NCBI GenBank assembly: GCA_028874985.1
Contig: JAPPGI010000228.1
Location: forward strand, 1-63,571
Direction of reading: 5' to 3'
DNA: 63,571 nucleotides
Origin: Gemmatimonadota bacterium
GTDB taxonomy: Bacteria; Gemmatimonadota; Gemmatimonadetes; Longimicrobiales; Gaopeijiaceae
Part shown: one piece after another, positions 1-63,571 of the stretch
How positions within the stretch are numbered: position 1 is the first letter of the stretch
Layout of the letters: each line of letters begins with the position of its first letter
Notes under the pieces: generated by a model
Seen by the model: only the letters and a program-made list of their open reading frames with translations
Told to the model about the DNA's origin: nothing
Database searches by the model: none
Position numbers and translations under genes: made by a program

Positions 1-35
1 GCGCAGATCGTGCGGTCCATCGCGAGAGGAATCGA

Positions 36-1208
36 ATGATGGCACGCACGAAACGAAGTCGGCGCTCCTACGGCGCCGGCGAATGGGGCCGGAACCGGGT
101 CCGGGTGTTCCCGGACCCAAAGACCGGCCGATACCAGATCGAGTGGCGCGAGAACGGGCGCAGGCTCACGAGGTCGCTCAAGCACCGCGACTGGTCGCGG
201 GCCAAGAGGCAGGCCGACGAGGCCGCCGCTGGCCTTTCGGGGCTGGGGCTGAACGGACGGAAGGACGCCGAGCCCGAGCCACTCACGCTGGGAACGCTTC
301 TTGAAATCTACGGTGAGGAGGTGACGCCCACCAAGGCGGAGACTTCTCAGAGGTCCGATCGGGCCGCGACGAAGATGTTTCTGCGGTTCTTCGGTCGAGA
401 CCGGAAGCCAGAGACGCTGTCGCGGAGGGACTGGGACCGGTTCATCCGGGCGCGGCGCGCGGGCAAGATCGGCCCGAGCGGCAGGCCCGTGTCCGACCGG
501 ACCATCGAATGCGATCTGAAGTTCCTGATCGCAGTCTTCAACTGGGCCGCCAAGTCGAGGGACGAGGCGGGGCGGCTGCTCCTCGGCTCGAACCCGCTGA
601 AGGGCCTGAAGACACCCACGGCGAAGAATCCGGTCAGGGTCGTCCTGCTGGAGGAGGAATACCACGCGCTGGTCCGAGTCTCCCGGAAGATGGACTGGCG
701 ATTCCATGTCGCCTTGGTGCTCGCGCACGAGACCGGACACCGTATCGGGGCCATCCGCAAGCTCCGGTGGACGGATATCGACCTTGAAGGCGGAGTGGTG
801 CGGTGGCGTGCAGAGCACGAGAAGACCGGCTACGAGCACACCACGCCGGTAACCGCCGAAGTCCTGGACGCCTTGGAAGAGGCGCGAAGGGAGAATCCCG
901 GAAACGGGGACGCTCCGGTGCTACCCGCATCCACGGATGCCTCAAGGTGCGCGGGACGTTCGCTGGTCCGCTACTGGTGGAACCGAGCCGAGAAGCTCGC
1001 CGGTTTGGAACCCCAGCGCGGCAGGGGCTGGCACTCGCTGAGGCGGAAGTTCGCCAGCGACCTGATGGACCAGCCCCTCAAGGTGCTCTGCGAGTTGGGA
1101 GGCTGGAAGACGGCCAAGACCGTCCTTCAGTGCTACCAGAGGGCCGACGAGGACCGGCTTCGAAAGGCGCTCGCGAGCCGCCGCACCAACGCGCTCGATC
1201 CCGTTTAG
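36..1208 (+). CDS. Tyrosine recombinase / phage-type integrase
   Basis: Site-specific recombinase of the lambda-integrase family, 390 residues. A basic N-terminal arm is followed by a SAM-like core-binding domain (about residues 88-200) and a C-terminal catalytic domain. The visible catalytic set is Arg236 (in GHRIGAIRKLRW), His333 and Arg336 (WHSLRRK), Trp357 (GGWK) and Tyr367 (CYQ), so the active site looks complete. The start may be the ATG at 36 or the adjacent ATG at 39; the purine-rich GAGAGGA at 24-30 suits the second slightly better. It is the first gene in the window, so any element it belongs to would lie upstream or end close by. No attachment site is recognisable. Family assignment is firm; substrate and mobility are unknown. 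Confidence 0.93.
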   Translation: MMARTKRSRRSYGAGEWGRNRVRVFPDPKTGRYQIEWRENGRRLTRSLKHRDWSRAKRQADEAAAGLSGLGLNGRKDAEPEPLTLGTLLEIYGEEVTPTKAETSQRSDRAATKMFLRFFGRDRKPETLSRRDWDRFIRARRAGKIGPSGRPVSDRTIECDLKFLIAVFNWAAKSRDEAGRLLLGSNPLKGLKTPTAKNPVRVVLLEEEYHALVRVSRKMDWRFHVALVLAHETGHRIGAIRKLRWTDIDLEGGVVRWRAEHEKTGYEHTTPVTAEVLDALEEARRENPGNGDAPVLPASTDASRCAGRSLVRYWWNRAEKLAGLEPQRGRGWHSLRRKFASDLMDQPLKVLCELGGWKTAKTVLQCYQRADEDRLRKALASRRTNALDPV

Positions 1209-1525
1209 CGGGAACGAATCGGCGGGAATCCTGACCTCCGATCCCGTAACCTCAATCATCGCATCGCGATGAGAATCTGTGACCTCCCGCCGTTACGTCA
1301 GGGTTTCGCTTCCCCTGCCTGGTAGCACCCGCGTGACATCCTCCCCCCCGCTCACGGGTTTTTCCCGTCAGGTAACGCGCAGGGATTTCCCGTCGAAAAA
1401 TCCGGGTTTTTCCTCTGATCCAAAGGGGTCGGATGACGGCACTTTGTCCGCCGTGTACACGAAACAGCCCCTCGGGACTCGCCGCGGGGCGGGACAAACA
1501 ACCGTTCTCCAAGAGGAAAGACACG
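1209..1525. other. Intergenic region between integrase and giant lipoprotein gene
   Basis: No gene is supported here. It contains two small inverted repeats next to T runs: ACGGG-TTTTT-CCCGT at 1354-1368, and a weaker CCCG...CGGG pair at about 1394-1411 followed by TTTTT. These could terminate integrase transcription or lie in the leader of the next gene. A ribosome-binding sequence AGAGGAAAG lies at 1512-1520, just before the lipoprotein start. No direct repeats resembling an integrase attachment site are obvious. Confidence 0.4.
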
Positions 1526-4500
1526 ATGAACAGACTCAAGCTTCTCGCGATGGCAGCACTCATGGCCATCCCCACGGTCATGGCGTGCGACGACGACCCG
1601 GTTCCGCCGAAGCCTACCGGTTCCATTGCGGGCCGGGTGACCATCGAGGGTCAGGGAATCGACGGGATCACCGTCACCCTGAGCGGCGGCACCACCGCCA
1701 CGACGGCGGGCGGAGGCAACTACCGTTTCGACAAGGTCGAAGCGGGAGACTACACGATCACCATCACCGGCTACCCGATGGGAGGCACCTTCGGCGCCAC
1801 CTCCACATCCGCCGTACTGGACGACGACGGCGAAGTCGTTACCGTGAACTTCGCGGGCTCGTGGATCAGAACATCCGTGATCGCGGGGGCGGTGACGGCG
1901 GAGGGGGACGGCCTGAACGGTGTAACGGTGAAGATCTCGGGCGTTTCCGAATCCGAGATCCAAACCGGCGCCGATGGCCGCTACGCCTTCTCCGGACTCC
2001 GGGCCGGCGACTACTCCGTCGAGATTTCCGGCTTCGATGTCGGCGAAGTGACCTTCGGGAGCACTTCGTCTTCGGCCACCGTGGCGGTGGACGAGTCGAA
2101 GGTCGTGAATTTCGAGGGGACCCATGTGCGCAACTCCGCGATCACGGGCCAGGTCAGCGTCGAAGGCAACCCGCTCGAGGGCGTCACCATCAGCCTGCAG
2201 GGCAAGGGCGAGAACCGGAACTACGAGACCAACGGCGCCGGACAGTACGTGTTCGAGGATCTTCGCTCCGGCGATTACTCCATCGGCATCTCCGGCTACG
2301 ACACCGACGAGTACGGCTTCCAGCCCACCTCGAAGACGATCGCCGTGGCGTCCGGCGAGACCGCCGGCGTTCCCTTCGAGGGGACGGCCCTGCGGACGGC
2401 GTCGATCATGGGTACGATCACCATCGAGGGCGTCGCGCTTGAAGGTGTCACGGTGAGTCTTCGCGGCGGCGGCGAGGACATCTCCGTCGTCACCGGCGCG
2501 GCCGGCCAGTACGCCTTCGACAGGCTGCACGCCGGCGACTACTCGGTCGCCATCTCCGGCTATGACACCGACGAGTACGGCTTCGAGGCCACCTCGAAGA
2601 GCGTCACGGTCGCGCTGAACGAGGCGGCGACGGTCAAGTTCGACGGCATCAACCTGCGCACGGCCGAAATCATGGGCCGGGTGTCGGTCGCCGGGAGCGG
2701 GCTCGGAGGCGTCACGGTCACGCTCGCAGGCAAGGAGGACCGGACCGGCACCACCGGCGCCGACGGCCGGTTCAGCTTCGCGGGCCTGGCGGCGGGCCGC
2801 TATGCGCTCTCCCTCTCGGGCTACGACGAGGCCGAGTACGAGTTCGACGCGAGCGACGAGATCACCCTGGCACTCGGCGAGTCGAGAGTGGAGAACTTCG
2901 TGGGCCGGTCGCTCAGGACGGCCGGCGTCGTAGGCGTGGTGACGGCCGAAGGCGAGGGCATCGCGGACGTGTCGGTGACGCTGATCGGGAGGCGGGACGG
3001 CAACCCGGGCGAGATCCTGGACGAGATGCAGACCGACTCCGGCGGCGGCTACGCCTTCGAGGACCTGCTCGCCGGTACGTACCGGGTCGAGATCGCCGAC
3101 TTCGGCGACGAGTACGACTTCGGGGCCACGATCTGGATTGCCGCGGTCGCGACGGACGAGACCGCCACGGCCGACTTCGACGCGACGATCATCCGCACCG
3201 CCGGTGTGAGCGGCTCGGTGTCGGTGGACGGCGAGGCCCTGACGGGCGTGGAGATCACGCTTGCGGGCGATCACGCCCCGGTCGAGAACACGCTGGAGAC
3301 GGACGCCGACGGCCGCTACGCCTTCGACGGGCTGCGCAGGGGCGCGTACACCGTGACGCTCGCGAACCCGGACGAGGAGCTGTACGACTTCGCCACCCCG
3401 TCGCTGGCGGTGAACCTGTCGGTCGGACAGATGCGGGACGACGTGTCGTTCGCGGGCGAGTTGCTGCGCAAGGCCGACATCAGCGGCCGCGTGCACGTGG
3501 ACGGCGTCGGTCTCGAGGGCGTGACGGTCGCGCTCACGGGCGACGCGGACGCCGAGGCAACCACGGACGGCAACGGCGAATACGAGTTCCCCGCCCTGGC
3601 CGGCGGCGACTACTCGCTGGAGATCTCGGGGTGGGACCATGTCGCCTACGAATTCGAGACGAGCGGCCTGGATGTGCGTCTCGAGGCCGACGAGGCGAGG
3701 ATCGCGGACTTCCGGGGAGAGCACACGGCGACCGCATCGATCGGCGGCGTGTTGTTCCTCGACGAGATCGACGACGACGGCGAGCTCGCCCAGGGTGAGC
3801 CGAACCTGCTCATGGAGATCCCGCTGCTCCTTCACGGACCGGGCGTCCACGATGTCAGCACCGGCGTGTCGACCGCCGACGGAGCCTACTCGTTCGACGG
3901 CCTGAAGGCGGGCTCGTACCGCGTGGTCATCGCCGCGGGCGACTCCCTGAGACAGGAGCTCGGCGAAGCCGGGTACAGGTTCACCGGCAAGGCGATGGGA
4001 GCGATGGTAGAGGTGGCCGCCGGGGCCTCGGAGACGGTGAACTTCCCCTTCCGCATCACGGCGCAGACGATTCTCGTCGGTGCCGCGATGGGGAACGCGT
4101 CCCGGATCGGCGACCCGGTCGGCGATGTCCGTCTGGCACTCTACCCGACCGCCGGGGACGCCAGGAAGGGCACCAACCTCCTCGGCACGGCAACGACCGC
4201 ACCAGGCGGAGACGAAGCCGGATTCGCGGCTTTCGACTTCGCGCGCGAAGACGACGGCGACCGCCGGGTCTTCGCCAAGCTGTTGGAAACGGGGCACACC
4301 GACCTGGCGGCCCTCGACAACGACCTAATCGAGATCAGCTACGAGGCTACCGACCGCGCCACCCGGGTCCCGGCGGCGGTACGGCTTCTCAATACCCGCG
4401 TGAACTTCCGGTGGTGGGTGAGGAGCGATGCCGACGCGAAGGACGGGAACCGGGTCCTGCCGGGCTGGGCCGCGACCAACGGCATCGTGACGGACGGCGA

Positions 4501-7036
4501 CGGCAAGGCCGCCTATTCGGGCAACGTCGATGCGTCCGACCTGCCGGCGACCTTCACCGTGGCGCTCGACACGCGCGCGGACCAACCGGACATGGGCGAG
4601 CGGTGGGTCCAGTCGGGCGAGCTCACATACATTCACGACGGCTTGTCGCCTCCGGCCCTCAACACGGCGGCCGGAAACGACCTGGGTCCGATCCACGTCA
4701 CCTGGACCACGCAGGCGCTCGTGGTCGGCGTGTACCGCGAGGCCGACGACGCGCCCGGCTACACGGACTATCAGAGCAGGCTGCCCGGCGGCGACCACCG
4801 CCCCGCCGCTAGCGTTGGCGAAGAAATGAAAGTCGAGTTGCTGGCGCGGACGGGCGACAACGGTCTTCAGCGCTACGCGTGGGACCACGACGGCAACCCG
4901 CATACCGAGATGAAGGAAGGCTACTCGGCCGTCGGTCCCGACGGCATGGTCCGGTTCGCCGGCATCCCGGCGGACGACGAGATCACCATCCGTTTCCACG
5001 AAGGTGACGACCGCGTCCTGGTAACCCAACTCGAGAACGTCGAAACCCATGGCGGCAATCTGGACATCGGGGCGACCATCGGCGCGTTCGGCACGCTGAG
5101 CGGCGGTGGACCCGAGGTTCGCATCTGCACGGCCTCCGAGGAAACGGGCGACGACGATTGCGCCACCTTCGGGTACCGGTGGACCACCGGTTCGGTGAGC
5201 GGCCGGGTGGGCGGCGAAAGTGGCCACAAGGTCGTTCTGGAGCCCGCGACCGACGGCCACGGCGCACTCGATGACAGCTCGACCAGCGGCGGGAACGGCG
5301 CCTTCGGCTTCACCGGCCTACAGGACGGCGAGTACTCGATCACGGCCTCCGGGACCGCCACCCACAAGGTGGACGGCGAGCCCACGCAGACCGTCTGGGT
5401 CTACCACGACGAAAAGGCCGGCACGGCCGGGACCGACATTGCCCGGTGGACGACCACGAGGATCGCGCTGAAGATCATGGGCTACATCGGAAACGACGCC
5501 GACGGCGACAAGCTGATGCGCGGTGACGAAGCCCTGGCGGGCGTCGCGGTCAGCCTGACCCAGGGTCCCGAGACCGTCGCAACCGTCGAGACGGATGCAC
5601 GCGGGCTGTACGTATTCGAGAACCTGGAAGAGGGACGCTACGTCGTGACCGCGAGCTCGGGCAGCGACTACCTGGTGCTGCGCGGGTTCGACCCCGACAC
5701 CGATGCGGCCATCACCACCGCAACAGCCGTCGCCGACGAGTACCCGGTGCCGCGCGAGGGCAAATACCGCCTGCCCTCCTGGAACTACGAGAACAGCAGC
5801 GCCAACTACACGGCCGTCAAGGTTCGCAAGCCGGCCAGCACGGCAAAGGCCACACTGGTCAACTTCGCGCTCGTGTACACCGACGGCGAACTCTCGGGCG
5901 GGCTCGGGAACGTGAGCGGCAGCGCCGCGGACATCGATCTCCGGATCTACCGCGAACGCGACGGCCAGGTGACCGAAGTGACGACCGACAGCCGTGGGCG
6001 GTTCGAGGCGGGCCGGCTCGAGGAGGGTTCGTACAGGGTCGAGATCGATGATGCCCGCTTTGCGGCACCGTGTCTCACGGCCGCCGACGGAACGCCCGAC
6101 GACGACGGGCCCGACGCCGATGCCGACGGGGTGTGCGATCACCCGGCCCCCCTGGAGCTCAAAGCCGACCTGAGGGGCGGAGAGGCGCTCGTCGACCTGC
6201 CCGTCCTGCACGTCTACGACATCAAGCTCTTCGCCGACGATTCGCTGGGCGATCTGCCGGGCGTCAAGGCGAGGATGCAGGGAAGGTACTCCCGCACCTA
6301 CAACGACACCGTGACCTGGACTCCGGACTGGGTCCGCAAGCCCGACAGCGAGGAGACGCACAACACCACGAGCCTCGGCACCATCAGCTGGGCGTCGAAG
6401 AGCGCCGCCTTCTCCTTCCCGGAGGACGGCTCCATACCCGAGGGCGCCGGCGTCGTGGTAATGAAGGACACCACGGTCTGCGCGGACCATACCTGCGAGC
6501 TGGACTACAACGGGACCGGCACTCCGCGCCGTTCCGCGCGCGAGACCACCCTCACGGTCACGGTCACGGCGGAGAACGGCTACGACGACCACACCTACAC
6601 CGTCGTGGTCGCGCGCGCCAATCCGGTGGGCAACGACATGGAGTCAGACCGGGTGAGGCGCCACAACGCCGACGACACCTCGTACACCGCCGCCGCCGGC
6701 TACGGCACCGCCGACGAGCCCTACACGCTGGAAACCGACAGCGCCGAGGCCGGTTCGCTGAAGCTGCACGTCGACCTGAGGCACTTCGGAATCCTTGGCG
6801 ACAATGCGGCGTGCGCGCAGTCCCTCGTCGTCAAGACCGACCCCGATGAGGAAGAGAAGGACGCCGAGGCCGAGGAAATCGAGGCCGACCCCGACGCCGA
6901 GGACGACATCTGCGCGAACGAGCGCTACACGCTGAGCGTGGCGGAGGAGGGCTCCCGCTACACGCTGCACGTCTACTCGGAAGACGGGGTGGAGAAGGTC
7001 CACCACCTCGAGCTCGGCAGGGGTCCCGAGAACTGA
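1526..7036 (+). CDS. Giant repeat lipoprotein with carboxypeptidase-regulatory/Cna-B-like domains
   Basis: Predicted surface or outer-membrane lipoprotein of 1836 residues. The ATG at 1526 is chosen because AGAGGAAAG precedes it and it gives a clean lipoprotein signal peptide ending VMAC, with lipidated Cys21 followed by Asp residues. Residues about 31-735 form eight tandem beta-sandwich repeats of 85-92 residues. Each opens like GxVxxEGxxLxGVTVxLxG and continues with a T(D/A)xxGxYxFxxLxxGDYxVxISGY core, as in CarboxypepD_reg/SdrD-B domains. More divergent copies follow at about 736-830, 1210-1300, 1310-1390 and 1445-1510. The C-terminus has a cadherin-like beta-sandwich segment ending in YTVVVARANP and an acidic tail. 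No enzymatic motif was seen. A role in adhesion, as a matrix scaffold or as an extended stalk is inferred from architecture. The DNA repeats have a period near 265 bp. Confidence 0.85.
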   Translation: MNRLKLLAMAALMAIPTVMACDDDPVPPKPTGSIAGRVTIEGQGIDGITVTLSGGTTATTAGGGNYRFDKVEAGDYTITITGYPMGGTFGATSTSAVLDDDGEVVTVNFAGSWIRTSVIAGAVTAEGDGLNGVTVKISGVSESEIQTGADGRYAFSGLRAGDYSVEISGFDVGEVTFGSTSSSATVAVDESKVVNFEGTHVRNSAITGQVSVEGNPLEGVTISLQGKGENRNYETNGAGQYVFEDLRSGDYSIGISGYDTDEYGFQPTSKTIAVASGETAGVPFEGTALRTASIMGTITIEGVALEGVTVSLRGGGEDISVVTGAAGQYAFDRLHAGDYSVAISGYDTDEYGFEATSKSVTVALNEAATVKFDGINLRTAEIMGRVSVAGSGLGGVTVTLAGKEDRTGTTGADGRFSFAGLAAGRYALSLSGYDEAEYEFDASDEITLALGESRVENFVGRSLRTAGVVGVVTAEGEGIADVSVTLIGRRDGNPGEILDEMQTDSGGGYAFEDLLAGTYRVEIADFGDEYDFGATIWIAAVATDETATADFDATIIRTAGVSGSVSVDGEALTGVEITLAGDHAPVENTLETDADGRYAFDGLRRGAYTVTLANPDEELYDFATPSLAVNLSVGQMRDDVSFAGELLRKADISGRVHVDGVGLEGVTVALTGDADAEATTDGNGEYEFPALAGGDYSLEISGWDHVAYEFETSGLDVRLEADEARIADFRGEHTATASIGGVLFLDEIDDDGELAQGEPNLLMEIPLLLHGPGVHDVSTGVSTADGAYSFDGLKAGSYRVVIAAGDSLRQELGEAGYRFTGKAMGAMVEVAAGASETVNFPFRITAQTILVGAAMGNASRIGDPVGDVRLALYPTAGDARKGTNLLGTATTAPGGDEAGFAAFDFAREDDGDRRVFAKLLETGHTDLAALDNDLIEISYEATDRATRVPAAVRLLNTRVNFRWWVRSDADAKDGNRVLPGWAATNGIVTDGDGKAAYSGNVDASDLPATFTVALDTRADQPDMGERWVQSGELTYIHDGLSPPALNTAAGNDLGPIHVTWTTQALVVGVYREADDAPGYTDYQSRLPGGDHRPAASVGEEMKVELLARTGDNGLQRYAWDHDGNPHTEMKEGYSAVGPDGMVRFAGIPADDEITIRFHEGDDRVLVTQLENVETHGGNLDIGATIGAFGTLSGGGPEVRICTASEETGDDDCATFGYRWTTGSVSGRVGGESGHKVVLEPATDGHGALDDSSTSGGNGAFGFTGLQDGEYSITASGTATHKVDGEPTQTVWVYHDEKAGTAGTDIARWTTTRIALKIMGYIGNDADGDKLMRGDEALAGVAVSLTQGPETVATVETDARGLYVFENLEEGRYVVTASSGSDYLVLRGFDPDTDAAITTATAVADEYPVPREGKYRLPSWNYENSSANYTAVKVRKPASTAKATLVNFALVYTDGELSGGLGNVSGSAADIDLRIYRERDGQVTEVTTDSRGRFEAGRLEEGSYRVEIDDARFAAPCLTAADGTPDDDGPDADADGVCDHPAPLELKADLRGGEALVDLPVLHVYDIKLFADDSLGDLPGVKARMQGRYSRTYNDTVTWTPDWVRKPDSEETHNTTSLGTISWASKSAAFSFPEDGSIPEGAGVVVMKDTTVCADHTCELDYNGTGTPRRSARETTLTVTVTAENGYDDHTYTVVVARANPVGNDMESDRVRRHNADDTSYTAAAGYGTADEPYTLETDSAEAGSLKLHVDLRHFGILGDNAACAQSLVVKTDPDEEEKDAEAEEIEADPDAEDDICANERYTLSVAEEGSRYTLHVYSEDGVEKVHHLELGRGPEN

Positions 7037-7077
7037 TCCCGCAGCCCCCTCTCGAAGTCATGGGAGGTTCACGGATC

Positions 7078-7109
7078 TCGCCCCCGTCCGGTTCGCCGGG
7101 CGGGGGCGA
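7078..7109. terminator. Strong GC hairpin with TTCG tetraloop between convergent genes
   Basis: A 14-bp stem (left arm 7078-7091, right arm 7096-7109, one G-U pair) closes a TTCG loop, a very stable RNA hairpin. It lies in the gap between the convergent ends of the giant lipoprotein gene and the TonB-domain lipoprotein gene. It can therefore serve both strands, although no long U tract follows on either side. Confidence 0.7.
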
Positions 7110-7115
7110 TGCTCG

Positions 7116-7493
7116 TCAACGGGCCCGGAAGTGGATCGGCAGCTGAATCCACACCGGAACAGGTACGCCGCGGTTCAGGGCCGGTACGAAGCGGCTGCAA
7201 CGCGCCACGCGAAGGGCGATGCGGTCCAGTTCCGAGTGACCGGAACTCACTCCGATCCTGACGTCCCTCACGATTCCCTTCTCGTCTACATGAAACCAGA
7301 CGCGCACCTCGCCCTCCACCCCCGCACTCCGAAGCGCCGGAGTGTATTCGCGCTCCAGCACGCTGTCACAGGCCTCGCGATTGGCCTGTTCCGGAGGCTG
7401 GGGTTCACCCGTTGTCGGTTTCGGTGGTCCGGCCGTGGCGCATCCGGCCACCAGCAGGGACAGGGTCGCGAACATCGTTCCGTTCCAGCGCAT
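7116..7493 (-). CDS. TonB C-terminal-domain lipoprotein
   Basis: Small protein (125 residues) with a lipoprotein signal peptide ending LVAGC, a short proline-rich linker and a C-terminal TonB-type domain (about residues 40-125). That domain contains the typical pattern GEVRVWFHVDEKGIVRDVRI, then SSGHSELDRIALRVA and the final PVPVWIQLPIHFRAR. Classical TonB proteins carry an inner-membrane helix and energise outer-membrane receptors. This one is lipid-anchored, and no Asp follows the lipobox Cys, so by the E. coli sorting rule it would go to the outer membrane. It may therefore act as an accessory or peptidoglycan-side factor rather than a true energy transducer; that is inference. It is transcribed convergently with the giant lipoprotein gene. 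Confidence 0.8.
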   Translation of the reverse strand: MRWNGTMFATLSLLVAGCATAGPPKPTTGEPQPPEQANREACDSVLEREYTPALRSAGVEGEVRVWFHVDEKGIVRDVRIGVSSGHSELDRIALRVARCSRFVPALNRGVPVPVWIQLPIHFRAR

Positions 7494-7503
7494 GACGTCA
7501 TGC
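7490..7503. promoter_or_regulatory. 14-bp perfect palindrome over the start codon of the TonB-domain lipoprotein
   Basis: GCATGACGTCATGC is a perfect palindrome covering the start codon (minus strand, 7491-7493) and the bases just upstream. Its position would let a dimeric repressor, or an RNA structure, block initiation. No regulator is identified; the assignment as an operator is inference. Confidence 0.35.
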
Positions 7504-7678
7504 TAACGCACCCACCCCCGCGTCACAAACTCCCTGCACCGAGCAGGGGCGACCGGCCGGCATCCTGTTGCGGTGGGAGCGCCTGCGACCGAGAATGTGA
7601 CGTGGCTTCGGGCGTCTCATGGGATTCCCGTTCACCTTACACCCGGTCACGAGGGAGCAGCGATTTGGAGGCAACCAC

Positions 7679-8077
7679 ATGAAGAGAGACCGCACCGGCC
7701 GGGAAAAGGTGATGATCGCCGCCGCGAGGCTGGCCGCGCACTACCTAGCCGCCGCTGTGAAAGCGGGAGCGGACGGGGGTGAGATCCGTGCCGTGCTCGC
7801 AGACATCGTCCGCACCTCCGGACTGTCGGAGATCTGGATCACGGACGAACACGGCCGGATCGTCCTGGGCTCCGGTGACATGGACTTCGTGTTCCCGCGC
7901 GATCCGGAGGCGGGAACGCAGGCGGCACCCTTCGCCGCACTGCTGCGGGGAACCGAGACCGTGGTGGTTCAGGATCCGCAACCCCGCGATATCGACGGCA
8001 AGGTCTTCCAGTACGTCGGCGTCGCCGGGGTGGACCGCCCGAGGATCGTTCAGGTCGGCCTGTCCGTGGCGTCCTGA
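7679..8077 (+). CDS. Small putative sensor-domain protein (Cache/PAS-like fold)
   Basis: 132-residue protein of unknown function. The ATG at 7679 is preceded by GGAGG at 7667-7671 with 7-base spacing. An N-terminal helical segment (residues 1-50, with AARLAAHYLAAAV) leads to a beta-rich part containing SEIWITDEHGRIVLGS and a final FQYVGVAGVDRPRIVQVGL. That pattern recalls ligand-binding Cache or PAS sensor domains. There is no obvious signal peptide, transmembrane helix, kinase or DNA-binding part, so a stand-alone cytoplasmic sensor or roadblock-like role is possible. It lies alone between genes of other types. The fold call is by eye and tentative; the coding call is firm. Confidence 0.7.
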   Translation: MKRDRTGREKVMIAAARLAAHYLAAAVKAGADGGEIRAVLADIVRTSGLSEIWITDEHGRIVLGSGDMDFVFPRDPEAGTQAAPFAALLRGTETVVVQDPQPRDIDGKVFQYVGVAGVDRPRIVQVGLSVAS

Positions 8078-8212
8078 CGGCGGCAATCTTCGTCCCACCC
8101 ACGCAACCGGGCATCCCGACGTTCCTTGACCAGCGACCGGTCCGTAATCTTACGGAGTCCGATGCGTATTCCGAGTAGGTGGACGTGTCCCAGCAAACAG
8201 GGAGGTGGCACC

Positions 8213-9322
8213 ATGCAACCCATCAGACGAACAGCCCGGCACAGCATTCCGGGTGTGCTGGCGCTGGCGGGGCTGGCGTTCGGCGGCGGTTGTGGCGACC
8301 CGGTCGTCGACCCGCCCGTGCCCGCGACGATCACAATCACGCCGACGATCGACTTTCTTCTTGAGGATGCCGGGCGTACCGTGCAACTGACGGCCATCGT
8401 GAGGGATCGGGACAGGCATGTCATCACGACCGTCGAGGTCGCCTGGTCGAGCAGCGACAGCAACATCGTGGAGGTGTCGGAAACCGGACTGGTAACGGGC
8501 GGAGAGCCTGGAAAGGCGACCGTGCAGGCCTCGGTGGGCCCGCTGGCGTCGGCCGCCAACATCACGGTGGCACCGGGTCCGCGCGCGGTGTTGTACAAGT
8601 TCTACAGAGAGATGGGCGGGGACGATTGGGTTAACAATAGAGACTGGAGGAAGGACACGCCCTACCACATGTGGTACGGTGTGAAGATAGACACTCTCGG
8701 AAGCATCACGGGGCTGTGGCTGCCTTACAACGAGCTGGCCGGCCCGATTCCTCCGGAACTGGGCATGCTGCGGGGTATGAGGGACCTGTGGCTTAGCTGG
8801 AATCGAGTGACAGGCCCCATGCCGCCTGAACTCGGGAATCTGTGGGAGCTGGAGTGGCTTAGACTCGAACACAACGAACTCACGGGCTCTATTCCGCCTG
8901 AACTCGGGAATCTGCGGAACCTGTTGAGCATCCAGCTCTATGACAACGAACTCACGGGCTCGATTCCGCCCGAACTCGGCAAGCTCAAAAGACTCGACCT
9001 GCTGGATTTGGGCGGGAACGCTCTGACGGGGTCCATTCCGCCCGCACTTGGCAACCTCCGGAAACTCAACGAATTGGAACTGGAGCGAAACGCACTGACG
9101 GGTTCGGTCCCGCCCGAACTCGGCAACCTCGGGAACCTCCAGCACCTGAGTCTCATTTGGAACGAACGGAGTGGCCCGCTTCCCATGGAACTGATCGCTC
9201 TCCCCCTCGTCAGTTTCTATTGGGTTTACACGGATCTCTGTGCCCCGCCTGACGACGACTTCCAGCAATGGCTGGATTGGATTTACACACATTATGGGGG
9301 CCCCGACTGTACTTCGGGGTAG
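8213..9322 (+). CDS. Leucine-rich-repeat lipoprotein with Big-2-like domain
   Basis: Secreted lipoprotein, 369 residues. The ATG at 8213 follows GGGAGG and gives a signal peptide ending GGGC. Residues about 30-125 form an Ig-like Big-2 domain (AWSSSDSNIVEVSETGLVTG). Then come a linker containing LYKFYREMGGDDWVNNRDW and seven or so plant-type leucine-rich repeats of 24 residues, of the form LTGSIPPELGNLxNLxxLxL. The C-terminus has a conserved CAPPDDDFQQWLDWI...GGPDC motif with two cysteines that could close a disulfide. It is paralogous to the gene at 10988. The plant-type repeat (also frequent in marine bacteria) suggests extracellular protein or glycan binding; the ligand is unknown. Confidence 0.88.
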   Translation: MQPIRRTARHSIPGVLALAGLAFGGGCGDPVVDPPVPATITITPTIDFLLEDAGRTVQLTAIVRDRDRHVITTVEVAWSSSDSNIVEVSETGLVTGGEPGKATVQASVGPLASAANITVAPGPRAVLYKFYREMGGDDWVNNRDWRKDTPYHMWYGVKIDTLGSITGLWLPYNELAGPIPPELGMLRGMRDLWLSWNRVTGPMPPELGNLWELEWLRLEHNELTGSIPPELGNLRNLLSIQLYDNELTGSIPPELGKLKRLDLLDLGGNALTGSIPPALGNLRKLNELELERNALTGSVPPELGNLGNLQHLSLIWNERSGPLPMELIALPLVSFYWVYTDLCAPPDDDFQQWLDWIYTHYGGPDCTSG

Positions 9323-9334
9323 CTTGTCCGCGGG

Positions 9335-10258
9335 CTAGCCCGCCACCCCCCCCGCCGCCCGCACCGCCGCCGCCACGTACCCGCCCGCGAAGAGCCGCGC
9401 GTGCACGAGGAGCGGGTACAGTTCGTACGCGGGACGGCGACGCGCCTGGCCCGGCTGTAGCGGCCACTCCTCCTCGTAGCCCCGGTAGAAGGAGCCCGGG
9501 AAGCCGCCGAAGAGGCGCGACATGGCGAGGTCGACCTCGCGGTGCCCGACGTACACGGCCGGGTCGATGAGGACGGGCGCGGCACTGCCGCCGACGGACC
9601 CGTCCCCGCTTCGGGCGAAGAGCACGTTGCCGGACCACAGGTCGCCGTGCAGGAGCGACGGGCCGTCGTCCCGTGCGGCGGGGTCGAGGAGCCCGCCCAT
9701 CCGGGCCGCCGCGCTCTCGATGGTCGCGAGCTGCCGGGCCGTGAGAGTGCCACGCTTGTGGAGTTCCCGGGCGAGGGGGCGGATCCTCAACTCGGCCCAG
9801 AATTCGCCCCAGTCGGCCGTCCAGCGGTTCGGCTGGGGCAGCGGGCCGATGACGTTGTCGGTGTGCCAGCCGTAGCGGCCGTCCCCGCACGGACCCCGGT
9901 GGAGCGTGGCGAGCTCCCGTCCCAGCCTGCTCCACGACCGGTCGTCCGGCCTCGCCTCGCGGATCCATTCGAGCAGCAGCCAGGGGATTCGGTTGCCCTT
10001 CCGGCTGCGCGCCGGCACGGCGGGTGTCCTCACCGCACCCGAATCCGCGAGCGCGGCCAGTCCCTCGGCCTCCACGCGAAAGAAGTGCGGCCCGGCTTCC
10101 GCGTTCCACTTGAGGAAAAAGTCACCCCCCGTGGTGCGTATCTTCAGCCCCTCGTTGACGCAGCCGCCCCCCACCAGATGCGTGCCCAGCACCTGCGACC
10201 GGTCGATCCCCGCGGCTTCGCAGGCGCCTTCAACGACGGCGCGATTCAACTCGCTCAA
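9335..10258 (-). CDS. Fructosamine kinase family protein
   Basis: Ketosamine-3-kinase homolog, a small-molecule kinase that phosphorylates sugar-amine adducts so that they fall off glycated proteins. Visible features are the glycine-rich loop region (LVGGGCVNEGLKIRT), the Lys-bearing strand FFLKWNAEAG, the Brenner catalytic motif HGDLWSGN and the metal-binding Asp in PVLIDPAVYVGHREVDLAM. The start is uncertain. The TTG at 10258 lies a few bases after the stop of the upstream phosphatase gene and gives 307 residues, close to the family's usual length. An in-frame GTG at 10312 would overlap the phosphatase by about 50 bp. Coupling with a low-molecular-weight phosphatase, commonly seen for this family, suggests a shared role in protein deglycation. 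Family assignment is firm. Confidence 0.9.
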   Translation of the reverse strand: MSELNRAVVEGACEAAGIDRSQVLGTHLVGGGCVNEGLKIRTTGGDFFLKWNAEAGPHFFRVEAEGLAALADSGAVRTPAVPARSRKGNRIPWLLLEWIREARPDDRSWSRLGRELATLHRGPCGDGRYGWHTDNVIGPLPQPNRWTADWGEFWAELRIRPLARELHKRGTLTARQLATIESAAARMGGLLDPAARDDGPSLLHGDLWSGNVLFARSGDGSVGGSAAPVLIDPAVYVGHREVDLAMSRLFGGFPGSFYRGYEEEWPLQPGQARRRPAYELYPLLVHARLFAGGYVAAAVRAAGGVAG

Positions 10259-10262
10259 CCGG

Positions 10263-10763
10263 TCAGTCCCGGTCGCCGCCCGCCAGTTCGTCCAGAAGGC
10301 CGTTGCACGCACGCTCCAGGATCCGGTAGACGCGCTCGAAGCCGCCGGGCCCGCCGTAGTAGGGATCCGGCACGTCGGGGTCGCGCGCTCCGGGTTCGTA
10401 GTCGCGCATCATGACGATGTCGGCGACGGTGCCGCGCCCGCTTCGGAGCCGCCGCCGCAACCGCTCCAGCGAGCGCCGGTTGCTCCGGTCCATGGCGACG
10501 ACGATGTCGAAGCGCTCCAGGTCGCGGGGCGTGACCTGACGGGCGAACCCGGTCAGCCGGATGCCTTGTGCGGCGGCCACCGCGGTTGAGCGGGAGTCGG
10601 GTGGCTCGCCGGAGTGGTAGCCCGCGGTACCGGCGGAGTCCGCGTGGAACTGCCCGTCCAGTCCGCGCTCCCTTGCCAGGGCGGCGAAGATTCCCTCGGC
10701 CAGGGGGGAGCGGCAGATGTTGCCGAGGCAGACGAACAGGACGGAGACGGAAGTGCCGGACAT
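10263..10763 (-). CDS. Low-molecular-weight protein-tyrosine-phosphatase
   Basis: 166 residues with the diagnostic N-terminal P-loop CLGNICRS: nucleophile Cys12 and phosphate-binding Arg18 of the CX5R motif. The general-acid region DPDVPDPYYGG lies toward the C-terminus. It hydrolyses phosphotyrosine or other small phosphoesters (some members act on phosphoarginine or ribulosamine-phosphate). It is upstream of, and nearly contiguous with, the fructosamine kinase gene on the minus strand, so the two are probably co-transcribed. The start at 10763 gives the expected protein; the upstream ribosome-binding site is weak. Confidence 0.92.
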   Translation of the reverse strand: MSGTSVSVLFVCLGNICRSPLAEGIFAALARERGLDGQFHADSAGTAGYHSGEPPDSRSTAVAAAQGIRLTGFARQVTPRDLERFDIVVAMDRSNRRSLERLRRRLRSGRGTVADIVMMRDYEPGARDPDVPDPYYGGPGGFERVYRILERACNGLLDELAGGDRD

Positions 10764-10987
10764 TCCTGAAGATGGCGGGATGGTGCCCGGAAGTCATGGT
10801 CGACGGAGTCCGGAGCGTTTTGCGGTCGGCCTGCCGGGTGGCGGAAGTCCCCGGGCGAAATTCCAAGTAGTCTGTAAATGGTCACGGTGTCCCTACGTAG
10901 GTTTGGGCGTATCCACCCTCCGGACGTGAACGCCTATGGGCCCCCACTGTGGTGCGTTCGCCGGGATGCCGAAGAGGAGAATCGGAA

Positions 10988-11932
10988 ATGAACCGGATCA
11001 TGCGGATTGTGCCACGGAGTCTTCACGGACTGCTGGCGCTCATGGCCGTGGCCGCGGCAAGCGGGTGCGATGACCCCGTCGAGCCCGTTGAGATGGATGC
11101 CCGCCAGGTACTGACCACCCTCTACAAGGAAACGCGCGGGTCCCGATGGACCAGCAGCGACAACTGGGTTACCGACGCACCGCTTGACACGTGGTTCGGC
11201 GTGACGACCGACTCCGGTGGGAACGTGACGGGACTGCGATTGCCCGGAAACTTCTTGAACGGCCCCATTCCTCCGGAGCTGGGTATGCTGGAGAGTCTCG
11301 AGCACCTGGATTTCGGCACGTACTATGCGTACTCCAACAGCCTGACCGGCTCGATCCCGCCCGAACTCGGAAACCTGCGGAACCTCGAGTACCTCAATCT
11401 AACCCTCAGTGGGGTGACGGGCTCGCTTCCACCCGAACTTGGCAGCCTCCGGAACCTCAAGGTCCTCCGGCTCGCTCTCAATCGTCTGACGGGCTCGCTT
11501 CCGCCCGAACTCGGGAACCTGCAGAACCTCGAGGAGCTCATCCTCTACTCCAATGGGTTGACCGGCTCGATTCCGTCGGAACTCGGCAATCTCCGGCATC
11601 TCGTCCGCATGTTTCTCGGGTCCAACGAGCTGACCGGCCCGATCCCGCCCGAGTTCGGGAACCTTCAGAACATCGAGAGTCTCTCGATTGCGGGCGCTCG
11701 TCTCTTGACCGGTTCGATCCCACCCGAACTCGGAAGCCTCCAGAACCTCGATTTTCTGAATCTCGAGGACAACGCCTCCATGAGTGGGCGGCTTCCCCTG
11801 GAACTCATCGGTGTCCCCCTCGAAGTATTCCGGTGGAACGGCACGGACATGTGTGCCCCGCGTGACGACGCGTTCCGGGAATGGCTGGCGTCGATTCGCT
11901 ATCACCAGGGTGGCAGGAACTGCCCCGGGTAG
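10988..11932 (+). CDS. Leucine-rich-repeat lipoprotein (paralog)
   Basis: 314-residue secreted lipoprotein. The ATG at 10988 follows GAGGAGA and yields a signal peptide ending ASGC with CDD at the mature end. It lacks the Big-2 domain of the paralog at 8213 but shares the LYKETRGSRWTSSDNW linker. About eight plant-type leucine-rich repeats (LTGSIPPELGNLRNLEYLNL) follow, and the same two-cysteine C-terminal motif (MCAPRDDAFREWL...GGRNC). The repeats have a 69-75 bp periodicity at DNA level. A role in surface binding is inferred. It lies divergently from the phosphatase gene with a 224-bp gap in which no other gene is seen. Confidence 0.88.
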   Translation: MNRIMRIVPRSLHGLLALMAVAAASGCDDPVEPVEMDARQVLTTLYKETRGSRWTSSDNWVTDAPLDTWFGVTTDSGGNVTGLRLPGNFLNGPIPPELGMLESLEHLDFGTYYAYSNSLTGSIPPELGNLRNLEYLNLTLSGVTGSLPPELGSLRNLKVLRLALNRLTGSLPPELGNLQNLEELILYSNGLTGSIPSELGNLRHLVRMFLGSNELTGPIPPEFGNLQNIESLSIAGARLLTGSIPPELGSLQNLDFLNLEDNASMSGRLPLELIGVPLEVFRWNGTDMCAPRDDAFREWLASIRYHQGGRNCPG

Positions 11933-12176
11933 GCCGAGAAACCAAGGCGAACCCGGTCTTGCGGCATGCCCGGTTGGCCGGTTCGTGCTGCGATCCGGCC
12001 GAGTTCGCGTGCGGAGGTGCGGTTTACTGGGTCTCGGGTTTTCGCAGTAGGCGAGTGCGGTTACATTCCTCGCAGTCCGTGGACGCATCGCCGGTCCAGC
12101 GGGGTGGGGATCTTCCGCCACGGGCAGGTCAGGGCGAAAGCGCCCTGCATTCCATTCCGGACTCTCGACGTATCAT

Positions 12177-13436
12177 TTGACCGAAGCGACAGCAGACTTT
12201 TCAGGGTTCGGGCTCTCGAAGCTCCGGCTGGCCGCCGTGGAAGCGCTGGGGTGGACCCGGCCGACCCCCATCCAGCAGCAGGCCATTCCCCTGGTGACGG
12301 AAGGGCGCGACGTGGTCGGCATCGCGCGCACCGGAACCGGCAAGACCGGCGCCTTCATGCTGCCCGCGTTGGAAGCCCTCAAGGAAGGGGACGGGCTCCA
12401 GGTGCTGGTGCTGTGCCCCACGCGGGAACTCGCCCAGCAGGTTTGCGAGGACACGGACGCGCTCGCCCGCGGATCGGCGGTGCGCGCGGCCGTGATTCAC
12501 GGCGGCGTCGCCTACGGCCCCCAACTGGACGCCCTGGCCCGGGGGGACGAGGTCGTGGTTGCGACTCCCGGACGCCTCATCGACCTACAGCAGCGGGGCA
12601 GGGCCAGGCTGAAGGGCGTCCGGCTTCTGATCCTGGACGAGGCCGACCGGATGCTCGACATGGGCTTCCGGCCCCAGATCGAGCAGGTGGTGCGGGGCCT
12701 GGGCAAGCGGCCCCAAACCCTCATGTTCTCGGCCACCATGCCCAACGCGGTCCACGATCTGGCGCTGCGCATGACGCGCGACCCCGCCTGGATCGAGGTC
12801 ACGCCGTCGGGCACGATGGCGCAGGGCATCTCCGAGATCGCCTACTCCGTGCGGCCGGAGCTGAAGCCCGACCTCCTCGTCCACCTCCTCGCCCAGCCGG
12901 GGTGGGACCAGGTGCTCGTCTTCACCCGCACCAAGATCGGCGCGGACACCCTGCAGGCCCGGCTGGCGAAGGCGCGCATCTCCTGCGACGTGATCCACTC
13001 CAACCGGCAGATGCGCCACCGCACCCGCGCGATCGACCGCTTCAGCGAGGGCAAGGTGCGCGTCCTGGTGGCCACCGACATCGCGCAGCGGGGACTCGAC
13101 ATCGAGGGCATCTCGCATGTGGTCAACTACGACGTGCCGCTCGACCCGGGCGACTACGTGCACCGCATCGGCCGGACGGGCCGGGCCGGCGCCACCGGCG
13201 AGGCCGTGACCTTCGTAACCGCCTCGGACCTTGGCGCGTTCCGCACCCTGGAGAACCAGCTTGAGCGCCGGCTGGACAAGGTGCACCACCCGGACTTCGA
13301 CTTCGCGGGCGGCGTGGTGGTGGAGCGAAGGGAGCCTTCGCGCGCGCGGTCGCGGTCGGGGCGCGGAATGGGCAGCAAGGCCGGAGCCCGTCTCGCGCCG
13401 GACGAACTGGCCGCGCTGTTGAGCCACGAGAACTGA
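12177..13436 (+). CDS. DEAD-box RNA helicase (RhlE-like)
   Basis: ATP-dependent RNA helicase of 419 residues with the full motif set in order: Q motif (GWTRPTPIQQQAIP), I (ARTGTGKT), Ia (PTRELAQ), Ib (TPGRL), II (DEADRMLDMGF), III (SAT), IV (VLVFTRTK), V (ATDIAQRGLDIEG) and VI (HRIGRTGRAG). A basic tail with RARSRSGRG follows. Such helicases unwind structured RNA in ribosome assembly and mRNA decay. The start is a TTG at 12177 with no obvious ribosome-binding site, but no better in-frame start exists ahead of the Q motif. The 244 bp upstream contain no other supported gene. Confidence 0.95.
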   Translation: MTEATADFSGFGLSKLRLAAVEALGWTRPTPIQQQAIPLVTEGRDVVGIARTGTGKTGAFMLPALEALKEGDGLQVLVLCPTRELAQQVCEDTDALARGSAVRAAVIHGGVAYGPQLDALARGDEVVVATPGRLIDLQQRGRARLKGVRLLILDEADRMLDMGFRPQIEQVVRGLGKRPQTLMFSATMPNAVHDLALRMTRDPAWIEVTPSGTMAQGISEIAYSVRPELKPDLLVHLLAQPGWDQVLVFTRTKIGADTLQARLAKARISCDVIHSNRQMRHRTRAIDRFSEGKVRVLVATDIAQRGLDIEGISHVVNYDVPLDPGDYVHRIGRTGRAGATGEAVTFVTASDLGAFRTLENQLERRLDKVHHPDFDFAGGVVVERREPSRARSRSGRGMGSKAGARLAPDELAALLSHEN

Positions 13437-13459
13437 CACCCTCCCCCCGAGGCGGTGGA

Positions 13460-13864
13460 ATGATCCTCAGACGGTATGGCCGCTGGTACCACAGCGTTCG
13501 CCCCAACTTCAACCCGGCCGCGATGACCGAGGTCGGTTTTCAGCGCGACCGTGCCTTTTCCCTCCCCGCCGCCGACTTCACGGACGGCTACCGCTCCGTA
13601 AGCGCCGCCGAGGTGAGCGCGGAGGCGGACGGCGGCGTGCAGCGCCACGCCGAACGGGAACTGCTCGCGAGGCTGGAGCGGGCGCTGGAGGACAGGGTGG
13701 CCGCGCTGGAGCCGGGGCAGGTCGTGGTGGTCCTCAACGAACGCGACGACTGGCCGAAGACCCGCGAGCGGCGCGAGGCGGTGATCGTGGAGGGGGAGAA
13801 CCGCTTCCATTTCCACTGGTGGGTCGAACCGCCGCTCCGGCTGGGCGTATTCGGGCCGGTTTGA
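13460..13864 (+). CDS. Conserved hypothetical protein, 134 aa
   Basis: Not recognised. The product is a soluble mixed-charge protein with a helical centre (AERELLARLERALEDRVAAL) and an aromatic C-terminus (GENRFHFHWWVEPPLRLG). There is no signal peptide or membrane segment. It lies 23 bp after the helicase and ends 26 bp before the chosen start of the TonB-dependent receptor, on the same strand. Codon use matches its neighbours, so it is probably real. No function can be assigned. Confidence 0.65.
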   Translation: MILRRYGRWYHSVRPNFNPAAMTEVGFQRDRAFSLPAADFTDGYRSVSAAEVSAEADGGVQRHAERELLARLERALEDRVAALEPGQVVVVLNERDDWPKTRERREAVIVEGENRFHFHWWVEPPLRLGVFGPV

Positions 13865-13890
13865 CACGTGTGACCACACCCGGATCGTCG

Positions 13891-16221
13891 ATGCGCCCGC
13901 CTCGGCTTGCCGTCACGTTCGGCACCGTTCTCACCGCCCTCGCCCTCCCGCTCGCCGCATCCGCTCAGGACAGCTCGATAACCGGCCGGGTGTGGTCCGC
14001 CGACGGCTTCCTCCTTTCGGGAGCCAGGGTGGGAATCTTCCCCGCCGCCGATTCGACGCGGGTACGCGCGGTCCGCACCGACCGCCTCGGGTACTTCGCC
14101 TTCGACCGGGTGGCGTCCGGCACCTACGTCCTCACCGTGACCTGGATCGGCTACGCTCGGCACCGGGAAGTGGTGGAGGTCACCGGCGCGACACCCCTCG
14201 AACTGGACATCTCGTTGACGCCACGGGCGATCGAGCTCGAGGGACTCTCGGTCGAAGCGGAGCGGAGCCGGGCCCGCATCCGTTTCGAGGAATCCGCCGG
14301 CACGACCGCCCAGGAGATCAGCGGCGAGGCGATGAAGGCGCTGCCGGGGCTGGTTGAGACCGACCCGATCAGGGCGGTGGAGGTGCTTCCCGGCGTGAGC
14401 ACCGTTTCCGACTTCTCCGCCGCCTTCAACGTGAGGGGTGGTTCGGCGGACCAGAACCTGATCCTCCTCGACGGTGTCCCCATCTTCAACCCCTTCCATC
14501 TGGGAGGCGTGTTCTCGGTCTTCAATGCGGACATGGTGGCGGGCGCCGAATTGCGCGCGGGCGGTTTTCCGGCCGAATACGGCGGACGGGTGTCCTCTGT
14601 GCTGTCGGTTCAGACGGACGTGGGCGACGGCTCGACCAGCGTTGATGCCGGGGTCAGTCTGCTCGCGTCGCGCGTGGCCGTGGACGGATCGCTGCCGCAG
14701 GGTGCCCTCGACGCACTGGGTCTTGCCAACTCCCGTTGGCGTGTTTCCGGCCGGCGCTCCTACTTCGATGTGCTCGTCAAGCCGTGGACCGAGTTCCCGT
14801 ACCGCCTGACCGACCTGCAGGGCGCCTTCGAGGCGTGGACCGGGCGGGGCAACCGCCTCCGTTTCACCGCGTACACGGGCCGTGACGTTCTCGACCTGTC
14901 GGACGTTGGGGACAACCCGCTGCCGGTCCGCTGGTCGTGGGGCAACGATGCGGTGGGGGGATCCTGGGCCCATCCGATGAGTGGGGGCCAGACGTTGGAC
15001 TTCCGGGCCACGTACTCCCGCTTCACGTCGGACTTCGAGTATGTGGAGACCGAGTCGCGGTTCCGCACGGGCATACGGGAGGCGGCGCTGCAGGCGGATC
15101 TGGAGCGGCGCCCGACCGGCCGGACGCGCTGGAAGTCCGGAATGGCCGCAAAGCGGCTCGAGTTCGACAACAGCTTCCGCGCCGGGGGCACGGCCTTCAA
15201 CGAAAACGCGGGCCGGGGATGGGAGATCGCCGCGTACAGCCAGATCAACTGGGACCCGAACCCGCGCTGGCTGGTCGAAGGAGGACTGCGCGTGGATCAC
15301 TGGCGTCCCGATCCGGGCGACGCGGAGACGACCGTGTCGCCCCGCTTTGCGGTCAAGCGGTTCATTCGGGACCGCAACGCCGCCGTGCGTCTCGCCGGGG
15401 GCCGGTATTCGCAGTTCCTGCACTCGCTGCGCGACGAGGAGTTCCCACTCGGCTTCGATGTCTGGGTGCTCGCCGGCGAGCTTGCGCCGCGAGTGGTCTC
15501 GGACCAGGTGCAGGTCGGCGTCGAGAGCTTCTTCGGGGAGGACGAGTGGTTCGCCTCGCTGGAGGGATACTACCGGACCTTCGACGGGGTCGTCACGGTC
15601 AACGCCGCCGACGACCCCAACGACGATATGGACGACCTCGTAGCCGGGGACGGCTGGTCTTATGGTGTCGACCTGTTCCTGAGGCGGGACGTGGGGACGA
15701 CGACCGGCTGGATCGCAGTCTCCTTCCTCAAGACGGAACGGTCCTTTCCGGACACCCGTTCGGGCATCGACCCGCCTCCCGGGCTGAGCTATCCGCCAGT
15801 ATTCGACCGACGTGTCGACATCGATATCGTGCTTCGCCGGAAGCTGGGCTGGTGGGGTGTGGACGCGGGTCTGCGTGCGAACTTCGGCACCGGGATTCCC
15901 TACACGCCCGTGCTGGGCCAGTTCGACGTGTACCGCCGCCGGCTGGTGGAAGGGAAGGTCTATATCGACGAGGGCTCCGCCGTGGCGCTGGGCCCGCGCA
16001 ACGGTGCACGCTATCCGGCACGGCATCGCCTCGACGTATCCTTCAGGAAACCGATGCGGAAGGGCTGGGGACAGTTGACCCCGTACCTGAGCATCATCAA
16101 CCTGTACAACCGGAAGAACGTCCTCTTCTACTTCTTCGAATACGATTCCGACATGCCCACGCGCTCCGGGGTGTCGATGATCCCGTTCCTGCCGACGCTG
16201 GGCATCGAGGTGTCGTTCTGA
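13891..16221 (+). CDS. TonB-dependent receptor with N-terminal carboxypeptidase-regulatory domain
   Basis: Outer-membrane receptor of about 776 residues. The ATG at 13891 gives an ideal signal peptide (MRPPRLAVTFGTVL...ASAQD); a GTG at 13870 is an alternative. After cleavage come a CarboxypepD_reg-like beta domain (about residues 28-105) and a plug domain containing FNVRGGSADQNLILLDGVP, GFPAEYGGRVSSVLSVQ and a 22-strand-like barrel. It imports a ligand using TonB energy. The stop overlaps the start of the next gene (ATGA-type junction), and that gene encodes a DUF4249-like lipoprotein, a pairing common in Bacteroidota. The substrate is unknown. Confidence 0.93.
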   Translation: MRPPRLAVTFGTVLTALALPLAASAQDSSITGRVWSADGFLLSGARVGIFPAADSTRVRAVRTDRLGYFAFDRVASGTYVLTVTWIGYARHREVVEVTGATPLELDISLTPRAIELEGLSVEAERSRARIRFEESAGTTAQEISGEAMKALPGLVETDPIRAVEVLPGVSTVSDFSAAFNVRGGSADQNLILLDGVPIFNPFHLGGVFSVFNADMVAGAELRAGGFPAEYGGRVSSVLSVQTDVGDGSTSVDAGVSLLASRVAVDGSLPQGALDALGLANSRWRVSGRRSYFDVLVKPWTEFPYRLTDLQGAFEAWTGRGNRLRFTAYTGRDVLDLSDVGDNPLPVRWSWGNDAVGGSWAHPMSGGQTLDFRATYSRFTSDFEYVETESRFRTGIREAALQADLERRPTGRTRWKSGMAAKRLEFDNSFRAGGTAFNENAGRGWEIAAYSQINWDPNPRWLVEGGLRVDHWRPDPGDAETTVSPRFAVKRFIRDRNAAVRLAGGRYSQFLHSLRDEEFPLGFDVWVLAGELAPRVVSDQVQVGVESFFGEDEWFASLEGYYRTFDGVVTVNAADDPNDDMDDLVAGDGWSYGVDLFLRRDVGTTTGWIAVSFLKTERSFPDTRSGIDPPPGLSYPPVFDRRVDIDIVLRRKLGWWGVDAGLRANFGTGIPYTPVLGQFDVYRRRLVEGKVYIDEGSAVALGPRNGARYPARHRLDVSFRKPMRKGWGQLTPYLSIINLYNRKNVLFYFFEYDSDMPTRSGVSMIPFLPTLGIEVSF

Positions 16222-17207
16222 TGGCCTGCCTCCGGTTCCGGCGGTGGGCTCCCGCCGCGGCGCTGTTCCTGTCCGCGGGCTGTTCGCTCACCGAGATCAC
16301 GGTCGCCGAACCCGAAGACGTGATCGTGGCCGAGGTGCAGGTGGTGCTGACCCCCGCGCCGGACACGGACGAGTTGACCATGGCCGCATGGGCGATCCTG
16401 CACCGGACCTACCGGCCCGAAGGGACGCCGGGCATCTCGGGTGCGGTTGTGGAGGTGCGGGCGGATGCGGAGCGGGTGGTCGGACTGGAGGAGCAGGACA
16501 GCCTGGCGCACTGCATCGCCCTGGACCTCATCGCCCGGGATTCGCTCGAGACGGACCCGTCTCTCGACGCGGCATGCTACCGGGCCGAGGCGACACCCGC
16601 GCCGTTCGCACCCGGGGAAAGGCTCTCCGTGAGCATAACGGCGCCCGATGGCCGGGTCCTCACCGGGGTCAGCCGGTTGCCCGGCGCCTTCTCCATGATC
16701 GGGTTGCAACAGGAGGACGGCCGCTGCCGCGTCCGACCGGACACCCACTACCGCTTCCGGTGGACCTCCGCCAGGGATTCCTGGGCGTACGTCGCCGACG
16801 CCCGGTTCCAGGGGCTCCGCAGAGCGCTGGGCAGACGCGGGATCGAGGCGCCCGACACGCTCTACCTGTTGGGCCTGGCCATCGGACGGGAGGACACGAC
16901 CATCGTCTTCCCCAGGCAATTCGGCGTCTTCGAGGCGTTCAACGCCAGCGACAACGAACTCGAGATCCTGCGCGAGCTGTGGAAGGGGCTTCCGGAGGGA
17001 GTCAGCGCGGAGGTGGCGATCGCCGCCGCCGACCGCAACTGGGTCAATTGGGAGCGCGGCGGAAACTTCAATCCGTCGGGGCAGATTCGCATCCCGTCGG
17101 TGTTCGGCGACGGGACGGGCGTCTTTGCGACAGCGACGAGCAGGCGGGTGTTGGTAAAGTCGGCCGGGGTTGGGGACGAGCCGCTGTGCGGGCCCGCCGA
17201 ACCCTGA
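16221..17207 (+). CDS. DUF4249-like lipoprotein, receptor partner
   Basis: 328-residue lipoprotein with a signal peptide ending SAGC at about Cys21, followed by a beta-rich region. It has the features expected of DUF4249 proteins, which sit directly downstream of carboxypeptidase-regulatory TonB receptors: an N-terminal VIVAEVQVVL strand, a GAVVEVRAD segment, and a long domain ending in a barrel-like region (NWVNWERGGNFNPSGQIRIP). The ATG overlaps the receptor stop by one base, so translation is coupled. It is likely to be a surface-exposed ligand-binding lid. The DUF assignment is by context and pattern, not by search. Confidence 0.75.
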   Translation: MACLRFRRWAPAAALFLSAGCSLTEITVAEPEDVIVAEVQVVLTPAPDTDELTMAAWAILHRTYRPEGTPGISGAVVEVRADAERVVGLEEQDSLAHCIALDLIARDSLETDPSLDAACYRAEATPAPFAPGERLSVSITAPDGRVLTGVSRLPGAFSMIGLQQEDGRCRVRPDTHYRFRWTSARDSWAYVADARFQGLRRALGRRGIEAPDTLYLLGLAIGREDTTIVFPRQFGVFEAFNASDNELEILRELWKGLPEGVSAEVAIAAADRNWVNWERGGNFNPSGQIRIPSVFGDGTGVFATATSRRVLVKSAGVGDEPLCGPAEP

Positions 17208-17259
17208 CGGTGCCGCCGGCCGCCGGTCTCGGTGCCCGTGGGAGTTCATCCGCGGACTC

Positions 17260-17931
17260 CTATGCCTCCGAGACCGTAACCTGCCTGGCCACCTTCCTCT
17301 TGATCTTCAGCGGCTCCCGGCCGCCTTCGACCGTGACGACCACCGGCCCTCCCTCCCTGCCTCCCGTGTCGACCACCGCCACCGCACCGGGGACCAGGCC
17401 GACCGACTTGAGGTAGCGGAGTCGCAACGGGTCCTCGTCCGCCACCGAACGAACCACGATCCGGGAGCCGGGGGCAGCCCTGTGGAGACGGTGGGTCGGC
17501 GTGGGATCGATCGTGCCCGCCCGGGTCGGAATGGGCGCACCGTGCGGGTCCGTGTCCGGGTGACCCATGGACTCCGCCATCCGGTCGATGAGGCGATCGG
17601 AGGCAGCGTGTTCGAGCCGTTCCGCCTCGGCGTGCACGTCGTCCCAGTCGTACCCCAGCCGCTGCACCAGAAACGACTCGATGATCCGGTGCCGCCTGAG
17701 GATCTTCAGAGCCTCGCGGTTGCCTGCCTCGGTCAGCCGCACACCCCGATACGGTTCGTGACGGAGAAGTCCGTCCTCGGCGAGCCGCCGAATCATCCCG
17801 CTCACCGAGGCGGGCTGCACCCGGAGCACGCGCGCCAGCTCGTTGGTACCGGCCGCGACACCCCCTTCGTTCAGGGAGTAGACCGCCTTCAGGTAGTCTT
17901 CGACGGACGGGGACAGCGAGGTGGAGGCCAT
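17260..17931 (-). CDS. DtxR/MntR-family metal-dependent transcriptional regulator
   Basis: 223-residue repressor. The N-terminal winged helix (VEDYLKAVYSLNEGG, VSGMIRRLAEDGLLRHE, GVRLTEAGNREAL) is followed by the metal-binding dimerisation domain containing DDVHAEAERLEHAASDRLIDRM, in which the Asp/His/Glu ligands are visible. A C-terminal SH3/FeoA-like domain (residues about 150-223) follows. It represses transport genes when Mn or Fe is bound; which metal cannot be told from sequence. It is divergent from a small protein gene with a 65-bp gap. No metal transporter is adjacent in this window. Confidence 0.92.
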   Translation of the reverse strand: MASTSLSPSVEDYLKAVYSLNEGGVAAGTNELARVLRVQPASVSGMIRRLAEDGLLRHEPYRGVRLTEAGNREALKILRRHRIIESFLVQRLGYDWDDVHAEAERLEHAASDRLIDRMAESMGHPDTDPHGAPIPTRAGTIDPTPTHRLHRAAPGSRIVVRSVADEDPLRLRYLKSVGLVPGAVAVVDTGGREGGPVVVTVEGGREPLKIKRKVARQVTVSEA

Positions 17932-17985
17932 GATTGCAGGACAATGGAACGGGGATCCGGAGGTCTGGCAACAGAATCGGGAAGC

Positions 17986-17997
17986 TAGGTTACCTTA
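17986..17997. promoter_or_regulatory. Possible metal-regulator half-palindrome
   Basis: TAGGTTACCTTA lies in the 65-bp divergent gap between the DtxR/MntR-type gene and the small gene on the plus strand. It resembles a compressed version of the TTAGGTTA...TAACCTAA boxes bound by DtxR-type proteins, with AGGT/ACCT as an inverted repeat. Autoregulation through this site is possible but rests on weak similarity. Confidence 0.25.
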
Positions 17998-18218
17998 TGA
18001 ATAGTGTGGTCGGTCGATACATCCCAGGAGGCCCGTTGAAAGACTCGGTAGTCATAGACGCCAAGCGCATCCTGCTGCGCTACGGCACCCCGATAATGGT
18101 GCTCGACAAGGTGGCGGAGGAAGAGCGGATCCGGCTCGCGCGCGAGATTTCCAAGACTCCGCTCGCGGAGAGGGAGCTGCGTCTGCGCGAACTGCTGGCG
18201 AAGGCGGGACACCTCTAG
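17997..18218 (+). CDS. Small charged protein of unknown function
   Basis: Not recognised. Two starts are possible. The ATG at 17997 gives 73 residues. A TTG at 18036 preceded by AGGAGG (18026-18031, 4-base gap) gives 60 residues beginning LKDSVVIDAKRILLRYG. The second has the better ribosome-binding site and the same GGAGG-N4-TTG layout as other genes here. The body is an amphipathic helix rich in Arg, Glu and Leu (ERIRLAREISKTPLAERELR). It is divergent from the DtxR/MntR-type regulator and could be one of its targets; that is inference. Confidence 0.6.
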   Translation: MNSVVGRYIPGGPLKDSVVIDAKRILLRYGTPIMVLDKVAEEERIRLAREISKTPLAERELRLRELLAKAGHL

Positions 18219-18220
18219 CA

Positions 18221-18242
18221 GGCCGCGGACAAAGCCGCGGTC
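18221..18242. terminator. Hairpin between convergent genes
   Basis: GGCCGCGG-ACAAAG-CCGCGGTC forms an 8-bp stem with one G-U pair and a six-base loop. It sits just after the stop of the small plus-strand gene and ahead of the convergent end of the ABC-class ATPase gene. No U tract is present, so termination is inferred from position. Confidence 0.5.
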
Positions 18243-18274
18243 AAATACCGGGGGGATTCTGTCCACGGGCTGCT

Positions 18275-19990
18275 CTAGCCCGACACGATTCTCAGGCTCC
18301 TGAGCCTTCCCAGAGCTGCCGCCACGTCCTGGACTCGCGGGGTCGCCAGATCGCCGGTGCGTCCGGTATCGAGGACATCCGGTCCGTCGCGGTCCAGGGA
18401 GTCGGCGAGCGCCGCGAGTACGTCCTCCAGGGCCATTCCCTCTCCCATGAAGGCACGCGCGTGGTGGATCGCCAGCGCGATCCCGCGAGCCTGGGAGCGC
18501 GACACGATCTGCCGCACACCCGCAAGCTCGATCCGCTCCCGGCCGAAGTCCACGGTGGTGCGGCTTCTGACCTTGATCGAGCGCTCGCGGCGGCCCCGGC
18601 GCGCCGAGATCGAGCGGGGATCGGGGAACCGGTGCCGGGAGGGCCAGCGGATCGGCGCGGCCTGGACCGAACGGCCTGTGGGGTGGGCTGCCGCGACCTC
18701 ACGCGCGGCCGGGGTCAGGTCGGCCGGGCGATAGCCGGTCATGCCGATCACGCGGTCGGCCACGTCGAGGTAGTCGCCCGAACCGCCGATCACCAGGACG
18801 GTGCTGGCGCCCGCGTCGTCGTGCAGGCTGCGCACGCGGTCGATGAAGGGCGTGATCGGCTCGTCGTCGCCCCGGACGAGCGCCTGCATGCGGCGGTCAC
18901 GGATCATGAAGTTGGTGGCGGCGGTGTCCTCGTCGATCAGCAGCAGGCGGGACCCAGCCTCCAGCGCCTCGATGATGGCCGCGGCCTGGCTGGTCGAGCC
19001 CGAGGCGTTGGGGGTGGAGAAGGCGCCGGTGTCCTGCCCGCCGGGGAGCGGGCCGATGAAGGGCGAGATGTCGACGCCGGCCACGGAACGGCCGTCTTCG
19101 GCCTGCACCTTCATGGCCGTCGGGTCGGTGACCACCCGTTCGCGGCCGTCGCCGGGACGGTGGTTGTAGACGCCGCGTGCGATCGCGTCCAGCACCGTCG
19201 ACTTGCCGTGGTAGCCGCCTCCCACCAGGAGGGTGACACCGCGGGGTATCCCCATGCCGGCGACCGGCGGGCTGTTGGGGCGGTCGAGGGTGACCCGCAG
19301 GCCGGCCGGCGACCCGAAGAGCGTGGCCCGGCCGCCGTCGAGGGGGCGGTCGTCGATGCCGCTCCGCCGCGGCAGCAGCGATCCGTCGGCGATGAAGGCG
19401 ACCAGGCCGTGCCGGTCAAGCCGGGCGCGCAGGGCGTCCGCGTCCTCGTTGACCTCGACGTGCAGGGTCACGTCGGCGGGCGGGTGGGCGTGGGCGGGCA
19501 GGGTGGAATCGACCAGCGCGGGAAGGGTCTCCGTGAGCAGCCGCTCCGCCTGACGGCCCAGGACGCGCCGGCCGGCCGCGGGCAGGCCGACCGTGAACCG
19601 GGCCTCGACCGACCCGTCCGCGCCGACGAGCACGGCGGTGTTCGGAAGAACGACCTGCCCGGGATCGGCCATCGCGACTTCGCCGCTCCTGCCGCTCCCG
19701 CCGCCACGCGGGATGCGGCGGGCGCCCGCCGCGAAGGTGCGGGCGAGGAGGCACGAGAGGCCGACCCGGCGGGAGGGTGTGGCAATGGTGGCCGCATCGT
19801 AGCCCGTCCGGGCCGGGTCCAGGCGGACCGCGACCCGAGTGGGAGCCGCGAAGGGGTCTCCCTGGACACGGCGCACTTCGAGGGAACAGGATGTCAGGCG
19901 CCAGCCGCCCCCTATTTCCCGGTAGGCGGGGTAGCCCCGCCGGTCGATGCGGCGGAGGATACGCCTGAGGTCGTCTTCCGTTCGCGTCAT
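18275..19990 (-). CDS. ABC-class ATPase (PF09818/COG3044 type)
   Basis: 571-residue predicted ATPase of the ABC class, the bacterial family related to trypanosome MRB1590. Visible features are an N-terminal region opening RIDRRGYPAYREIGGGW, a Walker A in VTLLVGGGYHGKST, an ABC-like sequence GSTSQAAAIIEALEAG, a Walker B in LLLIDEDTAATNFM, and a later VLVIGGSGDYLDVADRVIGM segment. The ATG at 19990 matches the family N-terminus; earlier in-frame codons are GC-rich and unlike protein. RNA binding is known for MRB1590; the substrate of the bacterial members is not established. There are no transport domains nearby, so it is not a transporter component. It is followed upstream by two porin-like genes on the same strand. 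Confidence 0.85.
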   Translation of the reverse strand: MTRTEDDLRRILRRIDRRGYPAYREIGGGWRLTSCSLEVRRVQGDPFAAPTRVAVRLDPARTGYDAATIATPSRRVGLSCLLARTFAAGARRIPRGGGSGRSGEVAMADPGQVVLPNTAVLVGADGSVEARFTVGLPAAGRRVLGRQAERLLTETLPALVDSTLPAHAHPPADVTLHVEVNEDADALRARLDRHGLVAFIADGSLLPRRSGIDDRPLDGGRATLFGSPAGLRVTLDRPNSPPVAGMGIPRGVTLLVGGGYHGKSTVLDAIARGVYNHRPGDGRERVVTDPTAMKVQAEDGRSVAGVDISPFIGPLPGGQDTGAFSTPNASGSTSQAAAIIEALEAGSRLLLIDEDTAATNFMIRDRRMQALVRGDDEPITPFIDRVRSLHDDAGASTVLVIGGSGDYLDVADRVIGMTGYRPADLTPAAREVAAAHPTGRSVQAAPIRWPSRHRFPDPRSISARRGRRERSIKVRSRTTVDFGRERIELAGVRQIVSRSQARGIALAIHHARAFMGEGMALEDVLAALADSLDRDGPDVLDTGRTGDLATPRVQDVAAALGRLRSLRIVSG

Positions 19991-20083
19991 GGGTCGCCGG
20001 GACGGTCGCGTCCCCGGGCTGCCGGGGGACAGGGCTGAACGGTGGGGTATGGGGCGGGGTCGGCGGCCTGGTTCCTCAAGCAA

Positions 20084-20746
20084 TCAGCCGATGGGGAAGC
20101 CCAATGCCGCGCGTAGCGTCAGCGCCCGGTTCTTCATGGTGCCGGCCTCGAATTCGTCGCCGTGGTCCATGTAGCCGAGACCGATGGTGTAGAGGAAGCT
20201 CGTGGTGAACCGCACTCTGTCGGCGAACGCGAATTCCAGGCCGCTTCCCCCCACGATCGAGTAGTCCAGGCTGCGGAACCTCCCCTCCTCGCACGGCGTG
20301 CTGCTCCCGGGGTTGTCGTCGGTGGCGGCGCGTACGCCATTGCACGACATGAGCCAGCCCAGGGCGGGTCCCAGGAGGAAGTGGAGGAAGACCCCGTCCA
20401 CGATGGACTGGAACCTCATGTCGGCGAGCAGCGCCAGGTCCAGGTAGTCGAGCTGATGGTCGAGTCCGGGTCTCCCCAACTCGGCTCCCTTCTGGGAATA
20501 GGTTGCGGCCAACTGGACGTGGAGGGTGTGTCTCGTCTCCGGTGGCGACAACATGAACGAGCCGGCGAGCCCGAGGTTCAGCCCGGTGGTCCGATGAAAC
20601 CCCACCTGTACGATGTCGTCCGTTGCCCTCTGTGCGATCACCGTCAGGTTCATCCCTCCCAGGAGGGAGATGGTGTGCTGGGCGGAAACGGTTGTGGGCG
20701 GGAGGAAAAGCGCGGTTGCGAGGCAGAGAATGGGGAGGCGCTTCAT
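20084..20746 (-). CDS. Outer-membrane beta-barrel protein (porin family)
   Basis: 220 residues with a clear signal peptide (MKRLPILCLATALFL...VSAQ) and alternating aromatic strands typical of small eight-stranded barrels of the OMP_b-brl_2 type (LGGMNLTVIAQ, HVQLAATYSQKGAEL, LDYLDLALLADMRF, ALTLRAALGFPIG at the C-terminus). Two cysteines in the CNGVRAATDDNPGSSTPCEE loop may form a disulfide. GGAG with a five-base gap precedes the start. It is a paralog of the next gene upstream (20888-21547). A structural or adhesion role is likely; no channel substrate is implied. Confidence 0.82.
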   Translation of the reverse strand: MKRLPILCLATALFLPPTTVSAQHTISLLGGMNLTVIAQRATDDIVQVGFHRTTGLNLGLAGSFMLSPPETRHTLHVQLAATYSQKGAELGRPGLDHQLDYLDLALLADMRFQSIVDGVFLHFLLGPALGWLMSCNGVRAATDDNPGSSTPCEEGRFRSLDYSIVGGSGLEFAFADRVRFTTSFLYTIGLGYMDHGDEFEAGTMKNRALTLRAALGFPIG

Positions 20747-20887
20747 GGTGGCTCCATCTCGGAGGTGATTCGCTGGGTGACCGTTGCCTGACGCCGTGCA
20801 AGGTATGCGGACCGGGACGGGATTGGAAACCGATAGCGAATTGCCCGGGACTCGCTCGCGGTGAGCGGGGAGGGCTGACGGGGTCGT

Positions 20888-21547
20888 CTACCGCCCCATG
20901 GGGAACACCAGCCCGGCCTGGACCGACGTCGCCCGGTTGTGAGTCGTCCGGTCGAGTTCTCCGGCGTAGATGGATCGCACCCCGTGGGTGTAGAGAAGGT
21001 CCAGCGACAGATGCATCGCTTCGGCCAGGGCCAGTTGGACGCCCGCGCCGCCGGCCACGCCGAAATCCACGGGCTTGCTCGGGGTGTTCAACCGCTCGTC
21101 GTCGCACGTGGCCGTTTCGGTGGTCCCCGGCAGGACGAGCGTGACGGTGGCCTCGCAGCTGGTCTCCCACGCGATCACCGGGCCCGCGAGCAGGAACAGG
21201 GAACTTCCCGAGCCGCCCAGCGGAAGACTTGCGCGTCCCAGGACCGACAGCTGCACGTAGTCGAGCGCGTAGCCCACGTCACCCAGTTGGATGAACGTGA
21301 GCGTCGCGCCCCTCTGCGCGAACGACCCCTCCAGCTGCAGACCGAGGCGTCCCGACACCGGCAGGGTCAGAGCCGTGCCCACGACCAACCCTTGGCGCAA
21401 CTCCCTGTCGTTGATCTCGATTCCGGCGAAGACCAGGTCCGACAGGCTGGCGCCGGCCTTGACGCCGACGCTGATCTGCCCGGCTGACGGGTTGGCTGCG
21501 AGCCCCGCGAACAGGGCTGCCAGGCAGAGCGTCCGGGTACGGGTCAA
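20888..21547 (-). CDS. Outer-membrane beta-barrel protein (paralog)
   Basis: 219 residues. The start is a TTG at 21547 preceded by GGAGG with a four-base gap; it gives a signal peptide (LTRTRTLCLAALFAGLAANPSAGQ). The barrel strands match those of the neighbouring paralog one by one (VGVKAGASLSDLVFAG, LQLEGSFAQRGATLTF, ALDYVQLSVLGRASL, TSVQAGLVFPMG), including two cysteines in the same loop. The pair probably arose by tandem duplication. Function is unknown beyond outer-membrane location. Confidence 0.8.
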   Translation of the reverse strand: MTRTRTLCLAALFAGLAANPSAGQISVGVKAGASLSDLVFAGIEINDRELRQGLVVGTALTLPVSGRLGLQLEGSFAQRGATLTFIQLGDVGYALDYVQLSVLGRASLPLGGSGSSLFLLAGPVIAWETSCEATVTLVLPGTTETATCDDERLNTPSKPVDFGVAGGAGVQLALAEAMHLSLDLLYTHGVRSIYAGELDRTTHNRATSVQAGLVFPMGR

Positions 21548-21641
21548 GGGGCCTCCGGCGGCAGGGAAATGGGCACCACTCCATACAGCTTCAGCACCTC
21601 GGGGGTTCCCTCGATGGGAAGGGCCTCGCGCGGTCCGGCGG

Positions 21642-22544
21642 TCATACGGCTCCGGCCACCATCGCGGCCAACAGCAGCGGGTGATACAGCAGCGACCCCA
21701 GGAACACCCGGCTGCACCGCTGTTTCGTGGGTTTGAGCAGGAAGCCGAACGTGGCCGCCACCATGCCCACGCCCAGGCAGAGGGCGCCCGCAAGGTAGAG
21801 GCTGCCGGTCATTCCGAGCACGCCGGGCAGCAGGCTGAGGGGCAGCAGCGCCAGGGCGTATCCGACCATGAGACCCGAGATCATGCGGTCGGAGCCGGGG
21901 GGAATGAGCTGAAAGCCGGCACGCGCGTAGTCGTGCCGCAGGTTCCAGCCCAGTGCCAGGACGTGGATGAGCTGCCACAGGAAGAGGATCCCGAAGAGCG
22001 CCAGGCCACGGGCGTCGACGGTGCCGGCGTGTGCCGACCAGCCGATTAGGGCCGGAAGCGCGCCGGGTACCGCTCCGACGGGGGTCGCCAGGGGCGAGCG
22101 GAGCTTGAGGGGCGTGTAGACCGCGTCGTAGAGGAAGGCGGCGGCCCCCGTGATCAGCGCGGGAAGCCATCCCGTCCAGTACCAGAGATGACCGATTCCG
22201 GCTGCGAGGAGGACCCAGCCGAAGAGCCGCGCGTGGCCCGCCGGAATCCGCCCAGAGGGGACCGGGCGCCCGCGGGTGCGGAGCATGACGCCGTCGGGCT
22301 GGCGTTCGAGGTACTGGTTGAGCGCCAGGGAGCCGGCGGTGGCGAGGGTGATGCCCGCGACCAGGTGGAACAGGTCGCGCAGGAGAGCGTCCGGCAGCGA
22401 TGCCAGGAGGTATCCCGCGGTCGCCGTAACGGCGACGAAGACGGTGATCCCGGGCTTGGTCAGCTCGAGATAGGCGCCGGCCCGGCCGGTCCGGCCGGCC
22501 CGGATTCTGTCCTCGACGGTCACCCGAACCGCCGCCTGCCGCAT
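21642..22544 (-). CDS. ctaB: Protoheme IX farnesyltransferase (heme O synthase)
   Basis: Polytopic UbiA-family prenyltransferase of 300 residues that adds farnesyl to heme B to make heme O for cytochrome oxidases. The signature LNQYLERQPDGVMLRTRGRP corresponds to the family's N-x3-D/E-x3-D-x2-M-x-R-T-x2-R-P motif. The second region YDAVYTPLKLRSPLATPVGAVPG supplies the other metal-diphosphate site. About nine hydrophobic helices are visible. The ATG at 22544 gives the standard length. It starts 16 bp after the short-chain dehydrogenase stop, so the two may share a transcript. No oxidase subunit genes are in the window. Confidence 0.94.
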   Translation of the reverse strand: MRQAAVRVTVEDRIRAGRTGRAGAYLELTKPGITVFVAVTATAGYLLASLPDALLRDLFHLVAGITLATAGSLALNQYLERQPDGVMLRTRGRPVPSGRIPAGHARLFGWVLLAAGIGHLWYWTGWLPALITGAAAFLYDAVYTPLKLRSPLATPVGAVPGALPALIGWSAHAGTVDARGLALFGILFLWQLIHVLALGWNLRHDYARAGFQLIPPGSDRMISGLMVGYALALLPLSLLPGVLGMTGSLYLAGALCLGVGMVAATFGFLLKPTKQRCSRVFLGSLLYHPLLLAAMVAGAV

Positions 22545-22560
22545 CTCGGCCGACCGTTCT

Positions 22561-23358
22561 TCACAGCAGCCCCTGCACCATCCCGCCATCGATCTGGAGG
22601 GTGTGCCCGGTGATGTAGGAGGCCGCCTCTGAGGCAAGGAACACCACGGCGTTGGCGAACTCGTCGGGGGTCCCCATGCGCCCGGCGGGGATGTCGTCCG
22701 TGATCCGCTCCAGCACGTCGCCGCGCGTGACCCCGCGCTGCCCGGCCCGGGCCTCCATCAGCGAGTCCACCCGTGCGGTGTGGATGAAGCCGGGCGCCAC
22801 CACGTTGCAGAGGATGCCCTCGGCGGCGAGGTCGCGGGAGATGGTCTTGATGAACCCGACCACGCCGGGCCGCGCCGTGTTGGAGAGGAGGAGGCCGTTG
22901 ACGGGCTGCTTCACCGCCACGGAGGTGACGGCCACGATGCGCCCCCACCCGGTCCGGCGCATCTCCGGCAGGGCGGCCAGGGTGAGCTGTACGGTGGACA
23001 TGAGGTTCAGGTCGAGGGCGCGCCGGTACGCCGCCGGGGTGAAGTCGTCCACGCCGCCGGGAGGGGGACCTCCGGCGTTCGCCACGAGGATGTCCAGGCG
23101 GCCCAGTTCGCTTGCCGCGCGCCCGGCCAGATCGTTGCAGAAGCCCTCGTCGGCCACGTCCCCGGCCACGGCCACGACTCTGCGCCCGGTCGCGTGCGCG
23201 ATGTCGCGTGCGGTGGCGTCGAGGACGTCGGGGGACCTGGCGTTGATCACGATGTCCGTTCCCTCGCGCGCCAGCCGCTCGGCCACCGCCCTGCCGAGCC
23301 CCCGGGATGCGCCGGTCACGAGGGCGGCCCTATCTTTAATGCCAAGCTCCACCGACAT
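22561..23358 (-). CDS. Short-chain dehydrogenase/reductase, 3-oxoacyl-ACP-reductase-like
   Basis: 265-residue Rossmann-fold oxidoreductase. TGASRGLGRAVAERLA is the NAD(P) glycine motif and VANAGGPPPG is the NAG-type motif. The usual catalytic YxxxK is replaced here: the corresponding segment reads LLLSNTARPGVVGFIKT, so the canonical Tyr is missing while the downstream Lys remains. A known SDR subgroup has a similar SNTxRxGV pattern. The C-terminus YITGHTLQIDGGM is normal. The ATG at 23358 directly abuts GGAGGA, so the GTG at 23352 (six-base gap) may be the true start. The substrate is unknown. Confidence 0.88.
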   Translation of the reverse strand: MSVELGIKDRAALVTGASRGLGRAVAERLAREGTDIVINARSPDVLDATARDIAHATGRRVVAVAGDVADEGFCNDLAGRAASELGRLDILVANAGGPPPGGVDDFTPAAYRRALDLNLMSTVQLTLAALPEMRRTGWGRIVAVTSVAVKQPVNGLLLSNTARPGVVGFIKTISRDLAAEGILCNVVAPGFIHTARVDSLMEARAGQRGVTRGDVLERITDDIPAGRMGTPDEFANAVVFLASEAASYITGHTLQIDGGMVQGLL

Positions 23359-23595
23359 TCCTCCGTTGGGGTGCGGTCGAGGCTCCTCGCGAAAGCGATG
23401 CTCCAATGGGCACCGGGCTTCCCGGGGCCGGAAACCTCGCGGGCCGAAAGGTGCTCCCGGCCCGCCGCCTCGGCAAGTCGCCGCAGTGGCCGGTCGGGGT
23501 TTGGCCGGTGCCCGGGGGAAACACCCGGAGCGGCGCGAGGGTAGAAGGACGTACGCGGAACGGGTGGTGAACCGCGGTCCGAGCAGCGGAGAACG

Positions 23596-24249
23596 ATGAG
23601 CAGTTCCAACGTCAGAGACAGGCGCCGAGAGGAAAGGAAGATCTGGAAGAGCGCCCTGCTGGGGTCGCTGCTCTTCCATGTGCTCCTGTTCGTTGGCAGC
23701 GGTCGGCGTTCGATTCCCCCGCTGCCCGAGTCGTCGTCGGGTCCGAACGAGGGCGACCTCCGCGCCGCGCGAGGAGGCGTGCAGACGATGAGGATCAGCA
23801 TCCCCCCGCCTCGTCCGATCACCCCGCCCGCCCTTCCGCTGCCTACGGAGATCGAGGTCGAGGAGTTCGACCTGGACACCGAGGTGGACTTCGACCTGGC
23901 GGCGCTGCTCGGGGATCCGGGCCCGCCGGGGCCACCGGGACTGGAGGGGGAAGGGGAGGGAGATGGGGGGACGGGCGAGAACGGACAGATGAATACCGAT
24001 CCGAAGCCTCGTGGGCTGATCCCTCCACCCATGGACAAGCGGCTCCGCAACGTCACGGTGACGGTCTGGGTCTTCATCAACGAGTCCGGGCGGGTTGTGG
24101 CCGACTCCACGCGATTGGATCCTCCGACGAAGAACAGGAAGCTGAACCGAAAGCTGATCGAAGAGGCCGCCGAGTGGCGCTTTATCCCGGGGACCCGGAA
24201 CGGCCAGCCGGTGGCTGCATGGACCAGGTACACGATCGGGATGAGCTAG
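23596..24249 (+). CDS. TonB-like energy transducer
   Basis: 217 residues. After a charged N-terminus, one transmembrane helix (SALLGSLLFHVLLFVG, about residues 19-34) anchors it in the inner membrane. A proline-rich periplasmic linker follows (ISIPPPRPITPPALPLP), then an acidic and Gly/Pro stretch, and a C-terminal TonB domain (NVTVTVWVFINESGRVVADS ... AAEWRFIPGTRNGQPV). It would couple ion-motive force to receptors such as those at 13.9 and 49.5 kb. No ExbB or ExbD gene is adjacent. It lies divergent from the SDR gene with a 237-bp gap. Confidence 0.85.
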   Translation: MSSSNVRDRRREERKIWKSALLGSLLFHVLLFVGSGRRSIPPLPESSSGPNEGDLRAARGGVQTMRISIPPPRPITPPALPLPTEIEVEEFDLDTEVDFDLAALLGDPGPPGPPGLEGEGEGDGGTGENGQMNTDPKPRGLIPPPMDKRLRNVTVTVWVFINESGRVVADSTRLDPPTKNRKLNRKLIEEAAEWRFIPGTRNGQPVAAWTRYTIGMS

Positions 24250-24310
24250 CGTTACGCGAATCCAGGCTCGATAGTGACAACCGGCACCCCCCCCACCCGC
24301 TAACACGACC

Positions 24311-25879
24311 ATGCAGCGCGCAGCCAAGCGAATCCTCTGGGTGGACGACGAGATCGACCTCCTGCGTCCCCACCTCCTCTTCCTGCAGCAGCGGGGCTAC
24401 CACGTCGACGGCATCACCAACGGCGACGACGCGCTCGCGCTGCTCAGCGACCACGCCTACGACCTGATCCTCCTCGACGAGCAGATGCCGGGGCGGCGAG
24501 GGCTGGAGGTCCTCCGCATCATCCGCCACGACGACCCCTACGCCCGCGTGGTCATGGTGACCAAGTCTGAGGAGGACCGCACCATGACCGAGGCGATCGG
24601 GCGCCAGGTGGAGGCGTACCTGGTGAAGCCGACGAGCCCGCGCCAGGTGCTTTCGGTGGTGACCCGGATCCTGGAGGGGTCCTTGATCCAGCAACAGAGG
24701 GCCGCACAGGACTTCGCCGCGCGCTGGCCGGTGCTTTCGCGCATGCGCGAGGAGGCGTCCACGGCCTCCGCCTTCGCCGACCTCCACCAGGAACTCGTCG
24801 ACTGGCACTTCCGCCTCGAGCGGGCCGGAGAGACGGGGCTGCTGGCGACGGTCGAATCCCTGCAGCAGGATCTGCGCCGCGATTTCGGCCCCTGGGTCAT
24901 GCGGGAGTACCCCCGCTGGGTCCGCGCGGGTCCGGGCGCCCCCGCCCTGTCGGTGGACATCGTCAAGCGGTACCTGCTGCCCCTGCTGGGTGCCGATCCG
25001 GTGTTCTTCGTGGTCCTCGACTGCATGAGGCTCGATCAGTGGCGTGCGATCGCCCCGCTGCTGGGCAGGTTCTTCGACATCGAGGAGAGCTGCCACTACT
25101 CGATCCTTCCCACGGCGACACCGTATGCGCGCAACGCCCTCTTCTCGGGACTCTTCCCCGACCAGATCGCCACGAAGCGGGCAGGGTGGTGGGACACCTC
25201 CGGCGACGAGGGGTCGCTCAACACCTTCGAGGACGAACTGTTGCGCGAACAGCTGCGGCGGCTCACGGGACGGGACGTGCCGGTCCACTACGAAAAGGTG
25301 TTCACCGACCGGGATGAAGCACAGGTCCGCGGGCGCCTGCTCTCGGCGCTGAAGACCCGGGGGTCCGTCGTCGCCATGGTCTTCAACTTCGTGGACCTGA
25401 TGACCCACGGGCGCTCCGAGTCCCCCATACTGATGGAGGTGGCCAAGGACGAGTCGGCTCTCAGGCAGCTCACCCGGTCGTGGTTCGAGCGCTCGACCGC
25501 GCTGTCCGTGCTCAAGGAGGCGGCCGCGCGGGGGCACCGGGTGGTCTTCACCACGGACCACGGTTCCATTCACTGCCGGCGGCCCGCCACCATCTACGCC
25601 CGCCGCGACGCCACCGCAAGCCTGCGCTACAAGTTCGGGAGCAACATGCGGGCCCGGGACCAGCGCGCCGCCTTCGCGCCGAAGAGCTTCTCGTCCATGC
25701 GCCTGCCCAGGGGTTCCCCGGGCGTAAACTGCCTGGTGGCGCTCGACGACTACTTTTTCGTCTACCCCACCAAGCTGCGCGAGTACCAGCGGCGCTACCG
25801 CAATTCGTTCCTGCACGGCGGTATTTCGCCGGAAGAGATGATCGTTCCCGTCGCGGTGCTCACTCCGCGGCCGCTGTGA
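24311..25879 (+). CDS. porX: PorX-like response regulator with PglZ domain
   Basis: 522-residue two-part regulator. Residues 1-125 form a receiver domain with acidic pocket DDE at 12-14, phosphoacceptor Asp56 in LLDEQMPG, the Thr switch in VVMVTKS and the conserved Lys in YLVKP. The rest, from about residue 200, is a PglZ domain of the alkaline-phosphatase superfamily: FFVVLDCMRLDQW, ILPTATPYARNALFSG, FTTDHGSIHC and a late HGGISPEEMIVP supply likely metal ligands. This architecture and length match PorX, which in Porphyromonas controls the type 9 secretion system. No por secretion genes are in view. The gene begins the envelope block and is followed by an MsbA-like exporter. Confidence 0.9.
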   Translation: MQRAAKRILWVDDEIDLLRPHLLFLQQRGYHVDGITNGDDALALLSDHAYDLILLDEQMPGRRGLEVLRIIRHDDPYARVVMVTKSEEDRTMTEAIGRQVEAYLVKPTSPRQVLSVVTRILEGSLIQQQRAAQDFAARWPVLSRMREEASTASAFADLHQELVDWHFRLERAGETGLLATVESLQQDLRRDFGPWVMREYPRWVRAGPGAPALSVDIVKRYLLPLLGADPVFFVVLDCMRLDQWRAIAPLLGRFFDIEESCHYSILPTATPYARNALFSGLFPDQIATKRAGWWDTSGDEGSLNTFEDELLREQLRRLTGRDVPVHYEKVFTDRDEAQVRGRLLSALKTRGSVVAMVFNFVDLMTHGRSESPILMEVAKDESALRQLTRSWFERSTALSVLKEAAARGHRVVFTTDHGSIHCRRPATIYARRDATASLRYKFGSNMRARDQRAAFAPKSFSSMRLPRGSPGVNCLVALDDYFFVYPTKLREYQRRYRNSFLHGGISPEEMIVPVAVLTPRPL

Positions 25880-25913
25880 CCTCGGCCGGTCCCCTGGCCG
25901 CCGGGGGCTGACC

Positions 25914-27722
25914 GTGGGCGGATGGCGCAGGGTACTTTCCTACCTCGGACCGCACCGGGGCATGCTGGCGCTCGCGGCACTGGCGAGCGTGGCCTACGCG
26001 ACACTGGACGCCTTCTCGATCGTGGTGCTGATCCCGTTCCTGGGAACGGTGTTCGGCGAGGGAGAGGGAACCGGAGTCGGCGAGGAGCCCAGCCAGGTGG
26101 ACCGCGCGCTGGAGTTCACGGTGGGCCGGTTCGTCGACCTCGACGGCGATCCGCAGACGGCCGTGGTCGGCATCATCGCCTTCATCCTGGGTCTCGTCGT
26201 GCTCAAGAACGCGGCGGGCTTCGCGCGCGCCTGCCTTGCGGCGAGGGTGGAGCAGGGGGTCACCCGCGACCTGCGCAACCAGGTGTACGGACACCTGCTG
26301 GAGCTGGACCTCGCCTTCTTCGGACGGGTTCGGACGGGCCAGATCGTGTCACGTCTCACCTACGACGTCGAGCAGCTCCGCTCGCTGGTGACCGCCGAGC
26401 TCATCAGGTCGCTCTCGTTCGTGCTGGTCTTCGCGGCGACGCTGTACTGGATGCTGGTGGTCTCGGTCGGGCTCACGCTGGCCGCCTTCATCGTCGTTCC
26501 GCTTACGATGGTGATCTGGGGGCCGCTGATCCGGCGCCTGAGGCGCGGGGACCGGCAGGTTCTGGACATCGCGGGCGAGGTCGGCTCCCACATCCAGGAG
26601 ACCGTCTCCGGCATCCGCATGGTCAAGTCCGCCTCCGCGGAGCCGCGGGAGCGGAGGCGTTTCCACAAGCTGACGACGGACTACTTCGACACCTTCCTGC
26701 GGACCGTGCGCCTGCGCGCGCTGGCGGTCCCCATCACCGAGGTGTTCGTGGCGCTCGGAACCGCGATTCTCCTCTGGTACGGGGCCCGCATGGTGGTGGT
26801 GGAAGGTTCGCTGACCGGAGGGGAGTTCGTGGGTTTCATCTTCCTGAGCACGAAGCTCTACGCCCCGGTCAAGTACCTGAGCAAGCTGCCCACGCTGATT
26901 CAGCCGGGCCTGGTGGGGGCCGAGCGAACCTTCGAGTTCCTGGACGCGCCCGTGGAGATCCGGGACCGCGCCGGCGCACGGCCGTTCACGGGGGTCCGGG
27001 AGGGGATCCGCTACCGGGACGTGCGCATGGAGTACCGGACGGGCGACCCGGTGCTGCGCGGGGTGGACTTCTTCGTTCCGGCGGGAACGGTGGTGGCGCT
27101 GGTCGGCCCCAGCGGGGCGGGCAAGACCACCGTCGTGGACCTGTTGTCGCGCTTCTACGAACCCACCGCGGGCGCGATCGAGATCGATGGAACCGACATT
27201 CGCGACCTGCGCCTCGGGTCGCTGAGGGGCGGGCTGGGGGTGGTGTCGCAGGACACGGTCCTCTTTCACGACACGGTGCGGGCCAACATCGCCTACGGGG
27301 TCGAGGACGCCCCGCCGGAGCAGGTGGAGGCGGCGGCCCGCGCGGCGCACGCCCACGACTTCGTGATGACGCTCCCGGACGGCTACGAGACCGTGGTGGG
27401 TGAGCGCGGAACCACGCTGTCGGGCGGGCAACGGCAGCGGATCGCTATCGCGCGGGCCGTGCTGCGCGACCCCCCGGTGCTGGTTCTGGACGAGGCGACG
27501 AGCGCGCTGGACACCGAGTCGGAACGGCTGGTGCAGGAGGCGGTGGAGCGACTGCTGGCGGGGCGAACCGTCTTCGTCGTCGCGCACCGTCTCTCGACGA
27601 TCCGGCGCGCCGACCGGATCGTGGTGATCGATGGGGGCAGGATCGCGCAGCAGGGAACGCACGCCGAACTGATGGCGCGGGGGGGGCTGTATCGCCGCCT
27701 GCGGGAGTTGCAGTTCCGGTGA
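25914..27722 (+). CDS. ABC transporter, fused permease and ATPase (MsbA-like)
   Basis: 602-residue half-transporter. The N-terminal six-helix ABC exporter domain (residues about 1-325) is followed by a nucleotide-binding domain with Walker A GPSGAGKTT, Q-loop VVSQDTVLFHDTV, signature LSGGQRQR, Walker B VLVLDEATSALD and switch His in VAHRLST. Members flip lipid A, other lipids or drugs. The GTG start at 25914 is 34 bp after the PorX-like gene, and its stop overlaps the start of the acyltransferase gene. That context favours lipid A or related lipid flipping. Confidence in the exact substrate is low. Confidence 0.93.
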   Translation: MGGWRRVLSYLGPHRGMLALAALASVAYATLDAFSIVVLIPFLGTVFGEGEGTGVGEEPSQVDRALEFTVGRFVDLDGDPQTAVVGIIAFILGLVVLKNAAGFARACLAARVEQGVTRDLRNQVYGHLLELDLAFFGRVRTGQIVSRLTYDVEQLRSLVTAELIRSLSFVLVFAATLYWMLVVSVGLTLAAFIVVPLTMVIWGPLIRRLRRGDRQVLDIAGEVGSHIQETVSGIRMVKSASAEPRERRRFHKLTTDYFDTFLRTVRLRALAVPITEVFVALGTAILLWYGARMVVVEGSLTGGEFVGFIFLSTKLYAPVKYLSKLPTLIQPGLVGAERTFEFLDAPVEIRDRAGARPFTGVREGIRYRDVRMEYRTGDPVLRGVDFFVPAGTVVALVGPSGAGKTTVVDLLSRFYEPTAGAIEIDGTDIRDLRLGSLRGGLGVVSQDTVLFHDTVRANIAYGVEDAPPEQVEAAARAAHAHDFVMTLPDGYETVVGERGTTLSGGQRQRIAIARAVLRDPPVLVLDEATSALDTESERLVQEAVERLLAGRTVFVVAHRLSTIRRADRIVVIDGGRIAQQGTHAELMARGGLYRRLRELQFR

Positions 27723-28732
27723 GCGCGGTGTCGCGGTCGAAGCGCGTCCGGCACCGGGTGGAGTACGCGCTGGTGCGGACGGTGGCCGCGCTCTGCAGGG
27801 CGATGCCCGAGGCCGTCGCGGACCGGGTGGGCGCCGTGCTGGGGTGGATGGCGTGGCGGGTGTGGCGGCCCCGCTGGGACGTGGTGACGAAGCAGTTGCG
27901 CATGGCCTTCCCCGACGCGGACGAAGCGTGGTGGCTGGGGGTCGCGCGCCGCTCCTACGTGCACTTCGGCGCGGAGGCGGTGGCGATGTTCCGCCTGGCG
28001 GGTGCTCGCAGCAGCGAAATCCTGAAGCGGACCCGCATGATCGGCGGCGAGGTGCTGGACGAGGCGGCGCGCGAGGGGCGGGGGGTGATGCTCGTGAGCG
28101 GCCACCTGGGCAACTGGGAGGTGGGGACGGCGGGGGTGGTGGCGCGCGGATTCGCGATGGACATCGTGGCGGCGCGGCAGCGCAACCTCCTCTTCGACAG
28201 GTACCTGACGCGCTCGCGCGAGAGGCTGGGCATGAGGGTGATCCCGCGAGAGGAGGCCAGACCCGGCGTGCTGGCGTCGCTCAAGGCGGGCCGGGTGATC
28301 GGGATCATGGGGGACCAGGATGCTCGCGGGGCGGGGATATTCGTCGACTACTTCGGCCGTGCCGCGTCCACGGCGCGCGGCCCCGCCCTGCTCGCGGTGC
28401 GGGCGGGGGCAACGGTGGCGACCTTCTACACGATCCGAAGGCGCGGATGGAGGCCCCGATACGACATCCACATCGAGGCACTGGAAGAACCGAAGGCGAG
28501 TACCGGCCGCACGGGCGGGGTCCTTGCGCGCACGCAGGCCTTCACCTCCAGGCTGGAGGAATTCGTGCGAGACCACCCGGAGCAATACCTGTGGCATCAC
28601 CGTCGCTGGAAGACATCGCCCCCCGGTGGACGGGAGCCCGCGCAACCCACCCCCCATCTCGATGCGCGCGCCGGTTCATCCACCGGCCCCCGAGGCGCGC
28701 CCCCTCCGCCGCGAACGGACCCCTCGTCGTAG
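27719..28732 (+). CDS. LpxL/HtrB-like lysophospholipid acyltransferase family protein
   Basis: 337-residue membrane-associated acyltransferase. The catalytic HxxxxE appears in SGHLGNWEVG. The later GDQDARGAGIFVDYFGRAASTARGPALLA segment matches the acceptor-site block of lauroyl/myristoyl transferases, and HPEQYLWHHRRWK is the typical C-terminal signature. It would add a secondary acyl chain to lipid A or a related lipid. The GTG start overlaps the transporter stop by four bases (GTGA), so they are translationally coupled. The last 40 residues are a Pro/Arg-rich tail of low complexity not seen in typical members. Confidence 0.9.
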   Translation: MSAVSRSKRVRHRVEYALVRTVAALCRAMPEAVADRVGAVLGWMAWRVWRPRWDVVTKQLRMAFPDADEAWWLGVARRSYVHFGAEAVAMFRLAGARSSEILKRTRMIGGEVLDEAAREGRGVMLVSGHLGNWEVGTAGVVARGFAMDIVAARQRNLLFDRYLTRSRERLGMRVIPREEARPGVLASLKAGRVIGIMGDQDARGAGIFVDYFGRAASTARGPALLAVRAGATVATFYTIRRRGWRPRYDIHIEALEEPKASTGRTGGVLARTQAFTSRLEEFVRDHPEQYLWHHRRWKTSPPGGREPAQPTPHLDARAGSSTGPRGAPPPPRTDPSS

Positions 28733-28821
28733 ATGCGGGTGCGCCGGCGGGGGAACCGTGGCCGGAACAGTATGTATAGATTCAGGGACCTGACCATACT
28801 AGTCCGGGGGCACGTCGCGCC

Positions 28822-29574
28822 ATGATCCACATCTGCATTCCCTGCCGGGACGAGGACCGCACCATCGGGGTGCTGCTCTGGAAGATCCGCGAGGTCATGC
28901 TGGAGCTGGGCCGGGACTTCCAGGTCTTCGTGCTCGACGACGGGTCCCGGGACGGCACGGGGGCGCTGCTGGAGCGGTACGGACGGGTGTTGCCCATGAC
29001 GGTCCTCACCGAGGAACGCTCCATCGGTTACGGCCGCGCCCTGGAGAAGCTCCTGAGGGCCGCCGACGGTGCGACAGGCTATCCCAGGCGGGACGCCATC
29101 GTGACGATGCAGGCGGACTTCACGGAGCACCCCGACCAGTTGCGCGCCCTGATTCGAACATTCGAAGGGGGCGCGGACATCGTCGCCTGTGAGGCCGGGA
29201 CGGGATTCGAAAAGTCTCCGCGCGCCGTTCGCCGTGCCCGGTGGCTCGCCGGCTTCGCGCTGGGTCGCCCGCCGGCGAATGACCCGGGGATCGATCGACT
29301 GCTCGGCTTCCGGGCGTATCGCGCAGTGGTGGTCAGGCGGGCGCTGCGGGCCGCCGGGAGCCGCCCCCTGATCACCACGAACGGCTGGGCCGCCAACGCC
29401 GAACTCATGAAGGTGCTCGCACCGTTCGCCCGTCGCACGGCACGGGTGCCGCTGGGACTCAGGTACGACATCCGGTGGCGGCGCACCCGGGTGCGTGTGC
29501 TTGCCACCGTGCGTGAAATCCTGCGCGTGAGGAAGATCTCGCAACTGGAGCCCGGGGGTCATGGGGTGGGTTGA
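28822..29574 (+). CDS. Glycosyltransferase family 2
   Basis: 250-residue GT-A glycosyltransferase. IHICIPCRDEDRTIG is the nucleotide-sugar-binding N-terminus, LDDGSRDGT the first Asp motif, and MQADFTEHPDQL the DxD-like metal motif followed by the ED-type region. The C-terminal part keeps a TTNGWAANAELMK segment. No membrane helices are clear. It overlaps the next gene by 14 bp, and sits 89 bp after the acyltransferase, so it is likely part of the same envelope operon. The sugar donor and acceptor are not known. Confidence 0.88.
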   Translation: MIHICIPCRDEDRTIGVLLWKIREVMLELGRDFQVFVLDDGSRDGTGALLERYGRVLPMTVLTEERSIGYGRALEKLLRAADGATGYPRRDAIVTMQADFTEHPDQLRALIRTFEGGADIVACEAGTGFEKSPRAVRRARWLAGFALGRPPANDPGIDRLLGFRAYRAVVVRRALRAAGSRPLITTNGWAANAELMKVLAPFARRTARVPLGLRYDIRWRRTRVRVLATVREILRVRKISQLEPGGHGVG

Positions 29575-30493
29575 ACGGGGCTGCTCCCGACCCGGGACGG
29601 GCATCGCGTCCCTGCCGGCCGCCCTCGCCTTCGCGCTGGGACTGTTCGCCGCAAGTCCTTTCGCCGCCGCCGCCCAGACCGGTGGCGATTCGCACCGGGA
29701 CTCGGCCGGCCCGCCGGCAGGCGGGGACGGGGACGACCCCTTGTGGGTCGGCGAAGAACTCAGGTACAGGATCAAGTATGGAATCTTCGGGATCGGCGAG
29801 GGCAGTATCGGGGTTCCGGGGATCGACACGATCGGCGGTCGGACGACCTACGCCGCCGAGATGCGCATCAGCGGCGGCATACCGGGGTACCGCATCGACC
29901 AGAGGATCTACAGCTGGATCGACACGGAAAAACTGTTCTCCAGGCGCTTCGTCAAGGACGAGGAGGACCGGCCCCGCGAATACGACTTCCTTGCCGAGCA
30001 ACGTCTGGTCCACCAGATCCGGGACAGGGACACGACCTGGGCCATCCCCACTTCGGAGCCGCTCGACGATCTCTCCATCGTCTTCCTTGCGCGCACCCTC
30101 CCGCTGGAGGTCGGACAGACCTACACCCTCAACCGATACTTCAAGGAAGAGAACAATCCGATCATCCTGAAGGTTCTGCGCAGGGACAGGCGGAAGGTGG
30201 GAGCGGGAGAGTTCAACACCATTGTCGTGCAGCCCATCATCCCCGAGAGCAGCCTGTATTCGGAGGGAGGGAACGCCGAGATCCACCTTTCCGACGACGA
30301 GCGGCGCCTTGTCGTGTACATGAAGGTGGATGTTCTCCTGCTGAACCTCACCCTCCACCTGGAGGAGTTCCAACTGGGCGGCCCGCTGGAGGACTTCGGC
30401 GGAGCGGAGGGACCAGCGGACGGAGGCGACGACTCGGGGTCGTCCTCGGACAAAGGTCCGGCCGACATCGGTCGCCGGGACCCGCCGAACTGA
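29561..30493 (+). CDS. DUF3108-type periplasmic protein
   Basis: 310 residues with a signal peptide ending AAAAQ at about residue 40. A beta-rich domain of the DUF3108 kind follows: GEELRYRIKYGIFGIGEGSI, AEMRISGGIPGYRIDQRIYS, EPLDDLSIVFLARTLPL and a late RRLVVYMKVDVLLLNLTLHL. These proteins are lipoprotein-carrier-like and of unknown biochemical function. It shares its whole fold and many motifs with the next gene, pointing to tandem duplication. The Ser/Gly/Asp-rich tail after residue 285 is low complexity. The start overlaps the glycosyltransferase stop by 14 bp. Confidence 0.8.
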   Translation: MGWVERGCSRPGTGIASLPAALAFALGLFAASPFAAAAQTGGDSHRDSAGPPAGGDGDDPLWVGEELRYRIKYGIFGIGEGSIGVPGIDTIGGRTTYAAEMRISGGIPGYRIDQRIYSWIDTEKLFSRRFVKDEEDRPREYDFLAEQRLVHQIRDRDTTWAIPTSEPLDDLSIVFLARTLPLEVGQTYTLNRYFKEENNPIILKVLRRDRRKVGAGEFNTIVVQPIIPESSLYSEGGNAEIHLSDDERRLVVYMKVDVLLLNLTLHLEEFQLGGPLEDFGGAEGPADGGDDSGSSSDKGPADIGRRDPPN

Positions 30494-30573
30494 AGTCCGG
30501 CAAGCCGCCCCCGCCGCCCGCGATGCCGGCAGCCCGCGGAGGACCTCGGTGCGAGGCTGGACGGTGCCGACGC

Positions 30574-31539
30574 ATGTCAACGGCTGAACCCCCTGCCGCA
30601 CGCGGATCGGCCGCGTGCCGGGCCCGTCCCGCGCGATCCGGGCGGGCGCCTGTCCTGCTGGTGGTCAGCCTCGTGGCACTCTCGTCTCTCGTGCCGCAGG
30701 TTCCCGCCCCGGCCCAGCAGCCCCGGCCGGCCGACACGCTCGCCGCTCTCCGCTCCGTCACGACCCCCGTCCCCTTCGGCCCCGGCGAGGAGGTCCGCTA
30801 CAAGATCAAGGTCGGCGCCTTCGCGATCGGCGAAGCGTTCATGCGGATCCCCCGCATTGACACGATTCGCGGGGTCCCCGCCTACGCGATCGAGTGGACC
30901 ATCGACGGCGGCTTCCCGGGCTTCCCGATCCGGGACCGTCTCTTCAGCTGGGTGAACACGGAGACGCTGGCGTCGCTCCGGTTCAGGAAGGAGACGCACA
31001 ACGGGACACGGCGCCGCGAAATCGAGTTCTACCCGGAGGAACGCCGCTGGCTGCGCGTCGACATCGACAGCACGGGGGTCCTGCCCACGTCTCTCCCGCT
31101 GGACGATGTTTCGTTCGTGTATTTCGCCCGCACGCTCGCACTCGAGCCCGGAACCACCCGGCGCTTCGACCACTTCTACGAGGAGAAGGGCAACCCGATC
31201 ATCCTGGACGTGCTGCGCAGGGACCGCAGGAAGGTCGGGGCGGGCGAGTTCGAGACCATCGTGATCCGTCCCGTCATCGAGACCACCCGCCTCTTCGCGG
31301 CGGACGGCAGGGGGGAAATCCACGTCTCCGACGACGACCGGCGGCTCATCGTGTACATGAAGGCGGACCTGCCCCTGGTAAACCTCACCTTCCATCTGGA
31401 GGAAGTCACGGAGGGGGTGCCGTTGGCAGCCCGCGGACGGAGTCCCCCCGGCATTCAAGCGGCGACGCATCCGCGCCGGCCTCCACGCTCCACCCTCTCA
31501 CGACGCCGGAACCCGGTGCCCGGGAAGGCTCCGTCGTGA
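30574..31539 (+). CDS. DUF3108-type periplasmic protein (tandem paralog)
   Basis: 321 residues, start ATG at 30574. A basic N-terminus and hydrophobic stretch (APVLLVVSLVALSSLVPQV) form a signal peptide ending PAPAQQ. The domain is colinear with the upstream paralog: GEEVRYKIKVGAFAIGEAFM, WTIDGGFPGFPIRDRLFSW, LPLDDVSFVYFARTLAL, NPIILDVLRRDRRKVGAGEF, RRLIVYMKADLPLVNLTFHL. The segment KVGAGEF(N/E)TIV is nearly identical in both. The C-terminal 45 residues are Arg/Pro-rich and unlike the paralog. It ends overlapping the GTG of the membrane methyltransferase gene. Confidence 0.8.
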   Translation: MSTAEPPAARGSAACRARPARSGRAPVLLVVSLVALSSLVPQVPAPAQQPRPADTLAALRSVTTPVPFGPGEEVRYKIKVGAFAIGEAFMRIPRIDTIRGVPAYAIEWTIDGGFPGFPIRDRLFSWVNTETLASLRFRKETHNGTRRREIEFYPEERRWLRVDIDSTGVLPTSLPLDDVSFVYFARTLALEPGTTRRFDHFYEEKGNPIILDVLRRDRRKVGAGEFETIVIRPVIETTRLFAADGRGEIHVSDDDRRLIVYMKADLPLVNLTFHLEEVTEGVPLAARGRSPPGIQAATHPRRPPRSTLSRRRNPVPGKAPS

Positions 31540-32096
31540 GCCTGCGCCGGCGGGGGGTCCGGCTGTGGGGAGCCTGGGTCCTGGCACTCGGCTATTTCTG
31601 GCTGGCGCGGCCGGATGGGGCATCGCTGTGGGCGGGAGGGACGGTCATCCTCGTCGGACTGGTGGTTCGCGGCTGGGCCGCGGGTGTTCTGGAGAAAAAC
31701 CGCGAACTCGCCGTATCCGGTCCCTACGCCTTCACGCGCAACCCGCTGTACCTGGGCAGCTTCGTCATCGGAACGGGTGCGGTGGTCGCCGGTGGCCGGC
31801 TTTGGATCGGCGCGGTCTTCCTGGCGTTCTTCGTGTGGGCCTACCGAGACACGATGACTCGCGAGAGCGGAGGGCTGGAAGCACGCTTCGGGGAGGGTTA
31901 CCGCCACTATCGGCACGGCGTCCCCGCCTTCCTTCCCCGGCTGACCCCCTACCGGCCGCCGGGAGAGCCCGTTCGACGGGGGACGCGTTTCTCACTTGCG
32001 CGCTATGTCCGCAACCGGGAGTGGGAGGCCGCGCTGGGGGCGGTGGCCGCGATGGGTTTTCTCGTCTTCAAGGCGGTCGGCCGGCAACTCGGTTGA
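31536..32096 (+). CDS. Isoprenylcysteine/phospholipid methyltransferase-family membrane protein
   Basis: 186-residue integral membrane enzyme with about four hydrophobic helices. The conserved C-terminal half of ICMT/PEMT-type methyltransferases is visible: GPYAFTRNPLYLGSFVI (SAM-binding His/Arg-Asn-Pro region) and ESGGLEARFGEGYRHYRHGVP. It would methylate a lipid or isoprenoid-linked group in the membrane. The GTG at 31536 overlaps the TGA of the DUF3108 gene (GTGA), which fixes the start and implies coupling. It is the last gene of the block. The C-terminus has an extra hydrophobic segment (AALGAVAAMGFLVFKAVG). Confidence 0.82.
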   Translation: MSLRRRGVRLWGAWVLALGYFWLARPDGASLWAGGTVILVGLVVRGWAAGVLEKNRELAVSGPYAFTRNPLYLGSFVIGTGAVVAGGRLWIGAVFLAFFVWAYRDTMTRESGGLEARFGEGYRHYRHGVPAFLPRLTPYRPPGEPVRRGTRFSLARYVRNREWEAALGAVAAMGFLVFKAVGRQLG

Positions 32097-32118
32097 GCCG
32101 GGTCGACGTTCGGACGCT

Positions 32119-32544
32119 TCACGCCGGACCGGTGTCCGCCGATGCCTCCCCTTCGACCTCCACCAGAAAGAGGCTCGGTCCCGCGTGGACATGGCCCTTC
32201 ACCCGGACTTCGAATTCGTATCGTCCGGGGACGGGGAAGACCACATCCTCCAGCGGCATGACCAGCGGGGTCCGGGGGGGTGGCCTGCCGGCGCGCGCGG
32301 GCGTCACCGCGGACTCCCCTTCGACCGTGAGCGTTGGGCGGCCCTCGGGGTCGCGAACGTCGATGCGAAAGACGTGACGGCCTTCGTCGGTCCGGTCCCA
32401 TTCCAGGGTAAGTACAAGGGTCATTCGGTCCTGGCGGGCGGGGAAGCCGGGGGCGTACAGGTCGTGGAAGACGCCGTGGAGGTCGAGCTTGCCATCGGGC
32501 CCGGGGGCGGCGTGATCGCAGACGGCGGCGGTCAGTATTCTCAC
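32119..32544 (-). CDS. DUF6941-like protein
   Basis: 141-residue protein of unknown function, convergent with the methyltransferase gene. It opens MRILTAAVCDHAAPGPDGKL, typical of the small family in which the N-terminal strand begins with an alanine-cysteine segment and a DLHGVFHDLYAPGFPAR block. It continues with beta strands such as MTLVLTLEWDRTDEGRHVF and a late PGRYEFEVRVKG, which give an Ig-like sandwich look. No signal peptide. The DUF name is from pattern memory and should be checked by profile search. Confidence 0.65.
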   Translation of the reverse strand: MRILTAAVCDHAAPGPDGKLDLHGVFHDLYAPGFPARQDRMTLVLTLEWDRTDEGRHVFRIDVRDPEGRPTLTVEGESAVTPARAGRPPPRTPLVMPLEDVVFPVPGRYEFEVRVKGHVHAGPSLFLVEVEGEASADTGPA

Positions 32545-32653
32545 GGGTCCCTGCGACTCGAAGTCGCCGAGCGAGGGTCCTTTCTTGCCATTGGCGCGTC
32601 TTCCCGTACTTTATGGGCTTCGCCCGCGCGGCATGGTGTCGCGCGGGAGGGGA

Positions 32654-32669
32654 GCGGGAGCGCTCCCGC
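32654..32669. promoter_or_regulatory. 16-bp perfect palindrome upstream of a small gene
   Basis: GCGGGAGCGCTCCCGC is a perfect dyad 27 bp ahead of the GTG start at 32697. Its central spacing of zero makes it more like a protein-binding operator than an RNA hairpin, though a small hairpin is possible. Regulation of the following small gene is inferred. Confidence 0.35.
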
Positions 32670-32696
32670 CGAGTCGACCAATTACAAGGAGGAGTA

Positions 32697-32993
32697 GTGG
32701 CGAAGCAAGAGCCGATGGACCGGGCGCGGGATGAGCTGTTCAGTCACATTCACCGTTGCGGAGTCCTGGAGGCACACGAAGAGGACCAGGACTCGTGGAT
32801 GACGGAGACCATCGAATACCTGGCTGAGCGCTATCCGGATTTGGGGGTGAAGGAACTGACTCAGCTCAAGGCGGTGGGGATGCAGTTCTGCAAACCGGTG
32901 ATCTCACGGCTCAAGCGCGAACCTCCCCCTGAGCAGCCCGTCGTGTCGGAAGAAACCGGTGAAGCCCTCCTGGGAGCGCCCAGGGAGGCCTGA
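32697..32993 (+). CDS. Small hypothetical protein, 98 aa
   Basis: Not recognised. The GTG at 32697 is preceded by AAGGAGGA with a short gap, a strong ribosome-binding site. The product is an acidic, helical cytoplasmic protein (MDRARDELFSHIHRC, EEDQDSWMTETIEYLAERYPDL, VKELTQLKAVGMQFCKPVISRL) with two isolated cysteines and a proline-rich tail. It might bind a partner through its helices. It stands alone between the DUF6941-like gene and the glycosylasparaginase gene. Codon use fits a real gene. Confidence 0.7.
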   Translation: MAKQEPMDRARDELFSHIHRCGVLEAHEEDQDSWMTETIEYLAERYPDLGVKELTQLKAVGMQFCKPVISRLKREPPPEQPVVSEETGEALLGAPREA

Positions 32994-33109
32994 GCGGACT
33001 GGCGGCCCGTGGAAGGATCACCCCCCTTGGAGCGCCCTGCCGGCTCGGCGCCTGGCCGTTCCCGGTGCTCGCGGGGACGGATGCACGGACCGCCGGGAAG
33101 GGACCAGCC

Positions 33110-34210
33110 ATGACCAGCCGTCGTGATTTCCTCAGGACTTCGGCCGGTGTCGGCGTGGGCGCCGCCGTCGGACTCGGCTCGGCCCGGCCACTGCGAGGTG
33201 CGCCCGGGGTGCTGCGAAGCCGGGTGGCCCCCGTCGCCATCGCCAGCGGCAACGGAACGGAAGCGGTGGACACGGCGTTTCGCATGGTGAGCGAGGGTGG
33301 GGACACCCTGGATGCCGTGGTGGAGGGCGTGAACATCGTGGAGCGCGATCCGAACGACACCTCCGTGGGTTTCGGCGGGCTTCCGAATCTGGACGGCGTG
33401 GTGCAGCTCGACTCCTCCGTGATGCACGGCCCCAGCCGGGGAGCGGGGGCGGTCGCCTGTCTCGAGGGTATCAAGACACCGTCCCGCGTTGCCGTGGACG
33501 TGATGCGCTACACCGACCATGTGCTCCTGGTGGGCAGGGGTGCCCAGCGATTCGCCGTCTCGATGGGGCATGCCGTGGAGAACCTGCTCACCGATGGGAC
33601 CCGGCGCCGGTGGATCGAGTGGCGCGCGAGGATGAGCGACACCGACGACTACCTCACGCCGGAGGAATCGGGCCAGGAGGCTCCTCCCTTCCGGAACGGG
33701 GGGGACCCGGGCATGGACATGCTGGACTCCCACGACGGCGTGCGCCCCCAGGGGACGATCAACTGCAACGTGGTCAACCGGGACGGCGACCTTTCCGGGG
33801 TGACCACCACGTCGGGGCTGGCCTGGAAGATTCCGGGGCGGGTCGGGGACTCCCCGATCGTGGGCGCGGGTCTGTACGTGGACAACGACGTGGGCGCCTG
33901 CGGGTCCACCGGCCGGGGCGAGGCCGTGATCAAGACCTGCGGCTCGCACTCCGTGATCGAGCTGATGCGCGCGGGCATGTCGCCGACGGACGCGTGCCTG
34001 GAAGCGCTGCGGCGGGTCGTGACCTTCACGACCGAAGCCCGGCTCAGGAACGCCGCGGGGCGCCCGAACTTCAACGTGAACTACTACGCCGTGAACAAGA
34101 GCGGCGAGTACGGCGGCGCGGCGATCTGGTCCGGCGCGCGCTTCGCCGTTTGCAGCGGTGGGGAGAGCCGCCGCGAGGATTCGGCCTACCTGTTCGAGAG
34201 GGGTAGTTGA
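33110..34210 (+). CDS. N4-(beta-N-acetylglucosaminyl)-L-asparaginase, Tat-exported
   Basis: Ntn-hydrolase of the glycosylasparaginase family, 366 residues, which cleaves the Asn-GlcNAc link of glycopeptides after self-processing. The N-terminus MTSRRDFLRTSAGVG is a twin-arginine signal, so it is exported folded. The self-cleavage threonine is Thr216 in PQGTINCNVVNRDGDLSG. The substrate and catalytic regions TTTSGLAWKIPGRVGDSPI and GSTGRGEAVIKTCGSHSVIE are well conserved. The processing residue before Thr is Gly rather than the usual Asp, so the cleavage junction differs from human AGA (HD/T). The ATG at 33110 follows GGGA. The next gene starts within its stop codon region. Confidence 0.92.
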   Translation: MTSRRDFLRTSAGVGVGAAVGLGSARPLRGAPGVLRSRVAPVAIASGNGTEAVDTAFRMVSEGGDTLDAVVEGVNIVERDPNDTSVGFGGLPNLDGVVQLDSSVMHGPSRGAGAVACLEGIKTPSRVAVDVMRYTDHVLLVGRGAQRFAVSMGHAVENLLTDGTRRRWIEWRARMSDTDDYLTPEESGQEAPPFRNGGDPGMDMLDSHDGVRPQGTINCNVVNRDGDLSGVTTTSGLAWKIPGRVGDSPIVGAGLYVDNDVGACGSTGRGEAVIKTCGSHSVIELMRAGMSPTDACLEALRRVVTFTTEARLRNAAGRPNFNVNYYAVNKSGEYGGAAIWSGARFAVCSGGESRREDSAYLFERGS

Positions 34211-34629
34211 GCGGCGGCGGCGCGGGTGAGGGTGGACGGAGCGGGAAGAACCCGAAGGCGCCGGCCCGGGAGAAACCGAAGCCCGTCGGCTTCGGCGTCG
34301 AGGAGTTGGCCGAGGTGAAGAAGATGGAGCGCCTCCACTGTTCCGGGCGGCAGGTGCCTTCTCCGATGGGAGGATTCCTGATGGACCTGGGGGTGAGGAA
34401 GGAAACGGACGGGACCAGCACGATCCTCTTCGAGTGCAAGACATCGGCGCTGCGCTACCAGTTGCCCCTGAGGATCAGCACCTGGAGAGAGAGAAGAAAG
34501 GTGAGGGTTCAGGCGGAAGAGGGACTGGATCCGCTGTGTCCGCGGGGAGAACTCGGTCCTCCGCTGGTCCGGCGCGGCAAGGACTTCTTCTGTCCCCGTT
34601 GCAGCATCATGTTCGGGCGGGTTCCGTAG
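34207..34629 (+). CDS. Hypothetical protein with C-terminal Cys pair
   Basis: Not recognised, 140 residues. The TTG at 34207 overlaps the stop of the glycosylasparaginase gene, suggesting coupling. A Gly/Lys/Pro-rich N-terminus precedes a helical stretch (GVEELAEVKKMERL) and a beta-rich part. The C-terminus has DPLCPRG and FFCPRCSIMFG, giving three cysteines. The CPRC knuckle could be half of a small zinc ribbon, with other ligands supplied by another site. Function unknown. Confidence 0.6.
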   Translation: MSGGGAGEGGRSGKNPKAPAREKPKPVGFGVEELAEVKKMERLHCSGRQVPSPMGGFLMDLGVRKETDGTSTILFECKTSALRYQLPLRISTWRERRKVRVQAEEGLDPLCPRGELGPPLVRRGKDFFCPRCSIMFGRVP

Positions 34630-34650
34630 CAAGCCGCGCGTGGAGGCCGC

Positions 34651-35700
34651 TTGGGCAGGATCGCGCTGATCGGGGGGGATGGTATAGGACCCGAGGTGAT
34701 CCGGGTGGCGGAGGTGGTGCTGGAGGCCGCCGCCGCCGGGCATGGGATCCGGGTCACCTTGGATCACTGGGATCTGGGCGCGGATCGCTACCTGCGCGAC
34801 GGAGTGACCATCACCGACGAGGAACGTGACCGTCTGACCGGCGACTACGACGCCGCGCTGCTGGGCGCGCTCGGCGACCCCCGGGTCCCGGACAACGCTC
34901 ACGCGCGGGACATCCTGCTGGGCCTGCGCTTCTCGGCCGACCTGTACATCAACTTCCGGCCGTGCAGGCTTCTCGTGCCGGACCTCTCGCCTCTGCGAAA
35001 CACCGACCCCGGCATCGATATCGTCTTCTTCCGGGAGAACACCGAGGGGCTGTACGCGGGGGTGGGGGGCAGCTTCAAGACCGGGACCAGGGACGAGATC
35101 GCCACCGAACAGAGCATCAATACCTGGAGGGGCGTCGAGCGCATCGTCCGGGCCGCCTTCGAACACGCGGCGAGGACCGGGAGGGGCAGGGTGACACTGG
35201 TGGACAAGGCGAATGTTCTGCGGCACGAGGGAGGGCTGTGGCGGCGGGTCTTCGCCGAAGTGGGAGTCGGATTTCCGGACATCGCCCGGGACGCGATGTA
35301 CGTGGACGCCATGGCGATGGACCTGGTGCGGCGCCCCCATCGCTACGAGGTGGTGGTCACCTCGAACCTCTTCGGTGACATCCTCAGCGATCTCGGGGCG
35401 CAGGTCACCGGGGGGTTGGGGCTCGCGCCGTCCGGGAACCTCAACCCGGGTTCGTGGGCGCTCTTCGAACCCGTGCACGGTTCGGCGCCGGACATCGCCG
35501 GCCGGGGAATCGCGAACCCGCTGGCGGCCGTCGGGTGCGCGAGTCTCGCGTTGGCCCATCTGGGCTCCGAGGAGGCCGCCGCCGCCGTGGACGAGTGCAT
35601 CGTGGCGTCGATCCGCGAGGGTGTGACGACTCCCGATCTGGGTGGGCATGCCACGACGCGAACGGTCGGGGAGTGGATGGCGGCGAGGCTGGCAGACTAG
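34651..35700 (+). CDS. Isocitrate/isopropylmalate dehydrogenase family protein
   Basis: 349-residue NAD-dependent beta-decarboxylating dehydrogenase. It opens RIALIGGDGIGPEVIRVAEV. Substrate motifs are FFRENTEGLYAGVGGSF, the catalytic Lys in VTLVDKANVLRHEGGLW, and the Asp motif VVTSNLFGDILSDLGAQVTGG. NAD-site residues lie in EPVHGSAPDIAGRGIANPLA. It may act on 3-isopropylmalate (leucine pathway) or tartrate/isocitrate analogues; the sequence does not settle this. No leuCD genes are near. The start is a TTG at 34651 with GGAGG four bases upstream. It is convergent with the decarboxylase gene. Confidence 0.9.
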   Translation: MGRIALIGGDGIGPEVIRVAEVVLEAAAAGHGIRVTLDHWDLGADRYLRDGVTITDEERDRLTGDYDAALLGALGDPRVPDNAHARDILLGLRFSADLYINFRPCRLLVPDLSPLRNTDPGIDIVFFRENTEGLYAGVGGSFKTGTRDEIATEQSINTWRGVERIVRAAFEHAARTGRGRVTLVDKANVLRHEGGLWRRVFAEVGVGFPDIARDAMYVDAMAMDLVRRPHRYEVVVTSNLFGDILSDLGAQVTGGLGLAPSGNLNPGSWALFEPVHGSAPDIAGRGIANPLAAVGCASLALAHLGSEEAAAAVDECIVASIREGVTTPDLGGHATTRTVGEWMAARLAD

Positions 35701-35729
35701 CTTAGCTAGATAGCTTAGCTAAGCTAAGC
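35701..35729. terminator. AGCT/TTAGC palindromic block between convergent genes
   Basis: A short AT-rich run of iterated AGCTTAGCTA units fills the 29-bp gap. TAGCTTAGCTAAGCTA at 35711-35726 is a perfect 16-bp palindrome. It contrasts sharply with the GC-rich surroundings. Placed between converging stops, it could act as a bidirectional terminator or a protein-binding site. Confidence 0.45.
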
Positions 35730-37217
35730 TCAATCGCCATGCACTTCTTCCACGGTCCCGCTTTCCCCATGGCGAAGTCGAAACAGCGCGTCCCGCCCGA
35801 AGCGCTCGGCGGCCGACAGAGTCTCCCGCACATCGTCCCATGTGGTGTTGTGGTTGACGATGCAGAGCCTCAGCGAGAACCTCCCGCCCGGCATGGCCGA
35901 GGATACGAACGCGGGGTCGTCCCAGAACAGGCGGGCCAGCACGTTGCGGTTGATTTCGTCGAGGTCGTGGTCCGCGATGCCCTGGCCGGACGGATCGACG
36001 CGGAAGCACACGACGCTCAGCGACGCGGGGCTCGTGCACTTCAGCACGGGACTCTCGTCGATGTACTCCTGTGCGCGTTCGGCGTATTCGAGCCCGTTGG
36101 AGATGGCCTGTCTGAATGCGGCCATCCCGAACGTATGCACCGACATCCAGATCTTGAGCGCCCGCGCGGAGCGGCTCATCTGAAGGCCGCGGTCCCAGAA
36201 GTTGGGATGACCGGCGCCCCACAGCGCGTCCTGCAGGAAGTCGGGCCGGATCGCGAACGGCCTTTCGAGCGTCGAGATGTCCCTGACCATGAGGCAGCCC
36301 GCTTCATAGGGCTGGAAGAACCACTTGTGCGCGTCGAGCCCGACGGAGTCGGCGCGGTCGATGCCGCGCAGGATGCGCCTGCCCTGTTCGGTCACGACCG
36401 CGAACCCGCCGTACGCGGCGTCGACGTGCAGCCAGATGTCCTCCGACCCGCAGAAGTCGGCCAGCTCCTCCAGCGGATCGACGGCTCCGGTCGCGGTGGC
36501 CCCGGCGTTCGCGCACACCGCGATGGGCTCCAGTCCGGCGGCGCGGTCCGCCGCCACCATTGAGGCCAGTTCGCCCATGTCGATGCGAAAACGGTCGTCG
36601 CTCGGGACGACCCGGGCGTGCTCCGGGCGGACACCCACGATCTTGACGGCCCTCAGGTGGGCACTGTGGCTCTGATCACTCATGTACACGCTGGCGCTCT
36701 CCGGGTATCCGGCGGCTTCCCTCGCCGCCACGAGCGCATCCAGGCTCGCGGCGGAGCCACCGCTCGTCAGCACCCCCCCCGCCGTGTCCGGGTAGCCGAG
36801 CCATTGGCGAAACCAGTCGACGACCACGCATTCTAGCTGGCTCGTGCCGCTCGCGACGAGCCAGTTGCAGGAGTTCACGTTGTAGCCCGCAGCCAGGAAG
36901 TCCGCGATGACTCCCGGCCATGTGGTGGAGGACGGCACGAAGCCGAAGCAACGGGGGTGGTCGAGGCTGAGCGCCAGTGGCAGGACGTCGACCAGGGCCC
37001 GCTCCAGAATCTCCTCGGGCGCCCGCCCGGTTTCCGGCGGATCCTCCATGAGCTTCTCGACAAGCTCGTCACGAAACTCGCCGTCCCATGCCGCTTTCCG
37101 GTCCAGCTCCCCGCTGCGCCGTACGAGAGCCTCGGCTGCCCTTGCGGCCAGATCCAGCATGGCCGGGGCGGGCATCCGGAGACAGTCCGGGGGCATGGGA
37201 CCCGAAGTGTCCCGCAC
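35730..37217 (-). CDS. Group II PLP-dependent amino-acid decarboxylase (aromatic-type)
   Basis: About 495 residues. Fold-type I PLP enzyme of the aromatic-L-amino-acid/glutamate decarboxylase family. Cofactor residues: SGGSAASLDALVAARE, the Asp of WLHVDAAYGGFAVV and the Schiff-base Lys in LDAHKWFFQPYEAGCLMV. The C-terminal domain contains RFSLRLCIVNHNTTWDDV. The start is chosen as the GTG at 37217 because AAGGAG lies six bases upstream. An ATG at 37256 would add 13 residues. Such enzymes decarboxylate aromatic amino acids or act on related substrates; the exact one is unclear. It is separated from the thiolase gene by a divergent 459-bp gap. Confidence 0.92.
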   Translation of the reverse strand: MRDTSGPMPPDCLRMPAPAMLDLAARAAEALVRRSGELDRKAAWDGEFRDELVEKLMEDPPETGRAPEEILERALVDVLPLALSLDHPRCFGFVPSSTTWPGVIADFLAAGYNVNSCNWLVASGTSQLECVVVDWFRQWLGYPDTAGGVLTSGGSAASLDALVAAREAAGYPESASVYMSDQSHSAHLRAVKIVGVRPEHARVVPSDDRFRIDMGELASMVAADRAAGLEPIAVCANAGATATGAVDPLEELADFCGSEDIWLHVDAAYGGFAVVTEQGRRILRGIDRADSVGLDAHKWFFQPYEAGCLMVRDISTLERPFAIRPDFLQDALWGAGHPNFWDRGLQMSRSARALKIWMSVHTFGMAAFRQAISNGLEYAERAQEYIDESPVLKCTSPASLSVVCFRVDPSGQGIADHDLDEINRNVLARLFWDDPAFVSSAMPGGRFSLRLCIVNHNTTWDDVRETLSAAERFGRDALFRLRHGESGTVEEVHGD

Positions 37218-37676
37218 CTGGTTCTCCTTGGAGGTTTCCTTTGCTCTTCGACGCATTCTCCGCTCCGCTCATGGTCGCTAAGTCATCCGGCAGTTGCCGG
37301 TTAGGTGCCACTATGGTACAAGCTTACACCGTGGATTCCCACCCGGCGATCCGTCGGCGGAGCGACGCTCGGCAGGTGGTCGCTGATGTGGCCCGCGCGG
37401 CGTTGCCGCGCCTTCAACAGGGTCGGCCGGGCCCGCGAGTGGCCGGTGACCCTGGCGAGACGCCTCACCGGGCCCTTCCCGGCCCGCTACGGCTTGAACC
37501 CCGCCTTTACCCGGAGGTAGCTTTCAGTCCCTTCGCGATGGTGCTCCGGGCGCGCGGGTTCGCGCAGCGGGGTGCGAAGGGACGGGGCGGTGACGCGGCT
37601 CCTTTCCGGGCGGGACACGTCGGCGGGGAGCGAAACGACCAGATCAGGGAGCGGTAGGGCACCGCAGGAGCGATAC
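37218..37676. other. Divergent intergenic region between decarboxylase and thiolase
   Basis: No gene is supported in this gap; short open frames have atypical composition and no ribosome-binding site. A dyad CCGGCA-GT-TGCCGG at 37287-37300 lies near the decarboxylase end and is a candidate operator for a shared regulator. A less GC-rich stretch around 37310-37335 (CTATGGTACAAGCTTACA) is a plausible promoter zone, but no convincing -35/-10 pair with correct spacing is visible. Confidence 0.4.
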
Positions 37677-38882
37677 ATGGGAACTCAGGGCTTCGAGAAG
37701 GAGATCGTCTTTCTGTCGGGAAAGCGAACTCCCTTCGGCACCTTCGGCGGTTCGTTGAAGGAGTTCAGCGCCACCGACCTTGGCGTGCTGTCGGCGGAAG
37801 CGGCGCTGGAGGCGGCGGGAATCGAACCGGCGCAGGTGGGCCACGTCTTCTACGGCAACGCCCTGCAGACCGCCGCCGACGCCATCTACCTGGCCCGGCA
37901 CGTCGGCCTTCGCGCCGGGGTGCCCCGGGAGGCCGGGGCCCTCACGGTGAACCGTCTGTGCGGCTCCGGCTTCCAGGCCATCGTGTCGGGGGCGCAGGAG
38001 ATCCTGCTGGGGGGGACGGAGGTCGCGCTGTGCGGGGGCGCTGAGTCCATGAGCCAGGCACCCCACGTGATACGGGGCGCCCGCTGGGGGGGGTTGCGGC
38101 TCGGCCCGGCGGCGAACGGCTTCCAGGATCTGCTCTGGGAGGCCCTGCTGGACTCTCACTGCGGCCTCACCATGGCGCAGACCGCCGAGGAGCTCGCGGA
38201 GCGTTACGGCGTGACCCGGGAGGAGGCGGACCAGGTGGCTCTGAACAGCCAGCAGCGGGCCGGCTCGGCCTGGGAGGCGGGCCGCTACGATGCGGAAGTC
38301 GCGCCCGTCACCGTGAAGACCCGCAAGGGAGAGTCCCTCTTCGCGGTCGACGAGCACATGCGGCCCGATACCACGATGGAGGCGCTCGGACGGCTTCGTC
38401 CCTACTTCAGGAAGGACGGCCTGGTCACCGCGGGCAACGCCAGCGGGATCGGCGACGGGGCCGCCTCGGTGGTGCTGGCCGAACGGGGATGGGCGGAGGC
38501 CAACGGGGCCTCGCCGATCGGCCGCCTGGTTTCGTGGGGGTTTGCGGGTGTCGATCCGCGAATCATGGGGATCGGGCCGGCACCGGCCGCCCGCGCGGCG
38601 CTGGCGGCCGCCGGGCTCGGCCTGGAGGCCATGGACCTGGTCGAGGTCAACGAAGCCTTCGCGCCCCAGTACAAGGCCGTCGAGAAGGAACTGGGACTCG
38701 ACCCCGAGCGCACCAACGTGAACGGCGGCGCGATCGCCATCACGCATCCGCTGGGAGCCTCCGGGGCCAGGATCACCCTGCACCTGCTCCACGAGTTGCG
38801 GCGCCGGGGCGCGAGCTACGGGCTCGGATCGGCGTGCATCGGGGGCGGCCAGGGCGGGGCGGTCGTGGTCGAGGCGTACTGA
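37677..38882 (+). CDS. Acetyl-CoA acetyltransferase / thiolase
   Basis: 401-residue thiolase. The nucleophile Cys lies in NRLCGSGFQAIVSGAQ; the C-terminal active-site pieces are the His of AITHPLGASGAR and the second Cys in GSACIGGGQGGA. It condenses or cleaves acyl-CoAs. With the 3-hydroxyacyl-CoA dehydrogenase just downstream and the crotonase at 44975 it provides three successive steps of beta-oxidation or acetoacetyl-CoA/butyryl-CoA metabolism. ATG at 37677 has AGGAG at 37666-37670 with a six-base gap. Confidence 0.95.
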   Translation: MGTQGFEKEIVFLSGKRTPFGTFGGSLKEFSATDLGVLSAEAALEAAGIEPAQVGHVFYGNALQTAADAIYLARHVGLRAGVPREAGALTVNRLCGSGFQAIVSGAQEILLGGTEVALCGGAESMSQAPHVIRGARWGGLRLGPAANGFQDLLWEALLDSHCGLTMAQTAEELAERYGVTREEADQVALNSQQRAGSAWEAGRYDAEVAPVTVKTRKGESLFAVDEHMRPDTTMEALGRLRPYFRKDGLVTAGNASGIGDGAASVVLAERGWAEANGASPIGRLVSWGFAGVDPRIMGIGPAPAARAALAAAGLGLEAMDLVEVNEAFAPQYKAVEKELGLDPERTNVNGGAIAITHPLGASGARITLHLLHELRRRGASYGLGSACIGGGQGGAVVVEAY

Positions 38883-38894
38883 GGACGCACGGTC

Positions 38895-39788
38895 GTGCCG
38901 ATGAGCTCCGGGGGACCGCTGACGCGCCGCGACTTCGACCGGGTCATGCGGCGTGCGGCCGAGCTTGCCGCGGATGATCCGGGAGGGACGGGAGACGCCT
39001 TCAGCGATGCGGAGGTGGTGCGAATCGGGCGGGAGGTGGGGCTGCCGGAACGGCATGTGCGGCGTGCTCTGGCCGAGCATCGGGCGGGTTCCGGGGGGAC
39101 GGGCGATGGGTGGTGGAGCACTGGAAAGCGGATGCTGCTGCTGCGCGACGAGATCCGGGCCAGCCGCACCATCGAGCGGCCGCGCGCCGCGATCCGGCGG
39201 GAATTGGACGAATTCATGGTGGGTGGCCAGCTGCTGCAGCGGGTTCGCCTGGGCGATGACCTGCTCCAGTACCGGCCCGCCGTCGACTGGATGTCGAGGG
39301 TGGCCAGGGGGGCGAGCTTCAGATCGCGGCAGCACTATGTCGCATCGTCGCGGCTTGTCGAGATCCGCCTGGAGCGAGTGGAGGCCGGGTCCACGCTGGT
39401 GGGTATCCGGGTCGATCCGGGAATCGCGGCCAACTACCGGAACTGGTGGGCGTTGGCGTCGATCGCCGCGGGAGGGGTGGGGGGCGCGGCCGTCGCGCTG
39501 AGCATGGACCCCTCGCTGTTGGCCTTCGGAGGGATCGTCGTCGCCGGAACGACGGCGTTCCTGTTGTCGTCGCTGGCGGTCGTTCTGCTGGCCGGCCCGG
39601 GATTCCGCCGCAGGCTGGCCGATGTTCAATCGGAGGTCGAAGGGGTGCTGGACGGCCTCGAGAGGGAGAACGGACTCGAACCGCCGCCGCCCGCGTGGCG
39701 GCGCTGGGTACGGCGCCACTTCCACGGTGTGGCGCGTGAAATGATGGGAACCGAACAAGGAGATTCGAATTGGAGATCGAAAAGGTAG
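38895..39788 (+). CDS. Hypothetical membrane protein, 297 aa
   Basis: Not recognised. It starts at GTG 38895 (or ATG 38901), 12 bp after the thiolase. It is soluble and helical over residues 1-180, with RDFDRVMRRAAELA and FSDAEVVRIGREVGLPERHVRRALAEH resembling a short SHOCT-like or helix-turn-helix module. Two transmembrane helices follow at about 184-206 and 212-234, and a basic cytoplasmic tail. The stop overlaps the start of the hydroxyacyl-CoA dehydrogenase gene by 19 bp, so it is probably co-expressed with the acyl-CoA genes. Its role there is unknown. Confidence 0.75.
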   Translation: MPMSSGGPLTRRDFDRVMRRAAELAADDPGGTGDAFSDAEVVRIGREVGLPERHVRRALAEHRAGSGGTGDGWWSTGKRMLLLRDEIRASRTIERPRAAIRRELDEFMVGGQLLQRVRLGDDLLQYRPAVDWMSRVARGASFRSRQHYVASSRLVEIRLERVEAGSTLVGIRVDPGIAANYRNWWALASIAAGGVGGAAVALSMDPSLLAFGGIVVAGTTAFLLSSLAVVLLAGPGFRRRLADVQSEVEGVLDGLERENGLEPPPPAWRRWVRRHFHGVAREMMGTEQGDSNWRSKR

Positions 39789-40648
39789 GCGTGGCCGGAT
39801 GCGGCCTGATGGGGAGCGGCATCGTCGAGGTGTCCGCGAAGGCGGGGTGCGATGTCGTGGTGCGGGAGATCGACGAGGACGCGTTGGCGGCCGGCAGAGC
39901 CAGGGTGTCGAAGTCGCTGGACCGGGCCGTGGCGAAGGGCAAGCTGGACGCGGCGGCGCGCGACGAGGCCCTGGCGAGAATCACCTTCACCACATCGCTG
40001 GACGCGCTCGCGGACCGGGACATGGTGATCGAGGCGATCGTCGAGTCGCTCGATGCCAAGAACGAGCTGTTCGGCCATCTGGACGGCGTCTGCCCCGACG
40101 AGACGATCTTCGCTTCCAACACGAGCTCGCTGACCGTGACCGACATGGCCGCGGCCACCTCGCGGCCGGACCGCTTCGTGGGCCTCCACTTCTTCAATCC
40201 CGTGCCGGTCATGAAGCTGGTCGAGGTCGTCAGGACGATCGTCACCAGCCGGGAGACCTTCGAGGCGGCAAGCGCCTTCGCCAGGCGGGTCGGGAAGGTC
40301 CCCATCACGGCCAGGGACAACTCGGGCTTCGTCGTCAACCTGCTCCTGGTCCCCTATCTGCTCGACGCGATCCGGCAACTGGAACGCGGCGTGGCGAGCG
40401 TCGAGGACATCGACAGGGCGATGACCCTCGGCTGTGGGTACCCCATGGGGCCCCTTACGCTCGGTGACTTCGTGGGGCTCGACACGCTGCTGCACGTCGC
40501 CGACATCATGTACGGCGAGTACCGGGAAGAGCGCTACGCGGCCCCTCCCCTCCTCAAGCGGCTCGTGGCGATGGGGCGGTACGGGAGAAAGACGGGGGCG
40601 GGCTTCTACGACTGGACGCCCACCGGGCCGGTACCCTTGGAGGTGTGA
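39770..40648 (+). CDS. 3-hydroxyacyl-CoA (3-hydroxybutyryl-CoA) dehydrogenase
   Basis: 292-residue single-function dehydrogenase that oxidises or forms 3-hydroxyacyl-CoA with NAD(H). The Rossmann motif is GVAGCGLMGSGIVE; the family signature region HFFNPVPVMKLVEVV and the catalytic His/Glu area are intact. The C-terminal helical domain contains TLGCGYPMGPLTLGDFVGLD. The TTG start at 39770 has AAGGAG upstream with normal spacing and overlaps the previous stop. Its size equals stand-alone 3-hydroxybutyryl-CoA dehydrogenases rather than fused FadB proteins. Confidence 0.95.
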   Translation: MEIEKVGVAGCGLMGSGIVEVSAKAGCDVVVREIDEDALAAGRARVSKSLDRAVAKGKLDAAARDEALARITFTTSLDALADRDMVIEAIVESLDAKNELFGHLDGVCPDETIFASNTSSLTVTDMAAATSRPDRFVGLHFFNPVPVMKLVEVVRTIVTSRETFEAASAFARRVGKVPITARDNSGFVVNLLLVPYLLDAIRQLERGVASVEDIDRAMTLGCGYPMGPLTLGDFVGLDTLLHVADIMYGEYREERYAAPPLLKRLVAMGRYGRKTGAGFYDWTPTGPVPLEV

Positions 40649-40692
40649 TCGGCGGCCCTACCAATCGCTGGCGAAAGGCCGCGACCGGCGAC

Positions 40693-40896
40693 TTAGCGCC
40701 GCGACCGTCGTTGCCGTCTGCGCTCGCGGCGAATCGCCGCCTCCCGCCGGCGTTTCCGTTGCGCACTCGGCTTTTCGTAGAACCGGCGCTTCCTGAGCTC
40801 GGAATAGAGTCCCGAGCGCTGCACCTTGCGCTTGAACCTGCGAAGAGCCCGTTCCAGGCTCTCGTTTTCCTTGACGAAGACTTCCAACCGCATCAT
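40693..40896 (-). CDS. rpsU: 30S ribosomal protein S21
   Basis: 67 residues, highly basic. The bS21 pattern is visible: [20 protein letters not shown], then [17 protein letters not shown] and an Arg-rich tail. Two adjacent ATG codons (40896, 40893) are possible starts. bS21 sits near the anti-Shine-Dalgarno region of the small subunit. It is convergent with the hydroxyacyl-CoA dehydrogenase gene. No ribosome-binding sequence is obvious. Confidence 0.95.
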
Positions 40897-41132
40897 CCCG
40901 CGTTGGGGCGTTGACGTTTGCCGGGACCGCCGGCGAGTTCAAGACCGGCCGGGCCACCTCTTCGACCCGCCGGGTCTCCCGCGGAACTGCCGGGAGCGAA
41001 CGCTAATGATAGACACGGCGCCCCCGACGTGGCAAGGACTGATCAGCGCAACGGATCAGCGCAGTGGCGAGTGCGGATCGCCGTGCCGCACGGCCCGCAC
41101 CCCGCCGCCCATCCCCGCTTCCCTTGCGTCGG

Positions 41133-41150
41133 CTGTAAACAAATGCTTAC
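41133..41150. promoter_or_regulatory. Shared AT-rich motif, copy 1
   Basis: CTGTAAACAAATGCTTAC lies in an otherwise GC-rich gap before the orphan gene at 41185. It matches the copy at 42836-42853 at 15 of 18 positions and shares the TAWACAA-N4-TTAY core with a third at 42956. It probably represents a promoter or operator for the cluster; the binding protein is unknown. Confidence 0.45.
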
Positions 41151-41184
41151 TTTTCGCGCCCTCCCACTTCCACCGGCTCGCTCC

Positions 41185-41589
41185 ATGCACCCGACGATCA
41201 CGACGGTAAGCCGCCCCGAGGCGATGGCCGATGTGCCGGGAATCTGTGAACTTCCCCTCACTCGCGCCGTCGTCCAGTACCGTGATGTCCACGAACTGGA
41301 TCGGCGTGGGGGACGGATCCAGGACATCGGGTTGGCCGTGGTGGTCGAGGGACGTTTCGCGGCGTCGGTGCGTGCCATGGATCTGGGTTCGGCGGAGGTG
41401 AAGTACCTGAACCTTGCCTCCGAACTCGTGATTCTCGACTGGGTGTACGATCCCACGCTGGCGCACATGCGAACCCTGGCCGGGGCGGAGGGCGAAGGTG
41501 CGGCTACCGCGGGCGGACCGCCCTCCGGGGAGCTTCGGCGATTCTGCTTCGACCTGGCCCTGCGGGTCCTGGCGCGGCGCGGCTTTTAG
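41185..41589 (+). CDS. Hypothetical protein of the 41-44 kb orphan cluster (1)
   Basis: Not recognised, about 134 residues. The start is uncertain: ATG at 41185 is preferred because the AT-rich motif lies upstream; 41224 is an alternative and 41143 falls inside the motif. The body is a soluble alpha/beta protein (ELPLTRAVVQYRDVHELDRRG, IQDIGLAVVVEGRFAASVRAMD, SELVILDWVYDPTLAHM, RRFCFDLALRVLARRGF). No signal peptide. It is followed 18 bp later by another orphan gene in the same direction. Confidence 0.55.
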   Translation: MHPTITTVSRPEAMADVPGICELPLTRAVVQYRDVHELDRRGGRIQDIGLAVVVEGRFAASVRAMDLGSAEVKYLNLASELVILDWVYDPTLAHMRTLAGAEGEGAATAGGPPSGELRRFCFDLALRVLARRGF

Positions 41590-41607
41590 CCGCTGTCGCG
41601 CCCGACT

Positions 41608-42126
41608 TTGCTCAGGATAGGCTTCCGCGACATATGCAAGGATCTGGATCTGCACGGCAGCACCGTGGTACGGATCATAACCGACCCGGGCGAGGTGACC
41701 CGCGTCCGTCTCGACTATGAGGCCAACTCGCTGGTCTTCCGCCCCGCCGGCGCATGGCCTTTCCAGCTCCTTGAGGCGATCCGGGAGGTCTTCCCGGGGG
41801 TGCGCGTCGACCCTGTCGATTCGGCCGGCCCCGGCGGAGCGGGGGGATGCCTGGTCCGCTTCGGCGTCCCCGTGACCTTCGGCGAACTGCAATCGAGCCT
41901 CCTGGCCATGCGGCGGGGACTGGGTGACCTGGTCGCTCGCTTCGAGCCCGAGAGATTCCAGTCTGTCCGGGGTCTGGTATCGACCTTCGGCGAACGTGCC
42001 ACCCTCGAGCGAATCGCCTCCCGCGGGGATGACGCCGGGGGGTGGAGGATCGGCCGACGGATGCCGCGCGCGGTTGACGATAAACCGGCAGGCGCGCGGG
42101 AAGAGACCCGCCCGATGGTTCACTGA
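41608..42126 (+). CDS. Hypothetical protein of the orphan cluster (2)
   Basis: Not recognised, 172 residues, start TTG at 41608 (no clear ribosome-binding site). An N-terminal mixed beta/alpha region (STVVRIITDPGEVTRVRLDYEANSL is one stretch, in part) is followed by a helix-rich half with GELQSSLLAMRRGLGDLVARF and a basic tail. No membrane or catalytic motif. It lies between two other unrecognised genes in the same orientation, and probably shares a transcript with them. Confidence 0.5.
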   Translation: MLRIGFRDICKDLDLHGSTVVRIITDPGEVTRVRLDYEANSLVFRPAGAWPFQLLEAIREVFPGVRVDPVDSAGPGGAGGCLVRFGVPVTFGELQSSLLAMRRGLGDLVARFEPERFQSVRGLVSTFGERATLERIASRGDDAGGWRIGRRMPRAVDDKPAGAREETRPMVH

Positions 42127-42144
42127 AAACCAGGGAGACCCCAG

Positions 42145-42738
42145 TTGCAGATAGGTGAACAGAGCGTAAGAAGGGAGCCGAGAACGCCCCTTGACGGCCC
42201 CGTCGAGACTCCCGAGGTGCTGTACTTCGGCTACTACTCGTACCGGCGCCGCCACGCCGACCGGCTCCTGCGGCTGGTCCCCCGCGAGGCTGTCCGCGGC
42301 CTCTACGCGAAGGCTCGGGAGTGGGCCAAGGCACGGGGACTGCACGATACGCGGGACCCCATGGCCACGCTCACCCGCTTTGCCGAGCATCTCCTGCCGC
42401 TACCGACGTTCGAAATCTGGTTGGCGGACCGCCAGCGCCACCCACTCCGGTACATCGAGGATTGTGGGCGCACTCCCCACAGCCCGGCGCCCGTTCGTCC
42501 CGCCAAGGTGGAGGAACGGCCTTTCGACTTCTGCGGCCGGACCTGGGTCGCTTCCCTGCATGTCTTCGTCGACGGAAGACGGTGGCGAGGGTTCCTGAGA
42601 TTCAGGAAAGAGGGACACACCCGGCGGTACCACACGGCCCACATTTTCCTTGAGGATTCGGCGCGGGAGGTGCGGAGGAGTTTCCGGGAGTTCGACGGAG
42701 CCGCGTTGGGGGCGTTCCTGCGCTCCGTTCTCCCGTAG
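42145..42738 (+). CDS. Hypothetical protein of the orphan cluster (3)
   Basis: Not recognised, 197 residues, start TTG at 42145 (GGGAGA upstream). It is rich in Arg, Tyr and Trp: YFGYYSYRRRHADRLLRLVP, WAKARGLHDTRDPM, FCGRTWVASLHVFVDGRRW, FLRFRKEGHTRRYHTAHIF. A beta-rich, nucleic-acid-binding or signal-reading role is possible, but no known motif is present. It begins 18 bp after the previous gene and is followed by a long regulatory gap. Confidence 0.55.
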   Translation: MQIGEQSVRREPRTPLDGPVETPEVLYFGYYSYRRRHADRLLRLVPREAVRGLYAKAREWAKARGLHDTRDPMATLTRFAEHLLPLPTFEIWLADRQRHPLRYIEDCGRTPHSPAPVRPAKVEERPFDFCGRTWVASLHVFVDGRRWRGFLRFRKEGHTRRYHTAHIFLEDSAREVRRSFREFDGAALGAFLRSVLP

Positions 42739-42835
42739 CGACGGCGAGCCACCGGTCTTTCGGACGGCTGGGGCGGACTTGCCGTTTTTGGGTAAAAATC
42801 CGTTTCTGTTTCTCGATCCCACGCGCTTGGCCCGC

Positions 42836-42853
42836 CTGTATACAACTGCTTAT
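42836..42853. promoter_or_regulatory. Shared AT-rich motif, copy 2
   Basis: CTGTATACAACTGCTTAT: 15 of 18 bases equal the motif at 41133-41150. It contains the TGTATACA palindrome. It precedes the second part of the orphan cluster by about 300 bp. Confidence 0.45.
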
Positions 42854-42955
42854 CAGTTTGACACTTAGACGGTATCGGTTTCGTCACTCCCAAGCCCCCG
42901 CCACTCCCCCGGAAACAGGTGGTTTCGCAGAATCGGGCTTTTTGTAACTCATTGT

Positions 42956-42970
42956 TATACAAAGATTTAT
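42956..42970. promoter_or_regulatory. Shared AT-rich motif, copy 3 / extended -10 candidate
   Basis: TATACAAAGATTTAT matches the TAWACAA-N4-TTAY consensus of the two other copies. TGT precedes it, so TGTTATACAA could also serve as an extended -10 for the gene at 43150. Confidence 0.4.
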
Positions 42971-43149
42971 GTAAGGTGCCCGACGGCTGGACGTGTCTTG
43001 CGGACCGCATTCTCACCCCTTAAGGTTCCAGCGCCCGCAAGGAGGGGGGAACCGATGGTCGGGACGCCCAACGGGCAGAATGCTCGCACCGGGTTTGCTT
43101 CCGGGCAATCCCGAATTAAATCATCTTCCAGAAGGGGGTCCGGTTGACC

Positions 43150-43371
43150 ATGTGGAACACGCGTTCCGTCCAGTTGAATGTACGTCTCCCCAACGACGTC
43201 GCTTCTGAAGCGGAGGAGGTCCAGCAATCCGATCCGGACTTCCTGAGTAGAGTCGTTCAGTACGGACTGACGCGCCGTTCCATCTACCGTCGGCTCCGCG
43301 AAGCCGAGGGACGGGATGCCCCTGTGATCAGCTGCGCGACCGACTCCGAATCCGGCTTTCTGCGGCCTTAG
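43150..43371 (+). CDS. Small protein, possible ribbon-helix-helix type
   Basis: 73 residues from ATG 43150; a TTG at 43144 with GGGGG five bases before it would add two residues. The N-terminus SVQLNVRLPNDVASEAEEVQ resembles the beta-strand and first helix of ribbon-helix-helix repressors, and SRVVQYGLTRRSIYRRLREA could be the second helix. No toxin partner is evident. DNA binding is a guess from pattern; the gene itself is moderately supported by its ribosome-binding sequence and its own promoter-like region. Confidence 0.45.
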   Translation: MWNTRSVQLNVRLPNDVASEAEEVQQSDPDFLSRVVQYGLTRRSIYRRLREAEGRDAPVISCATDSESGFLRP

Positions 43372-43391
43372 CCGGCACTCATCAGCCGGCT
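43370..43391. terminator. Hairpin after the small protein gene
   Basis: AGCCGGC (43370-43376) and GCCGGCT (43385-43391) make a 7-bp stem with an eight-base loop that overlaps the stop codon. It is a likely transcript end, although without a U tract. Confidence 0.5.
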
Positions 43392-43596
43392 TCCCTGACA
43401 GCGCTCCGGCAGCGGGTGAAACGAAATCCCGGGACTGCGCTCTCTTCGTAGCTTTTCAGGCGGACATCTCTGCGGTTCCGGCGTGAAAGCGCCTTGACGG
43501 CCCTGCCGTGCGCGCCACCCTCGCGGGCCCGATACGGGGTTCATCCACGGCCGCTACCCGGCTCCCAGGCACTGGTAAACGGTTGTGTGTCCCCGT

Positions 43597-43938
43597 ATGT
43601 TGGTCGAAACGCACGAAATGCACGTCGCCGAGGAGAAGATGGCGGACCGCGACGGAGAATCCGTACTCAGGGCAAAATACAGGGACTACTGCTCCGCGCG
43701 AGTGGCCGACGCCCTCCTGTCCCTCTCTCCGGAGGAGATCTTCGCTCTGGCGGAGGCCCAGGCCCGGGAAGCGGATCGGTTGGCGCCGAGTTCCTACAAT
43801 GACGCGATCCGCCTGGCTACCGGGAAGATCCGCGACCGGCTGAAGTTGCCCGAGTACGAAGCGTGGACCGCTCAGTACCTGAAGGATCCGGGAAGGTTCG
43901 ATCCGTACCTCATGGGCCTCTGGAAGTCGGAGGAATGA
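43597..43938 (+). CDS. Hypothetical protein of the orphan cluster (4)
   Basis: Not recognised, about 113 residues. Possible starts are GTG 43585, ATG 43597, 43618 and 43639; the last has GAGGAG close upstream and gives 99 residues. The product is helical and acidic (SLSPEEIFALAEAQAREADRL, SYNDAIRLATGKIRDRLKLP, EYEAWTAQYLKDPGRFDPYL). No membrane or catalytic motif is seen. It is convergent with infA. Confidence 0.5.
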   Translation: MLVETHEMHVAEEKMADRDGESVLRAKYRDYCSARVADALLSLSPEEIFALAEAQAREADRLAPSSYNDAIRLATGKIRDRLKLPEYEAWTAQYLKDPGRFDPYLMGLWKSEE

Positions 43939-43971
43939 GCCACGCGAGCCTTGCGCCGCGCGGCCGCCACT

Positions 43972-44187
43972 CTACTTGTAGCGATACGTCACCCTGCCCC
44001 GGGTCAGATCATAGGGGGACATTTCGACCTTGACACGGTCTCCGGCGAGGACACGGATGTAGAACTTTCGCATCTTGCCGGACAGGTACGCCAGGATCTC
44101 ATGGCCGTTCTCCAGCCGCACCCGGAAGTTCGCGTTCGGGAGGACCTCGGTGACGGTCCCCTCCATTTCGATCGCGTCGTTGGCCAA
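43972..44187 (-). CDS. infA: Translation initiation factor IF-1
   Basis: 71-residue OB-fold protein matching IF-1 along its whole length: [62 protein letters not shown]-1 binds the ribosomal A site during initiation. The start codon is TTG at 44187, with AAGAGG only three bases upstream. It lies 42 bp after ssb on the same strand, an unusual neighbour. Confidence 0.96.
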
Positions 44188-44229
44188 GAGCCTCTTCCCC
44201 TCGCTTCGCTGTGGCGCCCGTTTCCCTCG

Positions 44230-44667
44230 TCAGAAGGGCAGATCGTCGTCGGGTTCGTTGATGGGTGTCGCCGACGCCGACGCGCGGTAGTCGCCGCGCT
44301 GGCTCTCGGCTGCGGGCGCCGCCCGGCCCACGCCCCCGGACCCCAGCATGATCATCTCGTTCACTATGATGTCCGTCCAATACCGGGTTCCGCCGCGGTC
44401 GTCCTGAGTCTGGGAATACTCGATCCGGCCCTCCACGAAGAGGCGGTCCCCCTTCTTGACCCATTGCTCCACCACGTCCACGAGGCGGCCGAAGAAGGTG
44501 AGCCGATGCCAGTCCGTACGCTCCTGCTGCTGGCCCGAGCGGTCCGGGAACGACCGGCTGGTGGCCAGCGACAGCTTGGCGACCCGGCCACCCGAGGCGG
44601 TCGTCCGGACATCGGGGTCGCCGCCGGCATTGCCGATAAGGGTCACCTTGTTGAGAGATCGCGCCAT
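44230..44667 (-). CDS. ssb: Single-stranded DNA-binding protein
   Basis: 145-residue SSB. The OB-fold is visible in SLNKVTLIGNAGGDPDVRTT, WHRLTFFGRLVDVVEQWVKK and GDRLFVEGRIEYSQ. A short Gly/Ala linker leads to the canonical acidic tip DDDLPF that recruits repair proteins. ATG 44667 is chosen for AGAGGA five bases upstream and the normal SSB N-terminus; upstream in-frame codons are Arg/Gly-rich and not protein-like. Confidence 0.96.
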   Translation of the reverse strand: MARSLNKVTLIGNAGGDPDVRTTASGGRVAKLSLATSRSFPDRSGQQQERTDWHRLTFFGRLVDVVEQWVKKGDRLFVEGRIEYSQTQDDRGGTRYWTDIIVNEMIMLGSGGVGRAAPAAESQRGDYRASASATPINEPDDDLPF

Positions 44668-44974
44668 GAATGTCCTCTGTACTGGAATGCCGTGACGAAC
44701 CCCCCTGGTCCGCCGGATGCCTCCGCCTCGTTGCCCCGTGTCGCCCCGCTTGGTCCCGTGCTCGGTCCGCCGGCTACGGTTCCAACGCGTGAACCGGAAG
44801 TCCACCTGCGGCTCGCGGCCACAGGAAGGTAAGCCGGCACCGCCGTCCCCGCCACTCGGTGCTCGTGCAGGTTTGTCCGCGGACTGCTAGCTTCCCCGCG
44901 CCCCGCGGGAGCGCGCGATGCTGCGACTCGAACGCCGGGCCAGGCGGATCGAACCAGGTGGAGAGCGAAACCAG

Positions 44975-45760
44975 ATGAGCGACAACAGGTACGTCAGGAC
45001 CGAAGTCACGGGCGCGGTCGCCAGGGTCACGATTGATCGGCAGGCGAAGCTGAACGCGCTGAACCCGGAGGTGATCGCGGAAATCGACGCGGCCTTCGCC
45101 GGCCTGGAAGGAGAACCGGAGGTACGGGCGGTGATCCTCACGGGAGCCGGAGACAAGGCGTTCGTGGCCGGGGCGGATATCGGGGTGCTGGCCGGAATGG
45201 GGACCCTGACCGGGACGGAGGTGAGCCGTGCCGGGCAGGAGGTGCTGCGGCGGATCGAGCGCTTCGGGAAGCCGGTGATCGCGGCGGTCGGGGGGTACGC
45301 GCTCGGCGGGGGTTGCGAACTCGCTCTGGCGTGCCACCTGCGCATCGCGAGCGAACGCGCCCGCTTCGGTCTTCCGGAAGTAGGGCTCGGGATCATCCCG
45401 GGGTACGGGGGGACGGTGCGGCTGGCGCGGCTGGTGGGACTGGGGCGCGCGGCCGAGCTGATCCTGACGGGGGACATGATCGACGGAACGCGCGCGGCGG
45501 AGATCGGTCTCGCGAACGCGGTCGTGCCGCACGGTGAACTCATGGACCGCGCGGAGAAGGTGGCGGCGCGGATCGCCGGCAATGCCCCGGTGGCCGTGCG
45601 CATGGCGCTGGCTTCGCTGTACGGCTCGTCCGAGAGCAGCATGGACCGCGCGCTCGACTTCGAGGCCACCCTGTTCGGCCTTCTCGCGTCGACCGGCGAC
45701 ATGAAGGAGGGGATGGCGGCGTTCCTGGAGAAGCGCAAGCCGGTCTTCCGCGGCGTCTGA
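44975..45760 (+). CDS. Enoyl-CoA hydratase/isomerase (crotonase family)
   Basis: 261-residue crotonase that hydrates 2-enoyl-CoA. The oxyanion-hole and first Glu region is GGYALGGGCELALACHLRIA; the second Glu is in RFGLPEVGLGIIPGYGGTVR. Both match genuine hydratases rather than isomerase-only members. ATG at 44975 follows GGAGA. It complements the thiolase and 3-hydroxyacyl-CoA dehydrogenase 5-7 kb away. It is the last gene before the recF operon; the gap contains the minisatellite. Confidence 0.94.
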   Translation: MSDNRYVRTEVTGAVARVTIDRQAKLNALNPEVIAEIDAAFAGLEGEPEVRAVILTGAGDKAFVAGADIGVLAGMGTLTGTEVSRAGQEVLRRIERFGKPVIAAVGGYALGGGCELALACHLRIASERARFGLPEVGLGIIPGYGGTVRLARLVGLGRAAELILTGDMIDGTRAAEIGLANAVVPHGELMDRAEKVAARIAGNAPVAVRMALASLYGSSESSMDRALDFEATLFGLLASTGDMKEGMAAFLEKRKPVFRGV

Positions 45761-45796
45761 CAGCACCGGGACGGAACTGCCCGCGACCGTTCCGCG

Positions 45797-45863
45797 ACCG
45801 CCCCGGGACCGCCCCGGGACCGCCCCGGGACCGCCCCAGGGACCGCCCCAGGGACCGCCCCGG
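45797..45863. repeat. Minisatellite of 11/12-bp units
   Basis: ACCGCCCCGGG is repeated three times (11 bp), followed by two 12-bp units with an inserted A (ACCGCCCCAGGG) and a partial copy. The array lies in the 193-bp gap between the crotonase gene and recF, just upstream of the recF promoter. Related GCGACCG half-units precede it. Copy number is likely to vary between strains. Confidence 0.9.
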
Positions 45864-45880
45864 CCGGGACTCCCCGCAGT

Positions 45881-45910
45881 CTGAAGAACCCCGCCGAATC
45901 CTGTTATATT
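45881..45910 (+). promoter_or_regulatory. Candidate recF promoter with extended -10
   Basis: A -10-like TATATT at 45905-45910 is preceded by TG one base upstream (extended -10). A weak -35-like CTGAAG lies at 45881-45886, 18 bp away. It would start transcription about 35-40 bp before the recF GTG at 45954. Confidence 0.5.
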
Positions 45911-45953
45911 ACGGCATGTCCGGAATCTCCCGTTCGCGGTCTCTTCTCGCTTC

Positions 45954-47071
45954 GTGGTCTTGAGGGAACTGGAGCTGCGCCACTTCCGCAACCTGGGGGT
46001 CCAGGAGTTGCACTTTCCTCCGGAAGGGGTCGCGGTCATCGGCGAAAACGCGCAGGGGAAGACGAACCTTCTGGAAGCGATCTACTACCTGGAGAGCTTC
46101 CGTTCCTTCCGCGGTGCGGGCGACGGCGAGCTGTGCGCGTTCTCCCGGGACGTGTTCCACCTGAAGGGGTGGGTGGACGGGAACAGTCCGGCGACGGTGT
46201 CGGCGGGTTTCGATCGGAAGAGGAAGAGGAAGAAGGTATCGGTGGACGGAAGCGAGGCGCTGCGAATCTCGGGCGCGCTGGGCCGGCTGGGGGCGGTCGT
46301 GTTCTCTCCGTCGGACGTGGAGTTGGTGACCGCCGGACCACATGTCCGGCGCCGCTTCCTGGACATAGTGCTGTCGCTCAACGGGAACGGATACGTGGAG
46401 TCTCTCTCGCGTTACAGGAAGGCTCTCGCGCAGCGCAACGCGGCGCTGAGGGCGAATGCCCCGACCCCGGCGGTGCGGGCCTGGGACGAGGGACTCGTCG
46501 TGCACGGAGCGCGGGTCACGCACCTCCGCCACGCATGGACCACGACCTGGTCCGACACCTTCGAGACCTACTGCACGGCCATCTCGGGGTGTGACTCGGT
46601 GGGGCTGGCCTACCGGTCCGACCTGTGGCGCGGCAGCGAGGTGTTCGGGGCCGACGAGGAAGAGGTCGGCGAGCGGTTTGCGGCGCGGCTGCACGAGAGC
46701 CGGGAGACGGACCTCCGGCGGGGCGTCACCACGGTCGGACCGCACCGGGATGAACTTCTTTTCACGATAGCGTCACGGGGCCGGGCCCTTGCGGTCCGGA
46801 GGTACGGATCGGGGGGGCAGCGCCGCACGGCCGCCCTGGCCCTGCGCCTCACCGAAGCCGCCACCATCCGGCGCCGGCGCCGCACCGACCCGATCCTCCT
46901 CCTGGACGACGCCTTCGCGGAGCTGGACGAGGGTCGCTCCCTCCGGGTCATGTCGCTGCTGCGCGAGGAGGGCACCGGACAGGTCATCCTCACGGCGCCC
47001 AAGGAATCCGACGCGCGGCTCAGGGGACCCTTCCTGGAGCGCTGGCGTATCCGGGAAGGGGTGATCGAGGC

Positions 47072-47075
<4 letters not shown>
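45954..47075 (+). CDS. recF: DNA replication and repair protein RecF
   Basis: 373-residue SMC-like ATPase that loads RecA at gaps. It shows LRELELRHFRNLGV at the N-terminus, Walker A at residues 30-37 (GENAQGKT), the signature-like GSGGQRRTAALALRL and Walker B in PILLLDDAFAELDEGR. GTG 45954 is the start; a TTG two codons later is also possible. The stop overlaps the next start (GTGA). It is followed by DUF721 and gyrB. dnaA and dnaN, which usually precede recF, are absent here. Confidence 0.95.
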
Positions 47076-49376
<2,301 letters not shown>

Positions 49377-49462
49377 CAGGAAACACATTACGCTACACTC
49401 GGTGGCAGGTCGTCGTAACTCTTGGAATTGTATACAGTTAGCAGAGGACGGAAACCCGGAAT

Positions 49463-52453
49463 GTGCGGGACGATCCCAGCGTGAGGGCCGCCACGCGCCT
49501 GGTCATGCTCTTGGCGATGCTGGCGGGTGGTGCCCCGGCCCCCGTCGCCGCCCAGACGGGAACGGTACGGGGACTGGTGCTGGACGGGGCCTCCGGACGA
49601 CCGCTGGCCAGCGCCCAGGTCCACGTCGCGGGCACGGCGGTCAGCCAGTTCAGCGGCCTGGCGGGGCGCTTCGAACTCCTGAACGTGCCCGTCGGCGAGC
49701 AGCGCCTGAAGGTGACGCTGATCGGCTACGGCGAGGTGGACAGAGCGGTGACGGTGGTTGCGGAACGGACCGTCTCGGTTGAAATCGAGATGACGCAGAC
49801 GGCCATTTCCCTCGACGAGATCGTGGTCACGGGAGTTGGGGCCGAAACCGCGAGGCGCGCGCTGGGCACGTCGGTGGAGGTTCTCACCGCGGAGGACTTC
49901 GAGCTCGCACCGGTGCAGTCCATCGACCAGGTGCTTCAGGGCCGGGTTGCGGGGGCCACCGTGAACGCCACCTCGGCCCAGCCCGGGACGGGCTCGCTGA
50001 TCAACTTCCGGGGCACGTCATCGGTGTTCGGCGCGCAGACACCGGTCATCTATATCGATGGCGTGCGCGTGGACAACGACCAGTCCACCTCCGCGGGAAC
50101 GGGCGGAGAGCAGTCCTCGGCGCTGGCCGACCTGCTCACCACGGACATCGAGCGCATCGAGGTCACCAAGGGAGGGGCCGCCTCCACCCTCTTCGGCTCC
50201 GACGCGGCGACCGGGGTCATCCAGATCTTCACCAGGAAGGGGTCGCCGGGGCCGCCCCGGATCACCGCCCGCATGGAGCAGGGAATGGAGCTTCCCGAAC
50301 TCAGGTACGTCTTCGACACCCGTGTGATCTACCGGGAACTCGTGGACCTCGACTCGGTGTCGCCCACGTTCCTGGAGGACAACTACTTCAAGCGGGGTGC
50401 CAGCCAGAGCTACTACCTGGGCGCCACCGGAGGCACCGCCGACGTGACGTACAGCGTCAGCGGCCGTCTGGAGGACAGGACCGGAACACAGCCCAAGGAC
50501 GGCAGCACGAACTACAGCCTGCGGGGCGGCTTTCAGGCGTCCGTCACCGAGGACTTCTCCATCGAGTTCTCGGGCAGCTACGTGCGCCACAACTTCGACA
50601 GGCTCTTCAACGGCAGGGCCATCGCCGATCCGCTCACGACCTTCGAGGTGGGGGATGCGCTCCCGCTCTCGAGGGCCCGGACCCTGGAGGGGGCGCTGGA
50701 CATGTTCCTGCGTCCCGACATCGCCGAATCGGTCAACCGCTTCATCTTTTCGGCCGGGGCGCGCTGGAACCCCCGCGCCGATCTGACCGCCAGGCTCGCG
50801 GTCGGTGCCGACAACCGCACCAACCAGCAGCGCATCTTCGAACCGATAGGGTTCACGCCCGGTGAGGTCACCGGGAGGATCAACCGCCGTGACCGGTCGT
50901 TCACCTCCGTATCGCTGGACGCGGGGGCCAGCCACCGGTGGGAGAACGCGGACAACACCGTCGGTTCGTCCCTGACGGTCGGCGTACAGGGCTTCCGCGA
51001 GGAGGAGAGCCTCATCAACGGTGCCGGGCGGGGCTTCGCCCTTCCGGGAACCAACCACTTCGATGCCGCGGCCGTGGTCACCGCCGCCGAAGGCAACGTC
51101 GAGGTGTTCAACGGCGGCCTCTACGTCGACGAGCAGCTGAGCCTGCGGGACAGGGTGTACGTGGGCGCCGGGTTCCGGATCGATGCCGGCTCCAGCTTCG
51201 GCGACGAAATCGACACCGAGTTCTACCCCAAGGCAACCGCTTCATACGTCCTGAGCGACGATGCGACGATCCCGCTCGTGGACGAACTCAAGCTGCGGGC
51301 GGCCTACGGCCAGACGGGCAAGTTCCCCGGAGCCTTCCTCAAGGACCGCACCTTCTCCTCGATTTCCTTCAGGGACCAGTCGGCGCCCCGGTTCGCCAAT
51401 CCGGGCAACCCGGAGCTGCGGCCCGAACGAACCTCGACGATCGAAGCGGGCTTCGACGCGGCGCTCCTGTCGAATCGGGTCGGACTGAACTTCACGTGGT
51501 ACGACGCGCGCACCACCGACGCCCTCTTCCAGGTGCCGCGCCAGCCGGTGACCGGGCTGCGCACCCAGCAGGAGAACGTGGGCGAGATCTGGAACTGGGG
51601 TGTGGAGGTGGCCTTCAACGTTCAGGCGGTCAACAGGCGGAACACGGCGTGGTCGGTGGGCGGGAACTTCCAGTTCAACCACAACCAGGTCATCGACATG
51701 GGAGGCGTGCCCGAGTTCTTCGTGGGGGACCACAAGGTCGTGACCGGATGCTGGGAGGTGGAAGAGGAGGGTGACCTGAACACATGCATCGGCGGGCCGG
51801 TGGGGGCGTGGAGAGTGACGACTCCGCTGGACACCAACGGGGACGGCCTTCCCGACGCCACCGGGCAACAGTTCACCGGAGAGAGTCCGGTGCCGAAGAT
51901 CAGCGGGGGATTCACCACCACGCTTTCGCTCGGGACCAACCTCTCCGTAAGCGCGCTGGCGGATTGGGCCGGAGGGCACCAGGTGTTCGACTGGGGGTCG
52001 ATCTGGGCGACCTTCAACAACATCCTGCGGCGGGAACTGGTGCGCTGCGGGCTGAACTGGACCGACCCGGCGACCGACACCAGACCGCCGGGCGAGCGGG
52101 ACCCGAACTGCGCCTACGCCTTCCCGGTCCAGTACAACCGGGACGGGACCGTACGCGGCAAATACAGCCAATCGGGCGCCCGCAGCGCCTTCCTCTACGA
52201 TGGCGACTACTTCAAGCTGCGAGAGGTCTCCGTGCGCTATGTGCTCCCGGAAGACGTCGCGGCCCGAATGGGCGCCCACCGGACGACCGTCTACGCGGCC
52301 GGCCGCAATCTCTGGATCTGGTCGCGCAACCGGATGATCGACCCGGAACTCAACGGCGTGAGCTTCGGGGGCGGCCTGAATCTCGGAAGCGAGAGCAGCA
52401 TCACCCTCCCCCCGAACCGGATGTACCGGGTCGGGGTCGAAGTCGTGTTCTGA
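49463..52453 (+). CDS. SusC/RagA-type TonB-dependent receptor
   Basis: About 996 residues. Signal peptide (LVMLLAMLAGGAPAPVAAQ), then a carboxypeptidase-regulatory-like domain, a TonB-box-like SLDEIVVTGVG, and a plug with GTSVEVLTAED, LINFRGTSSVFGAQTPVIYI and ATGVIQIFTRKG. A large barrel follows and ends MYRVGVEVVF, whose final Phe is the outer-membrane insertion signal. The GTG at 49463 or 49481 is the likely start. It is followed 19 bp later by a SusD/RagB-like gene, so the pair probably imports a glycan, peptide or other nutrient. A TTGTATACAG sequence at 49428 lies just upstream. Confidence 0.94.
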   Translation: MRDDPSVRAATRLVMLLAMLAGGAPAPVAAQTGTVRGLVLDGASGRPLASAQVHVAGTAVSQFSGLAGRFELLNVPVGEQRLKVTLIGYGEVDRAVTVVAERTVSVEIEMTQTAISLDEIVVTGVGAETARRALGTSVEVLTAEDFELAPVQSIDQVLQGRVAGATVNATSAQPGTGSLINFRGTSSVFGAQTPVIYIDGVRVDNDQSTSAGTGGEQSSALADLLTTDIERIEVTKGGAASTLFGSDAATGVIQIFTRKGSPGPPRITARMEQGMELPELRYVFDTRVIYRELVDLDSVSPTFLEDNYFKRGASQSYYLGATGGTADVTYSVSGRLEDRTGTQPKDGSTNYSLRGGFQASVTEDFSIEFSGSYVRHNFDRLFNGRAIADPLTTFEVGDALPLSRARTLEGALDMFLRPDIAESVNRFIFSAGARWNPRADLTARLAVGADNRTNQQRIFEPIGFTPGEVTGRINRRDRSFTSVSLDAGASHRWENADNTVGSSLTVGVQGFREEESLINGAGRGFALPGTNHFDAAAVVTAAEGNVEVFNGGLYVDEQLSLRDRVYVGAGFRIDAGSSFGDEIDTEFYPKATASYVLSDDATIPLVDELKLRAAYGQTGKFPGAFLKDRTFSSISFRDQSAPRFANPGNPELRPERTSTIEAGFDAALLSNRVGLNFTWYDARTTDALFQVPRQPVTGLRTQQENVGEIWNWGVEVAFNVQAVNRRNTAWSVGGNFQFNHNQVIDMGGVPEFFVGDHKVVTGCWEVEEEGDLNTCIGGPVGAWRVTTPLDTNGDGLPDATGQQFTGESPVPKISGGFTTTLSLGTNLSVSALADWAGGHQVFDWGSIWATFNNILRRELVRCGLNWTDPATDTRPPGERDPNCAYAFPVQYNRDGTVRGKYSQSGARSAFLYDGDYFKLREVSVRYVLPEDVAARMGAHRTTVYAAGRNLWIWSRNRMIDPELNGVSFGGGLNLGSESSITLPPNRMYRVGVEVVF

Positions 52454-52472
52454 GCCGGAGGTGGAGAGGAGC

Positions 52473-53945
52473 ATGTGCGCGATAGGCCGGACGGCGCGGC
52501 GCGGACGCATCGCGGCCGCCCTGCTGGGCGTGGTGGCCCTGGGCGCGGGTGCGTGCGACTTCATCAACCCCACCAACGTGGACAATCCCACGACGACCGA
52601 CGAGGACCTGGCCAACGCGGAGAACCCCACCGCCGCGCTCATGCCGGGGCTGCGCGCGCAGTTCGCCCGCATGATCAGCGCCTACGTGGTGGCGACGGCG
52701 GTTGTGAGCGACGACTACTCGATCCACGGCACCGGCATCGACGTGACCTTCGACGAACCCCACCTGGTGACGCCCCTGCTGGTCAATTCGACTGGAACAA
52801 GCGCGAGCGGGGTCTACTGGAACGTGCAGGAACTGCGTGCCCTGGGTGACTTCGTGATCGACGAGATCGTGCCGGAGGACGAGGACCCGGACTCCGCGCA
52901 CGTCGCGGAGGCCCACTACTACCGGGCGATGGCATACCTGACGCTCGGAGAGGTCTTCTCCCACGCGCCGCACGAGGAGGACGGGGAGCCGGAGCCCGCC
53001 TCGGTCGCGCTGGAGAAGGCTGTCTCGGACCTGGGGCGGGCGGCGGCCTTCGGGCCCCAGGTGGACGCGGCGTTGGCCCGTGTTCGCCGGCTGCAGGGCG
53101 ACGCGCCGGGGGCCGAGGCCGCGGCCAGGAGTGCGCTCGGCCTTGAGCCGGACCTTCTCTTCGCCCCGCCCTACGACGACGCCTCGCTTCCCAACACCGC
53201 CGTGTTCTTCCTGGTGGTCCGGGCTCTCCAGGAGATGCAGCCGCTGCCCCGGCTCGACTTCCTGGATCCGAAGTATACCGTGCGGTCCTCGCCGGTTCCC
53301 GTGGCGACGGCGGAGGAGATGCATCTCATCCTGGCGGAGGCCGCCCTCGCGAGAGGCGACCTGGCGGCGGCCGGGACCGGGTTGGAGAACGCGATCACCA
53401 TCGCGAAGACCAGGGGTACGGCGAGCTTCGACGAAGGCGACGAGCGCCGGAACGCCGACCTGTCCATCCGCCCGCGGAACTCGGAGATCGTGATCCGGGC
53501 CGACTCCGGCGGCCCCTGGCGCCCGGGCCTGGTGGTGGACCGTCCCGCCGACGATCTGGACGTTCCCCACACGTCCGCGACCTCGCTGGACGCCGACAGC
53601 GTCGCCGAACTGTCGGACGCCGACGACCTCTGGCACGCGCTCTGGCTGGCGCGGCAGGAGATCATGCTGCTCGAGGGTCGGCGGCTGGCCGACCTCGGGA
53701 TCCGGCTGCCGATGATGCAGCGCGAGATCGACCTGAATCCCAACATCGACGAAGGGGACCCGGGGACGGTGGTCGTCGTGCCCTCCCACATCCCGCGCAC
53801 GCCCCGCTACGCCATGGACATCTACACGCCGGTCGAGATCTACGACGGGACCGGCCTGGACGCGGAGCTGCTGGAGACCGAGGTGACGATGCACGTGGAC
53901 ATGAACCGGGTGCTGGTCGAGAACGAGGTGTCGCCCTTCAGGTAG
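52473..53945 (+). CDS. SusD/RagB-family nutrient-binding lipoprotein
   Basis: 490-residue surface lipoprotein with signal peptide ending GAGAC. The helical repeat region of SusD-like proteins is visible (NVQELRALGDFVIDEIV, AEAHYYRAMAYLTLGEVFSH, TAEEMHLILAEAALARGDLA) and the C-terminal ALWLARQEIMLLEGRRLADLG. It caps the upstream SusC-like receptor and binds the ligand. ATG at 52473 with GGAG six bases upstream. It has an unusually acidic composition. The substrate is not deducible. Confidence 0.9.
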   Translation: MCAIGRTARRGRIAAALLGVVALGAGACDFINPTNVDNPTTTDEDLANAENPTAALMPGLRAQFARMISAYVVATAVVSDDYSIHGTGIDVTFDEPHLVTPLLVNSTGTSASGVYWNVQELRALGDFVIDEIVPEDEDPDSAHVAEAHYYRAMAYLTLGEVFSHAPHEEDGEPEPASVALEKAVSDLGRAAAFGPQVDAALARVRRLQGDAPGAEAAARSALGLEPDLLFAPPYDDASLPNTAVFFLVVRALQEMQPLPRLDFLDPKYTVRSSPVPVATAEEMHLILAEAALARGDLAAAGTGLENAITIAKTRGTASFDEGDERRNADLSIRPRNSEIVIRADSGGPWRPGLVVDRPADDLDVPHTSATSLDADSVAELSDADDLWHALWLARQEIMLLEGRRLADLGIRLPMMQREIDLNPNIDEGDPGTVVVVPSHIPRTPRYAMDIYTPVEIYDGTGLDAELLETEVTMHVDMNRVLVENEVSPFR

Positions 53946-53953
53946 CGGACCGG

Positions 53954-55204
53954 GTGGAGGAAGGGGACACCGCGCGCCCGCGCCGATGGCCGCTTGTGGC
54001 GACGGTCGGGGCGTTGCACCGTTGGTGCATGGAAGCGGATCGGTTGCAAGCTGAGAGGAAGCGGGCGCTGCTCGCGCGGCCGGTCCGGCACATCGACGTG
54101 ACCGCCTTCGACGGGCGCGCCGTGATCGACGCGTACCGCGACGCGGCGCTCCAGGCGCGCAACCTGGCCGAGGCGGCCGACATCTTCGCCGAGATGGTCG
54201 AGGAGCCCGGGGGCGTGGTAATCCTCACGCTGGCGGGGTCGCTGGTGTCCGCCGGGCTCAGGGAGACGCTCCTCGCGCTGGTGGAGTGCGACATGGTGGA
54301 CGTGATCGTGGCCACCGGCGCGATCGTGGTCGACCAGGACTTCTTCGAGGCGCTGGGGTTCCGGCACTACATGGCCCCGGGATCGCCCGAGGCGCCGGTG
54401 GTGGAGGACGAAGAGCTCCGGGAGCTGGAAATCGACCGAATCTACGATACGTGGGTGGACGAGGTGGAGATGCGCGTGTGCGACGAGACGGTGGCGGGGG
54501 TCCTGGACGGAATGGAGGCGCGGGCGTATTCGAGCCGGGAGGTCGTGAGGGAATTGGGCGCGTACCTGGAACGGCATCACGCCGATGCGCGCTCGATCGT
54601 CCTGGAGGCGTACCGCCGGGACGTGCCGGTGTTCGTGCCGGCGCTCAGCGACTCGTCGGCGGGATTCGGCGTGGTGGCGCACCGGGTGAGGGCGGGGGCA
54701 CGGGGGGCGCCGCATGTGGCCTTCGACGCCGGAAAGGACTTCCACGAGCTGGCGAGGATCAAGCTGGCGGCCCCCGAGACGGGGCTGCTGATGGTGGGTG
54801 GGGGCGTGCCGAAGAACTTCGCCCAGGACGCGGTCGTCGCGGCCCGCACGCTGGCGGAAGCGGGCCCCGCCCCGCGGCACGTTCCCATGCACGGGCGCGC
54901 CGTGCAGCTCACGGTGGCCGATCCGCGCGACGGCGGCCTCTCGGGCTCCACCCTGCGCGAGGCCGCGAGCTGGGGCAAGGTGGCGACGGCGCGGGAACGC
55001 ATGGTGTACGGCGAAGCCACGCTGACCCTGCCGCTGCTCGTGAGCGACGCGTACCACCGGGGGGTGTGGCGGGGTCGGCGGGCTCGCCGCCTGGGCCTGC
55101 TCTTCCGCGCGGGGGCGGCCGCGCGGCGGGAGGCTCCGGAAAACGCGACGAACCCCTCCCACGCCCCCGTCCCGCCGCCACGCTCCCCGGTGGGTTCGCC
55201 TTGA
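53954..55204 (+). CDS. Deoxyhypusine synthase-like protein
   Basis: 416 residues from GTG 53954, or about 391 from ATG 54029. The NAD-dependent DHS fold is visible in VVILTLAGSLVSAGLRETL, VIVATGAIVVDQDFFEAL and GLLMVGGGVPKNFAQDAV. The active-site Lys is conserved as Lys342 in REAASWGKVATARERMVYGE, aligned with AVSWGKI of the eukaryotic enzyme. Bacteria lack eIF5A, so the substrate here must differ; bacterial members are often called homospermidine/DHS-like. Its TGA overlaps the TTG of the AddB-like gene, so it is translationally coupled to a DNA repair operon. Confidence 0.9.
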   Translation: MEEGDTARPRRWPLVATVGALHRWCMEADRLQAERKRALLARPVRHIDVTAFDGRAVIDAYRDAALQARNLAEAADIFAEMVEEPGGVVILTLAGSLVSAGLRETLLALVECDMVDVIVATGAIVVDQDFFEALGFRHYMAPGSPEAPVVEDEELRELEIDRIYDTWVDEVEMRVCDETVAGVLDGMEARAYSSREVVRELGAYLERHHADARSIVLEAYRRDVPVFVPALSDSSAGFGVVAHRVRAGARGAPHVAFDAGKDFHELARIKLAAPETGLLMVGGGVPKNFAQDAVVAARTLAEAGPAPRHVPMHGRAVQLTVADPRDGGLSGSTLREAASWGKVATARERMVYGEATLTLPLLVSDAYHRGVWRGRRARRLGLLFRAGAAARREAPENATNPSHAPVPPPRSPVGSP

Positions 55205-58200
55205 GCCAGCTCTACCTCGACTTCGACGGCGCCCCCCCCGGCCCCGCCCCGCCCCCCTCCGCCGACATCGCGACGGCGTGCGTCCTGGTGCGGGAACTGG
55301 AGCGCGTGGTCCGGCGCGGCGGCCGCGCCCGCAAGGTCCTGGTCGCCCGCACCCGCGGAGAGGGGAAGGAGCTGCTGAGGCAGTTGGCGTTGCGAGGGCG
55401 GTCGTGGGTGGGCTTCGAGGTCAGCACGCTGCGCCCCCTCGCAACGGGAATCGTCGCGCGCGCCGGTTCCTTCGCGGGCCTAACGATCATCGATGCGTTC
55501 GACGAACACGCCCTGGTCGAGCGGGCCATCGACGAGGTGCTGCGTGGCGGCCGGGGCTTCCGCTTTCGGGGCCTGGCCGAGAAGGTGGGGTTCCGCGACG
55601 CGGTGCGGCACTCGGTGGCGGCTCTGCGCCTGGGGGGTGTGCGGGCGCGTTCCCCGGGGGATGCCGCGGCCGACGCGCCCTCCGGCAGGCGGGCGCTGAT
55701 CACCGCGGTTCTGCGGCGCTACGAGGAGCTGCTTGCCGAAGGTGCACTGGCCGACAACGCCCACCTGCTGGGGACCGCCACCGAGATCTTGGAGGACGAC
55801 ACGGCCCGACCGCCGCTCCGCGCCCCCACCTTCCTGGTGCCCGGCCTCCCCGACCGCGGCCTCGCGGGGCGGTTTGCGCGCGCCCTGCAGCGCCGGGGTG
55901 CGACGCTGCTCAGGACCGACCCGGTCGAGGGGCTGCCGCCGCCGAAGGGGATCCTGTGGGATGTCGCTCCGCCCGCGGCACCGGGAAGCTACCTGCACGC
56001 GGTGGAGCGCCACGAGGGCCCCCGACCCCGCATCGAACTCTTCGCCGCGGGCTCGGTCCAGGACGAACTGCGCGGCGTGCTGCGCCGGGCGATGGACCTG
56101 GGCGCCCGCTGGGACCAGGTCGAGATCATAGCCGCCGATCCCGCCCTCTACGGATCGGCTCTGCACGCCCTCGCGGAACCGCTCGGGGTTCCGGTCACCT
56201 TCGCCGTCGGCCTCCCCGTGGAGCGCACCCGCCCCGGCCGCATCGTGACCGCCTATTTCCAGTGGATCGAAAGCGACTTCCGGGAGGCGCGGATCCGGGC
56301 CCTCATCGAGGCGGGGGACGTGAGGCCGCCCCGGCAGCGCCACCGGATCGCCGGTCCCCGGCTGGCCCGCTCCCTCAGGCGGCTGCGCATCGGGTGGGGA
56401 CGGGAGCGACACACGGTGCGGATCGAGCGGGCGCTCGAGGGCGTCGGGAAGATGGTGCAACACAGATTCGAGGCCGTGGAGCGCTTCGAGCGCCGCAGGG
56501 AGCGCATGCGCGAGGATCTGCTCGCCCTGCAGGCGCTCCTCGACCCCGTGCTGGCCGCCACCCCCGACGTGGCCGGGCAGACCTCTCCCGCGCGGGTGGC
56601 GGCCGGTGCGAAGAGCCTCCTATCCCGGGCCGCCCCCGGCACCGACACCGACGACACCGCCCTGCAGCGGCTGCTCCGCCGGCTCGGGCGCATCGAGGCC
56701 ACTCTGCACCGCACGACCGACTACCCGTCGGCTGCCGCCATCGTCAAGAGCTTCCTCGAGATCCGTATCCCCGCCCCTCGGGCCGAGGGGTTGGCGCCTT
56801 GGAGCTCCGCGGCCGGACACCTTTACCTGACCGACCTCGCGCACGGGGGGGCCACCGGGCGGCGCTTCACCTTCATCGTGGGGATGGACTCGGCGAACTT
56901 CCCCGGATCCACCCACGAGGATCCGCTGCTCCTGGACCGGGAGCGCTGGCGGCTCGGGCGCGGCGAGTTGCCGCTCGCGCGCGAACGCGTCGCCGAACGC
57001 CGCTTCAGCTTCGGCCGGCTGGTGGCGCGCCTGCGGGGGACGCTGGTTCTCAGCTACTGCCGCTGGAATCCCGCCGAGGCCCGCGAGTTGTCCCCGGCCC
57101 CGGAGCTGCTCCAGGCGCTGCGCCTGCGCTACGGGGATCCCGCACTGAACTTCGAGGACCTGGAGAAGCACCTGGGAGCGAGCGAGTCCCGCCTTCCCCG
57201 CCCGGAGCTTCGCGCCGACCTGGACGAGGGCGATGTCTGGCTCCGGGCGCTGGCCACCCGCGACGGACGGCTGCGGGACGGCCTCGAAGCGGTGGGGCGC
57301 GCCCACCCGCGGCTGGGCCTCGGCATGGCGGCCGCCAAGGGGCTGTGCCGCGACGAGGCGAACGTGCACGCGGGCTTCCTGGGCACGCCCTCACCCCCGC
57401 TGTCCTACCGGGACCCTTCCGCCCGGACCTTCTCGGCCAGCGGCCTGGAGTCGCTCGGCGCCTGTCCGCGACGCTTCCTCTTCAGCCACATCCTCAAGGC
57501 ATCTCCGCCCGACGACCCCGAGTTCGACCCCCACCGCTGGCTCAACCCCATGGAACGGGGCAACCTGCTGCACAGGGTCTACGAACGCACCCTGAAGCTG
57601 GCGCGGGAGCGGGGACTGGCCCCGGCGGACGACGACTTCCTCACGCTCGCCCTCGGGCTCGTCGAACGCGTGGGGGCGGAGATGCTACGGCGCGTTCCCA
57701 CGCCGAGCCGGGCAGTCCGGGAATGGGAGATGGAGGCCCTGTGCGACGACGCCCGCTCATTTGTCGAGATGATCCGCGGCTACCCGCCGCCGTGGATCGA
57801 GCTGGAGATGGCCTTCGGCATGGACGACGATCCGACGACGATCGACGCGGGCGGGCGGCCGGTGCGGGTGCGCGGCTACATCGACCGGCTCGACGACCGC
57901 GGCGGCCGGCTGCGCGTGGTCGACTACAAGACAGGAGGAGACTACGGATACGGGGGGGAGGCGGGGCCTTACAACGGCGGCCGCCGCCTGCAGCACTTCA
58001 TCTACACCGAGGCGGCGCGGGCGGTGCTGGGGCGGCCCGTCACCGGCATGGAGTATCACTTCCCCACCCGGCGCGGCGAGAACCGGGAGCACGCCTTCGA
58101 GTCGGCCGAGCTGTCCTCCGGCGGCCATCTCGTGGCCGCCCTGCTCGACGGGGTCGCGGCGGGGCGCTTCCCGGCGACCGACAGCGCGAAGGACGACTGC

Positions 58201-58347
58201 CGCTTCTGCGACTACGGCGAAGTCTGCGGCGTGAGGGCCGGCCAATGGGGTGCGGTCACCTGCCGGTTCGCCGACTGGACGGCCCGCAACCTGGGCGAAC
58301 TGCCCGAACTCGACCTGCTCGGCCGCGTGCGCAACTGGGACAGGTGA
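55201..58347 (+). CDS. addB: AddB-like PD-(D/E)XK nuclease / helicase-like subunit
   Basis: 1048-residue partner of AddA in double-strand-break end processing. An inactive helicase-like body (residues about 1-700) is followed by a RecB-family nuclease domain with GYIDRLDDRGGRLRVVDYKTG. An iron-sulfur cluster is predicted from Cys in SLGACPRRFLF plus the C-terminal DDCRFCDYGEVCG triad, as in AddB proteins. The TTG start at 55201 overlaps the DHS-like stop (TTGA). It ends 11 bp before the AddA-like gene. Its Walker A is not evident in the N-terminus. Confidence 0.9.
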   Translation: MSQLYLDFDGAPPGPAPPPSADIATACVLVRELERVVRRGGRARKVLVARTRGEGKELLRQLALRGRSWVGFEVSTLRPLATGIVARAGSFAGLTIIDAFDEHALVERAIDEVLRGGRGFRFRGLAEKVGFRDAVRHSVAALRLGGVRARSPGDAAADAPSGRRALITAVLRRYEELLAEGALADNAHLLGTATEILEDDTARPPLRAPTFLVPGLPDRGLAGRFARALQRRGATLLRTDPVEGLPPPKGILWDVAPPAAPGSYLHAVERHEGPRPRIELFAAGSVQDELRGVLRRAMDLGARWDQVEIIAADPALYGSALHALAEPLGVPVTFAVGLPVERTRPGRIVTAYFQWIESDFREARIRALIEAGDVRPPRQRHRIAGPRLARSLRRLRIGWGRERHTVRIERALEGVGKMVQHRFEAVERFERRRERMREDLLALQALLDPVLAATPDVAGQTSPARVAAGAKSLLSRAAPGTDTDDTALQRLLRRLGRIEATLHRTTDYPSAAAIVKSFLEIRIPAPRAEGLAPWSSAAGHLYLTDLAHGGATGRRFTFIVGMDSANFPGSTHEDPLLLDRERWRLGRGELPLARERVAERRFSFGRLVARLRGTLVLSYCRWNPAEARELSPAPELLQALRLRYGDPALNFEDLEKHLGASESRLPRPELRADLDEGDVWLRALATRDGRLRDGLEAVGRAHPRLGLGMAAAKGLCRDEANVHAGFLGTPSPPLSYRDPSARTFSASGLESLGACPRRFLFSHILKASPPDDPEFDPHRWLNPMERGNLLHRVYERTLKLARERGLAPADDDFLTLALGLVERVGAEMLRRVPTPSRAVREWEMEALCDDARSFVEMIRGYPPPWIELEMAFGMDDDPTTIDAGGRPVRVRGYIDRLDDRGGRLRVVDYKTGGDYGYGGEAGPYNGGRRLQHFIYTEAARAVLGRPVTGMEYHFPTRRGENREHAFESAELSSGGHLVAALLDGVAAGRFPATDSAKDDCRFCDYGEVCGVRAGQWGAVTCRFADWTARNLGELPELDLLGRVRNWDR

Positions 58348-58357
58348 GAGCGGGACC

Positions 58358-61300
58358 GTGAGCGACGCAAAGACACCCCCGGCGCCGGCTTCGCGACCCC
58401 CGCCCGCGCGGGAACCCCCCGACCAGCCCGCGCGGCTCCGCATCCTGGAGGATCTGGAGCGCAACCTCCTCGTCGAGGCGGGCGCGGGTTCCGGGAAGAC
58501 CACGTCGCTGGTGGACCGCATGGTCGCCCTCGTGCGGAGCGGCGCGTGCACCGTCGACCGGATCGCCGCGGTGACCTTCACCCGCAAGGCGGCCGCGGAG
58601 CTGCGGCAGAGGTTCCAGGTCAAGCTGGAGGAGGTCGCGGGGAAGCTGGCGCCGGAAGATCCCGGCCGCACGGTGTTCGACGACGCCATCCGCGACATCG
58701 ACCGAGCCTTCCTGGGCACGATCCACGCCTTCTGCGCAAGGATGCTGCGCGAACGGCCGCTGGAAGCCGGGCTCGATCCGGGCTTCCGCGAGGTGCAGGA
58801 ATCCGAAGCGGAGAGCATGCAGCGCGGCTTCTGGCTGGAGTTCCTGGAGCGCATGGCCACCGACGGCGATCCGCGGCTGGGGGAACTGGGGCGGCTCGGC
58901 GTTGCACCCGACCGGCTCGAGAACGCCTTCAACGCGCTGGTCGATAACCCCGACGTGGACTTCGGCTTCGAGGCGGTGGCGGCGCCTGATCCGGAGGAGG
59001 TCCGGGGGGTGCGCGCCCGCTTCGAGGAGTTGCTGGACCGGGCCGCGGAGCTGATGCGGGGCCGCGTTCCGCCGAACGGATGGGACGGCTTCGGCCGCCG
59101 TGTCCGCACGCTCATGTACTGGCGACGCTCGCTCGACTGGTCGGACCGGTCGCTGTTCTTCGATGCGCTGGCCCGGATCCACCTGAAGAAGGGGGGCCTG
59201 ACGCAGAAGACATGGTCCGACACCGCCGCCGGGAAGGCACGGGCCAAGAGCCTGTTCAACGATTTCGTCGCCTTCGCCGGAGCGGGCGGCCCGGTGGACC
59301 GGGTTCTGCGCGAGTGGTGGGCCCACCGCTACCCCGTCGCCATGGGCGTGGCCAGGGATGCCGCGAATGCGTACGCCGCACGGAGGAAGGACCGGGGCGA
59401 GGTCAACTTCCAGGACCTGCTCGTCCACACCGCGGCGCTGCTCCGCGCCGACCCGCGGGCGCGCCACGACCTCGGCAGGCGCTACCGGCGCGTCCTGGTC
59501 GACGAGTTCCAGGACACCGATCCGCTGCAGGCCGAGATCCTGCTGCTGCTCGCCAGCGATGTGGAGACGGGGAGCGACTGGCGCACGGTCACCCCGCGTC
59601 CCGGCGCACTCTTCGTGGTGGGCGACCCGAAGCAGAGCATCTACCGCTTCCGGCGCGCCGACATCGCGCTCTACGAGATCGTCAAGAGGCGCTTCGCGTC
59701 CTTCGGCGACGTGCTCCGCCTCGAGTCCAACTTCCGCTCCCTGCCGGCGATCGGGACGCTCGTGCGGGGGGTCTTCGAGCGCGAGGATCGTTTCGCGCCC
59801 CGGGACACGAACCGCCAGGCGGCCTTCGCCCCCCTGTTGACGTGGCGTGACCGGGGCCCCGGGCTGCTGGCGCTGTACGGTGTCCGGGGCAGCCGGCAGG
59901 ACGATGTCGCCGAAGACGAGGCCGACCGCATCGCGGCCTGGATCGCGCGCCGGGTCGAAGCGGGGGAACGCGGCCCCGACGACTTCATGATCCTCACCCG
60001 GACCCGCAAGTACCTCTCGGTCTACGCGCACGCCCTCGAGGACCGCAACCTGCCGGTGGACGTGTCGGGTGCCGGTGTCGGATTCGAGGATGAGCTGGCC
60101 GCGTTCCTCCTCCTTTTCCGCTGCCTGGAGGATCCCGCGCACCGGCCGCGGGTGCTCGGCGTGCTGACGGGTCCCCTCTTCGGGATCACCCTCGACCGGA
60201 TCGTGGCCTTCCGGGACGGAGGGGGCCGTTTCGAGATCAACCGCCCGGCGCTGGGCGACGGCGACGCGGCCGAGGCGGTCAACGTCCTGCACGGGTGGTG
60301 GAAGCGCGCTCTCAGGGAGCCCGCGGACGTGACCGCCGAGCGCCTGGTCCGGGGGACCGGACTCTTTCCGCTGGCCGCCGCGGGCAAGCTGGGAGAACTC
60401 CGCGCCGGAGCGCTCGCCTACCTGCTGGACGCCGTGCGGGCCCGGGCCCTGGAGGGCGACACCTCGATCGCCGGGGCCGCGGACGCAATCGAGACGGCGC
60501 TCGACTGGGATGACGCCGAGGCGCCGCTCGTGCCGGGCCGCGGCGACTGCGTGCGCGTGATGAACCTGCACCGCGCCAAGGGACTGGAGGCGCCGGTGGT
60601 GTTCCTGGCGGCGCCCTTCGGGGAGACGGACCGGCCGCCGCGCATGCGGGTCGCCCGCCACGCGGACGGGGTGGCGCGGGGCACGATCCCCATGGTGGTG
60701 AAACGGGGGTACGCCACCGAGATCATCGCGCAGCCGGGGACTTGGGAGGAGGATCGCGAGGCGGAGCGTGCCTTTGACGAAGCCGAGAAGGTGCGGCTGC
60801 TGTACGTGGCCGCGACCCGGGCCAGGGACGAGCTCTGGATCGCGCGGAGTGCGGGGCTGAAGATGCGGGGAGCGTCGCCGTGGAAGGCGCTGGAGGAGTG
60901 GGTGGCGGGCGAGGCCGTGCGGGAGGGGGATGGGGGCGCCGCCAGGGTGGTGGAGTTGCCGCGCGGGGGCGCGCCCGCGCCGGATGTGCTGGATGCCGAA
61001 ACCGATCTGGGGACGGCCCTGGAGGCGATGCAGGCCGCGGCGGAGCACAGCCGCGCGGCGACGTACCGGCTGGAGACGGTCACGGCGCGGGCGAAGGGGG
61101 TGGGGGGTGTGGAGAACGATGCGCCACCGAATCCGGATCCGTCCGTCCGCACGGATGTCTTCGGGGAACCCGCCCTCCGCCCCGCCGGCGGCGGATTCGA
61201 GTGGGGCAGCGTGGTCCACGAGGTGCTGGCGGCGGCGGGCGAAGGCATGCCGGACGAGCCTCTGGCCCAGCTGGCCCGCGACCTCCTCATCGAGTTCGAA

Positions 61301-61687
61301 CGCCCGGTCGACCGCATGGGAGCCCCCACCGAGCTCGACGCGCTCCTCGCGCTCGTGGAGGCCGTGCGCGGCTCGGCGATCTGGCACCGCGCGACGGTGA
61401 GCCGCGAGCGTCACACCGAAGTCCCCTTCGCGGTGGACCTGGGCCCTCGCGCGGGGTACCCCGAAGTGGTCGAGGGGGTCATCGACCTCGTCTTCCGCGA
61501 GAACGGGCATTGGGTGGTGGCGGACTACAAGACGGACAGCGGCGAGGACCCCGAGTTCGAGGAGCGCGTGGTCCGGTACCGCGCCCAGGTGGAGCTGTAT
61601 GCCGACTGCTGGGAGAGGCTGACGGGGGAGGTGGTGGGGGAACGCGTGCTGGTGTTCACCGCTCAGGGGAGGGTGGAGGGGTGGTGA
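58358..61687 (+). CDS. addA: AddA-like UvrD-family helicase-nuclease
   Basis: 1109-residue superfamily 1 helicase. Motifs in order: I GAGSGKTTSLVDRM (Lys47), Ia VTFTRKAAAELRQRF, IHAFCARML, II VLVDEFQDTDPLQ, III GDPKQSIYRFRRAD, IV LESNFRSL, V MNLHRAKGLEAPVVFL, VI LLYVAATRARDELWI. The C-terminal RecB nuclease has EWGSVVHEVL, EGVIDLVFRENGHWVVADYK and the following QVELYADCWERL. GTG at 58358. With AddB it resects DNA ends and recognises Chi-like sites. The last bases overlap a tiny open frame. Confidence 0.95.
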   Translation: MSDAKTPPAPASRPPPAREPPDQPARLRILEDLERNLLVEAGAGSGKTTSLVDRMVALVRSGACTVDRIAAVTFTRKAAAELRQRFQVKLEEVAGKLAPEDPGRTVFDDAIRDIDRAFLGTIHAFCARMLRERPLEAGLDPGFREVQESEAESMQRGFWLEFLERMATDGDPRLGELGRLGVAPDRLENAFNALVDNPDVDFGFEAVAAPDPEEVRGVRARFEELLDRAAELMRGRVPPNGWDGFGRRVRTLMYWRRSLDWSDRSLFFDALARIHLKKGGLTQKTWSDTAAGKARAKSLFNDFVAFAGAGGPVDRVLREWWAHRYPVAMGVARDAANAYAARRKDRGEVNFQDLLVHTAALLRADPRARHDLGRRYRRVLVDEFQDTDPLQAEILLLLASDVETGSDWRTVTPRPGALFVVGDPKQSIYRFRRADIALYEIVKRRFASFGDVLRLESNFRSLPAIGTLVRGVFEREDRFAPRDTNRQAAFAPLLTWRDRGPGLLALYGVRGSRQDDVAEDEADRIAAWIARRVEAGERGPDDFMILTRTRKYLSVYAHALEDRNLPVDVSGAGVGFEDELAAFLLLFRCLEDPAHRPRVLGVLTGPLFGITLDRIVAFRDGGGRFEINRPALGDGDAAEAVNVLHGWWKRALREPADVTAERLVRGTGLFPLAAAGKLGELRAGALAYLLDAVRARALEGDTSIAGAADAIETALDWDDAEAPLVPGRGDCVRVMNLHRAKGLEAPVVFLAAPFGETDRPPRMRVARHADGVARGTIPMVVKRGYATEIIAQPGTWEEDREAERAFDEAEKVRLLYVAATRARDELWIARSAGLKMRGASPWKALEEWVAGEAVREGDGGAARVVELPRGGAPAPDVLDAETDLGTALEAMQAAAEHSRAATYRLETVTARAKGVGGVENDAPPNPDPSVRTDVFGEPALRPAGGGFEWGSVVHEVLAAAGEGMPDEPLAQLARDLLIEFERPVDRMGAPTELDALLALVEAVRGSAIWHRATVSRERHTEVPFAVDLGPRAGYPEVVEGVIDLVFRENGHWVVADYKTDSGEDPEFEERVVRYRAQVELYADCWERLTGEVVGERVLVFTAQGRVEGW

Positions 61688-61797
61688 TAGTGAAAGGTTT
61701 CACAAGAGCTTGGATGACCTGGGCGAATGACCCGCAGCTTCGCTCTGCGGAGTACTTGGGTGCCAGGGTTGGCAAGCATTCGGTTATCGTCGATTGA
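61684..61797 (+). CDS. Tiny open frame coupled to AddA-like gene
   Basis: GTG at 61684 overlaps the AddA-like stop (GTGA) and would encode 37 residues: it begins MIVKGFTRAWMTWANDPQLR and ends GARVGKHSVIVD. GGAGGG precedes it. The sequence looks protein-like rather than random, perhaps the truncated start of a larger lost gene. No known family is recognised. It is not strongly supported. Confidence 0.35.
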   Translation: MIVKGFTRAWMTWANDPQLRSAEYLGARVGKHSVIVD

Positions 61798-61957
61798 TCG
61801 ACTGTGTGCGCCCGATCCGAGGCGCTCGCCAGCCACGTCCATAGAGGAAGACCGTAGACGCGCACCGAATGAGCCCCTGTCACCTCTCCCAACGACGCGC
61901 TGCCCGCGGCTTCCTGGGCGCGTCCTCGACGCCGGCCGCGGGGGCCGATAGCCCAGC

Positions 61958-62257
61958 TTGAATACACGGATTCCCGACAGCTGGCCTGCCGCGGTCCGCG
62001 AACTGCATCGCGACTACACCGGCTTTTTCGACCGCTTTTTCGATTTCCACATCGCTGCGCGAGAGCCGAGAGCAAGGCACCTTCTCAAGAGGGTCAAGCG
62101 TGAGATTGAGCGGCTCGCGGTGAGTTACGAACCCGGAGAAGTGAATGCGGTGATTGAAGAACTCTCATGGCTGCAAAACGACTTGGATGGAGTTGCTCTA
62201 CGCGATGAAACACGGGGGCGGAGCCGCCGGACTGGGACCCTCTCGACATCCGGGTGA
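61958..62257 (+). CDS. Small hypothetical helical protein
   Basis: 99 residues from a TTG at 61958, not recognised. The core is helical and charged (PAAVRELHRDYTGFFDRFFD, ARHLLKRVKREIERLAVSYE, VNAVIEELSWLQNDLDGV). The last part runs into the conserved leader block of the lipoprotein array and is Arg/Ser-rich, which suggests the true C-terminus was altered when the array formed. No ribosome-binding site is visible, so confidence is low. Confidence 0.4.
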   Translation: MNTRIPDSWPAAVRELHRDYTGFFDRFFDFHIAAREPRARHLLKRVKREIERLAVSYEPGEVNAVIEELSWLQNDLDGVALRDETRGRSRRTGTLSTSG

Positions 62258-62297
62258 CCTGGCTCAAGCACCTGAAGAAATAGGAAGGCGGGAAATG
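62221..62297 (+). repeat. Array leader block, copy 1
   Basis: A block near-identical to those at 62861 and 63301. It contains the core DWDPLDIRVTWLK when read in frame, ending at a stop shortly before the lipoprotein ATG. In this copy an in-frame stop lies just upstream of the block. See the findings for interpretation. Confidence 0.75.
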
Positions 62298-62675
62298 AGA
62301 ACAGCCAGAAACATCGCCCTGGCCGCCCTCGTCGCGACGACGGCCTGTGGGGGGGGAAGCCCCCCCTGCGAGTTCTTCGTCGTGCCTGTGGGCGAGATGC
62401 CGGACCTCGAGATGCTGGTCGGGGATACGGTGGAGACGCCCCTCGCGGACCACTTCACCGACCCCGATTGCTTGGAAGGCAAAGGCCCCCTTTGGGAGGC
62501 CCGGTCGTCCGACCCGTCGGCGGTAGCCGTCTCGGTTTCGAACTCCGCCGTTCTCACGACCGCCGCCCTCGATGTGGCGAACTCGGTGCTCGTGACGGTG
62601 GCATTCCATATCAGTCCGGAGGAGCTCAGTCACGAGTTCTTGGTGCGGGTTCGGCCACACCCCACGGGCCGCTGA
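62295..62675 (+). CDS. Small lipoprotein, apparently intact array member
   Basis: 126-residue lipoprotein beginning MRTARNIALAALVATTACGG with the lipobox at ATTAC. Behind it a short Ig-like or Big-2-like domain is visible: MPDLEMLVGDTVETPLADHF, then SSDPSAVAVSVSNSAVLTTA and VLVTVAFHISPEELSHEFLV. It has no signal for enzymatic function; a surface or periplasmic binding role is inferred. It is the first of three copies in a row, and the only one that reads through. Confidence 0.7.
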   Translation: MRTARNIALAALVATTACGGGSPPCEFFVVPVGEMPDLEMLVGDTVETPLADHFTDPDCLEGKGPLWEARSSDPSAVAVSVSNSAVLTTAALDVANSVLVTVAFHISPEELSHEFLVRVRPHPTGR

Positions 62676-62860
62676 AGGGCCGCCGAGCGGCTTCCGGACT
62701 GTGGCGCCCGGCGCTGCCGGTAAGGGGGGAAACGGGGGCAGGGCAGGGCCAGTCTACTCCGGTGCGGGTACGACCGGGGCTGGCGAGGGGGTTCCCCTTC
62801 GGTCCCCCGGCGGCGCGTCAAGCCGTCGACCTTCCGACGGATGTCAAGGAAAAGGCCACG

Positions 62861-62935
62861 GAGCCGCCCGACTGGGACCCTCTCGACATCCGGGTGACCT
62901 GGCTCAAGAACCTGAAATAGAGGAGACGGGAAATG
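62861..62935 (+). repeat. Array leader block, copy 2
   Basis: Second copy of the block, with EPPDWDPLDIRVTWLKNLK followed by a stop, then AGGAGACGGGAA and the ATG of the second lipoprotein copy. It is in frame with a longer open frame upstream here (AARQAVDLPTDVKEKATE), unlike copy 1. Confidence 0.75.
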
Positions 62936-63227
62936 AGAACAGCCAGAAACATCGCCATGGCCGCAGTTGTCGCGACGATTCCGGCCTGCGGGGGAACCGC
63001 CCCCTGCGACGCCGAGTTCGGGCCTTGGGGCGACGAGCTGCCCGACCTCGACATGCTGGTCGGGGACACGACCCGGCGGCGGTCGCCGTCTCGGTTTCGG
63101 GGGGCGTTCTCACGACCGCCGCCATCGACGTGGCGGACTCCGTGCGCGTGACCGTGGATGGGCCCAAGGGGGCGAAGAACCCGATCCCCCCGACGAGTTC
63201 TACGTGTCAGTGACGGCTCCCCGGTAG
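62933..63227 (+). pseudogene. Second lipoprotein copy, deleted and frameshifted
   Basis: Starts MRTARNIAMAAVVATIPACGG and follows copy 1 to LDMLVGDT. A deletion of roughly 85 bases relative to copy 1 then shifts the frame, and the Big-2-like part (AVAVSVSGGVLTTAAIDVAD) continues in another frame. A second shift near a run of C (GATCCCCCCGAC) is needed to reach DEFYVSVTAPR and a stop at 63225-63227. It cannot make a normal product unless shifted during translation. Confidence 0.65.
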
Positions 63228-63300
63228 CTTTCTTTCCGGGAGTCGAAGATCCTGACCCGGAAGGGCGCTTCGAGGGGAGCGGGCTGGCTGGCGACGGCCG

Positions 63301-63365
63301 TGGGACCCCCTCGACATCCGGGTGACCTGGCTCAAGAACCTGAAGAGATGGGAGAGAGAAAAATG
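63301..63365 (+). repeat. Array leader block, copy 3
   Basis: Third copy: WDPLDIRVTWLKNLK followed by RWEREK and a stop overlapping the third ATG. Conservation at DNA level is as high as or higher than that of the lipoprotein it precedes. Confidence 0.7.
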
Positions 63366-63571
63366 AGAACAGCCATAGGCATCGCTCTGGCCGCCGCCCT
63401 CGTCGCGACGACGGCCTGTGGCGGGGGAACCCCCCCTGCTTCATCGAGGTCGGGCCTGTGGGCGAGATGCCGGACCTCGCCATGCTGGTCGGGGACACGG
63501 TGGAGACGTCCCTCGCGACCAGCTTCACCCCGCCCTCCGGCGGCCCGCCCCGGAACCGTATCCGGCCCACG
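63363..63571 (+). pseudogene. Third lipoprotein copy, partial and frameshifted, runs off the window
   Basis: Begins MRTAIGIALAAALVATTACGG, then loses frame within a C run (GGGGGAACCCCCCCTGC, 63423 onward). One extra C would restore the reading PCFIEVGPVGEMPDLAMLVG that matches copy 1. The remaining 140 bases run to the end of the window. Either a pseudogene, a phase-variable gene or a sequencing error in the homopolymer. Confidence 0.6.

What the first reader, a model, noticed from the sequence alone, without database searches (positions are those of the whole stretch)
62221..63571. Tandem array of a small lipoprotein gene with decayed copies
Three consecutive units each carry a nearly identical leader block followed by a lipoprotein gene beginning MRTA. 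Copy 1 reads through. Copy 2 has an internal deletion plus a frameshift at a C run. Copy 3 has a one-base frameshift in a C run. The pattern suggests recent duplication with gene decay, or slip-strand switching (phase variation) at the homopolymers of a surface lipoprotein. The array continues beyond the window.
Basis: partly seen in the sequence, partly recalled or inferred. Interest (0 to 1): 0.55.

Follow-up and report, generated by a model that had tools for sequence, protein, structure and literature searches.

The report
Decayed peptidase-plus-lipoprotein gene array
Three copies of a small surface-lipoprotein gene, two of them damaged, turn out to be leftovers of a two-gene unit (a predicted secreted protein-cutting enzyme followed by a small lipoprotein) that is still intact in a sister species; nothing here points to an on/off switch.

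Summary
The array is real. Copy 1 is open; copy 2 has an internal deletion and two frame changes; copy 3 is one base out of frame beside a C run. The 'leader block' is not regulatory: it is the last 16-40 codons of an upstream gene, best kept in same-genus genome G014. There a ~600-residue HExxH...E zinc-peptidase-like lipoprotein is followed within a few bases by an intact homologue of the window's lipoprotein, and the pair recurs on several contigs. Across the family, 14 of 15 near-full peptidase genes have a small exported gene directly downstream, of several dissimilar kinds. In the window's genome no intact peptidase was found; only tails remain, and of seven lipoprotein copies on three contigs one is intact. 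Copy 3 ends in a TnpB transposase fragment at the contig end, so 'the array continues' is not supported. Phase variation is not supported: G/C runs of 7 or more are as frequent as expected (18 against 16.2), they are absent from intact homologues, and both frame-shifted third units share one offset. Best reading: a relic of a peptidase/lipoprotein module with recombining flank blocks, organised like tandem immunity-gene arrays. That the lipoprotein restrains its peptidase is inferred only.

The parts
62221..62283 (+).
   Evidence: Frame and homology to the C-termini of intact peptidases of G014 and others
62295..62675 (+). Lipoprotein copy 1, intact, 126 aa, single bacterial Ig-like domain behind a lipobox-like signal (lipobox judged by eye)
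   Evidence: homology to Ig-like repeats
62643..62815 (+). 3' homology block: end of copy 1 plus downstream spacer, identical to C170 over this stretch and running into the peptidase tail of unit 2
   Evidence: 1 of 198 differences for 62643-62840 against 25 of 153 in the preceding domain part
62825..62920 (+). Remnant 2: last ~31 codons and stop of the peptidase gene
   Evidence: 81% identity to peptidase residues 568-598
62933..63227 (+). Lipoprotein copy 2, pseudogene (internal deletion, two frame changes)
63301..63348 (+). Remnant 3: last ~16 codons of the peptidase gene, stop lost
63363..63520 (+). Lipoprotein copy 3, pseudogene: one-base frame shift next to a C7 run, cut at about 63520
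63517..63571 (-). Fragment of a tnpB (IS605 OrfB) transposase gene; contig ends here
   Evidence: 98% identity to the interior of the tnpB gene of C202, 96% to C183

Best explanation
The feature is a relic array. The ancestral unit was two genes: a secreted, lipid-anchored zinc-peptidase-like protein (HExxH...E) and, directly downstream, a small Ig-like lipoprotein, followed by a conserved spacer. In this lineage the peptidase halves were deleted down to their last 16-40 codons (shown). At least one truncated form was then copied: units on C2, C170 and C183 share the same junction (shown). Recombination through the near-identical tail and spacer blocks multiplied and mixed the units (inferred from the mosaic identity). 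The lipoproteins then decayed by deletion, frame shift and insertion of foreign DNA (shown). In the intact module the lipoprotein most likely acts on or with its peptidase at the cell surface, as an inhibitor or self-protection partner (inferred; I give this step about 0.35). Nothing suggests that the window array is a switch.
For: Tail homology: the leader frame matches the invariant peptidase C-terminus (W584, R590, W593 invariant in 12 of 12 rows). Pairs with an open peptidase in G014 on C48, C128, C93 and C47, and further pairs whose peptidase is frame-shifted on C48, C81 and C83. 14 of 15 near-full peptidase genes have a small exported gene within about 31 nt downstream. No intact peptidase in the own genome: 4 matches, all short. 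1 of 7 own lipoprotein copies intact; 10 of 10 assessed in G014 open, which random substitution did not reproduce in 400 simulations at any setting tried. Shared deletion junction of C2 unit 2, C170 unit 2 and C183. Conserved flanks around a variable core: in the G014 pair 81b/128 tail 100%, signal 100%, mature 88%; in 81a/81b 97, 90, 73%.
Against: The own genome is a 95% complete assembly in 230 contigs; an intact peptidase could be missing. Contigs C2, C170 and C183 all end in the array, so a 198-bp near-identical block could have been joined wrongly. Inhibition was not tested by anything here; partners of dissimilar kinds follow the same peptidase family, and one peptidase (G016 C79) has none. 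Both structure models are unusable (pLDDT 37.5 and 33.4), so the peptidase fold rests on motifs only. That the partner outlasts a broken peptidase elsewhere may only reflect its smaller size.
Confidence: 0.72

Rival explanations
1. Phase-variable surface lipoprotein: slippage at the G/C runs just after the lipobox switches copies on and off.
For: C2 copy 3 and C170 copy 3 are each one base short next to a G7 or C7 run, with the first part of the domain (C2) or the whole domain (C170, 103 aa) open in the other frame.
Against: Run frequency is that expected for the window (18 against 16.2); runs absent from the homologues in G014; irreversible lesions in copies 2 and 3; the two third units share the same offset.
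Confidence: 0.06
2. Orphan immunity island: the copies without a peptidase are kept because they protect against peptidases of neighbours.
For: Layout like tandem immunity arrays: conserved 5' and 3' blocks, variable core, remnants of the neighbour gene (comparison PMC9484751, passages). In G014 C81 tail-only units carry open lipoproteins. Broken peptidases with an intact partner also in G098 C34, G099 C13, G101 and G016 C49.
Against: In the window's own genome most copies are broken, the opposite of retention. Size alone predicts that the longer gene breaks first. No toxicity known.
Confidence: 0.2
3. Assembly or strain-mixture artefact: repeats collapsed, false frame shifts and a chimeric end.
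For: Three contig ends fall in the array; the last 55 bases are a repeat found elsewhere; a 198-bp block is nearly identical on two contigs.
Against: Copies differ by about 15-25% in their domains, too much for sequencing error; truncated tails next to open lipoproteins also occur in other genomes. Contamination is given as 1.19%.
Confidence: 0.12
4. The leader is a conserved regulatory or recombination element in its own right.
For: 97% identity of the 58-nt block between units 1 and 2.
Against: It is coding sequence of the peptidase, with the stop kept in units 1 and 2; no Rfam match; no sigma-70-like promoter in the region.
Confidence: 0.03

Closest known systems
Tandem T7SS immunity-gene arrays esaG, tipC, tsaI (PMC9484751; abstract, outline and 12 passages seen)
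   Same: Tandem non-identical paralogues beside the gene of a secreted protein, conserved sequence blocks at the ends including the downstream spacer, variable core, copy gain and loss by recombination at the blocks; TipC has a probable lipoprotein signal; a small pseudogene of the toxin lies among the tsaI genes.
   Different: Other phylum, no T7SS looked for here, partner is a peptidase-like lipoprotein rather than a known toxin, no neutralisation shown, and in the window most copies are dead.
S. aureus tandem lipoproteins (lpl), named in a passage of PMC9484751
   Same: Tandem small lipoproteins with copy-number variation.
   Different: No relation by sequence tested; here each unit carries a peptidase tail.
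Bacterial Ig-like domains (Pfam Big_2, Big_9, He_PIG)
   Same: The lipoprotein aligns with an Ig-like repeat of a large protein in the same genome (hhalign probability 94.8, E 5e-8, 45% identity); that protein matches Big_2 and Big_9.
   Different: The lipoprotein itself matches no Pfam model and has only one domain.
Zinc peptidases with HExxH (gluzincin-like; class name recalled)
   Same: Invariant H391-E392-H395 and E437 in 12 of 12 rows.
   Different: No Pfam or NCBIfam peptidase model reaches its cut-off and no solved relative was found.

Membership tests
Phase-variable (contingency) gene | Repeat tracts longer or more frequent than expected | tested here: not met
   18 runs against 16.2 expected in the window
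Phase-variable (contingency) gene | Tract conserved in homologues | tested here: not met
   G014 copies lack comparable runs at that place
Phase-variable (contingency) gene | Tract-length variants within a population | not testable with these tools
   No reads held
Tandem immunity-gene array | Tandem non-identical copies next to the partner gene | tested here: met
   G014 C48 and C81; in the window only partner tails remain
Tandem immunity-gene array | Conserved end blocks with a variable core and signs of recombination | tested here: met
   Segment identities in most G014 pairs compared; 1/198 against 25/153 differences between C2 and C170, Fisher p 4.7e-9
Tandem immunity-gene array | The small protein neutralises the partner | not testable with these tools
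   Needs an experiment
HExxH...E zinc peptidase | HExxH with a downstream Glu, invariant | tested here: met
   Alignment A3, 12 of 12 rows
HExxH...E zinc peptidase | Match to a curated peptidase family | tested here: not met
   Only weak matches: Peptidase_M78 in 4 of 12 rows (best E 0.0064), Zn_peptidase_2 in 2 of 12 (best E 0.0032); NCBIfam none reliable
HExxH...E zinc peptidase | Zincin fold | tested here: inconclusive
   Model pLDDT 33.4; not searched
Bacterial Ig-like domain | Sequence homology to Big repeats | tested here: met
Bacterial Ig-like domain | Direct Pfam match of the lipoprotein | tested here: not met
   window copy; two G014 copies, nothing at cut-off

The most novel reading that the evidence does not exclude
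A conserved cell-surface zinc-peptidase family of this Gemmatimonadota lineage is paired with interchangeable small lipoproteins (Ig-like, two other lipoprotein types, and others) that restrain it, forming an undescribed protease-based antagonism or self-protection system; the window shows a graveyard of its orphan protection genes, shuffled through peptidase-tail and spacer blocks.
Probability: 0.2. Interest if true: 0.7.

Novelty: new variant of a known kind. Interest (0 to 1): 0.4.

Why it matters
It turns an apparent switch with a mystery leader into a gene pair with a testable partnership: an unclassified peptidase-like family in a little-studied, partly sponge-associated lineage, nearly always followed by a fast-changing small exported protein. 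If the lipoprotein restrains the peptidase, it would be a new kind of protease/protector pair with swapped partners. If not, the case still shows that conserved blocks in front of repeated genes can be coding remnants.

Tried and rejected
Phase variation: rejected on run statistics, homologues and irreversible lesions. Leader as RNA or promoter element: rejected (explained). One array split over contigs: not supported. The anchors next to C2, C170 and C183 (AddA-like helicase-nuclease, prolyl oligopeptidase, bifunctional nuclease) lie at least 146 kb apart in complete genomes G021 and G001, and no array stands at those places in G021, G001 or G014. Conserved breakpoint of the tails: suspected from clustered profile starts but dropped, because several tails continue upstream in another frame. 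Selection test: dN/dS 0.76-1.56 among the ten G014 lipoprotein copies and 0.74-0.93 among G014 peptidase paralogues, against 0.26-0.41 for the closest between-genome peptidase pairs and mostly 0.4-0.8 for the others. This fits fast diversification, but the Nei-Gojobori method is biased at high GC3 and the pairs are not independent, so I do not call it positive selection. Selective retention of the partner: not claimed, since gene length alone predicts it. Structure: both predictions too poor for a fold search, so none was run. Carriage on phages or plasmids: no phage match, one weak plasmid match. PADLOC: only weak capP and RmrA matches at the HExxH region.

An early filter missed downstream lipoproteins in G009 and G014 C81b, and the one missed those of G100 and G099 C13; a frame-by-frame reading corrected this.

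Full report
What was checked. The window is a complete contig, C2, of a 4.25-Mb, 230-contig genome (completeness 95.41, contamination 1.19). The 24-nt core of the leader occurs five times in the genome, with no hit for the reversed control: three in C2, one in C170, one in C183. Lipoprotein copies in the whole genome: three here, three at the start of C170 (the first cut by the contig edge), one at the start of C183. Of these seven, one is intact (C2 copy 1). Five are broken: C2 copies 2 and 3, C170 copies 2 and 3 by frame shift, C183 cut at its 3' end by unrelated sequence. One cannot be judged. One search lists 97 matches in all; most of the weaker ones lie in large open frames with Ig-like repeats.

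What the leader is. A same-genus genome, G014, holds homologues at 70-75% DNA identity on three contigs; 9 of 98 genomes, the own one included, had any match. There the leader frame continues upstream as a gene of about 600 codons. The aligned family (12 rows) has invariant H391, E392, H395 and E437, and an invariant W584...R590..W593 at the very C-terminus: exactly the stretch that survives in the window. Several members begin with a signal and a cysteine typical of lipoproteins (by eye). No Pfam or NCBIfam peptidase model reaches its cut-off and no solved chain is related.

The pair. A search of 121 genomes of the family found the peptidase in 16, the own one included. I compared 15 near-full genes, leaving out fragments and the frame-shifted genes on G014 C81, C83 and C48. 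Directly downstream, on the same strand and within about 31 nt, there is a small exported gene in 14 of 15: Ig type in five (four of G014, one of G098), a second lipoprotein type in six (G005, G009, G019, G020, G099, G100), a third type in one (G014 C81b, followed by a second similar gene), and other exported proteins in G018 and G082. Types were sorted by eye; remote homology between them was not tested. The exception is G016 C79. On the peptidase tree the gene of G098 with an Ig-type partner sits beside a gene with a type-two partner (G005; support 92/87), so partners seem to have been exchanged. This is suggestive, not proven. Two of these 15 (G014 C47, cut by a contig end, and C48, no clear start) are not complete at the 5' end.

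Decay in the window's genome. Only four peptidase matches exist here at the limit used, all C-terminal: 31-32 residues in C2 and C183, 27 in C170, about 110 in C124. C2 unit 2, C170 unit 2 and C183 share the same sequence upstream of the tail, so the deletion preceded their multiplication. In G014, 10 of 10 assessed lipoprotein copies are open, although they differ by dS of 0.13 to 0.80; an 11th divergent copy on C81 was not assessed. In 400 simulated sets per setting (per-lineage distance 0.1-0.3, two base compositions) random substitution never left all ten open, so they are under selection there. In the window's genome most are broken. The loss of the peptidases and the decay of the lipoproteins thus go together in this genome.

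Recombination. C2 copy 1 and C170 copy 1 differ at 25 of 153 sites in the later part of the domain but at 1 of 198 in the gene end, spacer and start of the next tail (Fisher p 4.7e-9). Spacers should not be better conserved than coding sequence unless they are exchanged or were mis-joined by the assembler. In G014 the tail and signal segments of several pairs are 85-100% identical while the mature parts are 73-88% (81a/81b, 81a/81c, 81b/81c, 81b/128, 48b/83; in 81a/81c signal and mature are equal, 85%). The pairs 48a/48b and 48a/83 break the rule for the signal segment (67 and 63%). This resembles the homology blocks of tandem T7SS immunity genes (PMC9484751; abstract, outline and passages seen), where blocks at the gene ends and the downstream spacer mediate gain and loss of copies. 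I file the array as working like those arrays in its recombination, not as a member: neutralisation is untested.

The end of the window. Bases 63517-63571 match the interior of a tnpB gene. The array either was hit by an IS605-type element or the assembly graph broke there; 55 bases would suit a k-mer overlap (recalled habit of assemblers, not tested). Either way the statement that the array continues has no support.

Phase variation. The runs are ordinary for a 69% GC sequence. Both third units are one base short at the same place, which suggests one old lesion. The domain of C170 copy 3 is still fully open over 103 codons, so a return slip would restore it; only reads can settle whether that happens.

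Print. Searches for Palauibacter or sponge Gemmatimonadota, for peptidase with lipoprotein inhibitor, and for orphan immunity with tandem lipoprotein arrays listed no paper that evidently describes this module. For PMC10469786 I saw the listing and one passage, the species table; other papers only in the listings, apart from PMC9484751. That the genus is Palauibacter is a guess from the name of G014's sample and was not tested.

Noticed in passing
window 63517-63571: Contig ends in a tnpB (IS605 OrfB, Cas12f1-like_TNB) gene fragment, 98% and 96% identical to two other places in the genome.
   Followed up: yes
L045 3-485 (start of contig C183): The C183 lipoprotein copy is cut by an open frame that looks recombinase-like by eye, but has no Pfam match.
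   Followed up: partly
L025 (G000 C84): Protein with about six Ig-like repeats followed by an M66-like metallopeptidase region; its repeats are relatives of the window's lipoprotein domain.
   Followed up: partly
L110, reverse strand, about 3950-5140 counted on the reverse strand (G014 C81): A peptidase gene of the same family followed by two similar lipoproteins of a third kind.
   Followed up: partly
window 53954-55204: Deoxyhypusine-synthase family protein (PF01916, E 5.7e-84), a family best known from archaea and eukaryotes (recalled).
   Followed up: no
window 61958-62257: A 99-codon open frame of unknown kind between the helicase-nuclease gene and the array; no Pfam match.
   Followed up: no
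window 62346-62370: G8/C7 inverted repeat inside the start of copy 1, scored as terminator-like by a simple scan, probably by composition.
   Followed up: no
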